From positions 1 through 52,041 of the forward strand of contig JAJPIT010000119.1 in NCBI GenBank assembly GCA_021324615.1: a DNA stretch of 52,041 bases, read 5' to 3'. Positions 1-52,041 of this stretch are shown one piece after another. A program made the translations under genes and the position numbers. Each line of letters begins with the position of its first letter. Positions within the stretch are counted from its first letter, which is position 1. The notes below the pieces were generated by a model that saw only the letters and a program-made list of their open reading frames with translations, made no database searches and was not told the origin of the DNA. This DNA is from Terriglobia bacterium (GTDB lineage Bacteria; Acidobacteriota; Terriglobia; Bryobacterales; Bryobacteraceae).

Positions 1-3000
1 GTTTCCAAAGCCGGATGCGGCGATAATCTTCCCCACATCACCTCTCCGGCGAGGCACAGCCGGTCGAGCCATTCCGGATCGTATCCGGCGACTCGCTTCG
101 GCAGTACCGAGGATTCCCACGCCGCCGCGGAAATTTCGTAGCCCTGAAGCTGCTTGAGCACCTGAAACAGCCCGTCGACTCCGTGCAGTTGAGCGCCGGG
201 CGTCAGATGATGCCAGCGGCACAGAAAGCGCATGAACAGCGCCGAGGAAACCGGCTCGATTTCGCGGCGCAGCCGGCCGAGCGTAAGGCGATGGATACGC
301 GCGAGAATCCGGCGATGGCAAAACTCCGTCTGGCCCGCGCCATCGGGCGAGAACTGCCCGCGCAGGATCTGGCCCTCCGATTCGAGCTGGCCGAGCGCGA
401 TTTCCACGTCGCTCAAGCGCAGGCCGATTCGTTCGGCGAGCGCGGCCGGCGACGCCGGTCCGATGGAGTCCATCCATCCGCGCAGGATGGCGGTGGCGTC
501 GTTCACGCGTTCGACGCGCTCGGTTGCGACCCATCGCCCTTCGATCAGGCGCGCCCGGCCGGCGCGCGCCAGCTCCTCGAAAAATCCCGACCATTCCGCG
601 ACCGGCGGCAGCAGGATCAGCGTGAGCAGAGCGTCGTGCAGCTCATCGGCGTCGCGCACCACCGGCCAGGATTCCTCGGCGACTTGCGCGATCGCCGCCG
701 CATCCAGCGCGCCGATCGAGCCCGCGTCCTCGCTGGGCAGGGTGCGGCGGAGCTGCACCGCTCGCGCCCGGCGCTCCTCCAGCGGAGCGTCGTCCAGATA
801 CGCATAGGGATTCGCGTTCAGAACTTCGTGGCTGAACGGCGAAGGCTCCGGCGTGTCTACGGCGACGGTGCGCACCGAGCCTTCATCCATCCGCTCCAGC
901 AGATGAATCAGGCCGTCGATATCCATCGCCTCGTGCAGGCAATTGAGAATGGTTTCATTCACCAGCGGGTGATCGGGAATGCGCGGCTCGCCGACCAGAT
1001 TTTCCGCGCAGGCTACCTGATCCGGAAACACGGCGGCCAGCAGATCATCGGAGCGCATTCTTTGAATCGGCGGCGGAACTTTTTTTCCGCCGGCGAATCG
1101 CAGCACCGCCAGCGCCCGCGATGCGTTCCACTTCCACCGCGCGCCGAACATCGGCGAGGCGAGCAGAGCCTGCGTCAGCACGTGCTTGACCGAATGAGGC
1201 CGCAGAAAGCTGAAGACGGATTCGAGCGGGAAGGAATGCTGATCGCTCAAGGAAAGCAGCAGGCCGTTGTCGGTGGCCGCGGCTTGCAGCTCGAAGTTGA
1301 AGGTGCGGCAGAATCGCTTGCGCAGCGCCAGCCCCCAGGCGCGGTTGATGCGCGATCCGAACGGGGCGTGAATCACGAGCTGCATTCCGCCGCCTTCGTC
1401 GAAAAATCGCTCGGCGACGACGACGTTTTCTCCCGGCATCGCGCCCAGCGCGCGCAGGCCCGCGCGGACGTAAGCGCTCGCCTGCTCCGCGCCGCGGCGG
1501 TCGAGCGAGCACTCGCGTTCCAGAAGCTCCACCGGATCGGCGGAGCCGGCGATGTCGTCGCGCAGCCGCGACACCTCGCGCGACAGCTCGCGCGTGCGGC
1601 CGGGCGCCTCGCCTCTCCAGAACGGAACCGAAGGAGCGGCGCCCTGCGCGTCCTCCACCCGAACGCGCCCCGGCTCGACGCGGCGGATGCGCCAGGACGT
1701 CGTGCCCAGCAGAAAAATATCGCCCACCAGGCTCTCGACGGCGAAATCTTCATCGAGCGAGCCGATCACGGTTCCTTCCGGCTCGGCCACCACCTGATAT
1801 TGCGCGGAATCGGGAATCGCGCCGCCGGAAGTGATCGCCGCCAGCCGTGCTCCGCGGCGCCCGCGCAGGCGATGATTCACCTGATCGCGGTGCAGAAACG
1901 CTCCGCGGCGGCCGCGCGATGTGGCGATTCCTTCCGAGAGCATCTCGACGACGGAGACGAACTCGGCGCGCGTCAAATCGCGATAAGGATAGGCGCGGCG
2001 AACCATGGTGAACAGCTCGTCTTCATCCCAATCGCCGGCGGCGCAGGCGGCGACGATCTGCTGCGCCAGAATATCCAGGGGTTTTGAAGGAATCTCCAGC
2101 CGGTCCAGCTCGCCGGCGCGAATAGCGCGCACCAGCGCCGCGCATTCGATCAGTTCATCGCGCGTGGTTGCGAACAACCGCCCCTTGGGCAGCGCTCCCA
2201 CCCAGTGGCCGGCCCGGCCGATGCGCTGCAAGGCCACGGCGATCGATCGCGGCGAACCGATCTGGCACACCAGATCCACGGTGCCGATATCGATGCCTAA
2301 TTCGAGCGACGCGGTGGCCACCACGGCGCGCAGCTCGCCGGATTTCAGCCGCCGCTCCGCCGTCAGCCGCAGCTCGCGCGATAAACTCCCGTGGTGAGGA
2401 AGCACGGCGTTCTCGCCCAATCGTTCGCTCAAGTGATGCGCCACGCGCTCGGCCAGCCGCCGCGTGTTCACGAACACCAGCGTGGTCCGGTTTTCCCGCG
2501 CCAGCTCGGCGATGCGGTCGTAAATTTCGCCCCACATCTCGGTGCTCGCCACCGAGCTTAGCTCGTCGCGCGGAACTTCCACCGCCAGGTCCATTTCGCG
2601 CCGGTGGCCCACCTGGACGACGGCCGCCGAAGGACTTAAAAAGCGCGCCACCTCTTCAATCGGGCTCACCGTCGCCGATAATCCGATTTTTTGCAGCGTT
2701 GTTCCGGTCAGATGCTCCAGCCGGGCGATCGACAGGGCCAGATGCGAGCCGCGCTTGTCGTCGGCGACCGCGTGAATTTCATCGACGATCAGCGTTTTGA
2801 CGCTTCTGAGCGTCTTCCTCGGGCCCTCCGCCGTAAGCAAAATGTACAGCGATTCCGGCGTGGTCACCAGAATGTGCGGCGGCTCCTTGCCCATCTGCTG
2901 GCGCTCGGAGGCGGATGTATCGCCAGTGCGGACCGCCACGCGGATCGGCGCCAGCCCGACGCCCTCCTGGCGCGCCAGCCTGGCGATTCCCGCCAGCGGC

Positions 3001-3281
3001 GCCTGGAGGTTATTGTGAATATCGTTGCTCAACGCCTTGAGCGGGGAGACGTAGAGGACTTGCGTGCCGCCGCCGAGCCTCCCCTGGCGGGCCTGGCGGA
3101 CGAGCCCGTCCACGGCGGTCAGAAACGCGGCCAGAGTTTTGCCCGATCCGGTTGGCGAGGAGATCAGCACATCGCGGCCTTCGGCGATCAGCGGCCAGCC
3201 CAGCTTTTGCGGCTCGGTAACGCCGGCAAAGCGCGCGTCGAACCATTTTTGGACCAGCGGATCGAACGGCATTAGCTCCAT
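1..3281 (-). CDS. lhr: Lhr-family ATP-dependent helicase (partial, C-terminus off the left edge)
   Basis: Large superfamily 2 DNA helicase of the Lhr type, involved in DNA repair or processing in the cytoplasm. I translated the minus strand from the ATG at 3281 and sampled it down to the left edge; the frame is open throughout, about 1,090 residues. Near the N-terminus are the Walker A motif SSPTGSGKT, the motif Ib-like VTTPES, the Walker B DEIH box (VDEIHAV), motif III SAT, and then the C-terminal RecA lobe ending in motif [10 protein letters not shown]. These are followed by the long Lhr-type C-terminal region, which still continues at base 1 (MWGRLSPHP). Family members are usually about 1,400-1,500 residues, so several hundred residues are missing off the window. 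An in-frame ATG at 3272 is a second possible start. The 3281 start overlaps the start codon of the divergent sigma gene. Confidence 0.93.
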
Positions 3282-3879
3282 GATAACGGGGAAGATTCAG
3301 TATCCTAAGGTTTTGAGCCATCCGCCATTTGACAGCGCCTATCTGGCCCGCCTGCGCGACGGTGACGCGGAAACCGAGCGGCATTTCGTCGCTCATTTTT
3401 CGAACGTCATTCGGCTCTCGCTGCGCTACCGCCTGCGGAGCTGGGAGCTGATCGAGGACATCCGACAGGAGACGTTTCTGCGGGTCCTGAATTTCCTGCG
3501 CACGGATCGGAGCCTGGACCATCCCGAGCGGCTCGGCGCCTACGTGCATTCCGTGTCGATGAATGTGATGATGGAGCTGCTTCGCGCCTCGACGCGTCAT
3601 CCGCCGATTCCCGAAGACGCCTTCCATCTGGCCGACGAGCGCGCCAGCGCAGAAGCCAAACTGGTCACGCGCGAACACCAGGAACTGGTTCGGGACGTGT
3701 TGAACGAACTGGCCGAGAGAGACCGCGACATCCTGCGGTCGGTTTTCCTGGAGGAAGCCGACAAAGGCGAAATCTGCGAGCGCTTCGGCGTAGACCGCGA
3801 CTATCTTAGGGTTTTGGTGCACCGCGCCAAGAACCGTTTCCGCGAAGTGCTTGAAAAGAGCGGGAAGTTACATCCCTGA
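3280..3879 (+). CDS. ECF-type RNA polymerase sigma factor
   Basis: A 199-residue sigma-70 family protein of the extracytoplasmic function class. It would direct RNA polymerase to a small regulon when released by its anti-sigma factor. Region 2 is seen around residues 25-90 ([17 protein letters not shown], where the core-binding and -10-reading helices lie). Region 4 is seen near residues 145-195 ([16 protein letters not shown] followed by a helix-turn-helix). The frame is open further upstream, back into the opposite helicase gene, but homology to sigma factors begins only after the ATG at 3280. A TTG at 3313 is a weaker alternative. The zinc-finger anti-sigma gene follows 48 bases downstream, the usual partner order. 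No clear Shine-Dalgarno sequence is seen before 3280. Confidence 0.88.
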
Positions 3880-3927
3880 AACGGATGAGGCAATGGATTC
3901 ACTTCAAGATTGTGAGGCCGGCAAGAC

Positions 3928-4575
3928 ATGGATCATTCGGAAGCGTCAGCAATGAGCGCCGTGGAGCGTTACGTGCTCGGCGATCTTTCGGTTTCCGAGA
4001 TCGAGGAGTTTGAGCGCCACTTCTTCGATTGTCCTCAGTGCTCGGAGGAGCTGAGGACGATGGCTATGTTTCAGGACAACGCCCGGGCGGTGTTTGCCGG
4101 GCGTGATCCGCGGCCGATCGCCGCCAGCCAGCCCGCGCCGGCGATGGAAGCGCCGCGGGCGAGCTGGTGGAATTTCAAGATATTCGTCCCGGCGTTGGCC
4201 CTGCTTGCCATCGCCGCCTTTGGCGGATACGAAGCGGGCCAGCGCCGCGCCGCACCAGCGCCGCAGGCCGTGGCCGAATTTCCGCTGTACGCCGCAGCGC
4301 GCGGCGAGGAGACGGTCATCGCTCCACCGTCCGGCGCGAAGTTTTACACCCTTTACATGGATAAAACCTGGGACCGCGACTATCCCGCCTACCGCGCTTC
4401 GTTTATCACGGGAGGCGCGGAAAAATTCTCGGTGCTGCTGGCCGCGCCGGCGCCCGGTCAATCGATTCACATCCTGATTCCGGCGGCGGCGCTTCCTTCC
4501 GGACGCTACACGCTGATCGTTTCCGCCGGGGGCGAAGAAGTGGCCCGCTACCCGTTCACTCTGCGCATCGAATAA
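3928..4575 (+). CDS. Zinc-finger anti-sigma factor, single-pass membrane protein
   Basis: A 215-residue membrane anti-sigma factor, expected to hold the upstream ECF sigma factor at the inner membrane. The N-terminus has the zf-HC2/ZAS signature with His31, Cys35 and Cys38 (H-x3-C-x2-C) inside a helical ASD-like region (residues 8-50). A Pro/Ala-rich linker leads to one transmembrane segment at about residues 83-101 (FKIFVPALALLAIAAFGG). The remaining ~110 residues are predicted to lie in the periplasm and end in a beta-rich domain (residues 110-215), which may be the signal-sensing part. The gene follows the sigma gene and precedes an unknown gene by 12 bases, consistent with one operon. An internal ATG at 3952 is possible, but the ATG at 3928 keeps the normal N-terminal length. 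Confidence 0.88.
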   Translation: MDHSEASAMSAVERYVLGDLSVSEIEEFERHFFDCPQCSEELRTMAMFQDNARAVFAGRDPRPIAASQPAPAMEAPRASWWNFKIFVPALALLAIAAFGGYEAGQRRAAPAPQAVAEFPLYAAARGEETVIAPPSGAKFYTLYMDKTWDRDYPAYRASFITGGAEKFSVLLAAPAPGQSIHILIPAAALPSGRYTLIVSAGGEEVARYPFTLRIE

Positions 4576-4587
4576 CCTACACCTTAA

Positions 4588-5334
4588 GTGAAGATTCGAT
4601 TTCTCTACCATGCCGAAGCGGTCGCTGCCGCGGGATACCTCACCCTGCCGGTTCAGGAAATCATGCCCGCTCAGGCGTCGGTGGCCCTGCCGATCCTCGG
4701 CGGCCACGCCTCGGCGTCGGCGGAGAATTTTCGTCATCGCAATTACCTGAAATTCGATCGCGCCGAATCCCACGTGGTCGGCAGCTACAGTGAAAAGGAC
4801 CGGGCGCACGGCACCCTCGCCTCCACGACCATCGAAGGATTGAACATCATGGACGTGGTCACCTGTGACCGCATCGTGGCGCGCATCACCACCAAACATC
4901 CCGGCGACGGCGATCCCGCGTTTATCCCGCTCGGCTCGCGCTTTGAAAATCTGCGCATCGCCGGGCATCGCATCGAGATCGATCTCGCCACCGATCTCTT
5001 CGCCGAGCACGACACCTGGTCCAAGTTGAATCACGCCCATCAGAACAAACCCGCGGTCAAGGCGGAGCTGGACAAGCTTGCTGTGGCCCGCGGTAAAGAT
5101 AATAGGATGCATGTGACGCTTGCCCGCCTTCCCGAACCGCTTCCAGGCGGGTTATCGCGTAACGGGCACGGGATCTATGTCCCTCATTTCGGAACCGTGT
5201 ATCTGGCCGAATATTTCGCCTCTCAAGCCCTGCATCGGCTGTTGATGATGCACGTCGATCTTGGATGCGCGGTGGAGGGAGGCTACGGCATTGGCGGCGC
5301 GGACGGCGACGGCAGCCCACCCCCTTCGCAATAA
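4588..5334 (+). CDS. Conserved protein of unknown function in the sigma/anti-sigma operon
   Basis: A 248-residue protein with a GTG start 12 bases after the anti-sigma stop. I do not recognise a characterised family. It has no obvious transmembrane segment. The sequence is mixed alpha/beta with a core that looks ordered (for example STTIEGLNIMDVVTCDRIVARI and FENLRIAGHRIEIDLATD), a helical charged stretch near residues 145-170, and a Gly/Ser-rich tail of about 25 residues. From memory it resembles acidobacterial 'hypothetical' proteins that share the IEGLNIMDVVT core, but this cannot be checked here. Its place between an anti-sigma factor and a CHAT lipoprotein, with 5 bases to the next start, suggests co-expression in the same envelope-related operon. 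No function is proposed. Confidence 0.75.
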   Translation: MKIRFLYHAEAVAAAGYLTLPVQEIMPAQASVALPILGGHASASAENFRHRNYLKFDRAESHVVGSYSEKDRAHGTLASTTIEGLNIMDVVTCDRIVARITTKHPGDGDPAFIPLGSRFENLRIAGHRIEIDLATDLFAEHDTWSKLNHAHQNKPAVKAELDKLAVARGKDNRMHVTLARLPEPLPGGLSRNGHGIYVPHFGTVYLAEYFASQALHRLLMMHVDLGCAVEGGYGIGGADGDGSPPPSQ

Positions 5335-5339
5335 CAGAT

Positions 5340-7826
5340 ATGGGCGCGCGGCTGGCGGTTTCGCTGCTGCTGTTGGGGGGCGGTTTGGCCTGCTTGCGGC
5401 GCCCCTCGCCAGACGGGCTGTATCAAAGGTCCACCACGCTGCTGCATCAGGGCAAGCTCGAAGAGGCGCGGCGGGCGGCGGAAGCCGGCTACCGCAGGGA
5501 GCCGAGCTGGCGCTTCCGCCTGCTTAAGATCGACGTTCTTCTCCAGATCGACGCGCGGGCGGCGCTGGCCGAAATCGCCGCCGCCGGCGATCCCGCTCCA
5601 GGGGAGGTCCGCGCCCGCCTGGAGCTGGACCGCGGCTGGGCCAACTATCTCATTTCGAACTATCCGGCGGCGGAGGCGGCGCTGGACCGCGCGCAGGAGC
5701 TGGCCTCCGGCGCGGCGTCCAATCCAATCGCGGCGGAGATCGAACTGGACCGCGGCATCGTGCTGGCCCAACAGGGCCGGTATGCCGCCGCCGAGGCCAA
5801 CCTCCGCAGCGCCCTGGCGGGCATCGAAAAGTCCGGGGAGCCGTATCTGCGGGTGCGCGCGCTGGGCAGCCTGGGCTGGTTTCTTCTCTTCACGCACCAT
5901 CCCGACCAGGCGATTTACTGGCTGGAAAGCCAGCGCGATCTGGCGGCGCGGATGGGAGCGGCGCGGCAGGTGGCCAACGCGCAGGGAAATCTCGGCTCGG
6001 CCTACTACCGGATGGGCGATTACGAACGAGCACTGCCGCTGTTTCGAGAAGCCGAACATAGCTTCGAACAGCTTGGCGATCGCCGCCAGCAGGAGGTCTG
6101 GCTCGGCAACATCGGCAATGTGCTGCTCGATAGCGGAGAGTACGCCGCCGCGATTCCCATCTACACGCGCGCCGCCTCGATCGCGCACGCCCTGGAGGAT
6201 CCTTTTTCGGCGGCGGCCTGGGAAGACAATCTCGCCAACGCCTATTTGAAGCTGGGCCGCTACGACGAGGCTGAGCGCCATAATGATGAAGCGCTGCGGT
6301 TGAAGCAGAGCATTCATGCGCCGGTCGCCTTTCCGCTGGTCAATCGCGCCGGAATCGCCGAGGGGCGGGGGTATTACGGGGAAGCGGAAAGACTCTATCG
6401 CCAGGTGCTCGACGGTGCTGCCGACGATCCGGTGCCGCTGCTGGAAGCCGAATCGGGACTGGCCGGCGTTCTGGTCAAAACCGGCCAACTGGCGGGCGCC
6501 GACGCGCAGTTCCGCTCCGGCATCGAGCGCGTGGAGCGGAGCAGCGCCACCCTGGCCCGCGACGATTATAAGCTCTCCTATCTTTCGAGCCTGATCGACT
6601 TCTATCAGCGCTACGTCGATTTTCTGGTGGACCGCGGCCAGGTGGAGCGCGCCGCCGAAGTGGCCGAAGCGAGCCGCGCGCGGCTGCTGGACGAGCGGCT
6701 GGACGCGGCACGCACCGCCGCCCGCGCCGGGACCGCCGCCGCCTTCCGCCGCATCGCCCGCTCCTCGCGCGCCGTCGTACTTTCTTACTGGCTCGCGCCG
6801 AACCGGTCGTTTCTTTGGGTCATCACGCCGGAGGCGGTCGAGCTTCACGTTCTGCCGCCGGAAAAGGAGATCGCCCGGCGGGTCCAAAGCTACCGCGCGT
6901 TTATTGAGAATCTGGGCGATCCGCTCGCCTCCGGCTTTGCCGATGGCCGCCAGCTCTCCGGAATTTTGCTGGGGCCGGTGCGCGGGCTGCTCCGGGACGG
7001 CGTCCGTCTGCTGATCGCCCCCGACGGCGTTCTGAATTCGCTCAATTTCGAAACGTTGCCCGATCCCGGCGATCCTTCGCGCTATCTCATCGGCCGGGCG
7101 ACGGTCGCTGTGGCCCCATCGCTGGATGCGCTGGCCGCGGCGCGTCCGAAGCCGGCGCGGACCCGCGGGCTGCTGTTGATCGGCGACCCGGAATCCGCCG
7201 TCGAGGAATACCCGCGGCTGCCCAACGCCTGGCGGGAAATGAAAATGATCGCCGGAGTCTTCGGTCCCCGCGCCTTGACGGAGCTGGGCGGAGTTCAGGC
7301 CAACCCCGCCGCCTACCGCGCCGCCGCGCCGGATCGATACTCCTGGATTCATTTCGCCGCGCACGCCTCGGCCAACCGCGAAAATCCGCTGGAATCCGCG
7401 CTGATCCTTTCGCGCCATAACGGCGTCTACACGCTTTCGGCGCGGGAGGTGATGGAGATCCCCCTCCACGCCGAACTGGTGACGCTCTCGGCCTGCCGCG
7501 GGGCGGGCGCCAAGACGTATTCCGGCGAGGGACTGGTTGGACTGTCGTGGGCGTTTCTCCGCGCCGGCGCTCAGAACGTCGTCGCCGGACTGTGGGATGT
7601 CACCGACACCTCCACGGCGTCGCTGATGGCCGGTTTTTACGCGGAGATGATGCGGGGCAGCGCGCCGGCCGAGGCGCTCCGCGCGGCCAAACTGCGCCTG
7701 GCCGGCTCTGCGGGCGCTTACCGGAAGCCGTTCTACTGGGCGCCCTTCCAGCTTTACGTCCGGGCCGCAGAGCAAGCCGCCGCCCTACAGCCTCCACGGG
7801 ATAGCGCCCGCGCCGACGATCCCTGA
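5340..7826 (+). CDS. TPR-CHAT domain lipoprotein (caspase-like peptidase)
   Basis: An 828-residue protein. The ATG at 5340 gives a lipoprotein signal peptide (MGARLAVSLLLLGGGLAC, lipobox GLA-C at residue 18), so it should be lipid-anchored outside the inner membrane. The open frame continues upstream, but those 25 residues would spoil the signal. Residues 20-430 are a solenoid of tetratricopeptide-like helices (repeated A..G.Y..A motifs). Residues about 500-815 form a CHAT domain, a caspase/separase-related peptidase, with the expected dyad His675 (HFAAHA) and Cys719 (LSACRGA), followed by the GEGLVGLSWAFLRAGA block that is typical of the family. The dyad looks intact. It lies in an operon with an ECF sigma factor, an anti-sigma factor and a LolA-like gene. 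Substrate unknown. Confidence 0.88.
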   Translation: MGARLAVSLLLLGGGLACLRRPSPDGLYQRSTTLLHQGKLEEARRAAEAGYRREPSWRFRLLKIDVLLQIDARAALAEIAAAGDPAPGEVRARLELDRGWANYLISNYPAAEAALDRAQELASGAASNPIAAEIELDRGIVLAQQGRYAAAEANLRSALAGIEKSGEPYLRVRALGSLGWFLLFTHHPDQAIYWLESQRDLAARMGAARQVANAQGNLGSAYYRMGDYERALPLFREAEHSFEQLGDRRQQEVWLGNIGNVLLDSGEYAAAIPIYTRAASIAHALEDPFSAAAWEDNLANAYLKLGRYDEAERHNDEALRLKQSIHAPVAFPLVNRAGIAEGRGYYGEAERLYRQVLDGAADDPVPLLEAESGLAGVLVKTGQLAGADAQFRSGIERVERSSATLARDDYKLSYLSSLIDFYQRYVDFLVDRGQVERAAEVAEASRARLLDERLDAARTAARAGTAAAFRRIARSSRAVVLSYWLAPNRSFLWVITPEAVELHVLPPEKEIARRVQSYRAFIENLGDPLASGFADGRQLSGILLGPVRGLLRDGVRLLIAPDGVLNSLNFETLPDPGDPSRYLIGRATVAVAPSLDALAAARPKPARTRGLLLIGDPESAVEEYPRLPNAWREMKMIAGVFGPRALTELGGVQANPAAYRAAAPDRYSWIHFAAHASANRENPLESALILSRHNGVYTLSAREVMEIPLHAELVTLSACRGAGAKTYSGEGLVGLSWAFLRAGAQNVVAGLWDVTDTSTASLMAGFYAEMMRGSAPAEALRAAKLRLAGSAGAYRKPFYWAPFQLYVRAAEQAAALQPPRDSARADDP

Positions 7827-7854
7827 AACTGGATTCCGGAAAGGGGACCATAAC

Positions 7855-8544
7855 ATGCAAGCGCCGAAACGGATTGTCCTGGCGTGCGTGTTCCTCGCCG
7901 GAAGAGTCCTGGCGGCCGAGGACGCCGCGCAGATCCTGAAGGCCACCGAACAGGCCTACCGAAGCCTCACCGCCTACGAGTTTAAAGGCGTCACCGCGTC
8001 GGAGACCAAGGTGGGGAGCACCGTGTCGAAGACCGAGACGCAGTTTGCCGTGGCCTTCAAACAGCCCAACGAATTTCGCATTGAATACGATTATCCGAGC
8101 GCGGGCGAGTGGATCCGGGCCTCCGACGGAAAGACGTTCTGGAACAAGCGCTCCATCACCAAAGAGTTCACCGAGGCGCCGGCCACCGACGACGCTTTGC
8201 GGATGCTGGACGGCTCGCCCATCGCTGCGTTCGAGAACCTGACGCAGGATTTGCAGAATCCGAAGATCGCCGGGTCGGAGGCGGTCACCGTCGGCGGCCA
8301 GAGCTATGACTGCTACGTGATTGAGGCCGCAAGCAACAGCGTCACCGCCTCGGGTCCGGCGCGGAGCGTTCCGGTAAAACTCTGGATTGACAAGACGCGG
8401 CACCTGGTGCTCAAGCAGGTCAGCGGCTCCGACGACGGACCGGCCTCGGCCACCTCCAGCGAGAATCAGCGCACGCTCAGCTTCACCGAGGTGCTGGTGA
8501 ACGGCTCGATTCCGGACGATCTGTTCCACGTCTCTAAAAAATAG
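7855..8544 (+). CDS. LolA/DUF2092-like periplasmic protein
   Basis: A 229-residue exported protein with an N-terminal signal peptide (about residues 1-20, cleavage near VLAAED). The body has the pattern of the LolA/LppX lipoprotein-carrier fold: an early helix (ILKATEQAYRSLTAYEFKG), then a run of amphipathic beta strands with the exposed pattern FRIEYDYPS.GEWIRASDGKTFW, and a C-terminal strand set containing KLWIDKTRHLVLKQ. Such proteins carry or bind lipids or lipoproteins between membranes; this subfamily (DUF2092-like) is not well characterised. A purine-rich ribosome-binding site (AAAGGGG) lies before the ATG. It is 28 bases after the CHAT lipoprotein gene, and probably co-transcribed, which makes a role in handling that lipoprotein an attractive but unproven idea. 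Confidence 0.72.
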   Translation: MQAPKRIVLACVFLAGRVLAAEDAAQILKATEQAYRSLTAYEFKGVTASETKVGSTVSKTETQFAVAFKQPNEFRIEYDYPSAGEWIRASDGKTFWNKRSITKEFTEAPATDDALRMLDGSPIAAFENLTQDLQNPKIAGSEAVTVGGQSYDCYVIEAASNSVTASGPARSVPVKLWIDKTRHLVLKQVSGSDDGPASATSSENQRTLSFTEVLVNGSIPDDLFHVSKK

Positions 8545-8545
8545 C

Positions 8546-8554
8546 TGCTATCCT
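8546..8554 (+). promoter_or_regulatory. Extended -10 element for the FmdB-type gene
   Basis: TGCTATCCT, matching an extended -10 (TGn followed by TATnnT). The expected transcription start is about 8561, only a base or two before the ATG at 8563, so the transcript would be nearly leaderless. The same nine bases occur before the S41 gene on the other strand, and close variants occur before three other genes. No convincing -35 is seen. Confidence 0.45.
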
Positions 8555-8562
8555 GTTGCCCG

Positions 8563-8814
8563 ATGCCGATCTTCGAATATAAATGCCGCGGTTGCGCCCA
8601 TCAATTTGAGCTGCTGGTATTGCGCGGGGGCGAGGCGGCCTGCCCGCAGTGCGGGAGCCGGGATCTGGAGCAGATGCTGACCGCCTTCGCGGTAAGCTCG
8701 GAAGGAATCCGCCAGGCGAACGCCAAAGCGGCCCGCCGCGCCGCCGTGCGCAGCAAGGATTACATCGATAAAAAGGTCGCCGACGCCGAATACGTGAAAA
8801 AACACGACCATTAA
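8563..8814 (+). CDS. FmdB-family zinc-ribbon protein
   Basis: An 83-residue protein of the FmdB/CxxC_CxxC_SSSS regulatory family. The N-terminus begins MPIFEYKC and forms a zinc ribbon with two CxxC pairs (Cys8/Cys11 and Cys27/Cys30). It is followed by a helical, Ala/Lys-rich tail of about 35 residues. Members are small putative regulators or metal-binding proteins; the precise role is unknown. There is no Shine-Dalgarno sequence, but an extended -10 element lies just upstream, so translation may start on a leaderless message. A second member of this family lies on the other strand at 33200-33514. Confidence 0.85.
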   Translation: MPIFEYKCRGCAHQFELLVLRGGEAACPQCGSRDLEQMLTAFAVSSEGIRQANAKAARRAAVRSKDYIDKKVADAEYVKKHDH

Positions 8815-8860
8815 TCATGGGCGCCGCACCCCGGCGTATATTGGATACAGGAGCGCGGGG

Positions 8861-9919
8861 GTGAGGTTCCGGCCCGCGCCGCAGCAAGCCATGGCTCTTC
8901 GAAAGAACAACGACTCCCGTCCGCAGATCCTCGATGTTTCTCCGGCCGCGGCGATCCCCGGCGGCGAATTCCAGATCCGGGGGAGGGGCTTAGCTCCTTC
9001 GGACCATTCGCGGGTGCGCTTCGGAGATGTGGTGGCGCCGGTGGTCATCGGCTCCGATCATTTTCTGATCGTCCGCGTTCCCGAAAACGCCCAGGCCAGC
9101 GAACTGATCGTCGGCAACGGGGATCATTCGAGCGTGCCGTGGACCTGCGGCATCGGCATCCAGATCGCCGACAGCCTGCATCCGGTGGCCAATCCGGTGA
9201 TCGACCGCTATGGCAACATCTACACCACCTTCAGCGGTTCGCCGGGCCAGAAGACTCCCGTATCGATCTATAAAATCGATACCAACTACCGGCCCAAGCC
9301 GCTGGTGACGGATCTGATGAACGCCACCGGTTTGGCCTTCGATCCGGCGGGCGTACTCTACGCCTCCAGCCGGCATGACGGCGTGGTGTATCAGATCTCG
9401 CCGGCCGGAAACCTGGCGGTGTATGTGGAAGGTATGGGCGTGGCCACGGGAATCGTTTTCGATCCCGAAGAGAATCTGTACGTCGGCGACCGCAGCGGCA
9501 CTATCTTCAAGATCAGCCGCTCGCGCCAGATCTACGTCTTCGCCACCCTGGAGCCGTCCATCGCCGCCTATCATCTGGCGTTCGGCCCCGACGGCTACCT
9601 TTACGTGACCGGCCCGACCACGTCGAGCTACGACGCCATCCATCGGATTTCGAGCGACGGCCGCGTGGAGTTGTTCTACCGCGGCCTGGGCCGCCCGCAA
9701 GGCATGGCTTTCGACGTCCAGGGCAACCTGTACGTGGCCGCATCGCTCAGCGGGCGGCGCGGCGTGGTGCGCCTGTCGCCGGACGCCCGCGCCGAGCTGT
9801 TCCTGTCCGGCCCGGCGATCGTGGGCTTGGCGTTTACCCCGTCGAAGTCCATGGTGCTGGCCACCCACAACTCCCTGTTCCGCGTCGATGCCGGCATCGA
9901 AGGCCGGAAAATTCCCTGA
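8861..9919 (+). CDS. TIG-domain plus beta-propeller (SMP-30/NHL-like) protein
   Basis: A 352-residue protein. Residues about 20-95 look like an IPT/TIG immunoglobulin-like domain (PQILDVSPAAAIPGGEFQIRG start, VRFGDVVAPV). Residues about 100-345 are a beta-propeller of NHL or SMP-30/gluconolactonase type, with repeated blades (GLAFDPAGVLYASSR, GIVFDPEENLYVGDR, HLAFGPDGYLYVTGP, GMAFDVQGNLYVAAS). These propellers bind ligands or act as sugar lactonases; catalytic residues cannot be assigned here. The GTG at 8861 is chosen because AGGAG lies 7 bases upstream (8849-8853); the ATG at 8891 is the alternative. No signal peptide is evident with either start. It directly precedes gyrA but probably forms its own unit. 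Confidence 0.78.
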   Translation: MRFRPAPQQAMALRKNNDSRPQILDVSPAAAIPGGEFQIRGRGLAPSDHSRVRFGDVVAPVVIGSDHFLIVRVPENAQASELIVGNGDHSSVPWTCGIGIQIADSLHPVANPVIDRYGNIYTTFSGSPGQKTPVSIYKIDTNYRPKPLVTDLMNATGLAFDPAGVLYASSRHDGVVYQISPAGNLAVYVEGMGVATGIVFDPEENLYVGDRSGTIFKISRSRQIYVFATLEPSIAAYHLAFGPDGYLYVTGPTTSSYDAIHRISSDGRVELFYRGLGRPQGMAFDVQGNLYVAASLSGRRGVVRLSPDARAELFLSGPAIVGLAFTPSKSMVLATHNSLFRVDAGIEGRKIP

Positions 9920-9937
9920 TCCGGAACGCGCTGCTGA

Positions 9938-9943
9938 TAAAAT
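9938..9943 (+). promoter_or_regulatory. Probable -10 of the gyrA promoter
   Basis: TAAAAT within GATAAAATAAAG in the 74-base gap before gyrA, the only AT-rich patch there. The start of transcription would be near 9950, leaving a ~44-base leader that contains the AAGGAG ribosome-binding site. No good -35 is present. Confidence 0.4.
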
Positions 9944-9993
9944 AAAGAAAGGACCGCGCCCCTTCTCCGGCGCGAACTCGAAGGAGCAATCTT

Positions 9994-12576
9994 TTGGCTG
10001 ATTCCCAGGACCCTCGCGACCCGGCTCCTCCGCCGTCCGGCGGCCAGCTTCCTCTGGGCGGAGGCGGCGACGGCGGGGCGAAGAATCTGATCCCCATCAA
10101 TATCGAAGACGAGATGCGGCGGTCCTATCTGGACTACGCCATGAGCGTCATCATCGGGCGCGCTCTGCCCGATGTGCGGGACGGGCTCAAGCCGGTGCAC
10201 CGGCGCATCCTGTACGGAATGCACGAGCTCGGGCTGCACTACAACCGCCCGACCCGCAAATGCGCCAAAATCACCGGCGACGTGATGGGCAAATACCACC
10301 CGCACGGGAACGCTCCGATTTACGACGCATTGGTGCGCATGGCGCAGCCGTTTTCGCTGCGCTATCCGCTGGTGGACGGGCAGGGGAACTTCGGATCGGT
10401 GGACGGCGATCCGCCGGCGGCCGAACGCTACACCGAGGCGCGGCTGTCGCGCATCGCCTCGACGCTGCTGGAGGATATCGACAAGGAAACCGTCGATTTC
10501 CGGCCAAATTACGATGAAAGCGAGCAGGAGCCGGAAGTGCTTCCGGCACGCGTGCCCAATCTGCTGATCAACGGCAGCGAGGGCATCGCGGTGGGCATGG
10601 CCAGCAAGATCCCGCCGCACAACCTCAGCGAGATCATCGACGCCGCCGTTTTGCTGGTGCAGGACCCCAACACGCACCTGGAGAAAATCGCGCAGATCGT
10701 GCAAGGTCCGGATTTTCCCACCGGCGGCCTGATTTTGGGGCGCGACGGCATTCTCGAATACTTCGCCAAGGGCCGCGGCACGGTGAAGATGCGGGCCAAG
10801 GCGGCCATCGAAAAGATGGGCAAGGACCGCGAAGCGATCGTGGTCACCGAGATTCCCTACCAGGTCAACAAGGCGCGGCTGGTGGCGCAGATCGCCGAGC
10901 TGGTGAACGAGAAAAAGATCGAAGGCATCGCCGACGTGCGCGATGAAAGCGACCGCGACGGCTATCGCGTGGTGGTGGAGCTCAAGCGCGGCGAGCAGGC
11001 CGAAGTGATTCTGAACAATCTGTACAAGCAGACGCAGATGCAGGTCAACTTCGGCGTCATCATGCTGGCTATCGTCAACGGGCAGCCGCGCGAGCTGCCG
11101 CTGGTGGAGGCGCTCAAGCGCTTCATCGATCACCGCGTCGACGTGGTGCGGCGGCGCACCGATTACTTATTGCGCAAAGCGCGGGAGCGGGAGCATATTC
11201 TGCTCGGCTTCCAGCGCGCCCTGAACCATCTGGACGCGGTCATCGCGCTGATCCGCGCGGCGAAGACGCCCAAGGACGCGCGGGAGGCCCTGATGAATTT
11301 CATCACTCCCGCCGAGGCCGCCGAATACGCCGCGCTGGCCGGCGCGGACGCGCGCGGGCCGCGCTTCAGCGAACGCCAGGCGCAGGCCATCATCGAATTG
11401 CAGCTCCAGCGGCTGACGGGAATGGAGCGGCAGAAGATCCTCGACGAGCTGGCCGAAATTCAGGAAAAAATCAAGGAATATCTGGAAATTCTGGGATCGG
11501 AAAAGGCCCTCCGGTCGGTCATCATCAAGGAATTGAAGGAAGTACAGAAGGATTTCGGCGACGCGCGGCGCACCCAGATCGTCGAGGACAGCGGCGAGAT
11601 CCAACTGGAAGATCTGGTGCAGATGGAGGACGTCGCGGTGACGGTCACCCGCGGCGGCTATCTGAAGCGCACCGCCGTCGACACCTACCGCCGGCAGTCG
11701 CGCGGGGGCAAGGGGCGCATCGGCATGTCCACGCGCGCCGAGGACGTGGTCGAGCATCTGATTATCGCCTCCACCCACGCTTATTTGCTGATTTTTACCA
11801 ATAAAGGGCGGGTTTATTGGCTGAAAATCTACGAAATTCCGGACGCCGGCACGGCTTCCAAGGGCAAGCACGCCTCCGGATTGATCCACCTTCAGCCCGA
11901 CGAGACGCCCACGGCGTTTTTGCCGGTGAAGGAGTTTGTCGCCGGAAAATATATCGTGATGGTGACCAAGAAGGGCACCATCAAGAAGTGCGAATTGACC
12001 GAATTCGATAATCCGACCTCGCGGGGCATCATCGCCATCGGCCTGGAAGAGGGCGACGAGCTGCTCGGCGCCCGCCTGACCAGCGGAACGGACTACATTT
12101 TCCTGGCCTCGCACGACGGCATGGCCTGCCGCTTCGCCGAATCCGACGTGCGCCCCATGGGGCGGCCCGCCTTCGGCGTCCGCGGCATGGAGCTGGAGGA
12201 AGGCGACTACCTGGTCGGCATGGAAGTGGTGGGCAAGGAGGGATTGATCCTCTCGATCTCGGAAAACGGCTACGGCAAGCGCACGCCGCTGGAGGATTAC
12301 CGGCTCACCGCGCGTGGGCGCAAGGGCGTCATTAACATGAAAACCACGCCGCGCGTCGGCAAGGTGGTGGCCATCCTGGCGGTGAAGGAAGATTCGGACC
12401 TGATGATCATCACCAAACAGGGACAGATCATTCGCATCGATTCGGGCGAGATCCGGCAGGCGGGACGCTCCACGCAGGGCGTGCGGCTGGTGAACGTCGA
12501 AGCCGGCGACCAGGTCGCCGCGGCGAGCCTGATTCCGGAAACCGGCAGCGGGCAGGACGAGCTGCCGCTTCAGTAA
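9994..12576 (+). CDS. gyrA: DNA gyrase subunit A
   Basis: Type II topoisomerase breakage-reunion subunit, 860 residues, the usual length. The TTG start is supported by AAGGAG at 9981-9986, 7 bases upstream. The N-terminal winged-helix domain contains the catalytic tyrosine Tyr146 (RYTEARL). The C-terminal beta-pinwheel carries a GyrA box (QSRGGKG), which identifies it as GyrA rather than ParC. The N-terminus has an extra Pro/Gly-rich stretch of about 25 residues before the conserved [18 protein letters not shown] block. In the quinolone-resistance-determining region, [10 protein letters not shown] replaces the E. coli HPHGDSAVYD, so the position equal to E. coli Ser83 is Ala107 and Asp87 is retained as Asp111. 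gyrB is not nearby. It ends 80 bases before the convergent CpsD/MinD-like gene. Confidence 0.97.
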
Positions 12577-12633
12577 AGCAAACGGGCATGGCGGCGGAGG
12601 ATCCCGCCGCGCTCCCGAGTCTCTTAAGCCGGC

Positions 12634-12655
12634 CTCGCTCTCTAGCTATAGCGAG
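12634..12655. terminator. Possible hairpin between convergent genes
   Basis: CTCGCT (12634-12639) and AGCGAG (12650-12655) form a six-pair stem around a ten-base loop, placed between the end of gyrA and the stop codon of the opposite gene. There is no long T tract on either side, so it is at most a weak or Rho-assisted bidirectional terminator. Confidence 0.3.
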
Positions 12656-12656
12656 C

Positions 12657-13451
12657 CTAGGCGACGGCGGCGACCCGCGGCTCCGGCAAGCCCACATTCG
12701 CGGCCAGCCATCGGCCGAGCTGGGCGATCTGCGCGGCGCCGTCCACGTAACCGCAGACCGGAACTCCCGTAATCTCCTCGGCGTCAGCGGCGCTGACCGC
12801 GCCGGATTCATGAGAAAGCAGCAGCGCGCAGTGATCCTCGCATTCAAGCGATTTCAGCCATTCCATTTTTTCGCAAACGCCTTCAAGCGAGCGGCGCGCG
12901 TCGCCGGAAACCAGGAAAATCGCCTCCGATGCGCCGAGCGCCCGCGAGCATTGCGGGGGCGCCGCTTCGCTCAGATCGGCGCAAATGATCGAATAATTCT
13001 CCCGCGCGCGGCAGAGCAGCGGCGCGAGCTCGCGCGGATTCACATCGACGGCGGCGAGCACCTCCAGTCCGCCGCAGTCGATCCGGAAGGCTCCCCAGGT
13101 GCGCCCGTCGAACCGGCGCGGGGATTCATCGTGCCAGAGAGGATAACCGCGGCGCTGGAAATCAATGAAAAGAACGGCGGACCCAGGGCCCTCCGCCAAG
13201 GTGCGGCTCAACTGCTCTGCAACCGCACCCGCCCTGGATCCGCCGTGCGCCGGGACGAAGGAGAAGATCGAACCGTTTCGCGCTCTCTGTTCCACGCCGG
13301 CGGTTTGATGCAGCCGGCGTGCCAAATTCGCGGCGCTGCAATCGCGGGCCTTTCCGGCGCCGGGAGGGCGGGGAAGCGTCAATCTGTCCCAGCCGCGGGG
13401 ACAAGCTGGCCCAGACGGGATCGGGCGGAGCGAAAGCCCGGCCGGATCCAT
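12657..13451 (-). CDS. CpsD/MinD-like P-loop-fold protein with a degenerate nucleotide site
   Basis: About 264 residues from the ATG at 13451. From residue ~58 the layout follows the MinD/ParA/CpsD (tyrosine autokinase) fold: strand plus loop (SIFSFVPAHGGSRAGAVAEQL), a strand ending in the Walker A' position (AVLFIDFQRRG), a strand with the Walker B position (YSIICADLSEA), and later ASEAIFLVSGD. The P-loop is PAHGGSRAGA, lacking the Lys of xKGGxGK[ST], so ATP binding is doubtful. The first ~58 residues are Pro/Arg-rich and poorly conserved-looking, so the true start may lie further inside. The frame is open upstream into the opposite strand's aminotransferase, but that part is shadow. It diverges from the aminotransferase gene with 30 bases between starts. 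The closest known families act in exopolysaccharide control or cell positioning. Confidence 0.68.
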   Translation of the reverse strand: MDPAGLSLRPIPSGPACPRGWDRLTLPRPPGAGKARDCSAANLARRLHQTAGVEQRARNGSIFSFVPAHGGSRAGAVAEQLSRTLAEGPGSAVLFIDFQRRGYPLWHDESPRRFDGRTWGAFRIDCGGLEVLAAVDVNPRELAPLLCRARENYSIICADLSEAAPPQCSRALGASEAIFLVSGDARRSLEGVCEKMEWLKSLECEDHCALLLSHESGAVSAADAEEITGVPVCGYVDGAAQIAQLGRWLAANVGLPEPRVAAVA

Positions 13452-13481
13452 TCCGCGCGCAGCCGGCAGTAGGATGAAGGA

Positions 13482-14828
13482 ATGGCTCAACCGTACGTCA
13501 CCTCCACCGACATCTCCGGCCTGACCCGGCGCACCAACTATGGCACCTGGCGGTACCAGAAGAGCTGGAAGCCGCTGCACATCGTCGACGCCGAAGGCTG
13601 CTACATCGTCGACGCCGAGGGAAAGCGATATCTGGATTTTTCCGCGCAGTTGATGTGCGTCAACCTGGGGCACAAAAATCCGGCGGTGGTGGAGGCCATC
13701 GCCGAACAGGCGCGCCAGCTTTGCTACGTATCCCCGGCCCACACCACCACCGCGCGAGCCGAGCTGAGCCGCCTTCTTCTCGAAGTCCTGCCGGAAGGCT
13801 TGACCAAATTTTTCCTGACGCCCTCCGGCACCGAAGGCAACGAGGCGGCGCTCAAAATCGCGCGGATGTACACCGGGCGCAGCAAAATTCTTTCGCGCTA
13901 CCGCTCCTATCACGGTGCCACCATGGCGTCTATCTCCGTTACCGGCGAGGCCCGCCGCTGGGCTTCCGAGCCGGCGGCGAAGGGCCAGAACGTCGTCTTC
14001 GGACCCGAAGTGAACTGCTACGATTGCCCCATTCATCACACCTATCCCGGCTGCAACGTGGCCTGCGCCGATTACATGGAGCACATCATCGCCAACGAGA
14101 ACGATGTCGCGGCGGTGATCGTCGAGCCCGTCGTCGGCACCAACGGCGTTCTGGTGCCGCCGCCGGAATATCTGCCGAAGCTGCGCCGCATCTGCGACGA
14201 TCACGGCGTGCTGCTGATCGCCGACGAGGTCATGTCCGGCTGGGGACGCACCGGCGAATGGTTCGCCGTGAATCACTGGAAGGTGAAGCCCGATATCCTG
14301 GTGACGGCCAAAGGAATCACGTCGGCTTACGTTCCGCTGGGCCTGTGCGCGACCACACAGAAAATCGCCGATTATTTCGAGGATCACTTCTTCGCGCACG
14401 GCCACACCTACGAGGCGCATCCGCTGGCGATGCTGCCCGCGATCGCGACGATTCATGAAATGCGCCGCCTGGATCTGGTGAATCGCGCGCGCGAGGTCGG
14501 CAAGTATCTCGGTGAAAAGCTGGCCGCGCTGAAGGACCGGCATCCGAGCGTCGGCGACGTGCGCGGCCTCGGCATGTTCTGGGCCGTCGAGATTGTGAAG
14601 AACCGCCAAACGCGGCAGCCGTTCAACACCATGAAGGAGAAGATGGCGGGCCAGCCGACAATGGTGGATAAAATCGCGGCGGAGATGATGAGCCGCGGCG
14701 TCGCCGTCTCCGCCTGGATCAGCCATTTCGTCATCGCCCCGCCGCTGATCATTGAACGGCACGAGATCGACGAGGGGGTGGCCGCGATGGACGCGGCGCT
14801 CCGGCTGGCCGACGAGCAGGTCGCCTAG
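13482..14828 (+). CDS. Class III aminotransferase (PLP-dependent)
   Basis: A 448-residue fold-type I aminotransferase of the class III (omega-transaminase/taurine-beta-alanine-like) group, cytoplasmic. The PLP Schiff-base lysine is Lys277 in LVTAKGITSAY. The upstream DEVMSGWGRTGEWFAVNHW block holds the conserved Asp that contacts the pyridine nitrogen. SGTEGNEAALKIAR is the phosphate-binding segment, and RSYHGATMASISVTG is also typical. Donor and acceptor cannot be fixed from sequence; a pyruvate- or 2-oxoglutarate-linked amine transaminase is likely. The start is supported by AGGA 7 bases upstream, and TAGGAT (13470-13475) could be a -10. It is followed by an 79-base gap with a separate promoter, so it is probably monocistronic. 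Confidence 0.9.
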   Translation: MAQPYVTSTDISGLTRRTNYGTWRYQKSWKPLHIVDAEGCYIVDAEGKRYLDFSAQLMCVNLGHKNPAVVEAIAEQARQLCYVSPAHTTTARAELSRLLLEVLPEGLTKFFLTPSGTEGNEAALKIARMYTGRSKILSRYRSYHGATMASISVTGEARRWASEPAAKGQNVVFGPEVNCYDCPIHHTYPGCNVACADYMEHIIANENDVAAVIVEPVVGTNGVLVPPPEYLPKLRRICDDHGVLLIADEVMSGWGRTGEWFAVNHWKVKPDILVTAKGITSAYVPLGLCATTQKIADYFEDHFFAHGHTYEAHPLAMLPAIATIHEMRRLDLVNRAREVGKYLGEKLAALKDRHPSVGDVRGLGMFWAVEIVKNRQTRQPFNTMKEKMAGQPTMVDKIAAEMMSRGVAVSAWISHFVIAPPLIIERHEIDEGVAAMDAALRLADEQVA

Positions 14829-14866
14829 CGCCGCCTCCGTTCCTGCCGGCGCGGAGGGGAGGCGCA

Positions 14867-14872
14867 TATAAT
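14867..14872 (+). promoter_or_regulatory. TATAAT -10 box upstream of the b561/Moco oxidoreductase
   Basis: A perfect TATAAT lies 35 bases before the ATG at 14908, with transcription predicted to start near 14879. A -35 match at 16-18 bases is poor. Confidence 0.5.
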
Positions 14873-14907
14873 GGGGGCGCAGTGGGAAACAGTTGAGGGC
14901 GTAAGGG

Positions 14908-16575
14908 ATGATTGCATTTGACGCGGCGCATCGTGCGGTTCACGCGCCGCCCGACAGACGGTTCCGGATCTGGATTCGGCCCTCGATTCTGGCCGGCGCC
15001 GGCGGCGTGATCGCGGCGTTGATCGCGGCGGCCTGGATAGAGGTCGCCGTGACCGGGATGCCGCCTGTTCCGGCCGTTCCCCAGATCGCCCCCGACAACT
15101 TCGCGGGACCGCATGGCTTTCCCGTGTGGGTGCGCTACTGCCACTTCTTCAACTTTCTTTTTGTGACGATGCTGATCCGCAGCGGGCTCTCCATCCTGAT
15201 GGACCATCCCCGGCTTTATTTCAACGACGGATGCACGCCGGGGAGCGAATGGATCCGGTTTACGCCTTTAAAAGTTCCACGCGACCGCGTCTGGACCGCG
15301 AAAGACGATGCGCGCTACATCTCGCCTCTGGTCGGCACGCCAGGCTATCGCCACACCATTGGTCTTGCCCGCGTGTGGCACTTCATCGACGTGCACGGCT
15401 TCCTCGCCACGGGTATTGTTTTTATCGTCCTGCTCTTCACAACCGAACAGTGGAGGCGGATTGTGCCGGCTTCGCCGCTGGTGGTGAAGCAGGCATGGGA
15501 TGTCTTCGTGCACTATGCCACTTTTCATTTGCCGCCGGAGCCAAACGGGTTTTACGGCTACAATGCGCTGCAACAGATCGCCTATTTTGTGGTGGTGTTC
15601 GTCTTCGGAGTGGTCGCGGTCGCCACCGGCATCGCCATGTCGCCGGCGGTGGTCAACCGGTTTCCCTGGTATGCGCGGATCTTCGGGGGCCGGCAGTCCG
15701 CCCGTTCCATCCATTTCCTGACCATGTTCGGTTTCCTTGCATTCCTGGTGGTGCACGTGACGCTGATCGTGATGACGGGCTTTGCGCGGAATATGAATCA
15801 CATTGTCCGCGGCACCGACGATCAGGATCCGGCCGGGATGTACTGGGGTTTCGCCGGAATCGGCGTGGTGATTCTGTGCTGGGTCGCGGCGCACTATATT
15901 TCCTGGTATCGCCCGCGCGCCGCGCAGCATGCCTGGAAGTCGGTGGCGTATCCGATGCAGCTTCTGACCCTGAACCGGCTCCTGCCCCGGCAGAGATATT
16001 CGGAGAAGGATATCTCTCCCTACTTCTGGCCCAACGGAAAAATGCCGGTCCGCGACGATTGGAAGCGTATGGCGGAGAACGGATTCTCAGATTTCCGCCT
16101 GAAGGTCGGGGGGCTGGTCCGCAATCCCGTGGAACTTTCTCTCGCCGATCTGGAGAGCTTCGGCGTCGTCGAACACATCACCATGCATCACTGCATTCAG
16201 GGTTGGAGCGGCATCGCCAAATGGGGCGGCATTCCGATGTGGAAGCTCATCGAGCTGGTGCAACCAAAGCCGGAAGCGAAAGTTGCCGCTTTTTTCTCCT
16301 TCGGCGAAGCTCTCTATGGGGGCCAGTATTACGACACACAGAACCTGGAGAACCTGCAAAAGCCCGAATGCCTGTTGGCGACGAGAATGAACGGGCAGCC
16401 GCTTCCGCAACTCTACGGAGCGCCGCTGCGGCTGCGCGTCGAGAACCAGCTTGGCTACAAGATGGTCAAGTGGATCGAGCGCATAGAATTCATCGCCTCG
16501 GAAAAATCGCTGGGCAAAGGAGAAGGCGGCAAAAACGAAGACGATGAGTATTTCGACCTGCTGCCGAATATCTAA
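14908..16575 (+). CDS. Cytochrome b561-like membrane domain fused to a molybdopterin oxidoreductase
   Basis: A 555-residue fusion. Residues about 25-340 contain several hydrophobic segments of a di-heme cytochrome b561/Ni-Fe-hydrogenase cytochrome b type, with candidate heme histidines in YCHFFNFLF, ARVWHFIDVHGF and LVVHVTL. Residues about 370-540 form a sulfite-oxidase/YedY (MsrP)-like molybdopterin domain; Cys429 (HHCIQGWSGIAKWGG) matches the cysteine that ligates molybdenum. In known systems such as MsrPQ or SorAB the catalytic and heme subunits are separate polypeptides. The fused layout would pass electrons between the quinone pool and the Mo centre in one chain. There is no N-terminal Tat signal, since the membrane domain comes first. 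Its stop overlaps the HPP-family start by one base (TAATG), so the two are translationally coupled. Substrate unknown. Confidence 0.85.
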   Translation: MIAFDAAHRAVHAPPDRRFRIWIRPSILAGAGGVIAALIAAAWIEVAVTGMPPVPAVPQIAPDNFAGPHGFPVWVRYCHFFNFLFVTMLIRSGLSILMDHPRLYFNDGCTPGSEWIRFTPLKVPRDRVWTAKDDARYISPLVGTPGYRHTIGLARVWHFIDVHGFLATGIVFIVLLFTTEQWRRIVPASPLVVKQAWDVFVHYATFHLPPEPNGFYGYNALQQIAYFVVVFVFGVVAVATGIAMSPAVVNRFPWYARIFGGRQSARSIHFLTMFGFLAFLVVHVTLIVMTGFARNMNHIVRGTDDQDPAGMYWGFAGIGVVILCWVAAHYISWYRPRAAQHAWKSVAYPMQLLTLNRLLPRQRYSEKDISPYFWPNGKMPVRDDWKRMAENGFSDFRLKVGGLVRNPVELSLADLESFGVVEHITMHHCIQGWSGIAKWGGIPMWKLIELVQPKPEAKVAAFFSFGEALYGGQYYDTQNLENLQKPECLLATRMNGQPLPQLYGAPLRLRVENQLGYKMVKWIERIEFIASEKSLGKGEGGKNEDDEYFDLLPNI

Positions 16576-17165
16576 TGGCGGATCCCGACCCTATTTTTTC
16601 GATTTTCCGAAAGCTCCGGCTCGATTGGCTGCTGCTGCATTTTCCGCCGCGGCTCGTGCGGTCCGTTTACGTTTTCGTGAATGGCTTTATCACCATCGGC
16701 GTGCTTGCGCTACTGGCGCTGGTGAGCCGCAACCCATTTGTGTTCCCCTCACTCGGACCCACGGCGTACCTCCTGTTCTTTACGCCGCTGGGAAAGACTG
16801 CAAGCCCGCGGAATACGGTTTTCGGCCATGCGATCGGCCTCATCTGCGGGTACGCGGCTTTCGTTGCGACCGGCGCCGGAGCGGTGCCCTTCGGAGCGCA
16901 TCCGGGAATCTTCTGGCCAAGAGTGCTGGCGGCGGCCCTTTCGCTTTCCGCGACAGGCGCCTTCATGGTTCTACTCGACGTCAGTCATCCGCCGGCGGGT
17001 GCCACCACTCTGATCGTTTCTCTCGGCATTATTTCGAAATCGCGGGAACTGGTGATTATCGAAGTGGCGGTACTCCTGCTTGTTGCCCAGGCTCTGGTAA
17101 TCAACCGGCTCGCCGGTCTGCCCTATCCGTTGTGGAGCGCTCCTGACCCGGTCGACCCCGATTGA
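16575..17165 (+). CDS. HPP-family integral membrane protein
   Basis: A 196-residue inner-membrane protein with about four hydrophobic segments (near residues 27-50, 60-80, 90-110 and 130-185). The diagnostic HPP motif is present in DVSHPPAGATT, as are FPSLGPTAYLLFFTPLG and the TASPRNTVFGHAIG block. HPP proteins are small membrane proteins; some cyanobacterial members are reported to transport nitrite, while the role of others is unknown. Its start codon overlaps the stop of the b561/molybdopterin oxidoreductase, which suggests that it serves the same pathway, for example by moving the substrate or product of the oxidoreductase. That link is inferred only from position. Confidence 0.85.
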   Translation: MADPDPIFSIFRKLRLDWLLLHFPPRLVRSVYVFVNGFITIGVLALLALVSRNPFVFPSLGPTAYLLFFTPLGKTASPRNTVFGHAIGLICGYAAFVATGAGAVPFGAHPGIFWPRVLAAALSLSATGAFMVLLDVSHPPAGATTLIVSLGIISKSRELVIIEVAVLLLVAQALVINRLAGLPYPLWSAPDPVDPD

Positions 17166-17313
17166 ATCGCGGCTCGGGGTTCATGCCTTCGTCCGTTGCT
17201 TATTCCGATTCTTCGAGCGGGTAATTTCAATAACCGAAGCCGCTCACGCGCCCTGCCTCTGAGTTCCAAGCTAGGTGGCTGCGGCGTTTGAACGTTCTGG
17301 ACATCGTGGCTCG

Positions 17314-17718
17314 TTAGGGAGTCGAACTCCTATCGCACCAGGCAATGGTCAGCAGGAAAGCGCTGTCAGCAATGGCTTCCACGTCGTGAGGAATCCCGCG
17401 TTCAAGCGTCAGGATCTGACCAGCGGCGAGTTCGACCGATCGCTCGGCCGTATTGAACCGGATCTTTCCGTCCAGGCTGTGGACGGATATGCGCCCGTCG
17501 GCCCGATGCTTGTCCATGCGGCCGCCCGCTTTCATGGTGATCAGCACGAGCCGCAGATCGGGATATTTGACGAGCGTCTTCGCCGTATGTCCGGACTGCC
17601 AGCGCCCTTCGGCTCGTAGCTGTTCCATCTCATGGTTAAGGTCCAGCGTCAGGAGCGGCGCGGCCAAAGTGCCCACCTCGTGTTCCCGCCCCGCCTGTGA
17701 CTTTTCTTCGGCCGCCAT
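17314..17718 (-). CDS. Small cupin-domain protein
   Basis: A 134-residue single-domain cupin. The barrel can be followed from about residue 45 (LVLITMKAGGRMDKHRADGRISVHSLDGKIRF) to residue 125, with the second cupin motif ILTLERGIPHDVEAIADSAFLLTIAW. Candidate metal ligands are His70 of motif 1 and His111 of motif 2, although motif 1 is degenerate (K-H-R-A-D-G instead of HxHxxxxE), so metal binding is uncertain. It may be a sensor or storage-type cupin rather than an enzyme. It is convergent with the HPP gene (148-base gap) and divergent from the PIG-L gene across a 60-base region. The ATG at 17718 has AGAAGGGG upstream. Confidence 0.8.
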   Translation of the reverse strand: MAAEEKSQAGREHEVGTLAAPLLTLDLNHEMEQLRAEGRWQSGHTAKTLVKYPDLRLVLITMKAGGRMDKHRADGRISVHSLDGKIRFNTAERSVELAAGQILTLERGIPHDVEAIADSAFLLTIAWCDRSSTP

Positions 17719-17739
17719 AATTTTGCGCCCCTTCTAAAA

Positions 17740-17748
17740 TGCTATCCC
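17740..17748 (+). promoter_or_regulatory. Extended -10-like element upstream of the PIG-L operon
   Basis: TGCTATCCC, one base away from the TGCTATCCT elements elsewhere in the window. Transcription would begin near 17755, inside a perfect 12-base palindrome CCTTTCGAAAGG (17747-17758), which could act as an operator or simply be chance. Confidence 0.35.
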
Positions 17749-17778
17749 TTTCGAAAGGAGCGGGAAACAGTTCGATCC

Positions 17779-20319
17779 ATGGCTCGCGATGGCGCCGCGG
17801 ACATCCTGATAACATGGAAGCGGGTGAGCGTCCCGCGTTCCATAAAACATCTCAGTCCGATTGTGTTTCTGGCCGGCGCGGCCTGGGCGCAGCGCGATCT
17901 CGCCGGGGAAACCGAAATTCGCCTCAAGCTGGCCGGACTCGCCCATACCGGCAGCATCATGATGATCGCCGCCCATCCGGATGATGAGAACACCGCTCTG
18001 CTGGCGTACTTCTCCCGCGGGCGGCACATGCGCACGGCTTATCTGTCGCTGACCCGCGGCGAGGGCGGGCAAAATCTGCTGGGCCCGGAACAGGGCGCGG
18101 CTCTGGGCGTGATCCGCACGCAGGAGCTGCTGGCGGCGCGCCGGATCGACGGCGCCGAACAGTATTTCACGCGCGCCATCGATTTCGGTTTTTCGAAAAC
18201 CGCCGCCGACGCGTTCGCCCACTGGCCGCGCGAAAAAGTTCTGGGCGACGTGGTCTGGAACATCCGCCGCTTCCGTCCGGACGTGATCGTTTTGCGGTTT
18301 TCCGGCACGCCTCTCGACGGCCACGGCCAGCATCAGGCATCGGCGATTCTCGGCAAAGAGGCGTTTGCGGCTGCCGCCGATCCGGCCCGCTATCCCGAAC
18401 AGCTTCAATGGGTGAAGCCGTGGCAGGCCAAACGGCTGATGTACAACGTCATCGCCTTCACCGCCTATCAGGAGCGCCAAGCCGAGCAGATGGCCGATAA
18501 AGTGGTGATCGACGTCGGCGAGTATAATCCCGAGCTGGGTTATTCCTACGCCGAGATCGCCGGAATGAGCCGCAGCCAGCATCGGAGCCAGGGCATGGGC
18601 GCGCCGGAGCAGAAAGGTTCGATCAAGAATTACTTGGTCACCATCGCCGGCGACAAAGCCACGGGCGACGTCTTCGACGGAATCGACACTTCATGGTCGC
18701 GTTACCCGAATGGCGCGGCGATTCAGGCGCAAATCGATCAGGCCGAGCACAGTTTCGAGCCGAACCATCCCGAATCGCTGATCAACCGGCTCACGGCCTT
18801 GCGGCCCCGGATCGCTCCGCTCAGCCAGTACAAGCTGAAGCAGCTCGATGAAACCATCGCGCTCTGCGCCGGGCTGTGGCTGGACGCCGCCGCCGACCGC
18901 GATTCCGCGGTCCCGGGCGGATCGTTCAAAGTGAACTTCACGGCCATCGCGCGGCTGCAAGGCCGGGTGAAACTCGACGGCATCCGGGTTACGGGCCTGA
19001 ACGGCGCGCCGGCGGTGAACCTCGCTCCGCTGATGCTGGCGGCCAATCAGCCGGCGCGATATAGTGCGACGGTTCCGGTGCCCCAGGACGCGGCGTATTC
19101 CCAGCCCTACTGGCTGGCGGAGCCGCCCGACGGCTGGATGTACCGCGTCGCCGATCCGCGCCAAATCGGAGATCCGGAGAATCCGCCGGTTCTCGAAGCG
19201 CATTTTCACGTGACCATCGATAGCGCCGATCTCGACCTTTCGCGGCCCGCGCGGTTTCGCCACGTCGATCCCATGTATGGCGAAATGGTCCGGCCGCTGG
19301 CGGTTGTTCCACCGGTGGCGGTGAACTTCACCGGGGGCGCGCGCGTGTTCCCGTCCGGCGCGCCGCGGCGCGTCGAAGTTCCGCTAAAGGCCAACACGGC
19401 GCACGTGGCGGGCGAGGTTCATCTGGAGGCGCCGCACGGCTGGCGGGTCGAACCGGCGTCGCAACATTTTGAACTCGCCGCGCAGGATCAGGAATCGACC
19501 GTCATGTTCAATGTGACCCCGCCCGATGGCGATTCCGAGCAAAACATTGAAGCCGTCGCGGCGATCGGCGATCGCAAAATCGCGGTCGCCACCGAAGTCA
19601 TCCGGTACCCGCACATCCCGGTACAAACACTTTTTCCCGCGGCCAAGCGCAAGTTCGTCCGCGCCGAGATTCGCGCCAGCGCCAAAAATATTGGCTATGT
19701 GATGGGCGCCGGCGACGAAATCCCGGGCGCGCTCGAACAGATCGGCGCCCGCGTCACGCTGCTTTCCTCTGAAGATCTCGCCCATGGCGACCTGGCGCCG
19801 TTCGATGCCATTGTCACCGGCATCCGCGCCTTCAACACCCGGCCCGATCTGCGCGCCAACGCCGAGCGCCTCTTTGAGTACGTCAAAAACGGCGGCACAA
19901 TGGTGGTCCAATACAATGTGCTGGAAGGCGGGCCTTTCGGCGGCGGCGCGCCGCGGCCCGATCGCATCGGCCCTTATCCGATCACCCTCAGCCGCGACCG
20001 GGTGACCGATCCCGCCGCGCCGGTGGCGTTTCCCAATCCCGAAAATCCGCTGCTCCATACGCCGAACACCATCACCGAGAAGGATTTCGCCGGATGGGTG
20101 CAGGAGCGCGGCCTTTACTTCGCCAGCCAATGGGATCCTAAATATCAAACCGTGCTCGAATGCCACGATCCCGGCGAGGAGCCGCATCCGGGCGGGGAAC
20201 TGTATCTCCGCTACGGCAAAGGAGTCTATATTTTTTCCGCCTATTCCTGGTTCCGGGAGCTTCCCGCCGGCGTTCCCGGCGCGTACCGGCTCTTTGCCAA
20301 CATGGTCAGCGCCAAATAA
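17779..20319 (+). CDS. Exported PIG-L/LmbE-family deacetylase with C-terminal extension
   Basis: An 846-residue protein. Residues about 55-280 are a PIG-L (LmbE-like) zinc-dependent N-acetyl-sugar deacetylase domain with the AHPDDEN motif and the later HGQHQASAILG histidine motif. Known members deacetylate GlcNAc conjugates. The central part (about 380-600) looks like beta-sandwich, NEW3-type domains. The C-terminal ~200 residues (YVMGAGDEIPGALEQIGARVTLL onward) resemble a class I amidotransferase-like flavodoxin fold. A hydrophobic segment near residues 24-37 (SPIVFLAGAAWAQ) is a signal peptide; a GTG at 17824 would give a shorter, cleaner signal and is a real alternative. It is directly followed, with no spacer, by a 44-residue membrane protein and then a sodium symporter, suggesting hydrolysis outside the cell and uptake of the product. 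Confidence 0.88.
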   Translation: MARDGAADILITWKRVSVPRSIKHLSPIVFLAGAAWAQRDLAGETEIRLKLAGLAHTGSIMMIAAHPDDENTALLAYFSRGRHMRTAYLSLTRGEGGQNLLGPEQGAALGVIRTQELLAARRIDGAEQYFTRAIDFGFSKTAADAFAHWPREKVLGDVVWNIRRFRPDVIVLRFSGTPLDGHGQHQASAILGKEAFAAAADPARYPEQLQWVKPWQAKRLMYNVIAFTAYQERQAEQMADKVVIDVGEYNPELGYSYAEIAGMSRSQHRSQGMGAPEQKGSIKNYLVTIAGDKATGDVFDGIDTSWSRYPNGAAIQAQIDQAEHSFEPNHPESLINRLTALRPRIAPLSQYKLKQLDETIALCAGLWLDAAADRDSAVPGGSFKVNFTAIARLQGRVKLDGIRVTGLNGAPAVNLAPLMLAANQPARYSATVPVPQDAAYSQPYWLAEPPDGWMYRVADPRQIGDPENPPVLEAHFHVTIDSADLDLSRPARFRHVDPMYGEMVRPLAVVPPVAVNFTGGARVFPSGAPRRVEVPLKANTAHVAGEVHLEAPHGWRVEPASQHFELAAQDQESTVMFNVTPPDGDSEQNIEAVAAIGDRKIAVATEVIRYPHIPVQTLFPAAKRKFVRAEIRASAKNIGYVMGAGDEIPGALEQIGARVTLLSSEDLAHGDLAPFDAIVTGIRAFNTRPDLRANAERLFEYVKNGGTMVVQYNVLEGGPFGGGAPRPDRIGPYPITLSRDRVTDPAAPVAFPNPENPLLHTPNTITEKDFAGWVQERGLYFASQWDPKYQTVLECHDPGEEPHPGGELYLRYGKGVYIFSAYSWFRELPAGVPGAYRLFANMVSAK

Positions 20320-20454
20320 ATGGACGAGCAGGAAATCCGCGACGAGCCGCCTCCCATCCTCGGCACTTGGCCGCGCGTCTATCTGTTTGTGCTGATGTAC
20401 CTTGCCGCGCTGATCGCGCTCTTTTACGGGTTCACGGTGTACTTCGCTCCATGA
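20320..20454 (+). CDS. 44-residue single-pass membrane protein between deacetylase and symporter
   Basis: A short gene beginning on the base after the deacetylase stop and ending in ATGA overlap with the symporter start (20451). The product has an acidic, Pro-rich N-terminus (MDEQEIRDEPPPILGTWPR) and one transmembrane segment (residues 20-41, VYLFVLMYLAALIALFYGFTVYF). The tight overlaps on both sides and the clean hydropathy make it a real gene. It may be an accessory subunit of the symporter, comparable in position to the small membrane partners (YhdT-like) found next to other sodium:solute symporters. No named family is claimed. Confidence 0.8.
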   Translation: MDEQEIRDEPPPILGTWPRVYLFVLMYLAALIALFYGFTVYFAP

Positions 20455-22124
20455 CGGCGCTGGACTGGGCGGTTCTTTTCGGCTGGCTGGCGCTGCTGGT
20501 CGGCTACGGGCTTTGGCGCGGGCGCGGATCGGATACCGTCAATCAATATCTGCTGGCCGGGAAAACCATGCCGTGGTACGCCATGGGCTTGTCGATCATG
20601 GCCACGCAGGCGAGCGCGATCACGTTCATCTCCACCACGGCGCAGGCCTACACCGACGGCATGCGCTTCGTGCAGTTTTACTTCGGCCTGCCGATCGCGA
20701 TGGTGATTCTTTCCCAGACGGCAGTGCCGATCTTCCACCGCGCGAAAGTCTACACCGCTTACGAATATCTGGAAAAGCGCTTTGACGCCAAGACGCGCGC
20801 GCTGCTGACTCTGGTCTTTCTGATTTCACGCTGTACGCAATCGGGCGTCGCGCTGGCCGCGCCGTCCATTATTCTTTCGGTGATTCTGGGCTGGCCGTTT
20901 CCGCTCACCACCGTCCTGATGGGCGGCCTGGTGATTCTCTATACGGCCTCCGGCGGGATCAAGGCGGTCACCTGGGCGGATGTGCAGCAGATGGCGGTGA
21001 TCATGGCGTCGCTGGTCTTGTCGCTGGTGATCGCCATCATGCTTCTGCCGCACGATATTTCCTTTCTGGACGCCGTTCGTCTGGCGGGCGCCGCCGGCAA
21101 GCTCAACGTCATCCAGACAAAATTCGACTGGAACGACCGCTACAATCTGTGGACCGGCCTGATCGGCGCGACGTTTCTGATGCTGGCCTACTTCGGCACC
21201 GATCAGAGCCAGGTGCAGCGCTACCTCACCGGCCGGTCCATCGGGCAGAGCCGTTTGAGCCTGCTGTTCAACGCCGTGGCCAAAGTGCCGATGCAGTTTT
21301 TCATCCTGTTCATCGGCGCGATGGTCTTCGTGTTGTTCATTTTCGTGCCGCCGCCGCTGGTCTTTCAGCCGCTCGATATGCAGCGCCTGGAAAAGATGCG
21401 GGAATATCCGGCGCTTCGGGCTCGTCACAATCAGGCGTTCGAACAGCGGCGCGCGGCCGCACGGGAGTGGAAGGAGGCGCGCGGCGCGGCGGCTCGGTCG
21501 GCGGCGCTGGCCGCATTCCGCTCCGCGCAAACGCAGATGGACGCGGCCCACCGGGACGCTTTGAAGCTAGCGGGCGAGAATGACACCAATTATATATTTC
21601 TCTCTTTCGTCACCCGGTACCTGCCGCGCGGTATCGTGGGCCTGGTCCTGGGAGTCATCTTTACGGCGGCGATGTCGGCGATCTCGGGAGAAATCAATTC
21701 GCTCGCCACGGTGACCGTCGTCGATGTTTACCGCCGCCACATCCGCCCGGACGGCACCGACCGGCACTATCTGATGGCCTCGCGCGCCGCGACGGTGCTG
21801 TGGGGCGCCTACGCCATCGCCTTCGCGGCGGTTTTCGCGCGCGGCTTCGGAGCGCTGATTGAAGCGGTAAATCAGGCCGGCTCGTATTTCTATGGCACCA
21901 TGCTCGGCGTTTTTGTTCTGGCGTTCTTCGTCAAGCGCGTCAACGGCAACGGAGCTTTCTTCGGCGCGATCGCCGGCGAGGGCGCGATCGTGCTGACCTC
22001 GCGCTTCACCTCCGCTTATCTCTGGTACAACGTCGCCGGATGCCTGGTGACGATCCTGGTGGCGCTGATCGTCTCCGCATTCTCCGGCCCTCAACGCGCC
22101 GCGGAGCGGGAGCCGCCGGCGTAA
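20451..22124 (+). CDS. Sodium:solute symporter (SSS family)
   Basis: A 557-residue integral membrane transporter with the SSS pattern of about 13 helices. Recognisable parts are TM1 (WAVLFGWLALLVGYGLW), the VNQYLLAGKTMPWYAMGLSIMATQASAITFIS block, and the sodium-site region GVIFTAAMSAISGEINSLATV. The ATG at 20451 overlaps the stop of the small upstream gene, and the longer open frame upstream is shadow. Unusual is a charged, Ala/Arg/Gln-rich helical insertion of about 75 residues (positions 305-378), likely a coiled-coil loop between two helices. It probably imports the sugar or amino-sugar released by the upstream deacetylase, coupled to sodium. Its last 34 bases overlap the convergent peroxidase gene. 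Confidence 0.92.
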   Translation: MTALDWAVLFGWLALLVGYGLWRGRGSDTVNQYLLAGKTMPWYAMGLSIMATQASAITFISTTAQAYTDGMRFVQFYFGLPIAMVILSQTAVPIFHRAKVYTAYEYLEKRFDAKTRALLTLVFLISRCTQSGVALAAPSIILSVILGWPFPLTTVLMGGLVILYTASGGIKAVTWADVQQMAVIMASLVLSLVIAIMLLPHDISFLDAVRLAGAAGKLNVIQTKFDWNDRYNLWTGLIGATFLMLAYFGTDQSQVQRYLTGRSIGQSRLSLLFNAVAKVPMQFFILFIGAMVFVLFIFVPPPLVFQPLDMQRLEKMREYPALRARHNQAFEQRRAAAREWKEARGAAARSAALAAFRSAQTQMDAAHRDALKLAGENDTNYIFLSFVTRYLPRGIVGLVLGVIFTAAMSAISGEINSLATVTVVDVYRRHIRPDGTDRHYLMASRAATVLWGAYAIAFAAVFARGFGALIEAVNQAGSYFYGTMLGVFVLAFFVKRVNGNGAFFGAIAGEGAIVLTSRFTSAYLWYNVAGCLVTILVALIVSAFSGPQRAAEREPPA

Positions 22125-23290
22125 GCCGGGCGCGCATCGGCGTCGGTGAGGGTTCCCAGAAAATCGACAATGGAATCGATCTCGTCATCGCTCAGAGCCG
22201 GCGTTTTCGCGCCGAAAGGCCGGTCCGTTTCAAGATTCGGCCAAAATTGAGGAGGCAGATCGCTGAAGCGCGGCTCGATGGGTTTCGAATCGCGCTCGAC
22301 ATAAAACGCGACCGCCTCGCGCAGCGTGTGATAGACGCCGTTATGGAAAAACGCGCGGCGCACGGCCACGTTGCGCAGCGTGGGCGTGCGGAATTTTCCG
22401 CAGTAATCCGGCCGATCCAGAAAATCCTTCCGGTCCGGCCCGCACAATCCCAGGTCGAACCAGGAGCGATCCGCATTGGCCTGAATCTCGCCATTTCTGG
22501 GAACGCCGAGCGCGGCGAACGCGTAGTCGGTGAACTGCGGCGGCGTCCCGTCGGCGCCGCGATCGGCCGGATGGCATCGGGCGCAGTTGCCTTTTTCCGG
22601 ATTCTTGAACAGCTCCAGCCCGCGCAGTTCGCTCCGGGTCAATGACGCGGCTCCGGAAAGCCAGGCATCGTAGCGGGAGCTGTAAGGATAAAATTCGTGT
22701 TCATCCTGCTCGAAGGCTTCCAGGGCTTGGAGAATGGTGGCGAACACGCCGCCGCGCGCCAGCCGGCGCAACTGGGAGCTGTAGCCGGCCTTCAGCGCCT
22801 TTATTTCGACCTCCCGGGGGCTGTCGTTGGCCATTTCCTCGGGCGAAAGCAAGGGGATTCGCGCCTGATCGCGGCCGCGATCGACCCGGCCATCCCAAGT
22901 GAGCCCGCCGGTAGGGCCGTTATCGGCGCTGTCCTCGCCGGTGGTCTCCGCGTCGTGGAAGTGCTCGGCAAACTGCGGAATTTTTTGCAAGTAACGCAGC
23001 GACGGCGCGGCGCGGTGGCCTTGCCGCCGCAGATCCTTGCCGCCGAACTGAACGGATAGATCGTTGGGCGGACCATACGCGAACCGCGGATCATGGCACG
23101 ACGCGCAGGATTGCCGGCCCGAAGCCGACAACGCCGGATCAAAGAACAGCCGGCGTCCCAGAGCCGCCAGATCGCGGGCGCGGGCCTCTGCGGCAGCGCG
23201 CGTCAGCGGCTGGGCCAACGCGGCGGAGCAGATCAGGCAGACCGCCGCCAGGAATCGAACCGGTGAACTGTAATACGATTGAAGATCCAT
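22091..23290 (-). CDS. Periplasmic di-heme cytochrome c peroxidase/MauG-family protein
   Basis: A 399-residue exported protein. The signal peptide is about residues 1-26 (VRFLAAVCLICSAALAQ). Two heme c motifs are visible, CASCH (N-terminal domain) and CARCH (C-terminal domain), with the FRTPTLRNVAVRRAFFHNGVYHTLREAV block typical of the CcpA/MauG family. Bacterial cytochrome c peroxidases reduce hydrogen peroxide, and MauG-like relatives oxidise protein substrates; which applies here is not clear. The 3' end overlaps the symporter gene by 34 bases in the opposite direction. The start codon overlaps, in divergent orientation, that of the phosphoesterase gene. Confidence 0.9.
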   Translation of the reverse strand: MDLQSYYSSPVRFLAAVCLICSAALAQPLTRAAAEARARDLAALGRRLFFDPALSASGRQSCASCHDPRFAYGPPNDLSVQFGGKDLRRQGHRAAPSLRYLQKIPQFAEHFHDAETTGEDSADNGPTGGLTWDGRVDRGRDQARIPLLSPEEMANDSPREVEIKALKAGYSSQLRRLARGGVFATILQALEAFEQDEHEFYPYSSRYDAWLSGAASLTRSELRGLELFKNPEKGNCARCHPADRGADGTPPQFTDYAFAALGVPRNGEIQANADRSWFDLGLCGPDRKDFLDRPDYCGKFRTPTLRNVAVRRAFFHNGVYHTLREAVAFYVERDSKPIEPRFSDLPPQFWPNLETDRPFGAKTPALSDDEIDSIVDFLGTLTDADARPAYAGGSRSAAR

Positions 23291-24797
23291 GCAGATTCAA
23301 CGCCTGATGGCTTCCGCGGCGGCGGCAGCCGCGCTCATCTGGGCCCAGAAGCCAGCCCCGCTCGCCCGCATACAGAATATTGTCGTGATTTTCGCCGAAA
23401 ACCGCAGCTTCGACACGCTCTACGGCAGCTTTCCCGGCGCCAACGGATTGAAGAACGCCAAGGGGACGCAGACCGACCGCGACGGGTCGGTTCTGAAGGA
23501 GCTGCCGCCGGTCTGGGGTGGTTTGACAGCGGCGGGCGTCCATCCGGCGATTCCCGAGGCGCGCACGGCTCATCTTCCCAACGCGCCGTTCGCCATCGAC
23601 GATCCTAACGGATTTCACGCCGGTCTCGAGGTAACCACCCGCGATCTGTGGCACCGGTTCTATCAGAATCAGATGCAGATTCACGGCGGCAAGAACGACC
23701 GCTTCGTCGCCTGGGCCGACTCCGGCGCGCTGGTGATGGGCCACTACGATGGATCGACGCTGAAGATGTGGCAGCTCGCGCGGGAGTTCACCCTGGCCGA
23801 CAATTTTTTCATGGGCGCTTTTGGCGGATCCTACATCAATCACCTGTGGCTGATCTGCGCCTGCGTGCCCCGAATCCCCCACGCCGATCAGGGTCCGGCG
23901 AAACGGCAGATTTCTGTGGTCGAGCCGGACGGCGTCACGCTCAAGCTGGCCGCCAATTCTCCCGCTTCGGCCCTGGACGGCCCGCCGAAATTCGTGGCGG
24001 ATGGGAATCTGACGCCGGATTTTTACGCCGTCAACACCATGATGCCGCCCTATCAGCCGAGCGGGAACAAACCGAAACCGGGCGGCGATCCCCGGCTGGC
24101 GGATCCCGATCTCGACACCACGCTTCCGCCTCAAACCGAGCAGACCATCGGCGATCTGCTGTCGGCCAAGGGCGTGAGCTGGGCCTGGTACGGGGCGGCC
24201 TGGAAAGCCGCGCTGGAGGGCCACAACGCGCGGCCGGTTCCGAACTTTCAGTATCATCATCAGCCGTTCAACTATTTCAAGAATTTCGCTCCGGGGACCG
24301 CGGAACGGGAAAAGCATCTCAAAGACGGCGGCCTCGCCGGGGCGGAGTTCCTAAAAGCAATCGACGCCGGCGCGCTGGAGCAGGTGGTTTTTTACAAGCC
24401 GCAGGGAAATTTGAACGAACATGCCGGCTACGCGGACATTCGTTCCGGGGACGCGCATATCGCCGATGTCGTCGAGCATCTGCGAAGGGGCCCGCAGTGG
24501 AAAAACATGGTGGTGATTGTGACGTATGATGAAAATGGCGGGTTTTGGGATCATGTGGCCCCGCCAAAGGGAGACCGCTGGGGTCCGGGAACGCGAATTC
24601 CCGCGATTGTCATTTCACCTTACGCGAAGCGGCATTTCGTCGATCACACGCAGTACGACACGACGTCGATTTTGCGGCTGATCACACACCGGTTCGATCT
24701 TCCGGTGCTGCCGGGAATCGCGGCGCGAGACGCCCAGGTCAAGGCAAGGGGAGGCAAGCCATTCGGGGATCTGACCAACGCGCTCGACCTGCGATGA
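23289..24797 (+). CDS. AcpA-type acid phosphatase/phosphoesterase, exported
   Basis: A 502-residue protein of the alkaline phosphatase superfamily (phosphoesterase family that includes AcpA and bacterial phospholipase C). A signal peptide covers residues 1-20 (MQIQRLMASAAAAAALIWAQ). The typical opening motif IQNIVVIFAENRSFDTLYGSFP, the FFMGAFGGSYINH segment, the metal-ligand region NLNEHAGYADIRSGDAHIADVV, and the TYDENGGFWDHVAPP motif are all present. It is expected to release phosphate from phosphomonoesters or phospholipids outside the cell. The following DUF47 and PiT genes suggest that the phosphate is taken up by that transporter. An internal ATG at 23307 would also leave a signal sequence, but it lacks the basic N-region. 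The ATG at 23289 overlaps the opposite gene's start. Confidence 0.9.
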   Translation: MQIQRLMASAAAAAALIWAQKPAPLARIQNIVVIFAENRSFDTLYGSFPGANGLKNAKGTQTDRDGSVLKELPPVWGGLTAAGVHPAIPEARTAHLPNAPFAIDDPNGFHAGLEVTTRDLWHRFYQNQMQIHGGKNDRFVAWADSGALVMGHYDGSTLKMWQLAREFTLADNFFMGAFGGSYINHLWLICACVPRIPHADQGPAKRQISVVEPDGVTLKLAANSPASALDGPPKFVADGNLTPDFYAVNTMMPPYQPSGNKPKPGGDPRLADPDLDTTLPPQTEQTIGDLLSAKGVSWAWYGAAWKAALEGHNARPVPNFQYHHQPFNYFKNFAPGTAEREKHLKDGGLAGAEFLKAIDAGALEQVVFYKPQGNLNEHAGYADIRSGDAHIADVVEHLRRGPQWKNMVVIVTYDENGGFWDHVAPPKGDRWGPGTRIPAIVISPYAKRHFVDHTQYDTTSILRLITHRFDLPVLPGIAARDAQVKARGGKPFGDLTNALDLR

Positions 24798-24821
24798 GGT
24801 TGATGACGGCGCGAAAGGCTT

Positions 24822-25436
24822 ATGAATCTGCTGCCGCGTGACGACAAATTTTTCCAGTACTTCCAGCAGCAGGCCAGTCTCATTACCCGCGCGGCCGATC
24901 TGCTGGTGGAAGGCGCCGCCTCGGGAAACGCGCACCTGGCCAGCGCGGCGCATCAGATCCATGTGCTTGAGGAGCAGGCCGACGGCGTTCTTCACGACAT
25001 CTACACGCGCTTGAACTCGACGTTCATCACGCCGCTCGATCCCGAGGATATTCAGTCTCTTTCCTCGCATCTGGACGACGTGATCGACGGGATCGAAGAC
25101 GCGGTGCACCGGATGCTCGATTATCAGATCGATCCCTTGCCCGCCACCGCGATCGAGCTGTGCCGGATCGTCCGCTCCTGCTGCCTGATTCTTCAGAAGG
25201 CGTTCGACGCTCTGGCCAAGGGCCGGCCGTTCATCGATCACAGCATCGAAATTAATCGACTGGAAGAGGCCGCGGACCAGCTTGGCCGCGCCGCGGTCCG
25301 CCAGCTTTTCGAGTCGGAGAAGGATCCGATCCGGATCATCAAGCTGAAGGAGATCTACGAGTTTCTGGAGCAGACCACGGATTACTGCGAAGACGTGGCC
25401 GACGCGCTGCAAAACGTGCAGGTAAAAAACAGCTAA
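24822..25436 (+). CDS. DUF47 (PhoU-like) phosphate transport regulator
   Basis: A 204-residue all-helical protein of the DUF47/PhoU_div family, found next to PiT transporters in many bacteria and thought to regulate phosphate uptake. The early segment HQIHVLEEQADGVLHDIYTRLNSTFITPLDPEDIQSLSSHLDDVIDGIEDAVHRM matches the metal-binding E/D-xxxD pattern of PhoU-type proteins, and NRLEEAADQLGRAAVRQLF follows in the second helical half. AAAGG precedes the ATG. It lies between the AcpA-type phosphatase and the PiT gene. Confidence 0.92.
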   Translation: MNLLPRDDKFFQYFQQQASLITRAADLLVEGAASGNAHLASAAHQIHVLEEQADGVLHDIYTRLNSTFITPLDPEDIQSLSSHLDDVIDGIEDAVHRMLDYQIDPLPATAIELCRIVRSCCLILQKAFDALAKGRPFIDHSIEINRLEEAADQLGRAAVRQLFESEKDPIRIIKLKEIYEFLEQTTDYCEDVADALQNVQVKNS

Positions 25437-25519
25437 GGGCGATAGCGGATAAAGATGCCGGACCACTCGATGCGGAATACGATGGAGCGGAAACGCGGGG
25501 CGCAGGCCCTTCAGTCCGA

Positions 25520-26545
25520 ATGAGCGCCAATCTGATTCTGGTCGCCGCGATCGTTCTGGTCGCGCTGGTGTTCGACTTCATCAACGGATTTCACGACGCC
25601 GCCAACTCGATTGCGACCATTGTCGCCACCCGCGTGCTTTCGCCGGCGCAGGCGGTGCTGTGGGCGGCCGGGTTCAACTTTATCGCCGTGTTTGTGATCG
25701 GCACCGGGGTGGCCAAGACGGTCGGCTCCGGGATGATCGATCTCAAGTACGTGACTCCTTATGTGATTCTCGGCGGGCTCATTGGTGCGATCGTGTGGGA
25801 TCTGGTGACGTGGTGGGTGGGGCTGCCGACGAGCTCCTCGCACGCCCTGCTGGGCGGCTACGCCGGCGCCGCCATGGCCAGAGTGGCGCATCTGCGCGGG
25901 ATCGGGCGGAGCTTCGACGCGCTGATCCCGGCGGCGTGGATGAACACCATCGCGTTCATCCTGATCGCGCCATTGCTCGGTTTCGTGCTCGCCTATGGAT
26001 TCATGCTGGCGGTCTACTGGCTGTTCCGAAAGGCGTCGCCGCTCAAAATGGATGTGTACTTCCGCCGCCTCCAGCTTTTCTCATCGGCGCTGCTGAGTTT
26101 TTCGCACGGGGGAAACGATGCGCAGAAAACCGCCGGCATCATCGCCGGCGTTCTGGCCGCCTCGGGGATGGTGAAGACGTTTGAGATGCCGGAGTGGGTG
26201 ATCTTTTCCGCCTACGGCGCGATCGCCCTGGGGACGCTTTCCGGAGGCTGGCGGATCGTGCACACGTTGGGGTCGCGGTTGACGCGGCTCAAGCCGCGCA
26301 GCGGTTTTTGCGCGGAAGCGGCGGCGGCGATTTCGATTCTCTTCGCCACCGAATACGCCCATCTGCCGGTTTCGACCACGCACGTCACCGCGGGCGCGAT
26401 CGCCGGGGTCGGTTCGATTCAGCGGCTGAGGGCGGTGCGCTGGGGATTGGCGACGAATATCTTATGGGCGTGGATTCTGACGATCCCGGCGTCGGCGATG
26501 ATGGGTTGGATCTCGATGAGCGTCATCCAACTGGTTGTATCCTGA
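25520..26545 (+). CDS. pit: PiT-family inorganic phosphate transporter
   Basis: A 341-residue, roughly 10-helix inner-membrane phosphate:cation symporter. It has both family signature repeats, DFINGFHDAANSIATIVATR at the N-terminus and SHGGNDAQKTAGIIAGVL in the second half, together with GLPTSSSHALLGGYAGAA and LPVSTTHVTAGAIAGVG. It would import phosphate made available by the upstream AcpA-type phosphatase, under control of the DUF47 protein. The start has no strong ribosome-binding site, and there is an 83-base gap after the DUF47 gene. A probable terminator follows directly. Confidence 0.94.
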   Translation: MSANLILVAAIVLVALVFDFINGFHDAANSIATIVATRVLSPAQAVLWAAGFNFIAVFVIGTGVAKTVGSGMIDLKYVTPYVILGGLIGAIVWDLVTWWVGLPTSSSHALLGGYAGAAMARVAHLRGIGRSFDALIPAAWMNTIAFILIAPLLGFVLAYGFMLAVYWLFRKASPLKMDVYFRRLQLFSSALLSFSHGGNDAQKTAGIIAGVLAASGMVKTFEMPEWVIFSAYGAIALGTLSGGWRIVHTLGSRLTRLKPRSGFCAEAAAAISILFATEYAHLPVSTTHVTAGAIAGVGSIQRLRAVRWGLATNILWAWILTIPASAMMGWISMSVIQLVVS

Positions 26546-26547
26546 AC

Positions 26548-26571
26548 GCGCCGGCGCCGGGCGTATTTTTT
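26548..26571 (+). terminator. Probable intrinsic terminator after pit
   Basis: A GC-rich stretch with CGCC (26549-26552) and GGCG (26560-26563) able to pair around a short loop is followed by TATTTTTT (26564-26571). It begins 3 bases after the pit stop codon and lies between convergent genes. Confidence 0.45.
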
Positions 26572-27655
26572 ACGGGCGCGCTTCGAACACCAGGTTGAAA
26601 TGCGTTTCCGTGGCGCGGCGGAAACGGGAGAATCCCGCGCTGGAAACGATCTGTCGGATGCGAGCCTCGCCCGCCTGCGCTCCCAGGCCGAGTCCGACCT
26701 CCTGCGCAAGCGACGCCGGTACGCAGAACAGCGTCGATGCCGAGTAGTAGATGCGGCCGATCGGATTCAAATTGGAGCTCACGTCATCGCCGGCGAACGG
26801 CTCGACGATCATCCAGACGCCGTCCGGAGCGAGAGCTTCGCGGACGTGCTTGGCGGCGCCGGCGGGATCGCCCATATCGTGCAGGCAATCGAAAAAGGCG
26901 ACAAAATCGTATCCCGTGCCGGGGAACGATTTGGCCGGCGCGACTTCGAAGGTGATCCGGTCCGCAACTCCCGCCTCGGCGGCGCGCCGCCGCGCCTGCT
27001 CGATCGAGGCGCCGTGGTAGTCAAAACCGAAGAAGCGCGATTTGGGATAAGCCTGCGCCATCAGGATGGTGGATGCGCCATGCCCGCAGCCGATATCGGC
27101 GACTTTCGCGCCGGCCTTCAACTTCTGTTCCACGCCCTCGAGCGCGGGGATCCAGTTGGTCGTCAGATTGGCCAGATAGCCGGGCCGGAAAAAGCGCTCG
27201 CATCCTTCGAAGAGTCCTTTTTCGTGCTGGTGCCAGCCGAAGCCTTTGCCCGCGCGGAACGCTTCGGTAAGCTTCTCCTCGTCCTTCATCGCGGAGGCAA
27301 GCATGTGATAGAAACCGGGAAGGTGAACCGGCGTATTATCCAGCGCAAGCACGAAAGCCTGCTCCGGTGAAAGCGAATAGGTGTTCGATTCGGGGTGATA
27401 CTGGACGTAGTTGCCGGCGGCGTTTGCGTTCAGCCACTCTTGCACGTAACGCTCGCCCGTCCCGGTTCGCTTGGCCAATTCCGCGGCGGTGACGGGATTT
27501 CCGTCCGCCATCGCGCGATATAATCCGAGCCGGTCGCCGATTACGATCAGCGCCGCTTGTAACGATGCTCCCATATCCTGAACGGCTTGGCCGAGGAGGG
27601 CATTCAGCTTCTCTTCGCGGACCGGACGGATAGAGGTTTGCGGTTGGGTTGCCAT
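26570..27655 (-). CDS. Class I SAM-dependent methyltransferase with N-terminal winged helix (Rv2258c-like)
   Basis: A 361-residue soluble enzyme. Residues 20-100 form a winged-helix dimerisation domain (AALIVIGDRLGLYRAMADGNPVTAAELAKRTGTGERYVQEWLNA). Residues about 160-360 are a Rossmann methyltransferase with the SAM motif ADIGCGHGASTILMAQAYP and the motif II region YDFVAFFDCLHDMGDP. This layout matches the Rv2258c-type small-molecule methyltransferases; the substrate is unknown. AAGGAG lies 8 bases before the ATG, and a -10-like TATAAA on the minus strand lies 45 bases upstream. It is convergent with pit and divergent from an ECF sigma gene. Confidence 0.88.
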   Translation of the reverse strand: MATQPQTSIRPVREEKLNALLGQAVQDMGASLQAALIVIGDRLGLYRAMADGNPVTAAELAKRTGTGERYVQEWLNANAAGNYVQYHPESNTYSLSPEQAFVLALDNTPVHLPGFYHMLASAMKDEEKLTEAFRAGKGFGWHQHEKGLFEGCERFFRPGYLANLTTNWIPALEGVEQKLKAGAKVADIGCGHGASTILMAQAYPKSRFFGFDYHGASIEQARRRAAEAGVADRITFEVAPAKSFPGTGYDFVAFFDCLHDMGDPAGAAKHVREALAPDGVWMIVEPFAGDDVSSNLNPIGRIYYSASTLFCVPASLAQEVGLGLGAQAGEARIRQIVSSAGFSRFRRATETHFNLVFEARP

Positions 27656-27699
27656 AAAATTTGCTCCTTTCCACTCCTCCTGCGTTATTGCGAAGCCAT

Positions 27700-27705
27700 T
27701 TTATA
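27700..27705 (-). promoter_or_regulatory. -10-like box for the methyltransferase gene
   Basis: TATAAA on the minus strand (within GGTATAAAATGG), 45 bases before the methyltransferase ATG, in the 153-base divergent region 27656-27808. Transcription would start near 27693. No good -35 is visible. I see nothing else in that region apart from the AGGAG ribosome-binding site of the sigma gene at 27799-27803. Confidence 0.35.
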
Positions 27706-27808
27706 CCATGGCCGCATTTAAAACACGCCGTGCCATTCCTGCCGTGGGCAAAGCGGGGATGAGGCCCTGAAAGGAAAGGACATGTTGTAATAGGTTCCAG
27801 GAGCGGGA

Positions 27809-28354
27809 ATGGAGATTACGGAACTGCTGCATCGCGTCGGGGAAGGCGATCGCGCGGCGCTGGACGCGGTAATTCCACTCGTCTACGAGGAGCTGAAAAA
27901 GCTGGCCTCGGCGCGGCTGCGGCGTGAAGCGGGAGCTCGGCCGCTGGCGACGACGGCGCTGGTCCACGAGGCCTATTTAAAGCTGGCCGGCGGAAAGCAT
28001 CCGGCTTATGAAAATCGCTCGCATTTTTACGGAGTCGCTTCGCGGCTGATGCGCCAGATCCTGGTGGATGCGGCGCGCGCCCGCGCGGCGGGCAAGCGCG
28101 ATTTCGGCCGCGAGGTCTGCCTCACCGAAATTCCCGACCTGGGAAAGCAGCCCGACGAAGCGTTGCTGCGGATGGAAGATGCGCTGGAAAAGCTGAACCG
28201 GACCGATCCGCTCAAAGTGCGCCTGATCGAGATGCGCTACTTCGGGGGAATGACGGCGGAGGAAGCCGCCCGGGCGCTCTCCATGTCGGTTCACGTGGTT
28301 CGCAAGGATCTTCGGCTGGCGCAGGCCTGGCTGCGCAAGGAAATGGCCGGATGA
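27809..28354 (+). CDS. ECF-like sigma factor of the TIGR02999 group
   Basis: A 181-residue sigma-70 family protein of the Acidobacteriota/Planctomycetota-rich TIGR02999 (ECF-SigX6) group. Diagnostic parts are VGEGDRAALDAVIPLVYEELKKLASARLRRE, ATTALVHEAYLKL in region 2, and in region 4 VRLIEMRYFGGMTAEEAARAL followed by a helix-turn-helix (SVHVVRKDLRLAQAWL). Such genes are typically followed, on the same strand, by a Ser/Thr kinase with a repeat tail. Here the kinase is present but convergent, with 6 bases between stops. AGGAG lies 5 bases upstream of the ATG. Confidence 0.93.
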   Translation: MEITELLHRVGEGDRAALDAVIPLVYEELKKLASARLRREAGARPLATTALVHEAYLKLAGGKHPAYENRSHFYGVASRLMRQILVDAARARAAGKRDFGREVCLTEIPDLGKQPDEALLRMEDALEKLNRTDPLKVRLIEMRYFGGMTAEEAARALSMSVHVVRKDLRLAQAWLRKEMAG

Positions 28355-28360
28355 AGGAGG

Positions 28361-31021
28361 TCAGCGGGCGGCCGCCGCGGCGGCCTGCTGGCGGAGGACG
28401 AACGCGCTTCCGGGCAGTTTTTTGGACCATGTCTGCCACAGATCGAGCCGCTTTTGCGCCAGCGAACGCGCCTCCCCGGCGTTCCCGGTCCGGCGGTCCA
28501 GATCGGCCAGCCTTTCATAAACCCGCGAGAGCCGGATGGCGACGGTCAGATCGTTCTGGTCGGGCTGGAAGGCATCGATGGCCTTGAGCAGTTGCCGGTA
28601 AATTTCCGCCGCGCGCTCCGGCTGGCCGGTTTCGGCGAACTGATCGCCCCAGGCCGCCATCACGGTTTCGCCGTCGGCTGTCGGGTCCATGCGATCTTCC
28701 GAATACTGCTTCAAATCGCGCATCTGGCGAATGGCGGCTTCGATTCTGGCGCGCGCTTCGGCGGGACGATGCAGCCGCCGCAGCGAATAAGACGAACGCG
28801 CCAGCAGCACCGCTTCAAGCTGGCGCGCGTCACCGTTGTTTTTCACCTGGCGAAGGAGGGAAAGCGCCTGTTCGTAAAGCGCCAGGGCCTCCGCCGGATC
28901 GGTGCGGTTGACCAGCGGGCCCAACTCGCGCGTTGCGGTGCCGGCCTGAGTGCGGCTCCTCGCGTCGTTAGGGTCCAATTTCGCGTTTTGCTCCACGATG
29001 TCGCGGGCGCGCCGCAGCACCACGATCGCGTCCGCAGTGCGGTCCAGACTGATGCTGCCGTCCTGACCGAGAATCGTGCCTTCGCGCCAGTACACGTTGT
29101 ACAGGTTGCTGCGGCGAATGGCCTCGCCGCTTGGGACTGATCTTTCGATGCGGATTCGCGCCTCGGTGATCGCCTGAAGCGCTCCGTCCAGATCGCCGGA
29201 AAAGCGCAGCGAATCGGCCAGAATACTCAGCGCATTGCCGCTAACCATATCCGCATCGTCGCCGGAGCTCGCAATCTCCACCGCTCGCCGCGCGTAGCGG
29301 ATCGCCTCGGAATAGAGATGTTCGTTCTTGTAAGCCAGTGCAATATTTGAAAGGATGCGGGCGGAATCCCTCGCCTCCTTCCGGGAAATCGGCGTGAGCC
29401 GCAGGAGAGCTTCCACCCGGCCCGCGGCTTTGGCGGCCTGCGCCAGGGTTTCCTCGCGCCGATGCGCGGTGTTGGCCAGAATCATGAGATCATGCTCGAC
29501 CTCGGCCGCGGTCATCAGAGCTTCCTTGTTTTTGGGCGAATGTGTCAATACATCTTCGATCAGCGCGCCGGCTTTTCGAAGGCTGGCCTCGGCGTCGGCG
29601 GTCCGCCCCAGGTTGGAATTGGTTGGCACGCCCTGAATCAGCGCCAGCTCCGCGTAGGCCTGCGCGGCTTCAAACTCCAACGCCGGGTCGCGGCGGGCCG
29701 CGGTCCGGAGTCCTTCCAGGTACTCCTGCGACATCGCGACGATCTCCTCGCGGGCTTTGGTGGCGCCGGGCAGAGAGCGAAGCGCGGCGTCGAGCGCCAG
29801 GGTCTTATTCGCCAGGCGGCGGACCTGATCGAAGCGGCGCTCGGCAATGGCGCGCTCGCGATTGGCGAAATAGAGGCCGACCGACAGCGCCGCGATCGCC
29901 GAGGCGGCCGCGGCCACGGCGAAGGGATAGCGGCGGAGAAATTTGCGGCAGCGGTACCAGGCGTTTCCGGATCGCGCGCGCACCGGACGCCACTCCAGGA
30001 ATGCGCGGAGATCGCCCGCGAAGGCGTCGACCGAAGCATAGCGCTCGCCCGGCTCCTTGCGCAGCGCCTTGGCCAGGATGTAATCCAGATCCTTCGGGAT
30101 TTCCGGATTCACCTGGCTCGCCGCGGGGGGCTCGCGCGAGCAGATCGCGGCTTCGATCTCGCCACGCGACGCCGCCCCAATGTCGTGCGGCGAGCGGCCG
30201 GTCAGAAGCTTATAGAGCACCGCGCCCAGCGAGTAGATGTCGGTCGCCGCCGTCTGCGCTTCGCCCCGCACCTGCTCCGGACTGGCGTATTCCGGTGTCA
30301 GCAATCGATCCTGCGTCAGCGTCGCCGCGCCGGTGTCGGGCGCTTCATCCAGAATCTTGGCGATGCCGAAATCGAGCAGCTTCGGTTCACCCGCGCGGTT
30401 GACCAGAATATTGGAGGGCTTCAGATCGCGATGAATGATCAGATTGCGATGCGCGTAAGCCACCGCGTCGCAGACCTGAAGGAACAACGCCAGCTTCGCG
30501 CGCAGATCGAGCTTCCGCGCGTACTCATCGATGGGCACGCCCTCGATGTAATCCATCGCCAGATAAGGCTGGCCGCCGGCGGTGTGGCCGGCATCGAGCA
30601 GACGGGCAATGGCCGCGTGGTTCAATCGCGCCAGAATGTGCCGCTCCTGAAGGAAGCGATTGCGAAACGACGTACCCGTTTGGTCGTAGCGCAGCAGCTT
30701 GACGGCGGCGCGCTGATTCACCTCGCCGTCGGCGCGCTCGCCCAGATAGACGGCGCCCATTCCGCCGCGTCCCAGCAGGCGCGATAACCGGTACGGCCCG
30801 CAGCGCGCGCCCTCCGCCGGCGGCGAGGCTTCCAGCAACCGTTCCGCGCCCTCCGCCACGCAGCCGTCGAGGACACGTTCAGCGTCCGTGTCAAAACGCA
30901 GCAGCGCCTCCACTTCGGATCTGATTTCGTCGGGAATGCTTTCGCGACGATAGATCTCGTCGCGCTCCGCATCCGGAAGATCGGCGACTCTATGAAAAAG
31001 GATTTCGGCCTCGCGATTCAT
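28361..31021 (-). CDS. Transmembrane Ser/Thr protein kinase with TPR-like tail
   Basis: An 886-residue bacterial Hanks-type kinase (Pkn type). After an ~80-residue helical N-terminus, the kinase domain runs from about 77 to 345: Gly-rich loop GRGGMGAVYLGE, Lys108 in AVKLL, catalytic HRDLKPSN with Asp199, and DFG Asp217, followed by TPEYASPEQ. All key residues are intact. One transmembrane segment lies at about 365-386 (FAVAAAASAIAALSVGLYFA). The ~500-residue extracytoplasmic part is helical and TPR-like. It is the usual partner of TIGR02999 sigma factors, although convergent here. The upstream minus strand carries GGGAAAGG before the start, and TAAGAT at 31041-31046 may be its -10. Confidence 0.93.
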   Translation of the reverse strand: MNREAEILFHRVADLPDAERDEIYRRESIPDEIRSEVEALLRFDTDAERVLDGCVAEGAERLLEASPPAEGARCGPYRLSRLLGRGGMGAVYLGERADGEVNQRAAVKLLRYDQTGTSFRNRFLQERHILARLNHAAIARLLDAGHTAGGQPYLAMDYIEGVPIDEYARKLDLRAKLALFLQVCDAVAYAHRNLIIHRDLKPSNILVNRAGEPKLLDFGIAKILDEAPDTGAATLTQDRLLTPEYASPEQVRGEAQTAATDIYSLGAVLYKLLTGRSPHDIGAASRGEIEAAICSREPPAASQVNPEIPKDLDYILAKALRKEPGERYASVDAFAGDLRAFLEWRPVRARSGNAWYRCRKFLRRYPFAVAAAASAIAALSVGLYFANRERAIAERRFDQVRRLANKTLALDAALRSLPGATKAREEIVAMSQEYLEGLRTAARRDPALEFEAAQAYAELALIQGVPTNSNLGRTADAEASLRKAGALIEDVLTHSPKNKEALMTAAEVEHDLMILANTAHRREETLAQAAKAAGRVEALLRLTPISRKEARDSARILSNIALAYKNEHLYSEAIRYARRAVEIASSGDDADMVSGNALSILADSLRFSGDLDGALQAITEARIRIERSVPSGEAIRRSNLYNVYWREGTILGQDGSISLDRTADAIVVLRRARDIVEQNAKLDPNDARSRTQAGTATRELGPLVNRTDPAEALALYEQALSLLRQVKNNGDARQLEAVLLARSSYSLRRLHRPAEARARIEAAIRQMRDLKQYSEDRMDPTADGETVMAAWGDQFAETGQPERAAEIYRQLLKAIDAFQPDQNDLTVAIRLSRVYERLADLDRRTGNAGEARSLAQKRLDLWQTWSKKLPGSAFVLRQQAAAAAAR

Positions 31022-31040
31022 CCGGCGGACCTTTCCCTAG

Positions 31041-31046
31041 ATCTTA
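31041..31046 (-). promoter_or_regulatory. Possible -10 box for the kinase gene
   Basis: TAAGAT (within GCGATAAGATC on the minus strand), 20 bases before the kinase start, in the 90-base gap after the di-heme peroxidase gene. A purine-rich GGGAAAGG site follows it. The -35 is unclear. Confidence 0.3.
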
Positions 31047-31111
31047 TCGCGTCTAAAATCATCCGGCCCCGCAAAGCGCGCATCCACTGGATATATCCCG
31101 CCCTCCAGCCA

Positions 31112-32503
31112 CTAAAGCGACTTCAGGAAGGCGATGATGTCGGCCTTTTCGCGCGCCGTGAATCCTATGTTGAAGCGCTGATCGTAGAACTCAATCACAT
31201 CGTCGAGCGTCCGCGCCGATCCGTTATGAAAATACGGCGCGCGGGCCGCCAGGCCCCGCAGCACCGGACCTTTGACTTTGCCGATATCCGCCCACAGGCC
31301 CGTGATCAACGCGCGGCCGGGATCGGTGGTCTGAACGATCTCGCCCGTCGAGTTATTGCGCAGCGTGAACACCGGCAGATAGCTGACATCCAGAGGGCTG
31401 TCCACATCGCTGACCCCGATATTCAGCGGAACTGAAGCCGAATGGTCCCCCACGCCGGGAGTATCGTGACAGGTCCCGCACGTTCCTGTCAGCGACGGCA
31501 CGCCGAGCACATCGTTGAGGCCGGCGACGTTGGTAATATTGATTGGCTTCGAATTGAACAGCTCTTCGCCCCGGGCGATGCTCGCGCGCGCCGCGTTGGG
31601 CGAATTCAGCCATGCATCGTAGAGCTTGAAAATCACCGGATTGAACGGCGCTGGAAAGGGATTGAATCCGAAGCTCGGAGGAAACGAATCATTGATGCCG
31701 ATATTAAACGGCTGCGAGGCAAGCGTCACCGGACCCCCTTGGGCGCCGTCGGTGTTCAGAAAACCCGCCTGGAAGTCGATCGCCTGCGCGGTTCGGAGCG
31801 ACATCTCGAAGTTCACGATGCTCTGAATTTGCGCCGCCGTCGGAGGATTCGCGCCCTGTGCGTGGCCCGCCGTCGCATCGATCGCCTGCTGGGCCAGATC
31901 CGCCATCAGGTCGAATGGATTTGTCGCGTATGTAATCTTCTGCGTGCCGGTCTGCGGAGAAGATTCGCGGCCATCCCACATCACCGTGCTCAGGAATTTC
32001 AGATTGGTCGCCGGCAGAGGGCGGCGATACATGGATAAAGTCGTCATATCGCCGCAGCCGTAGGGATTGGCGACGTTGATCACGGTGAACTGCGCGTTGG
32101 CCGGAACCGGCAGGGCGATTCGGATTAAGCCGCGGCTCAGCAGCAAACTATAAGCCGCCATGCGCCCTTCCAAGGTGGACGTGTCGATGTTGTGGTCGCA
32201 GTTGGAGCCGTCGTTGGTGCGGAAAATTGGATCGGTTCCCTGGGAGAAAAGAAATCGCCGTTGAACTTCGGCCGCCGAAAACGACCAGCCTTCCGTCGGC
32301 CTGTGGCAGCTCGAACAGGATCGTCCATTAGTGCCCAGAGGCTGAAAAAATGCGCCGGTCAGGTCGAGGCCGGCGCCGTTGACGTTGTAGGTCTCGAGGA
32401 ATCCGCCCTCATCAGGCACCGGGAAAGAGTTGGGAAGCGTTTGCGCGTTTCCAAGCACTGCGAAAATTGCGGACAAAACCGTATAACGAGCCTTGAATTC
32501 CAT
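31112..32503 (-). CDS. Second di-heme cytochrome c peroxidase-like protein
   Basis: A 463-residue exported protein. The signal peptide covers about residues 1-20 (YTVLSAIFAVLGNAQ). Two c-type heme motifs, CSSCH (about residue 63) and CGTCH (about residue 343), and the C-terminal PVLRGLAARAPYFHNGSARTL block put it in the di-heme peroxidase/MauG-related group, though it is longer and less canonical than the one at 22091-23290. It may act on peroxide or an organic substrate. A strong GGAGG ribosome-binding site lies 8 bases upstream. The 119-base leader region (32504-32622) also has a GGGAG...CTCCC pair that could form a small hairpin. Confidence 0.87.
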   Translation of the reverse strand: MEFKARYTVLSAIFAVLGNAQTLPNSFPVPDEGGFLETYNVNGAGLDLTGAFFQPLGTNGRSCSSCHRPTEGWSFSAAEVQRRFLFSQGTDPIFRTNDGSNCDHNIDTSTLEGRMAAYSLLLSRGLIRIALPVPANAQFTVINVANPYGCGDMTTLSMYRRPLPATNLKFLSTVMWDGRESSPQTGTQKITYATNPFDLMADLAQQAIDATAGHAQGANPPTAAQIQSIVNFEMSLRTAQAIDFQAGFLNTDGAQGGPVTLASQPFNIGINDSFPPSFGFNPFPAPFNPVIFKLYDAWLNSPNAARASIARGEELFNSKPINITNVAGLNDVLGVPSLTGTCGTCHDTPGVGDHSASVPLNIGVSDVDSPLDVSYLPVFTLRNNSTGEIVQTTDPGRALITGLWADIGKVKGPVLRGLAARAPYFHNGSARTLDDVIEFYDQRFNIGFTAREKADIIAFLKSL

Positions 32504-32622
32504 TCCGGCATCCTCCTTGCCTTGTCGGGAGGTTGTATTTCTCCCAACTCTCCTGCGGAATTCACGGACAAATTTAGACTCGTTTCAAAGATTTTTGCCG
32601 GATCAGGGCAGGGAAGCGGCGC

Positions 32623-33171
32623 CTATTCGATCTGGCGCATGATTCGCCGGACTTCATCGGCATACGCCCGCCGCGGATTATAGGTGAACAGTTTTTCCAC
32701 TATATCCTTGCCGGCGTAAGGAGGATTGATGGCGAGCTGACGCGCCAGGAACTCGATGCCCGATTCGACCGAGGCAAAGCTCTGGCGGCCCGGGTGATAG
32801 CCCCAAAAATTGTTGTTCTTTTCGTTCCAGCCGCAGGTGGTTTCGCGCACGGAGATGGCGGGCAGCAGACGGTAATCGAGGCCGTAACGATCGGCGGCGC
32901 GGAGATACGCCTCCACGTGGTGCGGCTCGGGGCAGTGGTAGGCGCGGAAGAAAGCGCGGAGGCGTTCGGCGCGCGGATCAGGCGGATTCGCCGCCTGGAT
33001 GAACGGATCTTGCGGGCGGGCGAGATTCACATTTGCTGCGCCGGCGCAAAGCAGCAGCCCGGCCAGCGCGCCGCGAACCGCCTTGCCAAACCGCGGCCGC
33101 GCCATGGCTGCAAGAAACGCCGCCGCCCGGCGGGACGCGGCGGACTCCGGCAAACGGATGACGAAAATCAC
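32623..33171 (-). CDS. Exported lysozyme-like (glucosaminidase-fold) protein
   Basis: A 182-residue protein. Residues about 80-180 resemble the lysozyme/endo-beta-N-acetylglucosaminidase fold: LDYRLLPAISVRETTCGW holds a candidate catalytic glutamate (in SVRET), then NNNFWGYHPG and ASVESGIEFLARQL. It would cut or bind peptidoglycan in the periplasm. A hydrophobic stretch (ALAGLLLCAGAANV) after basic residues serves as a signal anchor or signal peptide. The GTG at 33171 has AGGA 5 bases upstream and is used here; the ATG at 33105 gives a shorter, more standard signal peptide. It follows the FmdB-type gene by 28 bases on the same strand. Confidence 0.78.
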   Translation of the reverse strand: MIFVIRLPESAASRRAAAFLAAMARPRFGKAVRGALAGLLLCAGAANVNLARPQDPFIQAANPPDPRAERLRAFFRAYHCPEPHHVEAYLRAADRYGLDYRLLPAISVRETTCGWNEKNNNFWGYHPGRQSFASVESGIEFLARQLAINPPYAGKDIVEKLFTYNPRRAYADEVRRIMRQIE

Positions 33172-33199
33172 CGGATTCCTGTGTTCTTCGCCGCGGCGG

Positions 33200-33514
33200 T
33201 CAGGACGTCTTGTCCGCGCCGGCCGGCTTGGATTCGGATTTGTTTTCCGCCGGTTTGCTTTCGCCGGATTTGCTCTCCGCCGGTTTAGCGTCGCCTTTGT
33301 TCTCGGCCGGTTTCGAATCGGGCTGCGGCGAGCCGCCCTTGGCGTAGTCGGTGATGTACCATCCGCTGCCTTTGAACTGGAACGCGGGCGGAGAAAGCAG
33401 ACGCTCCACCGCGCCGCCGCAGGCCTGATGCGTGCCCAGCGGGGCGTCGGAAAATTTCTGGATTACTTCAAAAATCTGGCCGCACTTGGCGCACCGGTAT
33501 TCATACAGGGGCAT
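33200..33514 (-). CDS. FmdB-family zinc-ribbon protein with Lys/Glu/Pro repeat tail
   Basis: A 104-residue protein. The N-terminal ~50 residues are an FmdB-type zinc ribbon (MPLYEYRCAKCGQIFEV, Cys8/Cys11). The second pair is unusual: HxxC (His29, Cys32) instead of CxxC, which is still compatible with zinc binding. After a conserved FKGSGWYITDYAK segment, residues 66-104 form a low-complexity tail of imperfect KPAE[NS]K units, probably disordered. It is the middle gene of an apparent S41-FmdB-lysozyme-like set, with 18 bases after the S41 gene. Role unknown; the family is suspected to be regulatory. Confidence 0.85.
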   Translation of the reverse strand: MPLYEYRCAKCGQIFEVIQKFSDAPLGTHQACGGAVERLLSPPAFQFKGSGWYITDYAKGGSPQPDSKPAENKGDAKPAESKSGESKPAENKSESKPAGADKTS

Positions 33515-33532
33515 ATCCGTCCTGCCTGATTG

Positions 33533-34735
33533 TCAGTTCTGCATGATGGTGATCACGCGGCCGAGGCCTTTCTGCATGATCGCGTCCGGTCCGGGTTTCT
33601 GGACGCTGGGATCATCGGTATCGTCGTCGTCGTCGCCAGCGGTGGCTTCATCCTGCTGGATATTCGGCGCGACCCCGGTATCCTGAATGGCCTTGCCGTC
33701 CGGTGCGTAGTATTTGGCCACCGACAGAATCACCGCGCTGCCGTCATCCATGGTCACCGCCTTGCGAACGCCGGCGTCGCCGTAGGTGTGCTCGCCCACC
33801 AGATCGGCGCGCTTGGATTGGAGCAGAGCCGCGGCGGCGATCTCCGCCGCGCCCGCGGTTCCATGATTGACCAGCACCACCAGCGGCGCCTTGGTCACCT
33901 GCTTGGAGGCGGCCGCGTTGAAGTCCTGCCGGCTTACTTTCTGGCCTTGCAGATACGTGATCAGGCCTTTGTCCATGAACAGATTGGCCACCGCGACGCC
34001 CTCTTCAGGATCGCCGCTGGAGCAGTGCCGCAGATCCAGCACAAATCGTTTGGCGCCCTGTTTTTCCAATTCCTGAATCTTGGCGGCGATCTCCTTGGCC
34101 CGGCCGCGCTCCAGCGAATAGGTTTGAATCACCCCGACCTGCTGCCCATCCTGGGTCACGATTTTGCCGCTCACCGGCGAGGGAACCAGATTGGCGCGAA
34201 TCAGCGTGATGCTCTGCGGCTCCGATTTGCGGACGCGAAGCACGCTCATCTCCACCGAGGTGCCCGGCTCGCCGCTAAGCAGAATTTCGGCGAAAGCCAG
34301 CGGCATATCGCGCGTCGAGACGTTGTTGATCGATTCGATGACGTCGCCGGTCGAGATGCCGGCCTTGGCCGCCGGTCCGCCCGGAATCGCATCCACCACG
34401 CTCAAATACCCATAGCGGCGCGAGAGCACCAGGCCGACCTGCGGTTTCGGCGATTCCTTAGCCTTCAGATACTGCTTGTATTGATCCGCATTCAGATAAC
34501 TGGCATAGGGATCCAGCGATTCGAGCATCCCGTTAATCGCGCCCGCCGTCACGGCCTTCATGTCCGGCTCTTCTACGTAATCCATCTTGATGCGCGACAG
34601 CACTTCGCTGTACACGCTCAGATGAGTGTAGGTACTATCGGCGGAAGCGCTCCGGCCGCGCACCGCACCGAACAAAAGCAGCGCCACCAGGCAGGTGGAA
34701 GATGCCACCACGGCGAATTGGAAACGTCGATTCAT
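33533..34735 (-). CDS. S41-family C-terminal-processing-protease homologue lacking catalytic residues
   Basis: A 400-residue exported protein with an N-terminal signal/anchor (FAVVASSTCLVALLLFGAV). Residues ~95-180 are a PDZ domain (VGLVLSRRYGYLSVVDAIPGGPAAKAGISTGDVIESINN). Residues ~190-360 are the S41 peptidase core. Active Tsp/CtpA proteins use a Ser in S-A-S-A-S-E and a Lys in TFGKG. Here the Ser position is Gly295 (GTAGAAEI) and the Lys position is Asp320 (TYGDAG). The spacing is 25 residues, equal to Ser430-Lys455 of E. coli Tsp, so the alignment is secure. It is therefore probably a catalytically dead scaffold or regulator. The Asp-rich tail (DDDDDTDD) is also odd. An extended -10 precedes it. 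Confidence 0.9.
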   Translation of the reverse strand: MNRRFQFAVVASSTCLVALLLFGAVRGRSASADSTYTHLSVYSEVLSRIKMDYVEEPDMKAVTAGAINGMLESLDPYASYLNADQYKQYLKAKESPKPQVGLVLSRRYGYLSVVDAIPGGPAAKAGISTGDVIESINNVSTRDMPLAFAEILLSGEPGTSVEMSVLRVRKSEPQSITLIRANLVPSPVSGKIVTQDGQQVGVIQTYSLERGRAKEIAAKIQELEKQGAKRFVLDLRHCSSGDPEEGVAVANLFMDKGLITYLQGQKVSRQDFNAAASKQVTKAPLVVLVNHGTAGAAEIAAAALLQSKRADLVGEHTYGDAGVRKAVTMDDGSAVILSVAKYYAPDGKAIQDTGVAPNIQQDEATAGDDDDDTDDPSVQKPGPDAIMQKGLGRVITIMQN

Positions 34736-34757
34736 GGGCGGAAAGCCTCTAGAAGAC

Positions 34758-34766
34758 AGGATAGCA
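34758..34766 (-). promoter_or_regulatory. Extended -10 element for the S41-family gene
   Basis: TGCTATCCT on the minus strand, identical to the element at 8546-8554. Transcription would begin near 34751, 16 bases before the S41 start codon. The rest of the 198-base gap 34736-34933 holds an AT-rich patch (34785-34820) that could contain an upstream element; I see no gene there. Confidence 0.5.
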
Positions 34767-34933
34767 GACCAGGCTCGCGGCCGGCCATATTTTAGTTAAC
34801 ATAATATCTGTTATCGGAAGTATGTAGGAGAACGAACGAAGCGCGGACGCTATCTGCCCGACGGGTGGTGCCGCCCTCAGAGGCATAATGCGCATCAGGG
34901 ATATTACCAGAAAGATTACTTGCGTGATGGAGG

Positions 34934-36331
34934 TCACGGTGGAAGCGATTTCCGGATTTTCTCGCGGTATTGAGCGGCTTTGGCGAGCACCGCCGCCTGG
35001 TCCAGGGTTAACATCTTGCGATCCCGCACGATGAGCCGCCCGTTCACCATCACGTCGGAGACGTCGGAACCCTGGAGCGAGTAGACAAGCTGCGAATAGA
35101 CGCTATAGAGCGGCGCGGCGTGCGGGGCGCCAAGGGAGATCTCGATCAGGTCCGCGCGCTTGGAAGGCTCGATCGACCCGATCATTTGTTCGAGTCCGAT
35201 GGCGCGGGCGCCGGTAATGGTGGCCATGGCGAAGGCTTCTTCGGCGGGAAGGGCGCGCGGATCGCCGGCCGCGACTTTTTGCAGCTTCGCCGCCAGATCG
35301 ATTTCGCGCATCAGATCCTGATCATTGTTCGACGCCGCGCCGTCCGTGCCCAGGCCCATCGCAATTCCCTGCCCCAGAATTTTCACCACAGGCGCGATCC
35401 CGCTGGCCAGCTTCATGTTGCTCGAGGGATTGTGCGCCAGCCCCACGCCGCGGGCTTTGAGAATCTTTAAATCCGCGTCGCTGAGCCAGACTCCGTGCGC
35501 GGCGATGGTCCAGCCGGCGAACACCCCCATCGCATCGAGCGCGGCGGCCGGCGTCATCTTGTATTGGGCCAGCGCGTCCTGGTTTTCTTTTTTGGTTTCC
35601 GCCAGATGGATGACCAGCGGGCGATGGTAACGGTCGGCCAGCGCCCGGGCCCGCTTCAGGGTGTCCTCGGAGTTGGTGTAAATTGCGTGCGGGGCCACGG
35701 CGGGGATAATCAGCGGGTCCTGGGAGAATTCGCGGAAAAATTTTTCGGTGGCGGCCAGCGAGTCGGACGGCGTTTTGTAATCCGGCGCGGGGAATCCGAT
35801 GATGGTTTGGCCCAGGATTCCGCGCATTCCCGCTTGTTTTGCCACCGCCGCGATGGAGTCCTCGAAATAGTACATGTCGACAAACGTGGTGGTTCCGGAA
35901 AGCGCCATTTCGAGGCAGGACAGGCGGGCTCCCCAACGGACGAAATCGGCGTCGACGTTCTTGGCTTCTGCCGGGAAAATGTAATGCTCCAGCCAGTCCT
36001 GCAAGTCGAGATCGTCGGCCACGCCGCGGAACAGCGACATCGGCACATGCGTGTGCGCGTTGATGAGGCCGGGCGCGAGAATTGCATCGGGGCGATCCAA
36101 CCGTTGTTTCGCCTGCCAGGCGCGGTCGATTTCGGCGCGCGGCCCCACGGCGGCGATGTGGTCGCCCACGATCGCGACGGCGCCGTTTTCGATGACCCGG
36201 CGTTGCGGGTCCATGGTGACGACATAGCGTGCGCTCCAGATCCAATCGGCGGGGGCGGCGCAGCTTGCCACCGCCGCCAGCAGCAGGAACAGCGTTAAGC
36301 GCGCGGCCCGATTATTTGAGGAACGATGCAT
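34934..36331 (-). CDS. Lipoprotein amidohydrolase (MTA/SAH deaminase-like)
   Basis: A 465-residue metal-dependent hydrolase of the amidohydrolase superfamily, close to the chlorohydrolase/5'-methylthioadenosine and S-adenosylhomocysteine deaminase group. Metal and catalytic motifs are intact: NAHTHVPMSLFRG (HxH), APHAIYT, VIHLAET and GLGTDGAASNN (catalytic Asp). The N-terminus has a signal with a lipobox (LAAVASC), so it should be lipid-anchored outside the cytoplasm, unlike the usual cytosolic deaminase. A few other amidohydrolases with this layout act on unrelated substrates, so deamination of nucleosides is only likely. Its start lies 20 bases inside the cytidine deaminase gene, so the two are translationally coupled. 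Confidence 0.86.
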   Translation of the reverse strand: MHRSSNNRAARLTLFLLLAAVASCAAPADWIWSARYVVTMDPQRRVIENGAVAIVGDHIAAVGPRAEIDRAWQAKQRLDRPDAILAPGLINAHTHVPMSLFRGVADDLDLQDWLEHYIFPAEAKNVDADFVRWGARLSCLEMALSGTTTFVDMYYFEDSIAAVAKQAGMRGILGQTIIGFPAPDYKTPSDSLAATEKFFREFSQDPLIIPAVAPHAIYTNSEDTLKRARALADRYHRPLVIHLAETKKENQDALAQYKMTPAAALDAMGVFAGWTIAAHGVWLSDADLKILKARGVGLAHNPSSNMKLASGIAPVVKILGQGIAMGLGTDGAASNNDQDLMREIDLAAKLQKVAAGDPRALPAEEAFAMATITGARAIGLEQMIGSIEPSKRADLIEISLGAPHAAPLYSVYSQLVYSLQGSDVSDVMVNGRLIVRDRKMLTLDQAAVLAKAAQYREKIRKSLPP

Positions 36332-36701
36332 CGAAGGGTCTTGGAAAGAGTTCAGCCAGCCGCAGCGACTCCCGGTATCCTTGAAGATTTACGAGAACGA
36401 TCTCGATATCGCCGCAGAATTCCCATAAAATCTGCCGGCAGGCGCCGCAAGGAGGGGTCAGGTCGGCGGTGTCCGCCGCGATGGCGATGCGGCTGAACCG
36501 CCGCGCGCCTTCGGAGATGGCCTTGAAGACCGCGATTCGCTCGGCGCAAACCGTGAGGCCGTAGGTCGCATTTTCGACGTTGCAGCCGGTGTGGACGCGC
36601 CCGGAGGAGTCTTCCAGCGCGGCGCCTACGCGGAATTGCGAGAACGGCGCGTGGGCAAATTGGCGGGCCGCGACCGCCGCGGCGCAAAGAGCGTCACTCA
36701 T
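36312..36701 (-). CDS. cdd: Cytidine deaminase
   Basis: A 129-residue tetrameric-type cytidine deaminase converting cytidine or deoxycytidine to the uridine form in nucleoside salvage. The zinc ligands Cys52, Cys85 and Cys88 and the catalytic Glu54 are all visible (VCAERIAVFKA and PPCGACRQ), and CNVENATYGLT is characteristic. The ATG at 36701 overlaps the stop of the upstream GEFT-repeat gene (ATGA); the longer frame upstream is shadow. It overlaps the amidohydrolase start at its other end. Confidence 0.95.
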   Translation of the reverse strand: MSDALCAAAVAARQFAHAPFSQFRVGAALEDSSGRVHTGCNVENATYGLTVCAERIAVFKAISEGARRFSRIAIAADTADLTPPCGACRQILWEFCGDIEIVLVNLQGYRESLRLAELFPRPFDASFLK

Positions 36702-37822
36702 TTCCTTTGCGCCACCATCGCCAGCAGCACAAACATCGCCAGCAGCAACAGGGCCGCGCCGACGCCGGCCGCGACCATCCATGCGCGCCGGGCAGCGGGA
36801 ACCGGAACGGGGGTGACCGGCGGCGGAGGGGGCGGCGCCTGAGGCGCGGGCCGCGGATCGCCAGGCCGTCCGATCAGCCTGGTGTATTCTCCCGGGGAGT
36901 TTTCCGCGGGCGCTTTCGCCGGCTCCGGAGCGGAAGGCGCCTTGAAGATCCCGGAGGCGCTGCCGATGGTCAAAGGGCGCGGCGGCGCCTGCGGACCTCG
37001 CTGCTGCGGGCCGAAGACGCGGGTGAATTCGCTGGGTTTCGGAAACGGGCGGCTCTCCGGTACGGCCGACTGCGCCGCGCGGGCTTGTTCCTGTTCGATG
37101 TCGATGGACTCGCCCGAGGGTCCCGATCCGAACAGGCGGGTAAACTGTCCGGTCTCCGGAAGCGGTGGAGTGCTGGGCGCCGGGGGTGGAACGGCCGCGG
37201 GCTTCGCCGCCCCGAACATCCTGGTGAATTCGCCCGGGGTCTGCGGCGCGGGCGCTGCGGGCGGCGGAGATGGCCCCGGAGCGGATCCGAAAAATTTTGT
37301 GAACTCGCCCTGGGTCTGCGGCGCGGGCGCTGCGGGCGGCGGAGACGGCCCCGGAGCGGATCCGAAAAATTTCGTGAATTCGCCCTGGGTCTGCGGCGCG
37401 GGCGCTGCGGGCGGCGGAGACGGCCCCGGAGCGGATCCGAAAAATTTCGTGAACTCGCCCTGAGTCTGCGGCGCGGGCGGCGGGGTGGCGGGTTTGGGGG
37501 CTCCGAACAGTTTTTCGAACTCATCGGAAGCGGCGGCCGGGGCGGGCCGTTCCAGCCATTCCCGCAAAGTGCGAAACGGCGTAAACGCCTCGGTCACCGC
37601 GTAAGGCGCGCCCGCGAACTCGCCCAGCTCGATCAGCGGCGGCGACGGCCTGCGCGGATCCTGGGCCAGGCGGGCTTTCAAACCGGCCAGCAGGTCCTGT
37701 CCCTGGGATTGGAACATGTGCAGAAGCACCGGCCGACCGGTGGCATTTTCCTTGGCGCGGAAGGTTTTGACTTCGCCGTCGGCGATGAGGCGCTCCAGTT
37801 CGTACTTGCTGTAAAAACTCAT
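36698..37822 (-). CDS. Tail-anchored protein with kinase N-lobe-like domain and GEFT[RK]xFG repeats
   Basis: A 374-residue protein that I cannot assign to a characterised family. Residues 1-92 look like the N-lobe of a protein kinase (glycine-poor, YELERLIADGEVKTFRAKE..GRPVLLHMF, then LIELGEFAGAPYAVTEAFTPFRTLREWL); the lysine position is His35, and no C-lobe follows, so it cannot be a kinase. Residues 93-345 are a Pro/Ala-rich linker with eight copies of an eight-residue motif: DEFEKLFG (100), GEFTKFFG (122, 147, 172), GEFTRMFG (197), GQFTRLFG (225), SEFTRVFG (264), GEYTRLIG (311). Residues 347-370 are a transmembrane helix near the end, so it is tail-anchored with the bulk in the cytoplasm. 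It starts an overlapping operon with cytidine deaminase and the amidohydrolase. Confidence 0.88.
   Translation of the reverse strand: MSFYSKYELERLIADGEVKTFRAKENATGRPVLLHMFQSQGQDLLAGLKARLAQDPRRPSPPLIELGEFAGAPYAVTEAFTPFRTLREWLERPAPAAASDEFEKLFGAPKPATPPPAPQTQGEFTKFFGSAPGPSPPPAAPAPQTQGEFTKFFGSAPGPSPPPAAPAPQTQGEFTKFFGSAPGPSPPPAAPAPQTPGEFTRMFGAAKPAAVPPPAPSTPPLPETGQFTRLFGSGPSGESIDIEQEQARAAQSAVPESRPFPKPSEFTRVFGPQQRGPQAPPRPLTIGSASGIFKAPSAPEPAKAPAENSPGEYTRLIGRPGDPRPAPQAPPPPPPVTPVPVPAARRAWMVAAGVGAALLLLAMFVLLAMVAQRK
37241..37465. repeat. Three near-identical 75-bp tandem repeats within the GEFT-motif gene
   Basis: Units begin at 37241, 37316 and 37391 with the same 75-base period (25 codons), followed by a partial fourth at 37466. 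The copies differ at only a few bases (for example GAGATGG against GAGACGG). They encode the GEFTKFFG motif plus a Pro/Ala linker and indicate recent duplication or homogenisation. Confidence 0.95.
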
Positions 37823-37916
37823 CGCGGCTTGCCGTCCATTGTTTGTCGCACAATCCTGGGCTGTAGTATCATGATGCCAATTTGTATCCGGAAGTCAAAC
37901 AAGCGTGCGGGTGCGG

Positions 37917-38190
37917 ATGAGGAATCTGTCCAGAGTCGTGTGGTCGGAGGGGATGTATATCGCCCCGCATCATTTTCAGGCGCAGAACCGCTATTTCGAA
38001 GACTCGGTGCAGAACGACTGTTCGTGCCGAGGCTGGGGGGCGCGCCTTGCCGGGATTGAAACTGTCGCACCTTCCGGCGCCGGCCGGCGTTGTCGACGAA
38101 GATCGAACTTCGCGATCGACAAATCGGGCCCGTGCCGGGAACGCAGGGTGAAGACGCGGAAAGGCGACGACTACATTCCGGGCGAACTGT
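37917..38190 (+). pseudogene. tssK: Decayed tssK (type VI secretion baseplate) remnant
   Basis: The first ~35 codons read as a normal TssK N-terminus (LSRVVWSEGMYIAPHHFQAQNRYFEDSVQ). The next recognisable pieces are in two other frames and match the TssK C-terminus: LPGLKLSHLPAPAGVV near 38048-38095, STKIEL near 38090-38107, and then FAIDKSGPC plus YIPGEL, back in the first frame, near 38110-38190. TssK is normally about 450 residues, so roughly 300 or more codons have been lost and several frameshifts have occurred. A downstream gene-like frame (38200-38310) is not recognisable. No other type VI genes are in the window. The 82 bases at 37823-37904 separate its start from the divergent GEFT-motif gene, and the remaining sequence to 38353 carries no gene. 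Confidence 0.8.
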
Positions 38191-38322
38191 GCCTGTTGTC
38201 GGCGCTGGCGCTGACCGTTTCGTTCTCCGCAACCACGCGCTGGAGCAGAGCGTCAGCGAAGCGGTGCGCAATCTGCCACCGCAGCGTGGATGGCGCGCGC
38301 GGATCTAGCCCGGCGGGCTGCG

Positions 38323-38331
38323 TGCTATTCT
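38323..38331 (+). promoter_or_regulatory. Extended -10 element for DUF4159 gene 1
   Basis: TGCTATTCT, with transcription expected near 38338, 16 bases before the ATG at 38354. The paralogous gene downstream has almost the same element. Confidence 0.45.
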
Positions 38332-38353
38332 GGGGGTCGAAAGCGTCGTTTTC

Positions 38354-39229
38354 ATGCGTTTCCGCACCGCGCTGGCGGCGGGCCTGTTGGGATCGGCGGT
38401 TTGCCTGGGCCTGCTTGAAGCCCAAAAACCCTTCCAGCAGTATCCGGCGATTGAGTACGAAAATTTTCCGCTGCCGCCGGATTACAAAGATACGAATCAC
38501 GAATGGGTGCGGGCGCGGCTGCGTTATCCCGATATTTACGGCTACCCCAACGATTCGCGGCTGAGCCTGGGGCCTGGACGTCCCTGGCCAGGGCAGTGGA
38601 CCATGGATTATCCGCGCTCGGACCGCCATCTGCTGCAAGGCGTGCGGCGGCTGACGCGCATCGATACGCGGTCGGTCGAGCAGGTGGTGAGCCTGGACGG
38701 CACCGATGACATCTACAACTGGCCCTGCCTCTACGCCGTCGAAGTGGGCCACTGGCTGCTGCCGCCGGCGCAGGCCAGGCAGTTGCGCGAATATCTGCTG
38801 CGCGGGGGGTTCTTGATGGTGGACGACTTCCACGGCTCGGAGCCGTACCCGGATTTTCTCGGCCCGCTGAATGAATGGGAGACGTTTACCCGCAGCATGA
38901 CGCGCGTGTTCCCGGATCGTCCGATCGAGGAGATTCCCGACAGCGATCCGATTTTTCACACCCTCTACGATTTGCAGGACCGTTTCCAGGTTCCCGGCTA
39001 CGCCAATTGGATGGAAACGCACACTACCTACGAAAAAGGTCCGAGCGGCAAGCAGCCGCACTGGCGCTGCATCCGCGACGACCGCGGCCGCATCATCGTG
39101 GCCATTTGCCACAACATGGATCTGGGCGATGGCTGGGAAAATTCCGACGATCCGAAATACGCGGAGAAATGGTCCTCGCTCGCCTACCGCGTGGGCCTGA
39201 ACTATTTCGTTTATGATCTGACGCACTGA
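38354..39229 (+). CDS. DUF4159-family exported protein, copy 1
   Basis: A 291-residue protein with a signal peptide (residues 1-23, LLGSAVCLGLLEAQ). The body is a DUF4159 domain, which has a class I glutamine amidotransferase-like (flavodoxin) fold: DYPRSDRHLLQGVRRLTRID, then the strand-loop GGFLMVDDFHG and the end block HWRCIRDD..IIVAICHNMDLGDGWENSDDP. The role of this domain is unknown; it often occurs in proteins near MoxR/AAA or von Willebrand genes elsewhere, but no such genes are here. The next gene is a paralogue with the same layout, so the pair arose by tandem duplication. The first copy has an extra loop (Gly/Pro/Asp-rich, residues ~60-75) that is shorter in copy 2. Confidence 0.9.
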   Translation: MRFRTALAAGLLGSAVCLGLLEAQKPFQQYPAIEYENFPLPPDYKDTNHEWVRARLRYPDIYGYPNDSRLSLGPGRPWPGQWTMDYPRSDRHLLQGVRRLTRIDTRSVEQVVSLDGTDDIYNWPCLYAVEVGHWLLPPAQARQLREYLLRGGFLMVDDFHGSEPYPDFLGPLNEWETFTRSMTRVFPDRPIEEIPDSDPIFHTLYDLQDRFQVPGYANWMETHTTYEKGPSGKQPHWRCIRDDRGRIIVAICHNMDLGDGWENSDDPKYAEKWSSLAYRVGLNYFVYDLTH

Positions 39230-39263
39230 GGCGTCCCGCGGCGGCTCCCGGCCGGCGGCGACG

Positions 39264-39272
39264 TGTTATTCT
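39264..39272 (+). promoter_or_regulatory. Extended -10 element for DUF4159 gene 2
   Basis: TGTTATTCT, 17 bases before the ATG at 39290. It covers the in-frame GTG at 39263, which is therefore unlikely to be the start. Confidence 0.45.
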
Positions 39273-39289
39273 TCCTTCGAGGATTCGCG

Positions 39290-40117
39290 ATGCGCCTGAT
39301 CTCCTCGCTGCTGCTGCTGTTGGCGGGCATCGGTTTCTGGAGCGCCCTCCGCGCGCAGCGGCCCTTCCGGCAATACGAGGCGCTCGAATACGACGACTTT
39401 CCCCTGCCCTCCGATTATCAGAAACCCGCGGAGTGGACCCGCGCCCGTCTGCGCTACCCCGGCGTATTTCGCGGCTGGCGCGGCGCGGATCTGAGCTGGA
39501 CCACCGACTATCCCCGCTCGGACCGCCATCTGCTGCAAGGCGTGCGCCGCCTGACCCGTATCGACGCCCGCTCGGTCGAGCAGGTGGTCGATCTGGACGG
39601 CAGCGACGATATTTACAACTGGCCGATGCTCTATGCGGTCGAGGTCGGCCACTGGGCGCTGAACGAAGAGCAGGCCGCGCAGTTGCGCGATTTTCTTTTG
39701 CGCGGCGGATTCCTGATGGTCGACGATTTTCACGGCGACCAGCCCTATCACGGCGTCAGCAGCGAATGGCAGGTCTTCGTGGCCAGCATGAGCAAGGTCT
39801 TTCCGGACCGCCCGATTGAAGAGCTGGAAAATTCCAATCCGATTTTCCACACCATCTACGACCTGGATCAGCGCTTTCAAGTGCCCGGCTGGGGCGCCGC
39901 GCGGCGGGGCATCACCTATGAAGCCGGCGCCACGGGCATGACGCCGCACTGGCGGGCGATCTTCGATGACAAGCGCCGCGTGATGGTGGCCATCTGCCAC
40001 AACATGGATCTTGGCGACGCCTGGGAGTGGTCCGACGATCCGCGTTATCCGGAAAAGTTCGCCTCGCTGGCCTACAGGATCGCCATGAACTACTTCGTTT
40101 ACGATCTGACCCACTGA
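39290..40117 (+). CDS. DUF4159-family exported protein, copy 2
   Basis: A 275-residue paralogue of the preceding protein, with a signal peptide (ISSLLLLLAGIGFWSALRAQ). Conserved blocks are the same: YPRSDRHLLQGVRRLTRID, GGFLMVDDFHG, and ICHNMDLGDAWEWSDDP, and both proteins end NYFVYDLTH. The ATG at 39290 is chosen because GAGG (39279-39282) lies 7 bases upstream; the GTG at 39263 falls inside the -10. The function is unknown. It is convergent with the response regulator gene, 14 bases apart. Confidence 0.9.
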   Translation: MRLISSLLLLLAGIGFWSALRAQRPFRQYEALEYDDFPLPSDYQKPAEWTRARLRYPGVFRGWRGADLSWTTDYPRSDRHLLQGVRRLTRIDARSVEQVVDLDGSDDIYNWPMLYAVEVGHWALNEEQAAQLRDFLLRGGFLMVDDFHGDQPYHGVSSEWQVFVASMSKVFPDRPIEELENSNPIFHTIYDLDQRFQVPGWGAARRGITYEAGATGMTPHWRAIFDDKRRVMVAICHNMDLGDAWEWSDDPRYPEKFASLAYRIAMNYFVYDLTH

Positions 40118-40131
40118 TCGCTCCGCGGCGG

Positions 40132-40626
40132 TCAGGCCCGGGGCGGAAGCAGATCCTTCAAAATATCGCCCAGCTTCATGAACGACTCGAAATCCGAGGG
40201 TTTGCGGAAATACTCCTTGATCCCCAGCCGGGCCATCTCCTGGCGGTCGCGCTCGGAATCGGAGGAGGTGACCACCACCACGGCCGTATCCCGGCACCGG
40301 TTTGTGCGCCGCATGTAGGCGAGCACCTCATTGCCCGGACGCTTGGGCAGATTGATGTCGAGGATCATGAGCGCCGGGCATTTCCTCGATGCGTCGGCAT
40401 CGAGCCGCTCGAAATACTGAATCGCTTTTTCGCCGTCGGCCAGGATTTCGAGCTCGGCCTGAATGCCGGCGGCCTGGATCGCTTCCCGGACCAGGAAGAC
40501 GTCGGCGCGGTTGTCCTCCACCAGCAGGATCACCCGGGACGTGGGTTGCGGGGCTGTTTCAGAGCGGGATGGAGAAGCGGAAAACAGATCCTGTTCCGGC
40601 TTCGGATTCCACCCAAATTCGGCCAT
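40132..40626 (-). CDS. Rcp1-like response regulator (single receiver domain)
   Basis: A receiver-only response regulator. The receiver domain begins at VILLVEDNRADVFLVREAI with the acidic pair (Glu-Asp), and the phosphoacceptor Asp sits in ALMILDINLPKRPGNEVLAYM; VVVVTSS and the Lys in EYFRKP complete the active site. No DNA-binding domain follows, as in Rcp1-type regulators paired with phytochrome-like kinases. The ATG at 40626 has GGAG 7 bases upstream, but lies 68 bases inside the kinase gene; a GTG at 40533 gives a minimal domain and is the alternative. It is encoded immediately after the sensor kinase and probably receives phosphate from it. Confidence 0.87.
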   Translation of the reverse strand: MAEFGWNPKPEQDLFSASPSRSETAPQPTSRVILLVEDNRADVFLVREAIQAAGIQAELEILADGEKAIQYFERLDADASRKCPALMILDINLPKRPGNEVLAYMRRTNRCRDTAVVVVTSSDSERDRQEMARLGIKEYFRKPSDFESFMKLGDILKDLLPPRA

Positions 40627-43603
40627 GGTATCGCTCCACAATCCGCTGGCAGATGGCGAGTCCAATGCCGGTTCCGGAATACTCGTCTCCACAGTGCAAA
40701 CGTTTGAACAGTCCAAAGATGTGCTCCTTGTACTCGGGCGGGAGGCCGATGCCGTTGTCTTGCACAGACACGATCCAGGCTCCGGCCTCGCGCGCGGCGC
40801 TGATATGAATCCGCGGGGGGCGGTCCCGATGACGGTATTTTATGGCGTTGCCGATGAGATTTTGAAAAAGCTGGCGCAGGTGCGTGGCGTGCAGGCGCAG
40901 CGGCGGAAGCGGATCGTGAGTCACCCTGGCCCCGCTCTCGGCGATGGCTCCGCTCAGATTCGCCAGGCTGGCCTGAAGACTTTCCAGCGTGTCGGCCGGC
41001 TCCTCCGGCGGATCCAGGCGCGTCACCTGAGTATATGCGAGAAGATCGCGGAGCAACATCTCCATGCGCGAGGCGCCGGTCCGCAAATACTCCAGGAACT
41101 CCAGGGCCTGGCCGTCCAGCCTGCCGCCGTATCTGCGGCTGAGCAGTTCTCCGTAGATTTTGATGCTGCGCAGAGGCTCCTGCAAGTCGTGGCTGACGGA
41201 ATAGGCGAACTGTTCCAGATCCTGATTGGCGCGGCGCAGTTCGGCTTCGACGCGCTTCTGCTCGTCGATGTCGGTGGAGGTTCCGAACCACTTCACGACT
41301 CCGCCCTGGGCGCCGCGGACCGGCAGCGCGCGGCTGATGAACCAGCGCCAGCGGCGCTCGGCGCGATCCCACAGCCGCGTCTGGGCGCGGAATGGCTCGC
41401 CCTTCTCGACGGACTCGGCCCAAAGCCTGGCGGCTGCCTGGAAGTCTTCCGGATGGAGGATGCCTTCCCATGTCTGGCGGTCGAAGCGGCCGGGCTCCAG
41501 GCCGGTGAATTGGTACCAGCGCTGGTTGAAGTAATCCGGACGGCCCGCCGCGTCCGCGGTCCAGACGATCTGCGGCATGGCGTCGGCGAGCTGGCGGAAT
41601 TTTCTTTCGCTTTCAAGCAGCGCAATCTCGGCCCGGCGGCGTTCGATCAAATCGGCCGCCTGGCGGGCCAGAAGGTCGAGCAGCCGCTGCTCCCGCTCGC
41701 CGGGACCCTGGGCCACGCGGTAATGCGTCGAAAAGACTCCAAGTGTTTCGCCGGACCGGGTGATCAGCGGCGTGCTTTGCAGGGCCCGCGCTCCGGCCGC
41801 GAGCAGCGCGTCGCGCAAGGCGCCGTCGAACATCGTGCTGGAGGCGACATCCTCGACGATGACGCGCTCCCGGCGCTGGAGCGCGGCGCCGGAGGCGGTC
41901 TGTGCGGGGCGCACCGCCTCGAAAACTTCCAGGAACTCCCGGCCGAAGCCGCGCGAGCAGGCGATTCTCAACAGGCCGCCCTCGTCAAGCTGGATATAGC
42001 CCATATCCGCGCCGGTGATGGCGGCGGCGGCGTCCAGAATATCCTCCAGCAGCCGCACGAAATCGCCGGCGGCCACCAGCCGCGTGCTGAGCTGCTGCAT
42101 GCGGGTCATGGCCGCAAGCTCGCTGGTCAACCGCGCGTTTAGATCCCGAATGGCCGTCTCGGCGTGTTTCCGGTCGGAGATATCGCGGGTGATGTTGGAT
42201 GCGCCGATGATGTTGACGCGGGCGTCTTTGATGGGGGAAGCAGCGACGGAAACATCGAGCAGGCGGCCGTCCTTGTGCCGGCGCACGGTTTCGAAATGAT
42301 CGACGCGCTCGCCGCGCCGCAGCCGCTCAAGAATCTCCCGCTCTTCGTCGTGCCGGTCAGCGGGAATCAGCAGCGTCATCACCGTACGGCCGATCGCCTC
42401 CTCCGCGGTGTAGCCGAAGAGGCGTTCGGCGCTCTTGTTCCAACTGGTGACGACCCCGTTCAGGTCCTTGCTGATGATCGCGTCATGGGAGGAGTCGACG
42501 ATGGCGCCGAGCAGCAAGCTGGCGCGCTCCGGCTGCTGGTGTTTGCTCACGCCTTCCGCACCAAGGGACGGGCTCTGTGGCGGACCGGCTTCCGGCGCGG
42601 CGCGGCATTGTTCCTGTTCGCCGGCGCGCGCGCTGTGAACCGCCGCGCCCACCTGGGCGGCCAGCAGGTCGAAAAATGCGAGATGATCGGCGTCCAGCGG
42701 ACGTCCCGGATTCACCCCCGCCACCAGCACGCCGCAAGGGGGGCGCCCGCCGCCGGAGATCACCGGCAGCACCACCGCCTCCCTCACCGGCTGTCCGGCG
42801 GCTCCCCGCGGCAGACCTTCCATGCCGCTGGCATCGACGATCCGGCGCTGCGCCGAACGGTACACCGCGGCCAGCGGCCAGGGAGGCGAATCCTCCTCCA
42901 GGGAAACCTGAGAAACGGGCGCAAAATCCGGCGCGAAATCGCCGGCCGCCTGTACGAGCCTGGCCTCCCGTCCTTCCGCGCCGGCCAGGTACAGCAGCGC
43001 GAACGGCACCTCGCCGGCATTGTTGCGCAGCGCCTGCGCGGCCGCCGCGCAGGCCCCCGCCACCGTCTTTTCGGCCAGGCAACGGGACGCCAGTTCGGAC
43101 AGCGTCGCCAGCCGGCGCGCGTTCACCAGCTTCGGAGTAACATCGGTGGCAAGGCAAAGCAAGCCGCAGACCTGCCCCGAATCTCCGCGGATCGGACTAT
43201 AAGAAAACGAGTAGAATGCCTCTTCTTGATAAGCGCCGCGGTCCAGCAACAGGCGCACGCCGTCGAGGGTGGCCGCCTCACCGCTGTCCAAAACCTTGCC
43301 GGCCGGCGGTCCGCACACATCCCAGATTCCGGCCCACGCCTCGGCCGCGGGTTTCGCCAGCGCGGCCGCGCCAAGCACGGGAAGGCAGGCGTCGTTATAA
43401 AGAAGCGTCATCTCGGGGCCCGAGCCGATCCACATCGGATGAGGCGAGGCGAGCATCAAGCTCACCGAGGTTTTGAGCTCAGGCGGCCACTGTTCGGCCG
43501 GACCGAGCGGCGTGCGGCTCCAGTCACAGGCGCGAATCCGCGCGCCCATTTCTCCGGCGCCGGAGAGAAAATCCGAGCGAGCCTTGTTCTGTCCGGTGAT
43601 CAT
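40559..43603 (-). CDS. Multi-PAS/GAF sensor histidine kinase
   Basis: A 1,014-residue, soluble, cytoplasmic sensor kinase. Domain order is: a PAS-like domain (about 20-160), GAF (about 165-320), PAS (about 365-480, FGYTAEEAIGRTV), GAF (about 500-650), PAS (about 660-785, LHPEDFQAAARLW), then HisKA with phospho-accepting His805 (SVSHDLQEPLRSI) and an HATPase_c with N-box NLIGNAIKY, G1 DNGIGLPPEYKEHIFGLFKRLH and G2 GTGIGLAICQRIVE. There is no transmembrane segment. The GAF domains have no obvious tetrapyrrole-binding Cys, so it is not a phytochrome, although the kinase core resembles that group. It overlaps and precedes the response regulator. The 243-base gap 43604-43846 upstream shows no gene. 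Confidence 0.92.
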   Translation of the reverse strand: MITGQNKARSDFLSGAGEMGARIRACDWSRTPLGPAEQWPPELKTSVSLMLASPHPMWIGSGPEMTLLYNDACLPVLGAAALAKPAAEAWAGIWDVCGPPAGKVLDSGEAATLDGVRLLLDRGAYQEEAFYSFSYSPIRGDSGQVCGLLCLATDVTPKLVNARRLATLSELASRCLAEKTVAGACAAAAQALRNNAGEVPFALLYLAGAEGREARLVQAAGDFAPDFAPVSQVSLEEDSPPWPLAAVYRSAQRRIVDASGMEGLPRGAAGQPVREAVVLPVISGGGRPPCGVLVAGVNPGRPLDADHLAFFDLLAAQVGAAVHSARAGEQEQCRAAPEAGPPQSPSLGAEGVSKHQQPERASLLLGAIVDSSHDAIISKDLNGVVTSWNKSAERLFGYTAEEAIGRTVMTLLIPADRHDEEREILERLRRGERVDHFETVRRHKDGRLLDVSVAASPIKDARVNIIGASNITRDISDRKHAETAIRDLNARLTSELAAMTRMQQLSTRLVAAGDFVRLLEDILDAAAAITGADMGYIQLDEGGLLRIACSRGFGREFLEVFEAVRPAQTASGAALQRRERVIVEDVASSTMFDGALRDALLAAGARALQSTPLITRSGETLGVFSTHYRVAQGPGEREQRLLDLLARQAADLIERRRAEIALLESERKFRQLADAMPQIVWTADAAGRPDYFNQRWYQFTGLEPGRFDRQTWEGILHPEDFQAAARLWAESVEKGEPFRAQTRLWDRAERRWRWFISRALPVRGAQGGVVKWFGTSTDIDEQKRVEAELRRANQDLEQFAYSVSHDLQEPLRSIKIYGELLSRRYGGRLDGQALEFLEYLRTGASRMEMLLRDLLAYTQVTRLDPPEEPADTLESLQASLANLSGAIAESGARVTHDPLPPLRLHATHLRQLFQNLIGNAIKYRHRDRPPRIHISAAREAGAWIVSVQDNGIGLPPEYKEHIFGLFKRLHCGDEYSGTGIGLAICQRIVERYHGRIWVESEAGTGSVFRFSIPL

Positions 43604-43834
43604 CGGAAGGGTAACGGCGGCCCTGAAGATCTATCCGTTAAAGGTGGGTCCGTTCCTCGACCAGACCGTTCGCCCGGGTTTGACGCTCCGGTTCGCAACG
43701 TTGCTACACGGATTTCCTGTGGCACCGCCGATTTTATGGTAGCCGGAATTTGGGGGAACCTGCCGGGGCCCTCCCTGAATCCCGGACGTAACGCTTCCCC
43801 AGGGACGCTGGAGATTTCGCGGCCGCCCGGACGT

Positions 43835-43840
43835 TAGAAT
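43835..43840 (+). promoter_or_regulatory. TAGAAT -10-like box next to the start of the unknown gene
   Basis: GTTAGAAT ends 6 bases before the TTG at 43847. The transcript would begin at or close to the start codon, so translation may be leaderless. The same GTTAGAAT precedes fadN (45418-45425). Confidence 0.35.
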
Positions 43841-43846
43841 GATTGC

Positions 43847-44389
43847 TTGCGCCGATTCCTGAGCCGGGCCACTCCCGACTTCAACAAAATCCTGTTCATC
43901 GAAAGCGGATCGCGCCACCTCATCGAGCACGTGATCGGCCTGCTGCGCAGCCGCTTGGGCGACGCCGTCGAGATGGGCCTGGTCACCTGCTTTTCCGGCA
44001 CGCCGCAAGGCTTCCGCGGCGAAGTGTTCCGCATCGGCGATTATCAAGGCCGCGCCGGCCGCAAACGCCTGTACCAGGAGTTGGCCGGGCGGGATTACCC
44101 CATCGCCTGCATCATCTGCTCCGGCGAGCCGATCATGATGAAGTGGAAGTGGGCCCTGGGAGCGCATCTGCGCTCGAAAATCCTGGTGCTCAACGAAAAC
44201 GGCGACTTTTTCTGGCTCGACCGCGGCCATTGGCGCATCGCGCTGCATTTTGTTCTATATCGCGCCGGGCTCACCGGATCGGCCGCGATTCCCGCGCTCG
44301 CGCGCTTGCTGTTTTTCCCTGTCACGCTTTCCTATTTGTCGTTATACGCCGCATTCGTTCATCTTCGAAGAAAGTTGAGGACGCTATGA
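43847..44389 (+). CDS. Unknown protein with Rossmann-like core and C-terminal membrane helix
   Basis: A 180-residue protein (TTG start) that I do not recognise as a characterised family. The core alternates strands and helices (FNKILFIESGSRHLIEHVIGLLRSRLG, MGLVTCFSG, PIACIICSGEPIMMKWKWALGAHLRSKILVLNENGDFFWLDRGHW), and the last 45 residues hold a hydrophobic segment (LLFFPVTLSYLSLYAAFV) ending in basic residues. It resembles the shape of a small glycosyltransferase-like or sugar-nucleotide-binding protein, but this is only a guess. Its stop overlaps the ATG of the quinone oxidoreductase gene (ATGA), so the two are probably translated together. No Shine-Dalgarno is evident. Confidence 0.72.
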   Translation: MRRFLSRATPDFNKILFIESGSRHLIEHVIGLLRSRLGDAVEMGLVTCFSGTPQGFRGEVFRIGDYQGRAGRKRLYQELAGRDYPIACIICSGEPIMMKWKWALGAHLRSKILVLNENGDFFWLDRGHWRIALHFVLYRAGLTGSAAIPALARLLFFPVTLSYLSLYAAFVHLRRKLRTL

Positions 44390-45354
44390 AAGCCGTTTAC
44401 ATCGAAAGAACCGGCGGGCCGGAGGCGCTGGTCTATGGGGACCGTCCCACGCCGGAGCCGCCGGCCGGCCATGTGCTGGTGAAGCTCGCCGCAACGGGCG
44501 TGAATTTCATCGACACCTACCATCGCAGCGGGCTCTACAAACTCCCGCTGCCGGCGATTTTAGGATCGGAAGGCGCCGGCACGGTGGAATCCCTTGGCGA
44601 GGGAGCCGCGAGCGTGAAGCCGGGCGACCGGGTCGCCTGGGCAACCGCGCGCGGAGCCTACGCCGAATATCAGGCAGTGCCGGAAAGCGCGCTGGTCCGG
44701 ATTCCCGACGGGGTAAGCTTCCGCGAGGCGGCGGCCGTGATGCTGCAAGGCATGACCGCGCACTATTTGACGCACTCCACCTTTCCGCTCAAAAGCGGCG
44801 ATACCCTGCTGGTGCACGCGGCGGCGGGAGGAACCGGACGCCTCATCGTGCAGATGGCGAAAATGCTCGGCGCGCGGGTCATCGCCACCGCCGGAACGCC
44901 GGAAAAAGGCGCGGTCGCACGCGAGGCCGGCGCCGACGACGTGATTCTCTATCGCGATCAGGATTTTTTGGAGGAAACCAAACGGCTGACCGGCGGCCGC
45001 GGCGTGGACGTGGTCTACGATTCGGTGGGAGCCGCCACTTTCCTCAAGGGGCTCGATTGCCTGCGGCCGCGGGGCATGATGGTGCAGTTTGGAAACGCCA
45101 GCGGTCCGGCGCCGGCCATCGAGCCGCTGGCGCTCAGCCAGAGAGGATCGCTGTTTCTGACGCGGCCGACGCTGGCGCATTACGTCGCCACGCGCCAGGA
45201 GCTGGAATGGCGCGCCGGCGATCTGTTCCGCTGGCTTTTGGAAAAAAAGCTGGTCTTGAAGATCGATCGGGTCTATCCCTTAAGCGAAGCCGCGCGGGCG
45301 CAGCAGGACCTGGAAAGCCGCGGCACCAGCGGAAAATTGCTCCTGGAGCCGTAA
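44386..45354 (+). CDS. NADPH:quinone oxidoreductase, zinc-free MDR family
   Basis: A 322-residue medium-chain dehydrogenase/reductase of the quinone oxidoreductase (Qor) type. The early GATGVNFIDTYHRSGLYKLPLP segment, VMLQGMTAHYL, the nucleotide-binding LVHAAAGGTGRLIVQMAK (AxxGGxG pattern) and DVVYDSVGAATFLKGLDCLRPRGMMVQFGNASGP are typical. Zinc-ligand cysteines are absent, as expected for Qor rather than alcohol dehydrogenases. It would reduce quinones with NADPH in the cytoplasm. GAGG lies 5 bases before the ATG, and the start overlaps the stop of the upstream unknown gene. The fad operon starts 75 bases downstream with its own promoter. Confidence 0.92.
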   Translation: MKAVYIERTGGPEALVYGDRPTPEPPAGHVLVKLAATGVNFIDTYHRSGLYKLPLPAILGSEGAGTVESLGEGAASVKPGDRVAWATARGAYAEYQAVPESALVRIPDGVSFREAAAVMLQGMTAHYLTHSTFPLKSGDTLLVHAAAGGTGRLIVQMAKMLGARVIATAGTPEKGAVAREAGADDVILYRDQDFLEETKRLTGGRGVDVVYDSVGAATFLKGLDCLRPRGMMVQFGNASGPAPAIEPLALSQRGSLFLTRPTLAHYVATRQELEWRAGDLFRWLLEKKLVLKIDRVYPLSEAARAQQDLESRGTSGKLLLEP

Positions 45355-45419
45355 GCCGCGGCGCCCCGCCGCCCGGCGCGCCGAGCCCCGCCGGGGATTC
45401 GCCGCGAACAGTGTTAAGT

Positions 45420-45425
45420 TAGAAT
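45420..45425 (+). promoter_or_regulatory. TAGAAT -10-like box directly before fadN
   Basis: TAGAAT within GTTAGAATTC, ending 4 bases before the fadN ATG (45430). No Shine-Dalgarno is present in the short gap, so a leaderless message is likely if this is the true promoter. Confidence 0.4.
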
Positions 45426-45429
45426 TCTG

Positions 45430-47736
45430 ATGCGATTGATTCAACGCGTTGCCGTCCTCGGAGCCGGCACGATGGGCTCCCGTATCGCCGCGCATTTCGC
45501 CAACGCCGGCATCCCTTCCCTGCTGCTGGACGTGTCCACCGAGCTTGCAAAGAAGGGCGTCGAAAACGCCGCCAAACAGCGGCCAGGCGGATTTTTTCTC
45601 GACTCCCTGACATCGCTTGTTTCCCCCGGGAATTTCGAAAGCGATCTGGCCCGCATCGGAGATTGCGACTGGATTCTGGAAGCCGTGGTCGAAAACCTGG
45701 AGATCAAGCGCGCGCTTCTTAAAAAAGTGGAGGCGCTGCGCAAGCCCGACTCGATCGTCTCCACCAACACCAGCGGCATCCCGCTGCGGCAGATCTCGGA
45801 AGGATTCTCCCCCGCTTTCCGGCGCCATTTTTTAGGCACGCATTTTTTTAATCCGCCGCGCTATCTGCACCTGCTGGAGATGATCCCGGGCGCCGATACC
45901 GATCGCGAAATCCTCGATTTCGTCTCGAGTTTCGCCGACAAGCGCCTCGGCAAGGGCGTGGTGCCGTGCAAGGATACGCCGAATTTTATCGCCAACCGCA
46001 TCGGCAGCTTTTTCGGCGGAACGGTCGCCAAAATCGCCGCCGAGGGCGATTACACCGTGGAAGAAGTCGATGCCATCACCGGCCCGCTGATCGGCCTGCC
46101 CAATAGCGCGAGCTTTCGATTGCTCGATATCGTCGGCCTCGATGTGTGGGCGTTCGTCGGAACAAATCTCTACCACGCGGTTCCCGAGGACCGCTGGCGC
46201 GACCGCTACCTGATGACCGATGCGCAGAAAAAAATGATCGAGCGCGGCTGGCTGGGAGAAAAATCGGGCCAGGGATTTTACAAGCGCGTCGGCAAGGAGA
46301 AAGAAATTTACGCGATCGATCTGCACACGCTGGAGTATCATCCGGCGGCCAAAGTCAAATTTCCCTCCGCGGAGGCGGCGCGCAATATCGAGGATCTCGG
46401 CGAGCGGCTGCGGATGCTGGTGAAATCCGACGACCGCGTGGGCTCGTTTCTGTGGCGCCTTTACAGCGATCTGTTCTTATATTCGGCGGAGATGGTTCCG
46501 CAGATCTCCGACCGCATCGTGGAGATCGACCGCGCCATGCGCTGGGGCTACGCGCATAAGCTTGGGCCGTTCGAGCTGTGGGATGCGCTCGGCTTTGAAG
46601 ACGTCTGCCGGCGCCTGGAGGCGGAACAGCGAGAGATTCCGGAAAACATCCAGAAGATGCGGCGCGCCGGCGCGGCGTCGCTGTACCGCGCGGCCGATTC
46701 TGACGGCAGGCCGGGAACCGAGTATTTCGATCTGGTTTGCACGCGCTACGCGGCGCTCGAGCAGCGCCCGGGGATCGTTTCCCTGAGCGACCTGAAACGC
46801 GCGCGCGGCGTGGTGAAGCAGAACGCGGGCGCCTCGCTCATCGACGTGGGCGACGGCGTGCTGTGCGTGGAGTTCCACAGCAAGATGAACTCGCTCGGCG
46901 AGGATCAAATCTCCATGCTCCAGGCGGGCCTGGAGGAAACGCAGAAAAATTTCGAGGCGATGATCATCGCCAATCAGGGCGAAAATTTCAGCGTAGGCGC
47001 CAACCTGATGCTGGTCCTGTTGGCGGCGCAGGAAGGCGAATGGGACGAGTTGAACGCGGCGATATACCGCTTTCAACAGGTAAACATGGCCTTGAAGTAT
47101 GCTCCGAAACCTGTTGTAGCCGCGCCATTTGCGCGGTCGCTCGGCGGCGGCTGCGAAATTCCATTGCATTGCGCGGCGGTGCAGGCTTCCGCCGAAACCT
47201 ACATGGGACTGGTCGAGGTCGGCGTGGGATTGATCCCGGCCGGCGGCGGATGCAAGGAGATGCTGTTGCGGTTGAAGGACCCCCGGCGCGCGTTTGAGCT
47301 GATCGGCATGGCGAAGGTTTCCTCCAGCGCCGAGGAGGCGCGGCAGTTCGGCTTCTTGAGCCAGGGCGATCACGTGTCGATGAACCCCAACCGGCTGATC
47401 GGCGACGCCAAGGCGCGGGCGCTGGAGCTGGCTCGCGACTACACGCCCGGCCGCCCGCGGACCGATATCAAAGCCGGCGGTGAGAGCGCCTTCGCGATGC
47501 TGAAGCTGGGCGCCTGGGCCATGCACAAAGGCGGATACATCACCGACTACGATCTGGTGGTCGCGGAGAAATTGGCGAATGTCTTAAGCGGCGGCCGGTT
47601 CACCGGCGAGCAAACCGTAAGCGAGCAGCACCTGCTCGATCTGGAGCGGGAGGCTTTCCTGAGCCTGTGCGGGCAGGCCAAGACGCAGGAGCGGATGCAG
47701 TACATGCTGAAAACGGGAAAGCCGCTGAGGAACTAA
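45430..47736 (+). CDS. fadN: Fatty-acid oxidation multienzyme protein (HAD + enoyl-CoA hydratase), FadN type
   Basis: A 768-residue two-domain beta-oxidation enzyme. The N-terminal part is a 3-hydroxyacyl-CoA dehydrogenase: NAD-binding VAVLGAGTMGSRIAAHFANAG, then THFFNPPRYLHLLEMIPG and CKDTPNFIANRIGSFFGG. The C-terminal part (about 470-760) is an enoyl-CoA hydratase/isomerase (ANQGENFSVGANLMLVL, PVVAAPFARSLGGGCEIPLHC, GLIPAGGGCKEML). The domain order dehydrogenase-then-hydratase is that of Bacillus FadN, not of E. coli FadB, where the hydratase comes first. It heads a fadN-fadA-fadE operon, with 33 bases to fadA, that would run complete rounds of fatty-acid beta-oxidation in the cytoplasm. 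Confidence 0.93.
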   Translation: MRLIQRVAVLGAGTMGSRIAAHFANAGIPSLLLDVSTELAKKGVENAAKQRPGGFFLDSLTSLVSPGNFESDLARIGDCDWILEAVVENLEIKRALLKKVEALRKPDSIVSTNTSGIPLRQISEGFSPAFRRHFLGTHFFNPPRYLHLLEMIPGADTDREILDFVSSFADKRLGKGVVPCKDTPNFIANRIGSFFGGTVAKIAAEGDYTVEEVDAITGPLIGLPNSASFRLLDIVGLDVWAFVGTNLYHAVPEDRWRDRYLMTDAQKKMIERGWLGEKSGQGFYKRVGKEKEIYAIDLHTLEYHPAAKVKFPSAEAARNIEDLGERLRMLVKSDDRVGSFLWRLYSDLFLYSAEMVPQISDRIVEIDRAMRWGYAHKLGPFELWDALGFEDVCRRLEAEQREIPENIQKMRRAGAASLYRAADSDGRPGTEYFDLVCTRYAALEQRPGIVSLSDLKRARGVVKQNAGASLIDVGDGVLCVEFHSKMNSLGEDQISMLQAGLEETQKNFEAMIIANQGENFSVGANLMLVLLAAQEGEWDELNAAIYRFQQVNMALKYAPKPVVAAPFARSLGGGCEIPLHCAAVQASAETYMGLVEVGVGLIPAGGGCKEMLLRLKDPRRAFELIGMAKVSSSAEEARQFGFLSQGDHVSMNPNRLIGDAKARALELARDYTPGRPRTDIKAGGESAFAMLKLGAWAMHKGGYITDYDLVVAEKLANVLSGGRFTGEQTVSEQHLLDLEREAFLSLCGQAKTQERMQYMLKTGKPLRN

Positions 47737-47769
47737 GCCCGGCCTTTGCGGGCGGGATCGGAGATGACG

Positions 47770-48936
47770 ATGCCAGAAGCAGTGATTATCGATTGCCTGC
47801 GCACGGCGGTCGGCAAGGCGCCGCGCGGGACGCTGAAAAACTGCCGTCCGGACGACATGGCGGCGGCCGTGTTCCGGCGGCTGCTGGAAAAATATCCGCA
47901 GATTCCCACGGGCGAAATCGACGACGTGATTCTCGGCTGCGCGATTCCCGAGGCGGAATCGGGGATGAACATGGCGCGCATTGCGGCCCTTCGCGCGGGC
48001 CTGCCGGAGACAGTGCCCGGCGTTACGGTGAACCGGTTCTGTTCCTCGGGATTGCAGACCATCGCCATGGCCGCGGATAAGATCCGGGCCGGCGGAGCCG
48101 AGATCGTGATCGCCGGCGGCGCCGAATCGATGAGCCTGCTGCCGATGGCCGGCAATAAATTTGCCCCGAATCCGTGGATGGTGGACCACATGCCTGAAAT
48201 TTATATGAGCATGGGCCTCACCGCCGAAGAGGTGGCGCGCCGGTACAACATCTCGCGCCAGGATCAGGACGCATTCTCGCTGCGCAGCCATCAGAACGCC
48301 CTGAAGGCGCAGGCCGCCGGGCATTTCGACGAAGAGATCGTACCGTTGGAGGTCGAAACAAAGACGTTGAGCGGCACGCAAAAAATCACCTTCGCCAAGG
48401 ACGAAGGCCCGCGCGCGGATACTTCAATGGAGGCGCTCGCAAAACTGCGGCCGGTGTTTCACGCCTCCGGCAGCGTGACGGCGGGAAACTCCTCGCAGAC
48501 CAGCGACGGCGCGGCGGCAGCCATCGTCATGTCGGACCGCAAGGCGCGCGAGCTGGGCCTGAAGCCCATGGCCCGGTTCGTGAGCTTCGCCGTGGGCGGC
48601 GTGCCTCCGGAAATTATGGGCGTCGGGCCCGTGGTGGCGATTCCCAAGGCGCTGAGGCTGGCGGGCCTCAAGCTGGAAGACATCGGGCTGGTGGAGCTGA
48701 ACGAAGCCTTCGCGGTCCAGGCGCTGGCCGTCATCCGCCAGGCGGGATTGAATCTCGATACGGTGAATGTCAACGGCGGCGCGGTCGCGCTGGGGCATCC
48801 GCTGGGTTGCAGCGGCGCCAAGCTGACGGCGACTTTGCTGCATGAAATGCCGCGGCGCAACGTCAGATACGGGATGGTCACCATGTGCGTCGGCGGCGGG
48901 CAGGGCGCGGCGGGAATTTTCGAGCGGTTGAATTAG
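47770..48936 (+). CDS. fadA: Acetyl-CoA acyltransferase (thiolase)
   Basis: A ~388-residue 3-ketoacyl-CoA thiolase, the last step of each beta-oxidation cycle. Active-site Cys lies in [14 protein letters not shown], with the NEAFAVQAL motif, the [16 protein letters not shown] histidine motif and the [13 protein letters not shown] cysteine motif near the end. The ATG at 47770 is preferred because GGAG lies 6 bases upstream; two earlier in-frame starts (47746, 47764) only extend the N-terminus. It stands between fadN and the acyl-CoA dehydrogenase. Confidence 0.95.
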
Positions 48937-48961
48937 ATCCTGGAGGCAGCAGGAGGGGATT

Positions 48962-50713
48962 ATGGCGGCGGTTGCGATTCCAAAAACCAAAGGCGGCGCG
49001 TTTCTGATCGAGCGGCGCGCGCCGGAAACGATTTTCACGCCCGAGGATTTCACGGCCGAGCATCGCGCCATCGCGAAGACGACCGAAGAATTTTTTAACA
49101 AGGAAGTCGCGCCGCATCTCGAGGAAATTCAACATCAGCAGCACGCCGTCGCCGCGCGAATCCTCAAAAAATCAGCCGAACTCGGCTTGACCGCCGTCGT
49201 CATCCCGGAAAAATTCGGCGGCATGGAAATGGATCTGACGTCGATGATGGTGGTGGCCGAAGGCGTCGCGCGCGACGGATCCTATTCGGCCTGGCACGGC
49301 GGCCACACCGGCATCGGCACGCTGCCGCTGCTGCTGTTCGGCACGGAAGAACAGAAGAAAAAATATCTGCCCAAGCTGGCCTCCGCCGAAATGATCGCGG
49401 CCTACTGCCTGAGCGAGCCGCAGGCCGGCTCCGACGCGCTGGCGGCGCGCACCCGCGCCGACCTTTCCGCCGACGGCCGCCATTACATCCTCAACGGCCA
49501 GAAAATGTGGATCACCAACGGCGGCTTCGCGGATCTGTACACCGTCTTCGCCAAGGTCGGCGGCGAACAGTTCACGGCGTTTCTGGTGGAGCGGACCTGG
49601 CCCGGCGTTTCGCCCGGAAAGGAAGAGCAGAAGATGGGCATCAAGGGCAGCTCGACCACCGCGGTTTATTTCGATAACGTCCGGGTTCCGGTGGAAAACG
49701 TTTTGGGCGAGATCGGCCGCGGCCATGTCATCGCCTTCAATATTTTGAATCTCGGGCGATTGAAGCTGGGCCCCTTCGCGCAGGGCGGCTGCAAGAACGT
49801 GCTTGCGCTTTCCATCAAATACGCCAAGGAGCGTAAGGCCTTCGGCAAGCCCATCGCCGAATTCGGCCTGATCCAGCACAAGCTGGCGGAGATGGCCATC
49901 CGCGCCTATGCGAGCGAAAGCATGTCGTATCGCGTGGTCGGCGATATCGAGGCGCAGCTTGAAAATTTTTCCTGGGATCATCCCGACGCTGGAAAACAAA
50001 TGCTCAAAGCTGTGGAGGAGTTCGCCGCTGAATGCTCCTTCGTGAAGGTGTTCGCCTCGGAAACGCTCGATTACGTGGTCGATGAAGGCGTGCAGATTCA
50101 CGGCGGCTACGGATTCCATCAGGATTACGCAGTGGAGCACGCCTACCGCGATTCGCGCATCAACCGGATCTTTGAGGGCACCAATGAGATCAACCGCCTG
50201 CTGGCGACGGGCATGCTGCTCAAGCGCGCGCAAAAGGGCGCGCTTCCGCTGGTGGAGGCCGCGGCCAAGCTGCAAGCCGAGATTCTCAATCCGCCGGCCG
50301 GAGCGGCCAACATCGTCGCCAACGCCAAACAAATCGGGCTCTTCGCGCTCGCCGTCGCCTACCAGAGATTCGGCGCCTCGATCGAGGACCAGCAGGAAGT
50401 GATCGCCAACATTACCGATATCCTGATGAACGCTTATGCCATGGAATCGGCCGAGCTGCGCGCGCACAAGATCGCGGCAAGCGGCGGCGGCGCGGAAAAC
50501 GCGGGCGAAATGGCCCAGGTCTTCTGCTGCGAGGCCATGGATTCGATCGAATCGGCCGCCCGCGTCGTGCTCGCGGCTTGTTCGGAAGGCGACGCGCTGC
50601 GCGCCAATCTCGCCGTGCTGAAGCGGTTCGCAAAATACGAACCGGTGGACGTGATCGGATTGCGCCGCCGCATCGCGGCTCGGCTGTTGCGGGCGGAACG
50701 ATACGTCGTCTAA
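48962..50713 (+). CDS. fadE: Acyl-CoA dehydrogenase
   Basis: A 583-residue FAD-dependent acyl-CoA dehydrogenase that would carry out the first step of beta-oxidation. The FAD/substrate-binding blocks AYCLSEPQAGSDA and WITNGGFADLYTVFAKV are typical, as is QIHGGYGFHQDYAVEHAYRDSRINRIFEGTNEINR, whose IFEGTNEI holds the usual catalytic-glutamate region (here the Glu in VEHAYRD). The C-terminal 170 residues are a helical extension, which matches the length of the Bacillus FadE type (about 590 residues). A strong AGGAGGGG site precedes the ATG, 25 bases after fadA. The last ~10 bases are followed at once by the small P-loop kinase gene. Confidence 0.94.
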   Translation: MAAVAIPKTKGGAFLIERRAPETIFTPEDFTAEHRAIAKTTEEFFNKEVAPHLEEIQHQQHAVAARILKKSAELGLTAVVIPEKFGGMEMDLTSMMVVAEGVARDGSYSAWHGGHTGIGTLPLLLFGTEEQKKKYLPKLASAEMIAAYCLSEPQAGSDALAARTRADLSADGRHYILNGQKMWITNGGFADLYTVFAKVGGEQFTAFLVERTWPGVSPGKEEQKMGIKGSSTTAVYFDNVRVPVENVLGEIGRGHVIAFNILNLGRLKLGPFAQGGCKNVLALSIKYAKERKAFGKPIAEFGLIQHKLAEMAIRAYASESMSYRVVGDIEAQLENFSWDHPDAGKQMLKAVEEFAAECSFVKVFASETLDYVVDEGVQIHGGYGFHQDYAVEHAYRDSRINRIFEGTNEINRLLATGMLLKRAQKGALPLVEAAAKLQAEILNPPAGAANIVANAKQIGLFALAVAYQRFGASIEDQQEVIANITDILMNAYAMESAELRAHKIAASGGGAENAGEMAQVFCCEAMDSIESAARVVLAACSEGDALRANLAVLKRFAKYEPVDVIGLRRRIAARLLRAERYVV

Positions 50714-50723
50714 GCCGAAAATC

Positions 50724-51176
50724 GTGGTTCTGGTCGGCTTGCCCGGCGCAGGCAAATCGAGTTACGTAAAGCCTCTCGGCGCCACGCTCTCAAGCGACGA
50801 GATCCGCCGCCTGCTGGCCGACGATCCGGCCGATCAGACGATTCATTCGCGGGTGTTCGCCGTCCTCCGCGGCCTGCTGCGGCACCGCATCGAGCTGCGG
50901 CGTCCGGTGACCTACATCGACGCGACCAATCTCCGCCGCAGCGAGCGGAAACCGTATCTGGAGCTGGCCAAACGTCACGGCTGCCGGATTGAAGCGATCT
51001 TTTTCGACGTGCCGCTGGAGGTCTGCCGCCTCCGCAACCGCCGGCGCGAGCGCGTGGTGCCGGACGAAGCAATCGAAAAAATGGCCCGGCGCCTTCAGCC
51101 GCCCACCCGGGAGGAAGGATTCGATCGGGTGCGGGTGGTCAGTTCCACTTCAACCCGCGCAACTGGTCCAGATTGA
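50724..51176 (+). CDS. Small P-loop kinase-like ATPase (AAA_33 type)
   Basis: A 150-residue single-domain P-loop protein. The Walker A motif GLPGAGKSS lies at the very start, followed by LSSDEIRRLLADDPADQTIHSRVFAVLRGLLRHRIELRRPVTYIDATNLRRSERKPYLELAK, which matches the polynucleotide-kinase/AAA_33 family (zeta-toxin-like and bacterial Pnkp-like phosphotransferases) with DATN as the Walker B-like site. The substrate is unknown and could be a nucleic acid end, a nucleotide or a small metabolite. The GTG at 50724 has no good ribosome-binding site and lies 10 bases after fadE, so translation may be coupled. Its last 38 bases overlap the convergent threonine dehydratase gene. Confidence 0.82.
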   Translation: MVLVGLPGAGKSSYVKPLGATLSSDEIRRLLADDPADQTIHSRVFAVLRGLLRHRIELRRPVTYIDATNLRRSERKPYLELAKRHGCRIEAIFFDVPLEVCRLRNRRRERVVPDEAIEKMARRLQPPTREEGFDRVRVVSSTSTRATGPD

Positions 51177-52041
51177 CGTTGCCGCCGCTTAAAACGCACA
51201 CCACGCGCGATCCCGCCGGCGCCTGGATCAATCCATTTAACAGTGCGGCCACCGGCGCGGCGGCGGCGCCCTCCGCCACCACCTTGCAGTGCGACATGAT
51301 CCAGAGCATGGCGTCGAAGATTTGCGCGTCCGGCAGCGCGACAATTTCATCCACGTAATCGCGCACCACGCGAAACGTGTTTTCTCCCACCCGCTTCACG
51401 CGCAGCCCGTCGATAATCGTACCGATCGATTCCAGCGTCACCACCTGCCCGGCTTCAACGCTCTTCTTCATCGCCGGACCGTCCGAGGATTCGACGCCAA
51501 TGATTCGTATCTTCGGATTGCGGGACTTCAGCGCCAGGGCGACCCCGGAAATCAGCCCGCCGCCGCCGATCGGCACGACGACCACCTCGGCTTGCGGAAA
51601 ATCATCGAAAATCTCCAGGCCAAGCGTTCCCTGCCCCGCGATCAACTGCAGATCGTCAAATGGATGAATCATCGTATAGCCGCGCTCGCGCGCCAGCTCC
51701 AGCATTTTCGCGTTGGCCTCGTCCCAAATCGAGCCGTGCAGCACCACTTCGGCTCCGTAGCTTTTTGTCGCCGCGATCTTCGACGGCGTCGCGTTTTCCG
51801 CCATCACCACCACCGCGTGAACGCCATGCACCGCGGCGGCGATCGCCACGCCCTGCGCGTGATTGCCGGCCGAGGAGCAGATCACCCCGGCGCGTCTCTG
51901 TTCGTCGGTCAACTGCGGAATCTTGTTCAGCGGCCCGCGAATTTTATACGATCCGCCGCGCTGGAACATTTCCGCTTTCAGACGAATCTCGAATCCGGTG
52001 CGCTCGCTCAAAATGCGCGACGTCAGCAGCGGCGTATGGTA
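51139..52041 (-). CDS. Threonine ammonia-lyase (partial, N-terminus off the right edge)
   Basis: A PLP-dependent beta-family enzyme, at least 300 residues present. At the right edge the reading frame continues (YHTPLLTSRILSERTG), so about 20-30 residues are missing. The PLP lysine lies in RGGSYKIRG (usually SFKxRG). Further motifs are SSAGNHAQGVA, VPIGGGGLISGVALALK (phosphate-binding glycines) and LSGGNVN. Length and lack of an ACT domain at the end point to the short, catabolic/biodegradative type (TdcB-like) or a serine/threonine dehydratase rather than full biosynthetic IlvA. The C-terminal end overlaps the small P-loop kinase gene on the other strand by 38 bases. Confidence 0.9.
   Translation of the reverse strand, partial: YHTPLLTSRILSERTGFEIRLKAEMFQRGGSYKIRGPLNKIPQLTDEQRRAGVICSSAGNHAQGVAIAAAVHGVHAVVVMAENATPSKIAATKSYGAEVVLHGSIWDEANAKMLELARERGYTMIHPFDDLQLIAGQGTLGLEIFDDFPQAEVVVVPIGGGGLISGVALALKSRNPKIRIIGVESSDGPAMKKSVEAGQVVTLESIGTIIDGLRVKRVGENTFRVVRDYVDEIVALPDAQIFDAMLWIMSHCKVVAEGAAAAPVAALLNGLIQAPAGSRVVCVLSGGNVNLDQLRGLKWN

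Follow-up and report, generated by a model that had tools for sequence, protein, structure and literature searches.

To our knowledge, the recruitment of the baseplate of the type VI secretion system (T6SS) to the membrane complex and the nucleation of firing sites remain open questions, studied mostly in Proteobacteria. In Acidovorax, PpkA is a binding partner of TssJ/L/M and of TssE/F and also forms condensates, as described in the consulted portion of PMC12607579, and the pseudokinase MviN possesses a phosphorylated tail and forms a back-to-back N-lobe dimer, as described in the consulted portion of PMC12599244. We analysed a gene located in a window of 52,041 nucleotides (the whole stretch of DNA under study, from a Terriglobia bacterium), the product of which, here called the array protein, joins a kinase N-lobe-like domain to an array of short motifs and a C-terminal membrane helix (Table 1). 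The conserved context of this gene is the T6SS, which was missed by an earlier note made from the letters of the window.

Anatomy of the array protein

A Pfam search with the 374-aa open reading frame (ORF) up to an E value of 10 yielded no matches, FHA domain included. The full-length AlphaFold2 model, built from 12 sequences, had a mean pLDDT of 62 and comprised a folded N-lobe and a single helix (residues 343-373), with a middle region of low confidence in blocks mostly of 45-62.

Table 1. Coordinates of the array gene, its parts and its neighbours in the window
Feature	Position	Strand	Details
Whole ORF of the array protein	36698..37822	(-)	374 aa; N-lobe, motif array and C-terminal membrane helix
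Kinase N-lobe-like domain	37538..37822	(-)	Residues 1-95; no C-lobe; His35 at the catalytic Lys position
Eight motifs of the form [GSD]-[EQ]-[FY]-[TE]-x-x-[FI]-G	36869..37525	(-)	Residues 100-318; Pro/Ala-rich disordered linker
75-bp tandem repeat	37224..37479	(-)	3.4 copies, 96% matches; yields three identical motif units
C-terminal membrane helix	36704..36796	(-)	Residues 343-373; predicted tail anchor (AlphaFold2)
Divergent intergenic region	37823..37913	.	Array gene to tssK remnant; within a block 82% identical to G010
tssK2 remnant	37914..38189	(+)	Two scraps: 37914-38011 (gene start, ~33 codons in frame) and 38015-38189 (late part)
tssM scrap	38192..38275	(+)	Matches L032:184-268
Cytidine deaminase	36312..36701	(-)	Local neighbour
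Amidohydrolase	34934..36331	(-)	Local neighbour; common only to L032 among the clustered loci

The earlier note had read the start of the protein as a truncated kinase N-lobe with His in place of the catalytic Lys and no C-lobe, a reading that was borne out, and the fold prediction that it called for returned a kinase N-lobe rather than a kinase-unrelated fold. An N-domain HMM from which kinases had been excluded picked up 11 Ser/Thr kinases among the examined stretches (E 5e-8 to 7e-4), and profile-profile comparison (hhalign) with nine kinases of these stretches gave a probability of 96.4 and an E value of 1e-9. AlphaFold2, run on the N-lobe with 27 sequences (pLDDT 81, pTM 0.68), predicted three strands, a helix and two strands (E7-14, E18-25, E31-37, H39-54, E63-69, E72-78), in the order beta1-beta3, alpha-C, beta4-beta5. 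A Foldseek search with this model gave a best E value of 3.3e-4 and eight matches below 0.001; 49 of the 50 matches listed were kinases by title, and the remaining one was a lanthipeptide synthetase, an enzyme that itself contains a kinase domain. TM scores by query length ranged from 0.46 to 0.58 among the matches listed, with some poor alignments (rmsd near 9). When PDB sequences were searched with the N-lobe profile, the matches were mostly kinases, none of them significant, the best being a kinase regulatory subunit (E 0.016), and Pfam Pkinase gave zero matches to 27 N-domains up to an E value of 1. A kinase-unrelated N-terminus is ruled out by the HMM, hhalign, AlphaFold2 and Foldseek matches to kinases, and these comparisons support a predicted protein kinase N-lobe fold, at residues 1-92, devoid of the catalytic residue and the C-lobe.

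Across 82 N-lobe domains, the catalytic Lys was replaced by His in 95%, the C-lobe with its HRD and DFG motifs was absent, Glu ranked below the top four residues at the alpha-C Glu position, and the Gly loop was lost. Arg10 and Asp76 of PknB are contacts of its back-to-back dimer; in the same domains the position aligned with Arg10 was Lys or Arg in 94%, that aligned with Asp76 was Glu or Asp in 96%, and that aligned with Leu33 was Thr or Ser in 93%. The equivalent Leu and Asp are described as important in the MviN pseudokinase (PMC12599244, consulted portion). Because the operon kinases conserve the basic and acidic positions just as well, the fold alone may account for their conservation.

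The earlier note had also described eight regularly spaced copies of GEFT[RK]xFG behind this domain. The count of eight stood under the broad pattern, with starts at residues 100, 122, 147, 172, 197, 225, 264 and 311, but the strict form GEFT[RK].FG fits four copies only, the variants being DEFEKLFG, GQFTRLFG, SEFTRVFG and GEYTRLIG; likewise, the spacing (22, 25, 25, 25, 28, 39 and 47 residues) is regular only in the first part of the array, which contains the 75-bp tandem repeat. In 20,000 shuffles of the window protein, the mean number of broad matches was 0.00035 and the maximum was one. With a pattern that left the Thr position free and fixed the second Phe, 584 motif instances were collected from 92 ORFs, in which this position was occupied by Thr (533), Glu (15), Asp (10), Ser (6), Ala (6), Met (4), Gln (3), Leu (3), Gly (2) or Asn (2), and never by Val or Ile. 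Thr, Glu and both Phe were nearly invariant, the second Phe being demanded by the search pattern itself. A motif DNA pattern applied to 13 genomes, narrow enough to recover only 1 of the 8 window copies, found all 43 of its matches inside array genes by coordinates, whereas its reversed control found none; the view that the motif is widespread in these genomes at large is not supported. In comparison with G010, dN/dS was 0.033 for codons of the motif (dS 1.35, saturated), as against 0.317 for the remaining linker and 0.151 for the N-lobe, values that span the time before the loss of the T6SS neighbours described below and so do not prove selection after that loss. The spacing of Phe (i), Met/Leu (i+3) and Phe (i+4) suggests one face of a helix; the helix that AlphaFold2 placed among the motif copies was weak and confined to the first copy.

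At the other end of the protein, the membrane helix that the earlier note had placed at the very end was recovered by AlphaFold2, and an apolar C-terminal stretch was present in 72 of the 75 homologues with an uncut C-terminus, which supports a predicted tail anchor. Only one residue follows the helix, and the protein has no periplasmic domain of the PpkA type.

Homologues and their type VI secretion context

Absence of such repeats from other genomes had been named in the earlier note as grounds for abandoning its reading; the search found them, and the neighbours of the repeat proteins, which it had also proposed to inspect, were mostly tssK-tssL-tssM genes of T6SS loci. A search with the window protein matched in 22 of 61 genomes, its own included. 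In a sample of 250 genomes of the order Bryobacterales, the N-domain profile matched 156 at an E value of 1e-5 and 126 at <=1e-9; the 30 weaker genomes (E 1e-5 to 1e-9) included true kinases, and after this was recognized the cut-off for the co-occurrence set was placed at 1e-9. Counting weak matches, the N-lobe occurred in 61 of the 84 genera of the order. Of the 396 genomes in a phylum sample, three belonged to the window's genus, and no further listed genome came from the order. The motif pattern matched 17 of these 396 genomes (18 matches, against one for the reversed control); on reading the loci, 16 of the 17 matches outside the window were not arrays, and the other, L089 (G333), proved to be a full homologue. 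Beyond the window's genus, the N-lobe profile matched 2 of the 393 phylum genomes, namely G333 and G173 from a single genus of another family, by which restriction of the protein to one order is ruled out. The tssK1-array-tssK2 layout of these two genomes (L209, L211) may reflect old inheritance or transfer. A literature search by title and abstract returned no paper on the array protein, and six motif strings occurred in none of the papers searched.

Linkage to the T6SS was assessed in 60 loci, which were the best-scoring listed places outside the genomes already examined rather than a random draw (G523:C489 and G596:C521, at contig edges, were passed over); the identity of tssK, tssL and tssM was established by Pfam on representatives. 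A script placed a divergent tssK2 within 1.5 kb of the homologue in 49 of the 60 loci and found none in 11; L138, missed because of an overlapping frame, was recognized by eye as a fiftieth case. Both tssL and tssM were also in the stretch at 47 of the 60 loci, and no T6SS genes were seen in the stretches of L121, L154, L162, L170, L174 and L175. Among the first 20 relatives' stretches, nine had a divergent tssK2 and one more had tssK1. Both homologues from outside the order lie between tssK1 and tssK2: in G333, VipB, VipA, tssK1 and the array gene are followed by divergent tssK2-tssL-tssM, and in G173 the array gene is located between the two tssK genes. By its conserved genetic linkage to core genes, the array protein is a candidate Tag-type T6SS accessory protein. 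Several clusters, including L038, L045, L047, L060 and L209, carry tssK1 and tssK2 as paralogues of different type flanking the array gene. Across the 250 genomes, and with no correction for phylogeny, 116 carried both the N-lobe and tssK, 10 the N-lobe only, 36 tssK only and 88 neither; G029 and G044 were scored as tssK only though both carry arrays (L059, L065).

In 26 of the 46 loci with enough sequence, the gene directly after tssM, in the same orientation, encodes a Ser/Thr kinase. The cluster of G481 comprises both tssK genes, tssL, tssM, VipA/VipB, two Hcp, ImpE, TssA, TssE, TssF, TssG, a ClpV-type AAA protein, VgrG and kinases; the genes scanned there included none with an FHA domain. 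FHA domains occurred somewhere in the genome in all 16 genomes searched, and none was encoded near an array in these 16 genomes, the closest lying ~21 kb (G035:C26) and ~29 kb (G020:C9) away on contigs that are fragmented. The partners listed in the earlier note fared accordingly: a secretion component is supported because the family belongs to T6SS loci, and an FHA protein is not matched by any gene near the arrays of these genomes. In G529, a kinase gene (L203:12149-13828; score 382 with a home-made model) is located between an array gene without an N-lobe and tssK2.

For 14 of the 36 genomes with tssK only, the stretches around tssK were read, and seven held motif arrays, of which five had no N-lobe in any nearby frame and two were cut by the contig end; no array was seen in the other seven stretches, three of which carry a different tssK type. 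The occurrence of array and helix without the N-lobe in five loci indicates that the array plus its anchor is the core of the protein and the N-lobe is optional. Array length also differed with the presence of tssK, the 62 uncut ORFs from tssK-positive genomes having a median of 7 motifs (3-13) and the 9 ORFs from tssK-negative genomes a median of 1 (0-4). Four of these nine were counted by hand (G003, G017 and G629, zero; G456, one, as GEFTRNY, for which the pattern gives 0), the single match of G025 falls inside the N-lobe, and G596, in which the array is cut by the contig end, was omitted. Motif-free paralogues from G000, G010 and G015 (L002, L030, and L025 with one variant) were omitted from the tssK-positive group, and each of these genomes also possesses an array gene. 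In G629, where tssL and tssM are kept but the tssK2 that would separate them from the homologue is gone, every motif has lost its intact form. Three good motifs are kept in each of G013 and G018 and four in G562 (79% complete), genomes in which no tssK was found; some partner may therefore exist outside the T6SS.

Homologues in other settings were also observed. A second group, some of it motif-free, adjoins group 1 glycosyltransferase genes (L035, L037, L043, L044, L046, L048, L002); in the first six of these loci the array genes adjoin glycosyltransferase genes away from the T6SS. In G456, an N-lobe is fused ahead of a full Ser/Thr kinase domain (L191:5315-7180), and the neighbouring gene (L191:7234-8199) encodes another N-lobe protein, which has a membrane helix and one motif-like GEFTRNY. 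In G049, where no tssK, IcmF or VipB match was found in the genome, an N-lobe precedes TPR, an apolar stretch and PEGA domains (L041:3784-6789).

The window itself retains only scraps of the T6SS genes beside the array gene, and no tssL match was found in the remnant region. The earlier note had placed the array gene at the head of an operon with the deaminase and the amidohydrolase: the stop codon of the array gene does overlap the likely deaminase start (ATGA at 36698-36701), but among the window and 20 relatives' stretches that were clustered, these neighbours recur only in G010 (L032), and the operon was rejected as the functional context. In G010 they lie on one side of the homologue, and the opposite side holds tssK2 and tssL in full together with the start of tssM. 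Two tandem DUF4159 genes (38354-40117, plus strand) lie directly after the scraps in the window. On C118 of the window genome (G000), tssK1 and a VipA-VipB fusion gene remain. This fusion of ~480 aa beside tssK1 (L053:4016-5455) combines a VipA-like part (PF05591, E 1e-9) with a VipB-like part (PF05943, E 1e-51), and L055:4877-6280 is the counterpart of this short second sheath-like fusion by position and VipB search. A second full-length VipB of G010 (C139) has no counterpart in G000. Another T6SS of the window genome, on C114, comprises TssK, PAAR, VgrG, a ClpV-type AAA protein, TssG, TssF, a gp25-type TssE, TssA, Hcp, VipA, VipB, TssM, PP2C and kinases; on this contig no TssL was identified and no array gene was seen beside the T6SS, and an array on every T6SS was rejected. 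Its PP2C, two Ser/Thr kinases and TssM are divergent from the sheath genes (L185:1915-11142). With tssK2, tssL and tssM deleted beside its gene, the array protein of the window looks, from its gene neighbourhood, like an orphan of its own T6SS, either idle or serving the remaining tssK1 module.

A proposed docking scaffold and competing readings

We consider it somewhat better than an even chance that the array protein is a membrane-tethered multivalent docking scaffold, accessory to a two-TssK T6SS, in which the motif Thr is a possible switch and the N-lobe would recruit a kinase. The C-terminal helix would anchor the protein in the inner membrane, and the disordered Pro/Ala linker would display in the cytoplasm usually 4-13 copies of E-F-T-x-x-F, perhaps as small amphipathic helices. 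Every copy may bind the same T6SS component, for which TssK or another baseplate component is a first guess, so that the array would gather many copies at the membrane complex, where the harpoon would be assembled. Phosphorylation by the Ser/Thr kinase that many of these operons encode could make the motif Thr a switch, and the N-lobe, where present, might recruit this kinase by back-to-back N-lobe contact; the five loci without an N-lobe indicate that such recruitment cannot be essential everywhere. The architecture of the protein, its T6SS linkage, the constraint on the motif and the dispensability of the N-lobe are in keeping with a docking scaffold. Weighing against it are the array genes beside glycosyltransferase genes, the loci without a divergent tssK2 and the motifs kept in genomes with no tssK found. 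The fully specified version, in which a membrane-tethered array of near-identical helical motifs serves a two-TssK T6SS, with no FHA gene found in its clusters, as a multivalent platform for baseplate docking and assembly, gated by Thr phosphorylation and with the stand-alone N-lobe recruiting the kinase, is tentative and on balance unlikely.

Alternatively, the array may be read by an FHA protein after the operon kinase phosphorylates the motif Thr, a possibility that we regard as doubtful. Thr is near-exclusive and Ser nearly absent at the motif position, a kinase is present in 26 of the 46 operons, and every genome searched encodes FHA domains. The second Thr of ETTSVFR in GarA is a PknB phosphorylation site. 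The motif has Phe at Thr+3, like the GarA phosphopeptide ending in this sequence (PMC5448819, consulted portion), and precedents are provided by mycobacterial PknB-MviN-FhaA (PMC12599244, consulted portion) and, for the T6SS threonine phosphorylation pathway, by the pairing of Fha with phosphorylated Thr14 in TssL (PMC3953482, consulted portion). However, 25 of the 51 non-Thr variants are Glu or Asp, at odds with the highly pThr-specific FHA pocket described in PMC3953482 (consulted portion), 20 of the 46 operons lack a kinase directly after tssM, and no FHA gene was found near any array in the 16 genomes searched. The Thr preference favours a phospho-switch, whereas the acidic variants and the missing FHA gene oppose a simple FHA reading.

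The array might instead form condensates, with Phe-rich stickers and Pro/Ala spacers at the membrane concentrating T6SS parts in place of Fha or PpkA, a reading that we judge improbable. The sticker-spacer layout, the predicted disorder, the usual copy number and the failure to find FHA genes near arrays in the 16 genomes or among those scanned in the G481 cluster are consistent with it, as is the formation of condensates by PpkA and Fha in Acidovorax (PMC12607579, consulted portion), but the near fixation of Thr, Glu and both Phe, the second of which is demanded by the pattern, goes far beyond what stickers need. Finally, that the protein is a remnant, a kinase minus its C-lobe retained by T6SS linkage with repeats grown by slippage, is very improbable: the tandem duplication, the deleted T6SS neighbours of the window and the eroded arrays of G629 and G025 would suit it, but not the low dN/dS at motif codons relative to the rest of the linker (in the comparison with G010, where motif dS is saturated), the retention of Thr in 462 of 509 distinct motif contexts, or an N-lobe so widespread among the genera, weak matches included.

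If the docking scaffold is correct, half a kinase would serve purely as a docking domain, with a kinase N-lobe surviving alone. A motif-repeating membrane tether in a soil lineage would also offer an experimental handle, in the form of bait peptides of ~10 residues, phosphorylated or not.

Comparison with known systems

As far as seen in the consulted portions of the sources, neither a half-kinase nor a motif array is present in the PpkA, Fha, TssL-Fha, MviN-FhaA and EssB/YukC precedents. The pseudokinase families of PMC12599244 are defined, in its consulted portion, by a whole degraded kinase domain, and the array protein, with an N-lobe only, falls outside them. MviN with FhaA (ActPs3 family) shares a dead kinase domain in a membrane protein (PMC12599244, consulted portion); MviN, however, has a whole kinase fold and no T6SS, whereas the array protein has the N-lobe alone. 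EssB/YukC of type VIIb secretion resembles it as a membrane-bound dead kinase acting as a secretion-system scaffold, but has a larger pseudokinase domain (residues 9-211) and belongs to another secretion system, and a motif array is not mentioned in the consulted portion of PMC12599244.

By their defining features, the array protein belongs to neither Fha/TagH nor PpkA. It shares with Fha/TagH the proposed gathering of T6SS parts at the membrane complex (PMC12607579, consulted portion) but lacks an FHA domain, is membrane-anchored and carries the motif array. With PpkA of the T6SS threonine phosphorylation pathway it shares a kinase-derived N-terminal domain, a single membrane helix and a T6SS locus; in place of the C-lobe, catalytic Lys and periplasmic domain of PpkA, however, the array protein carries a long motif array.
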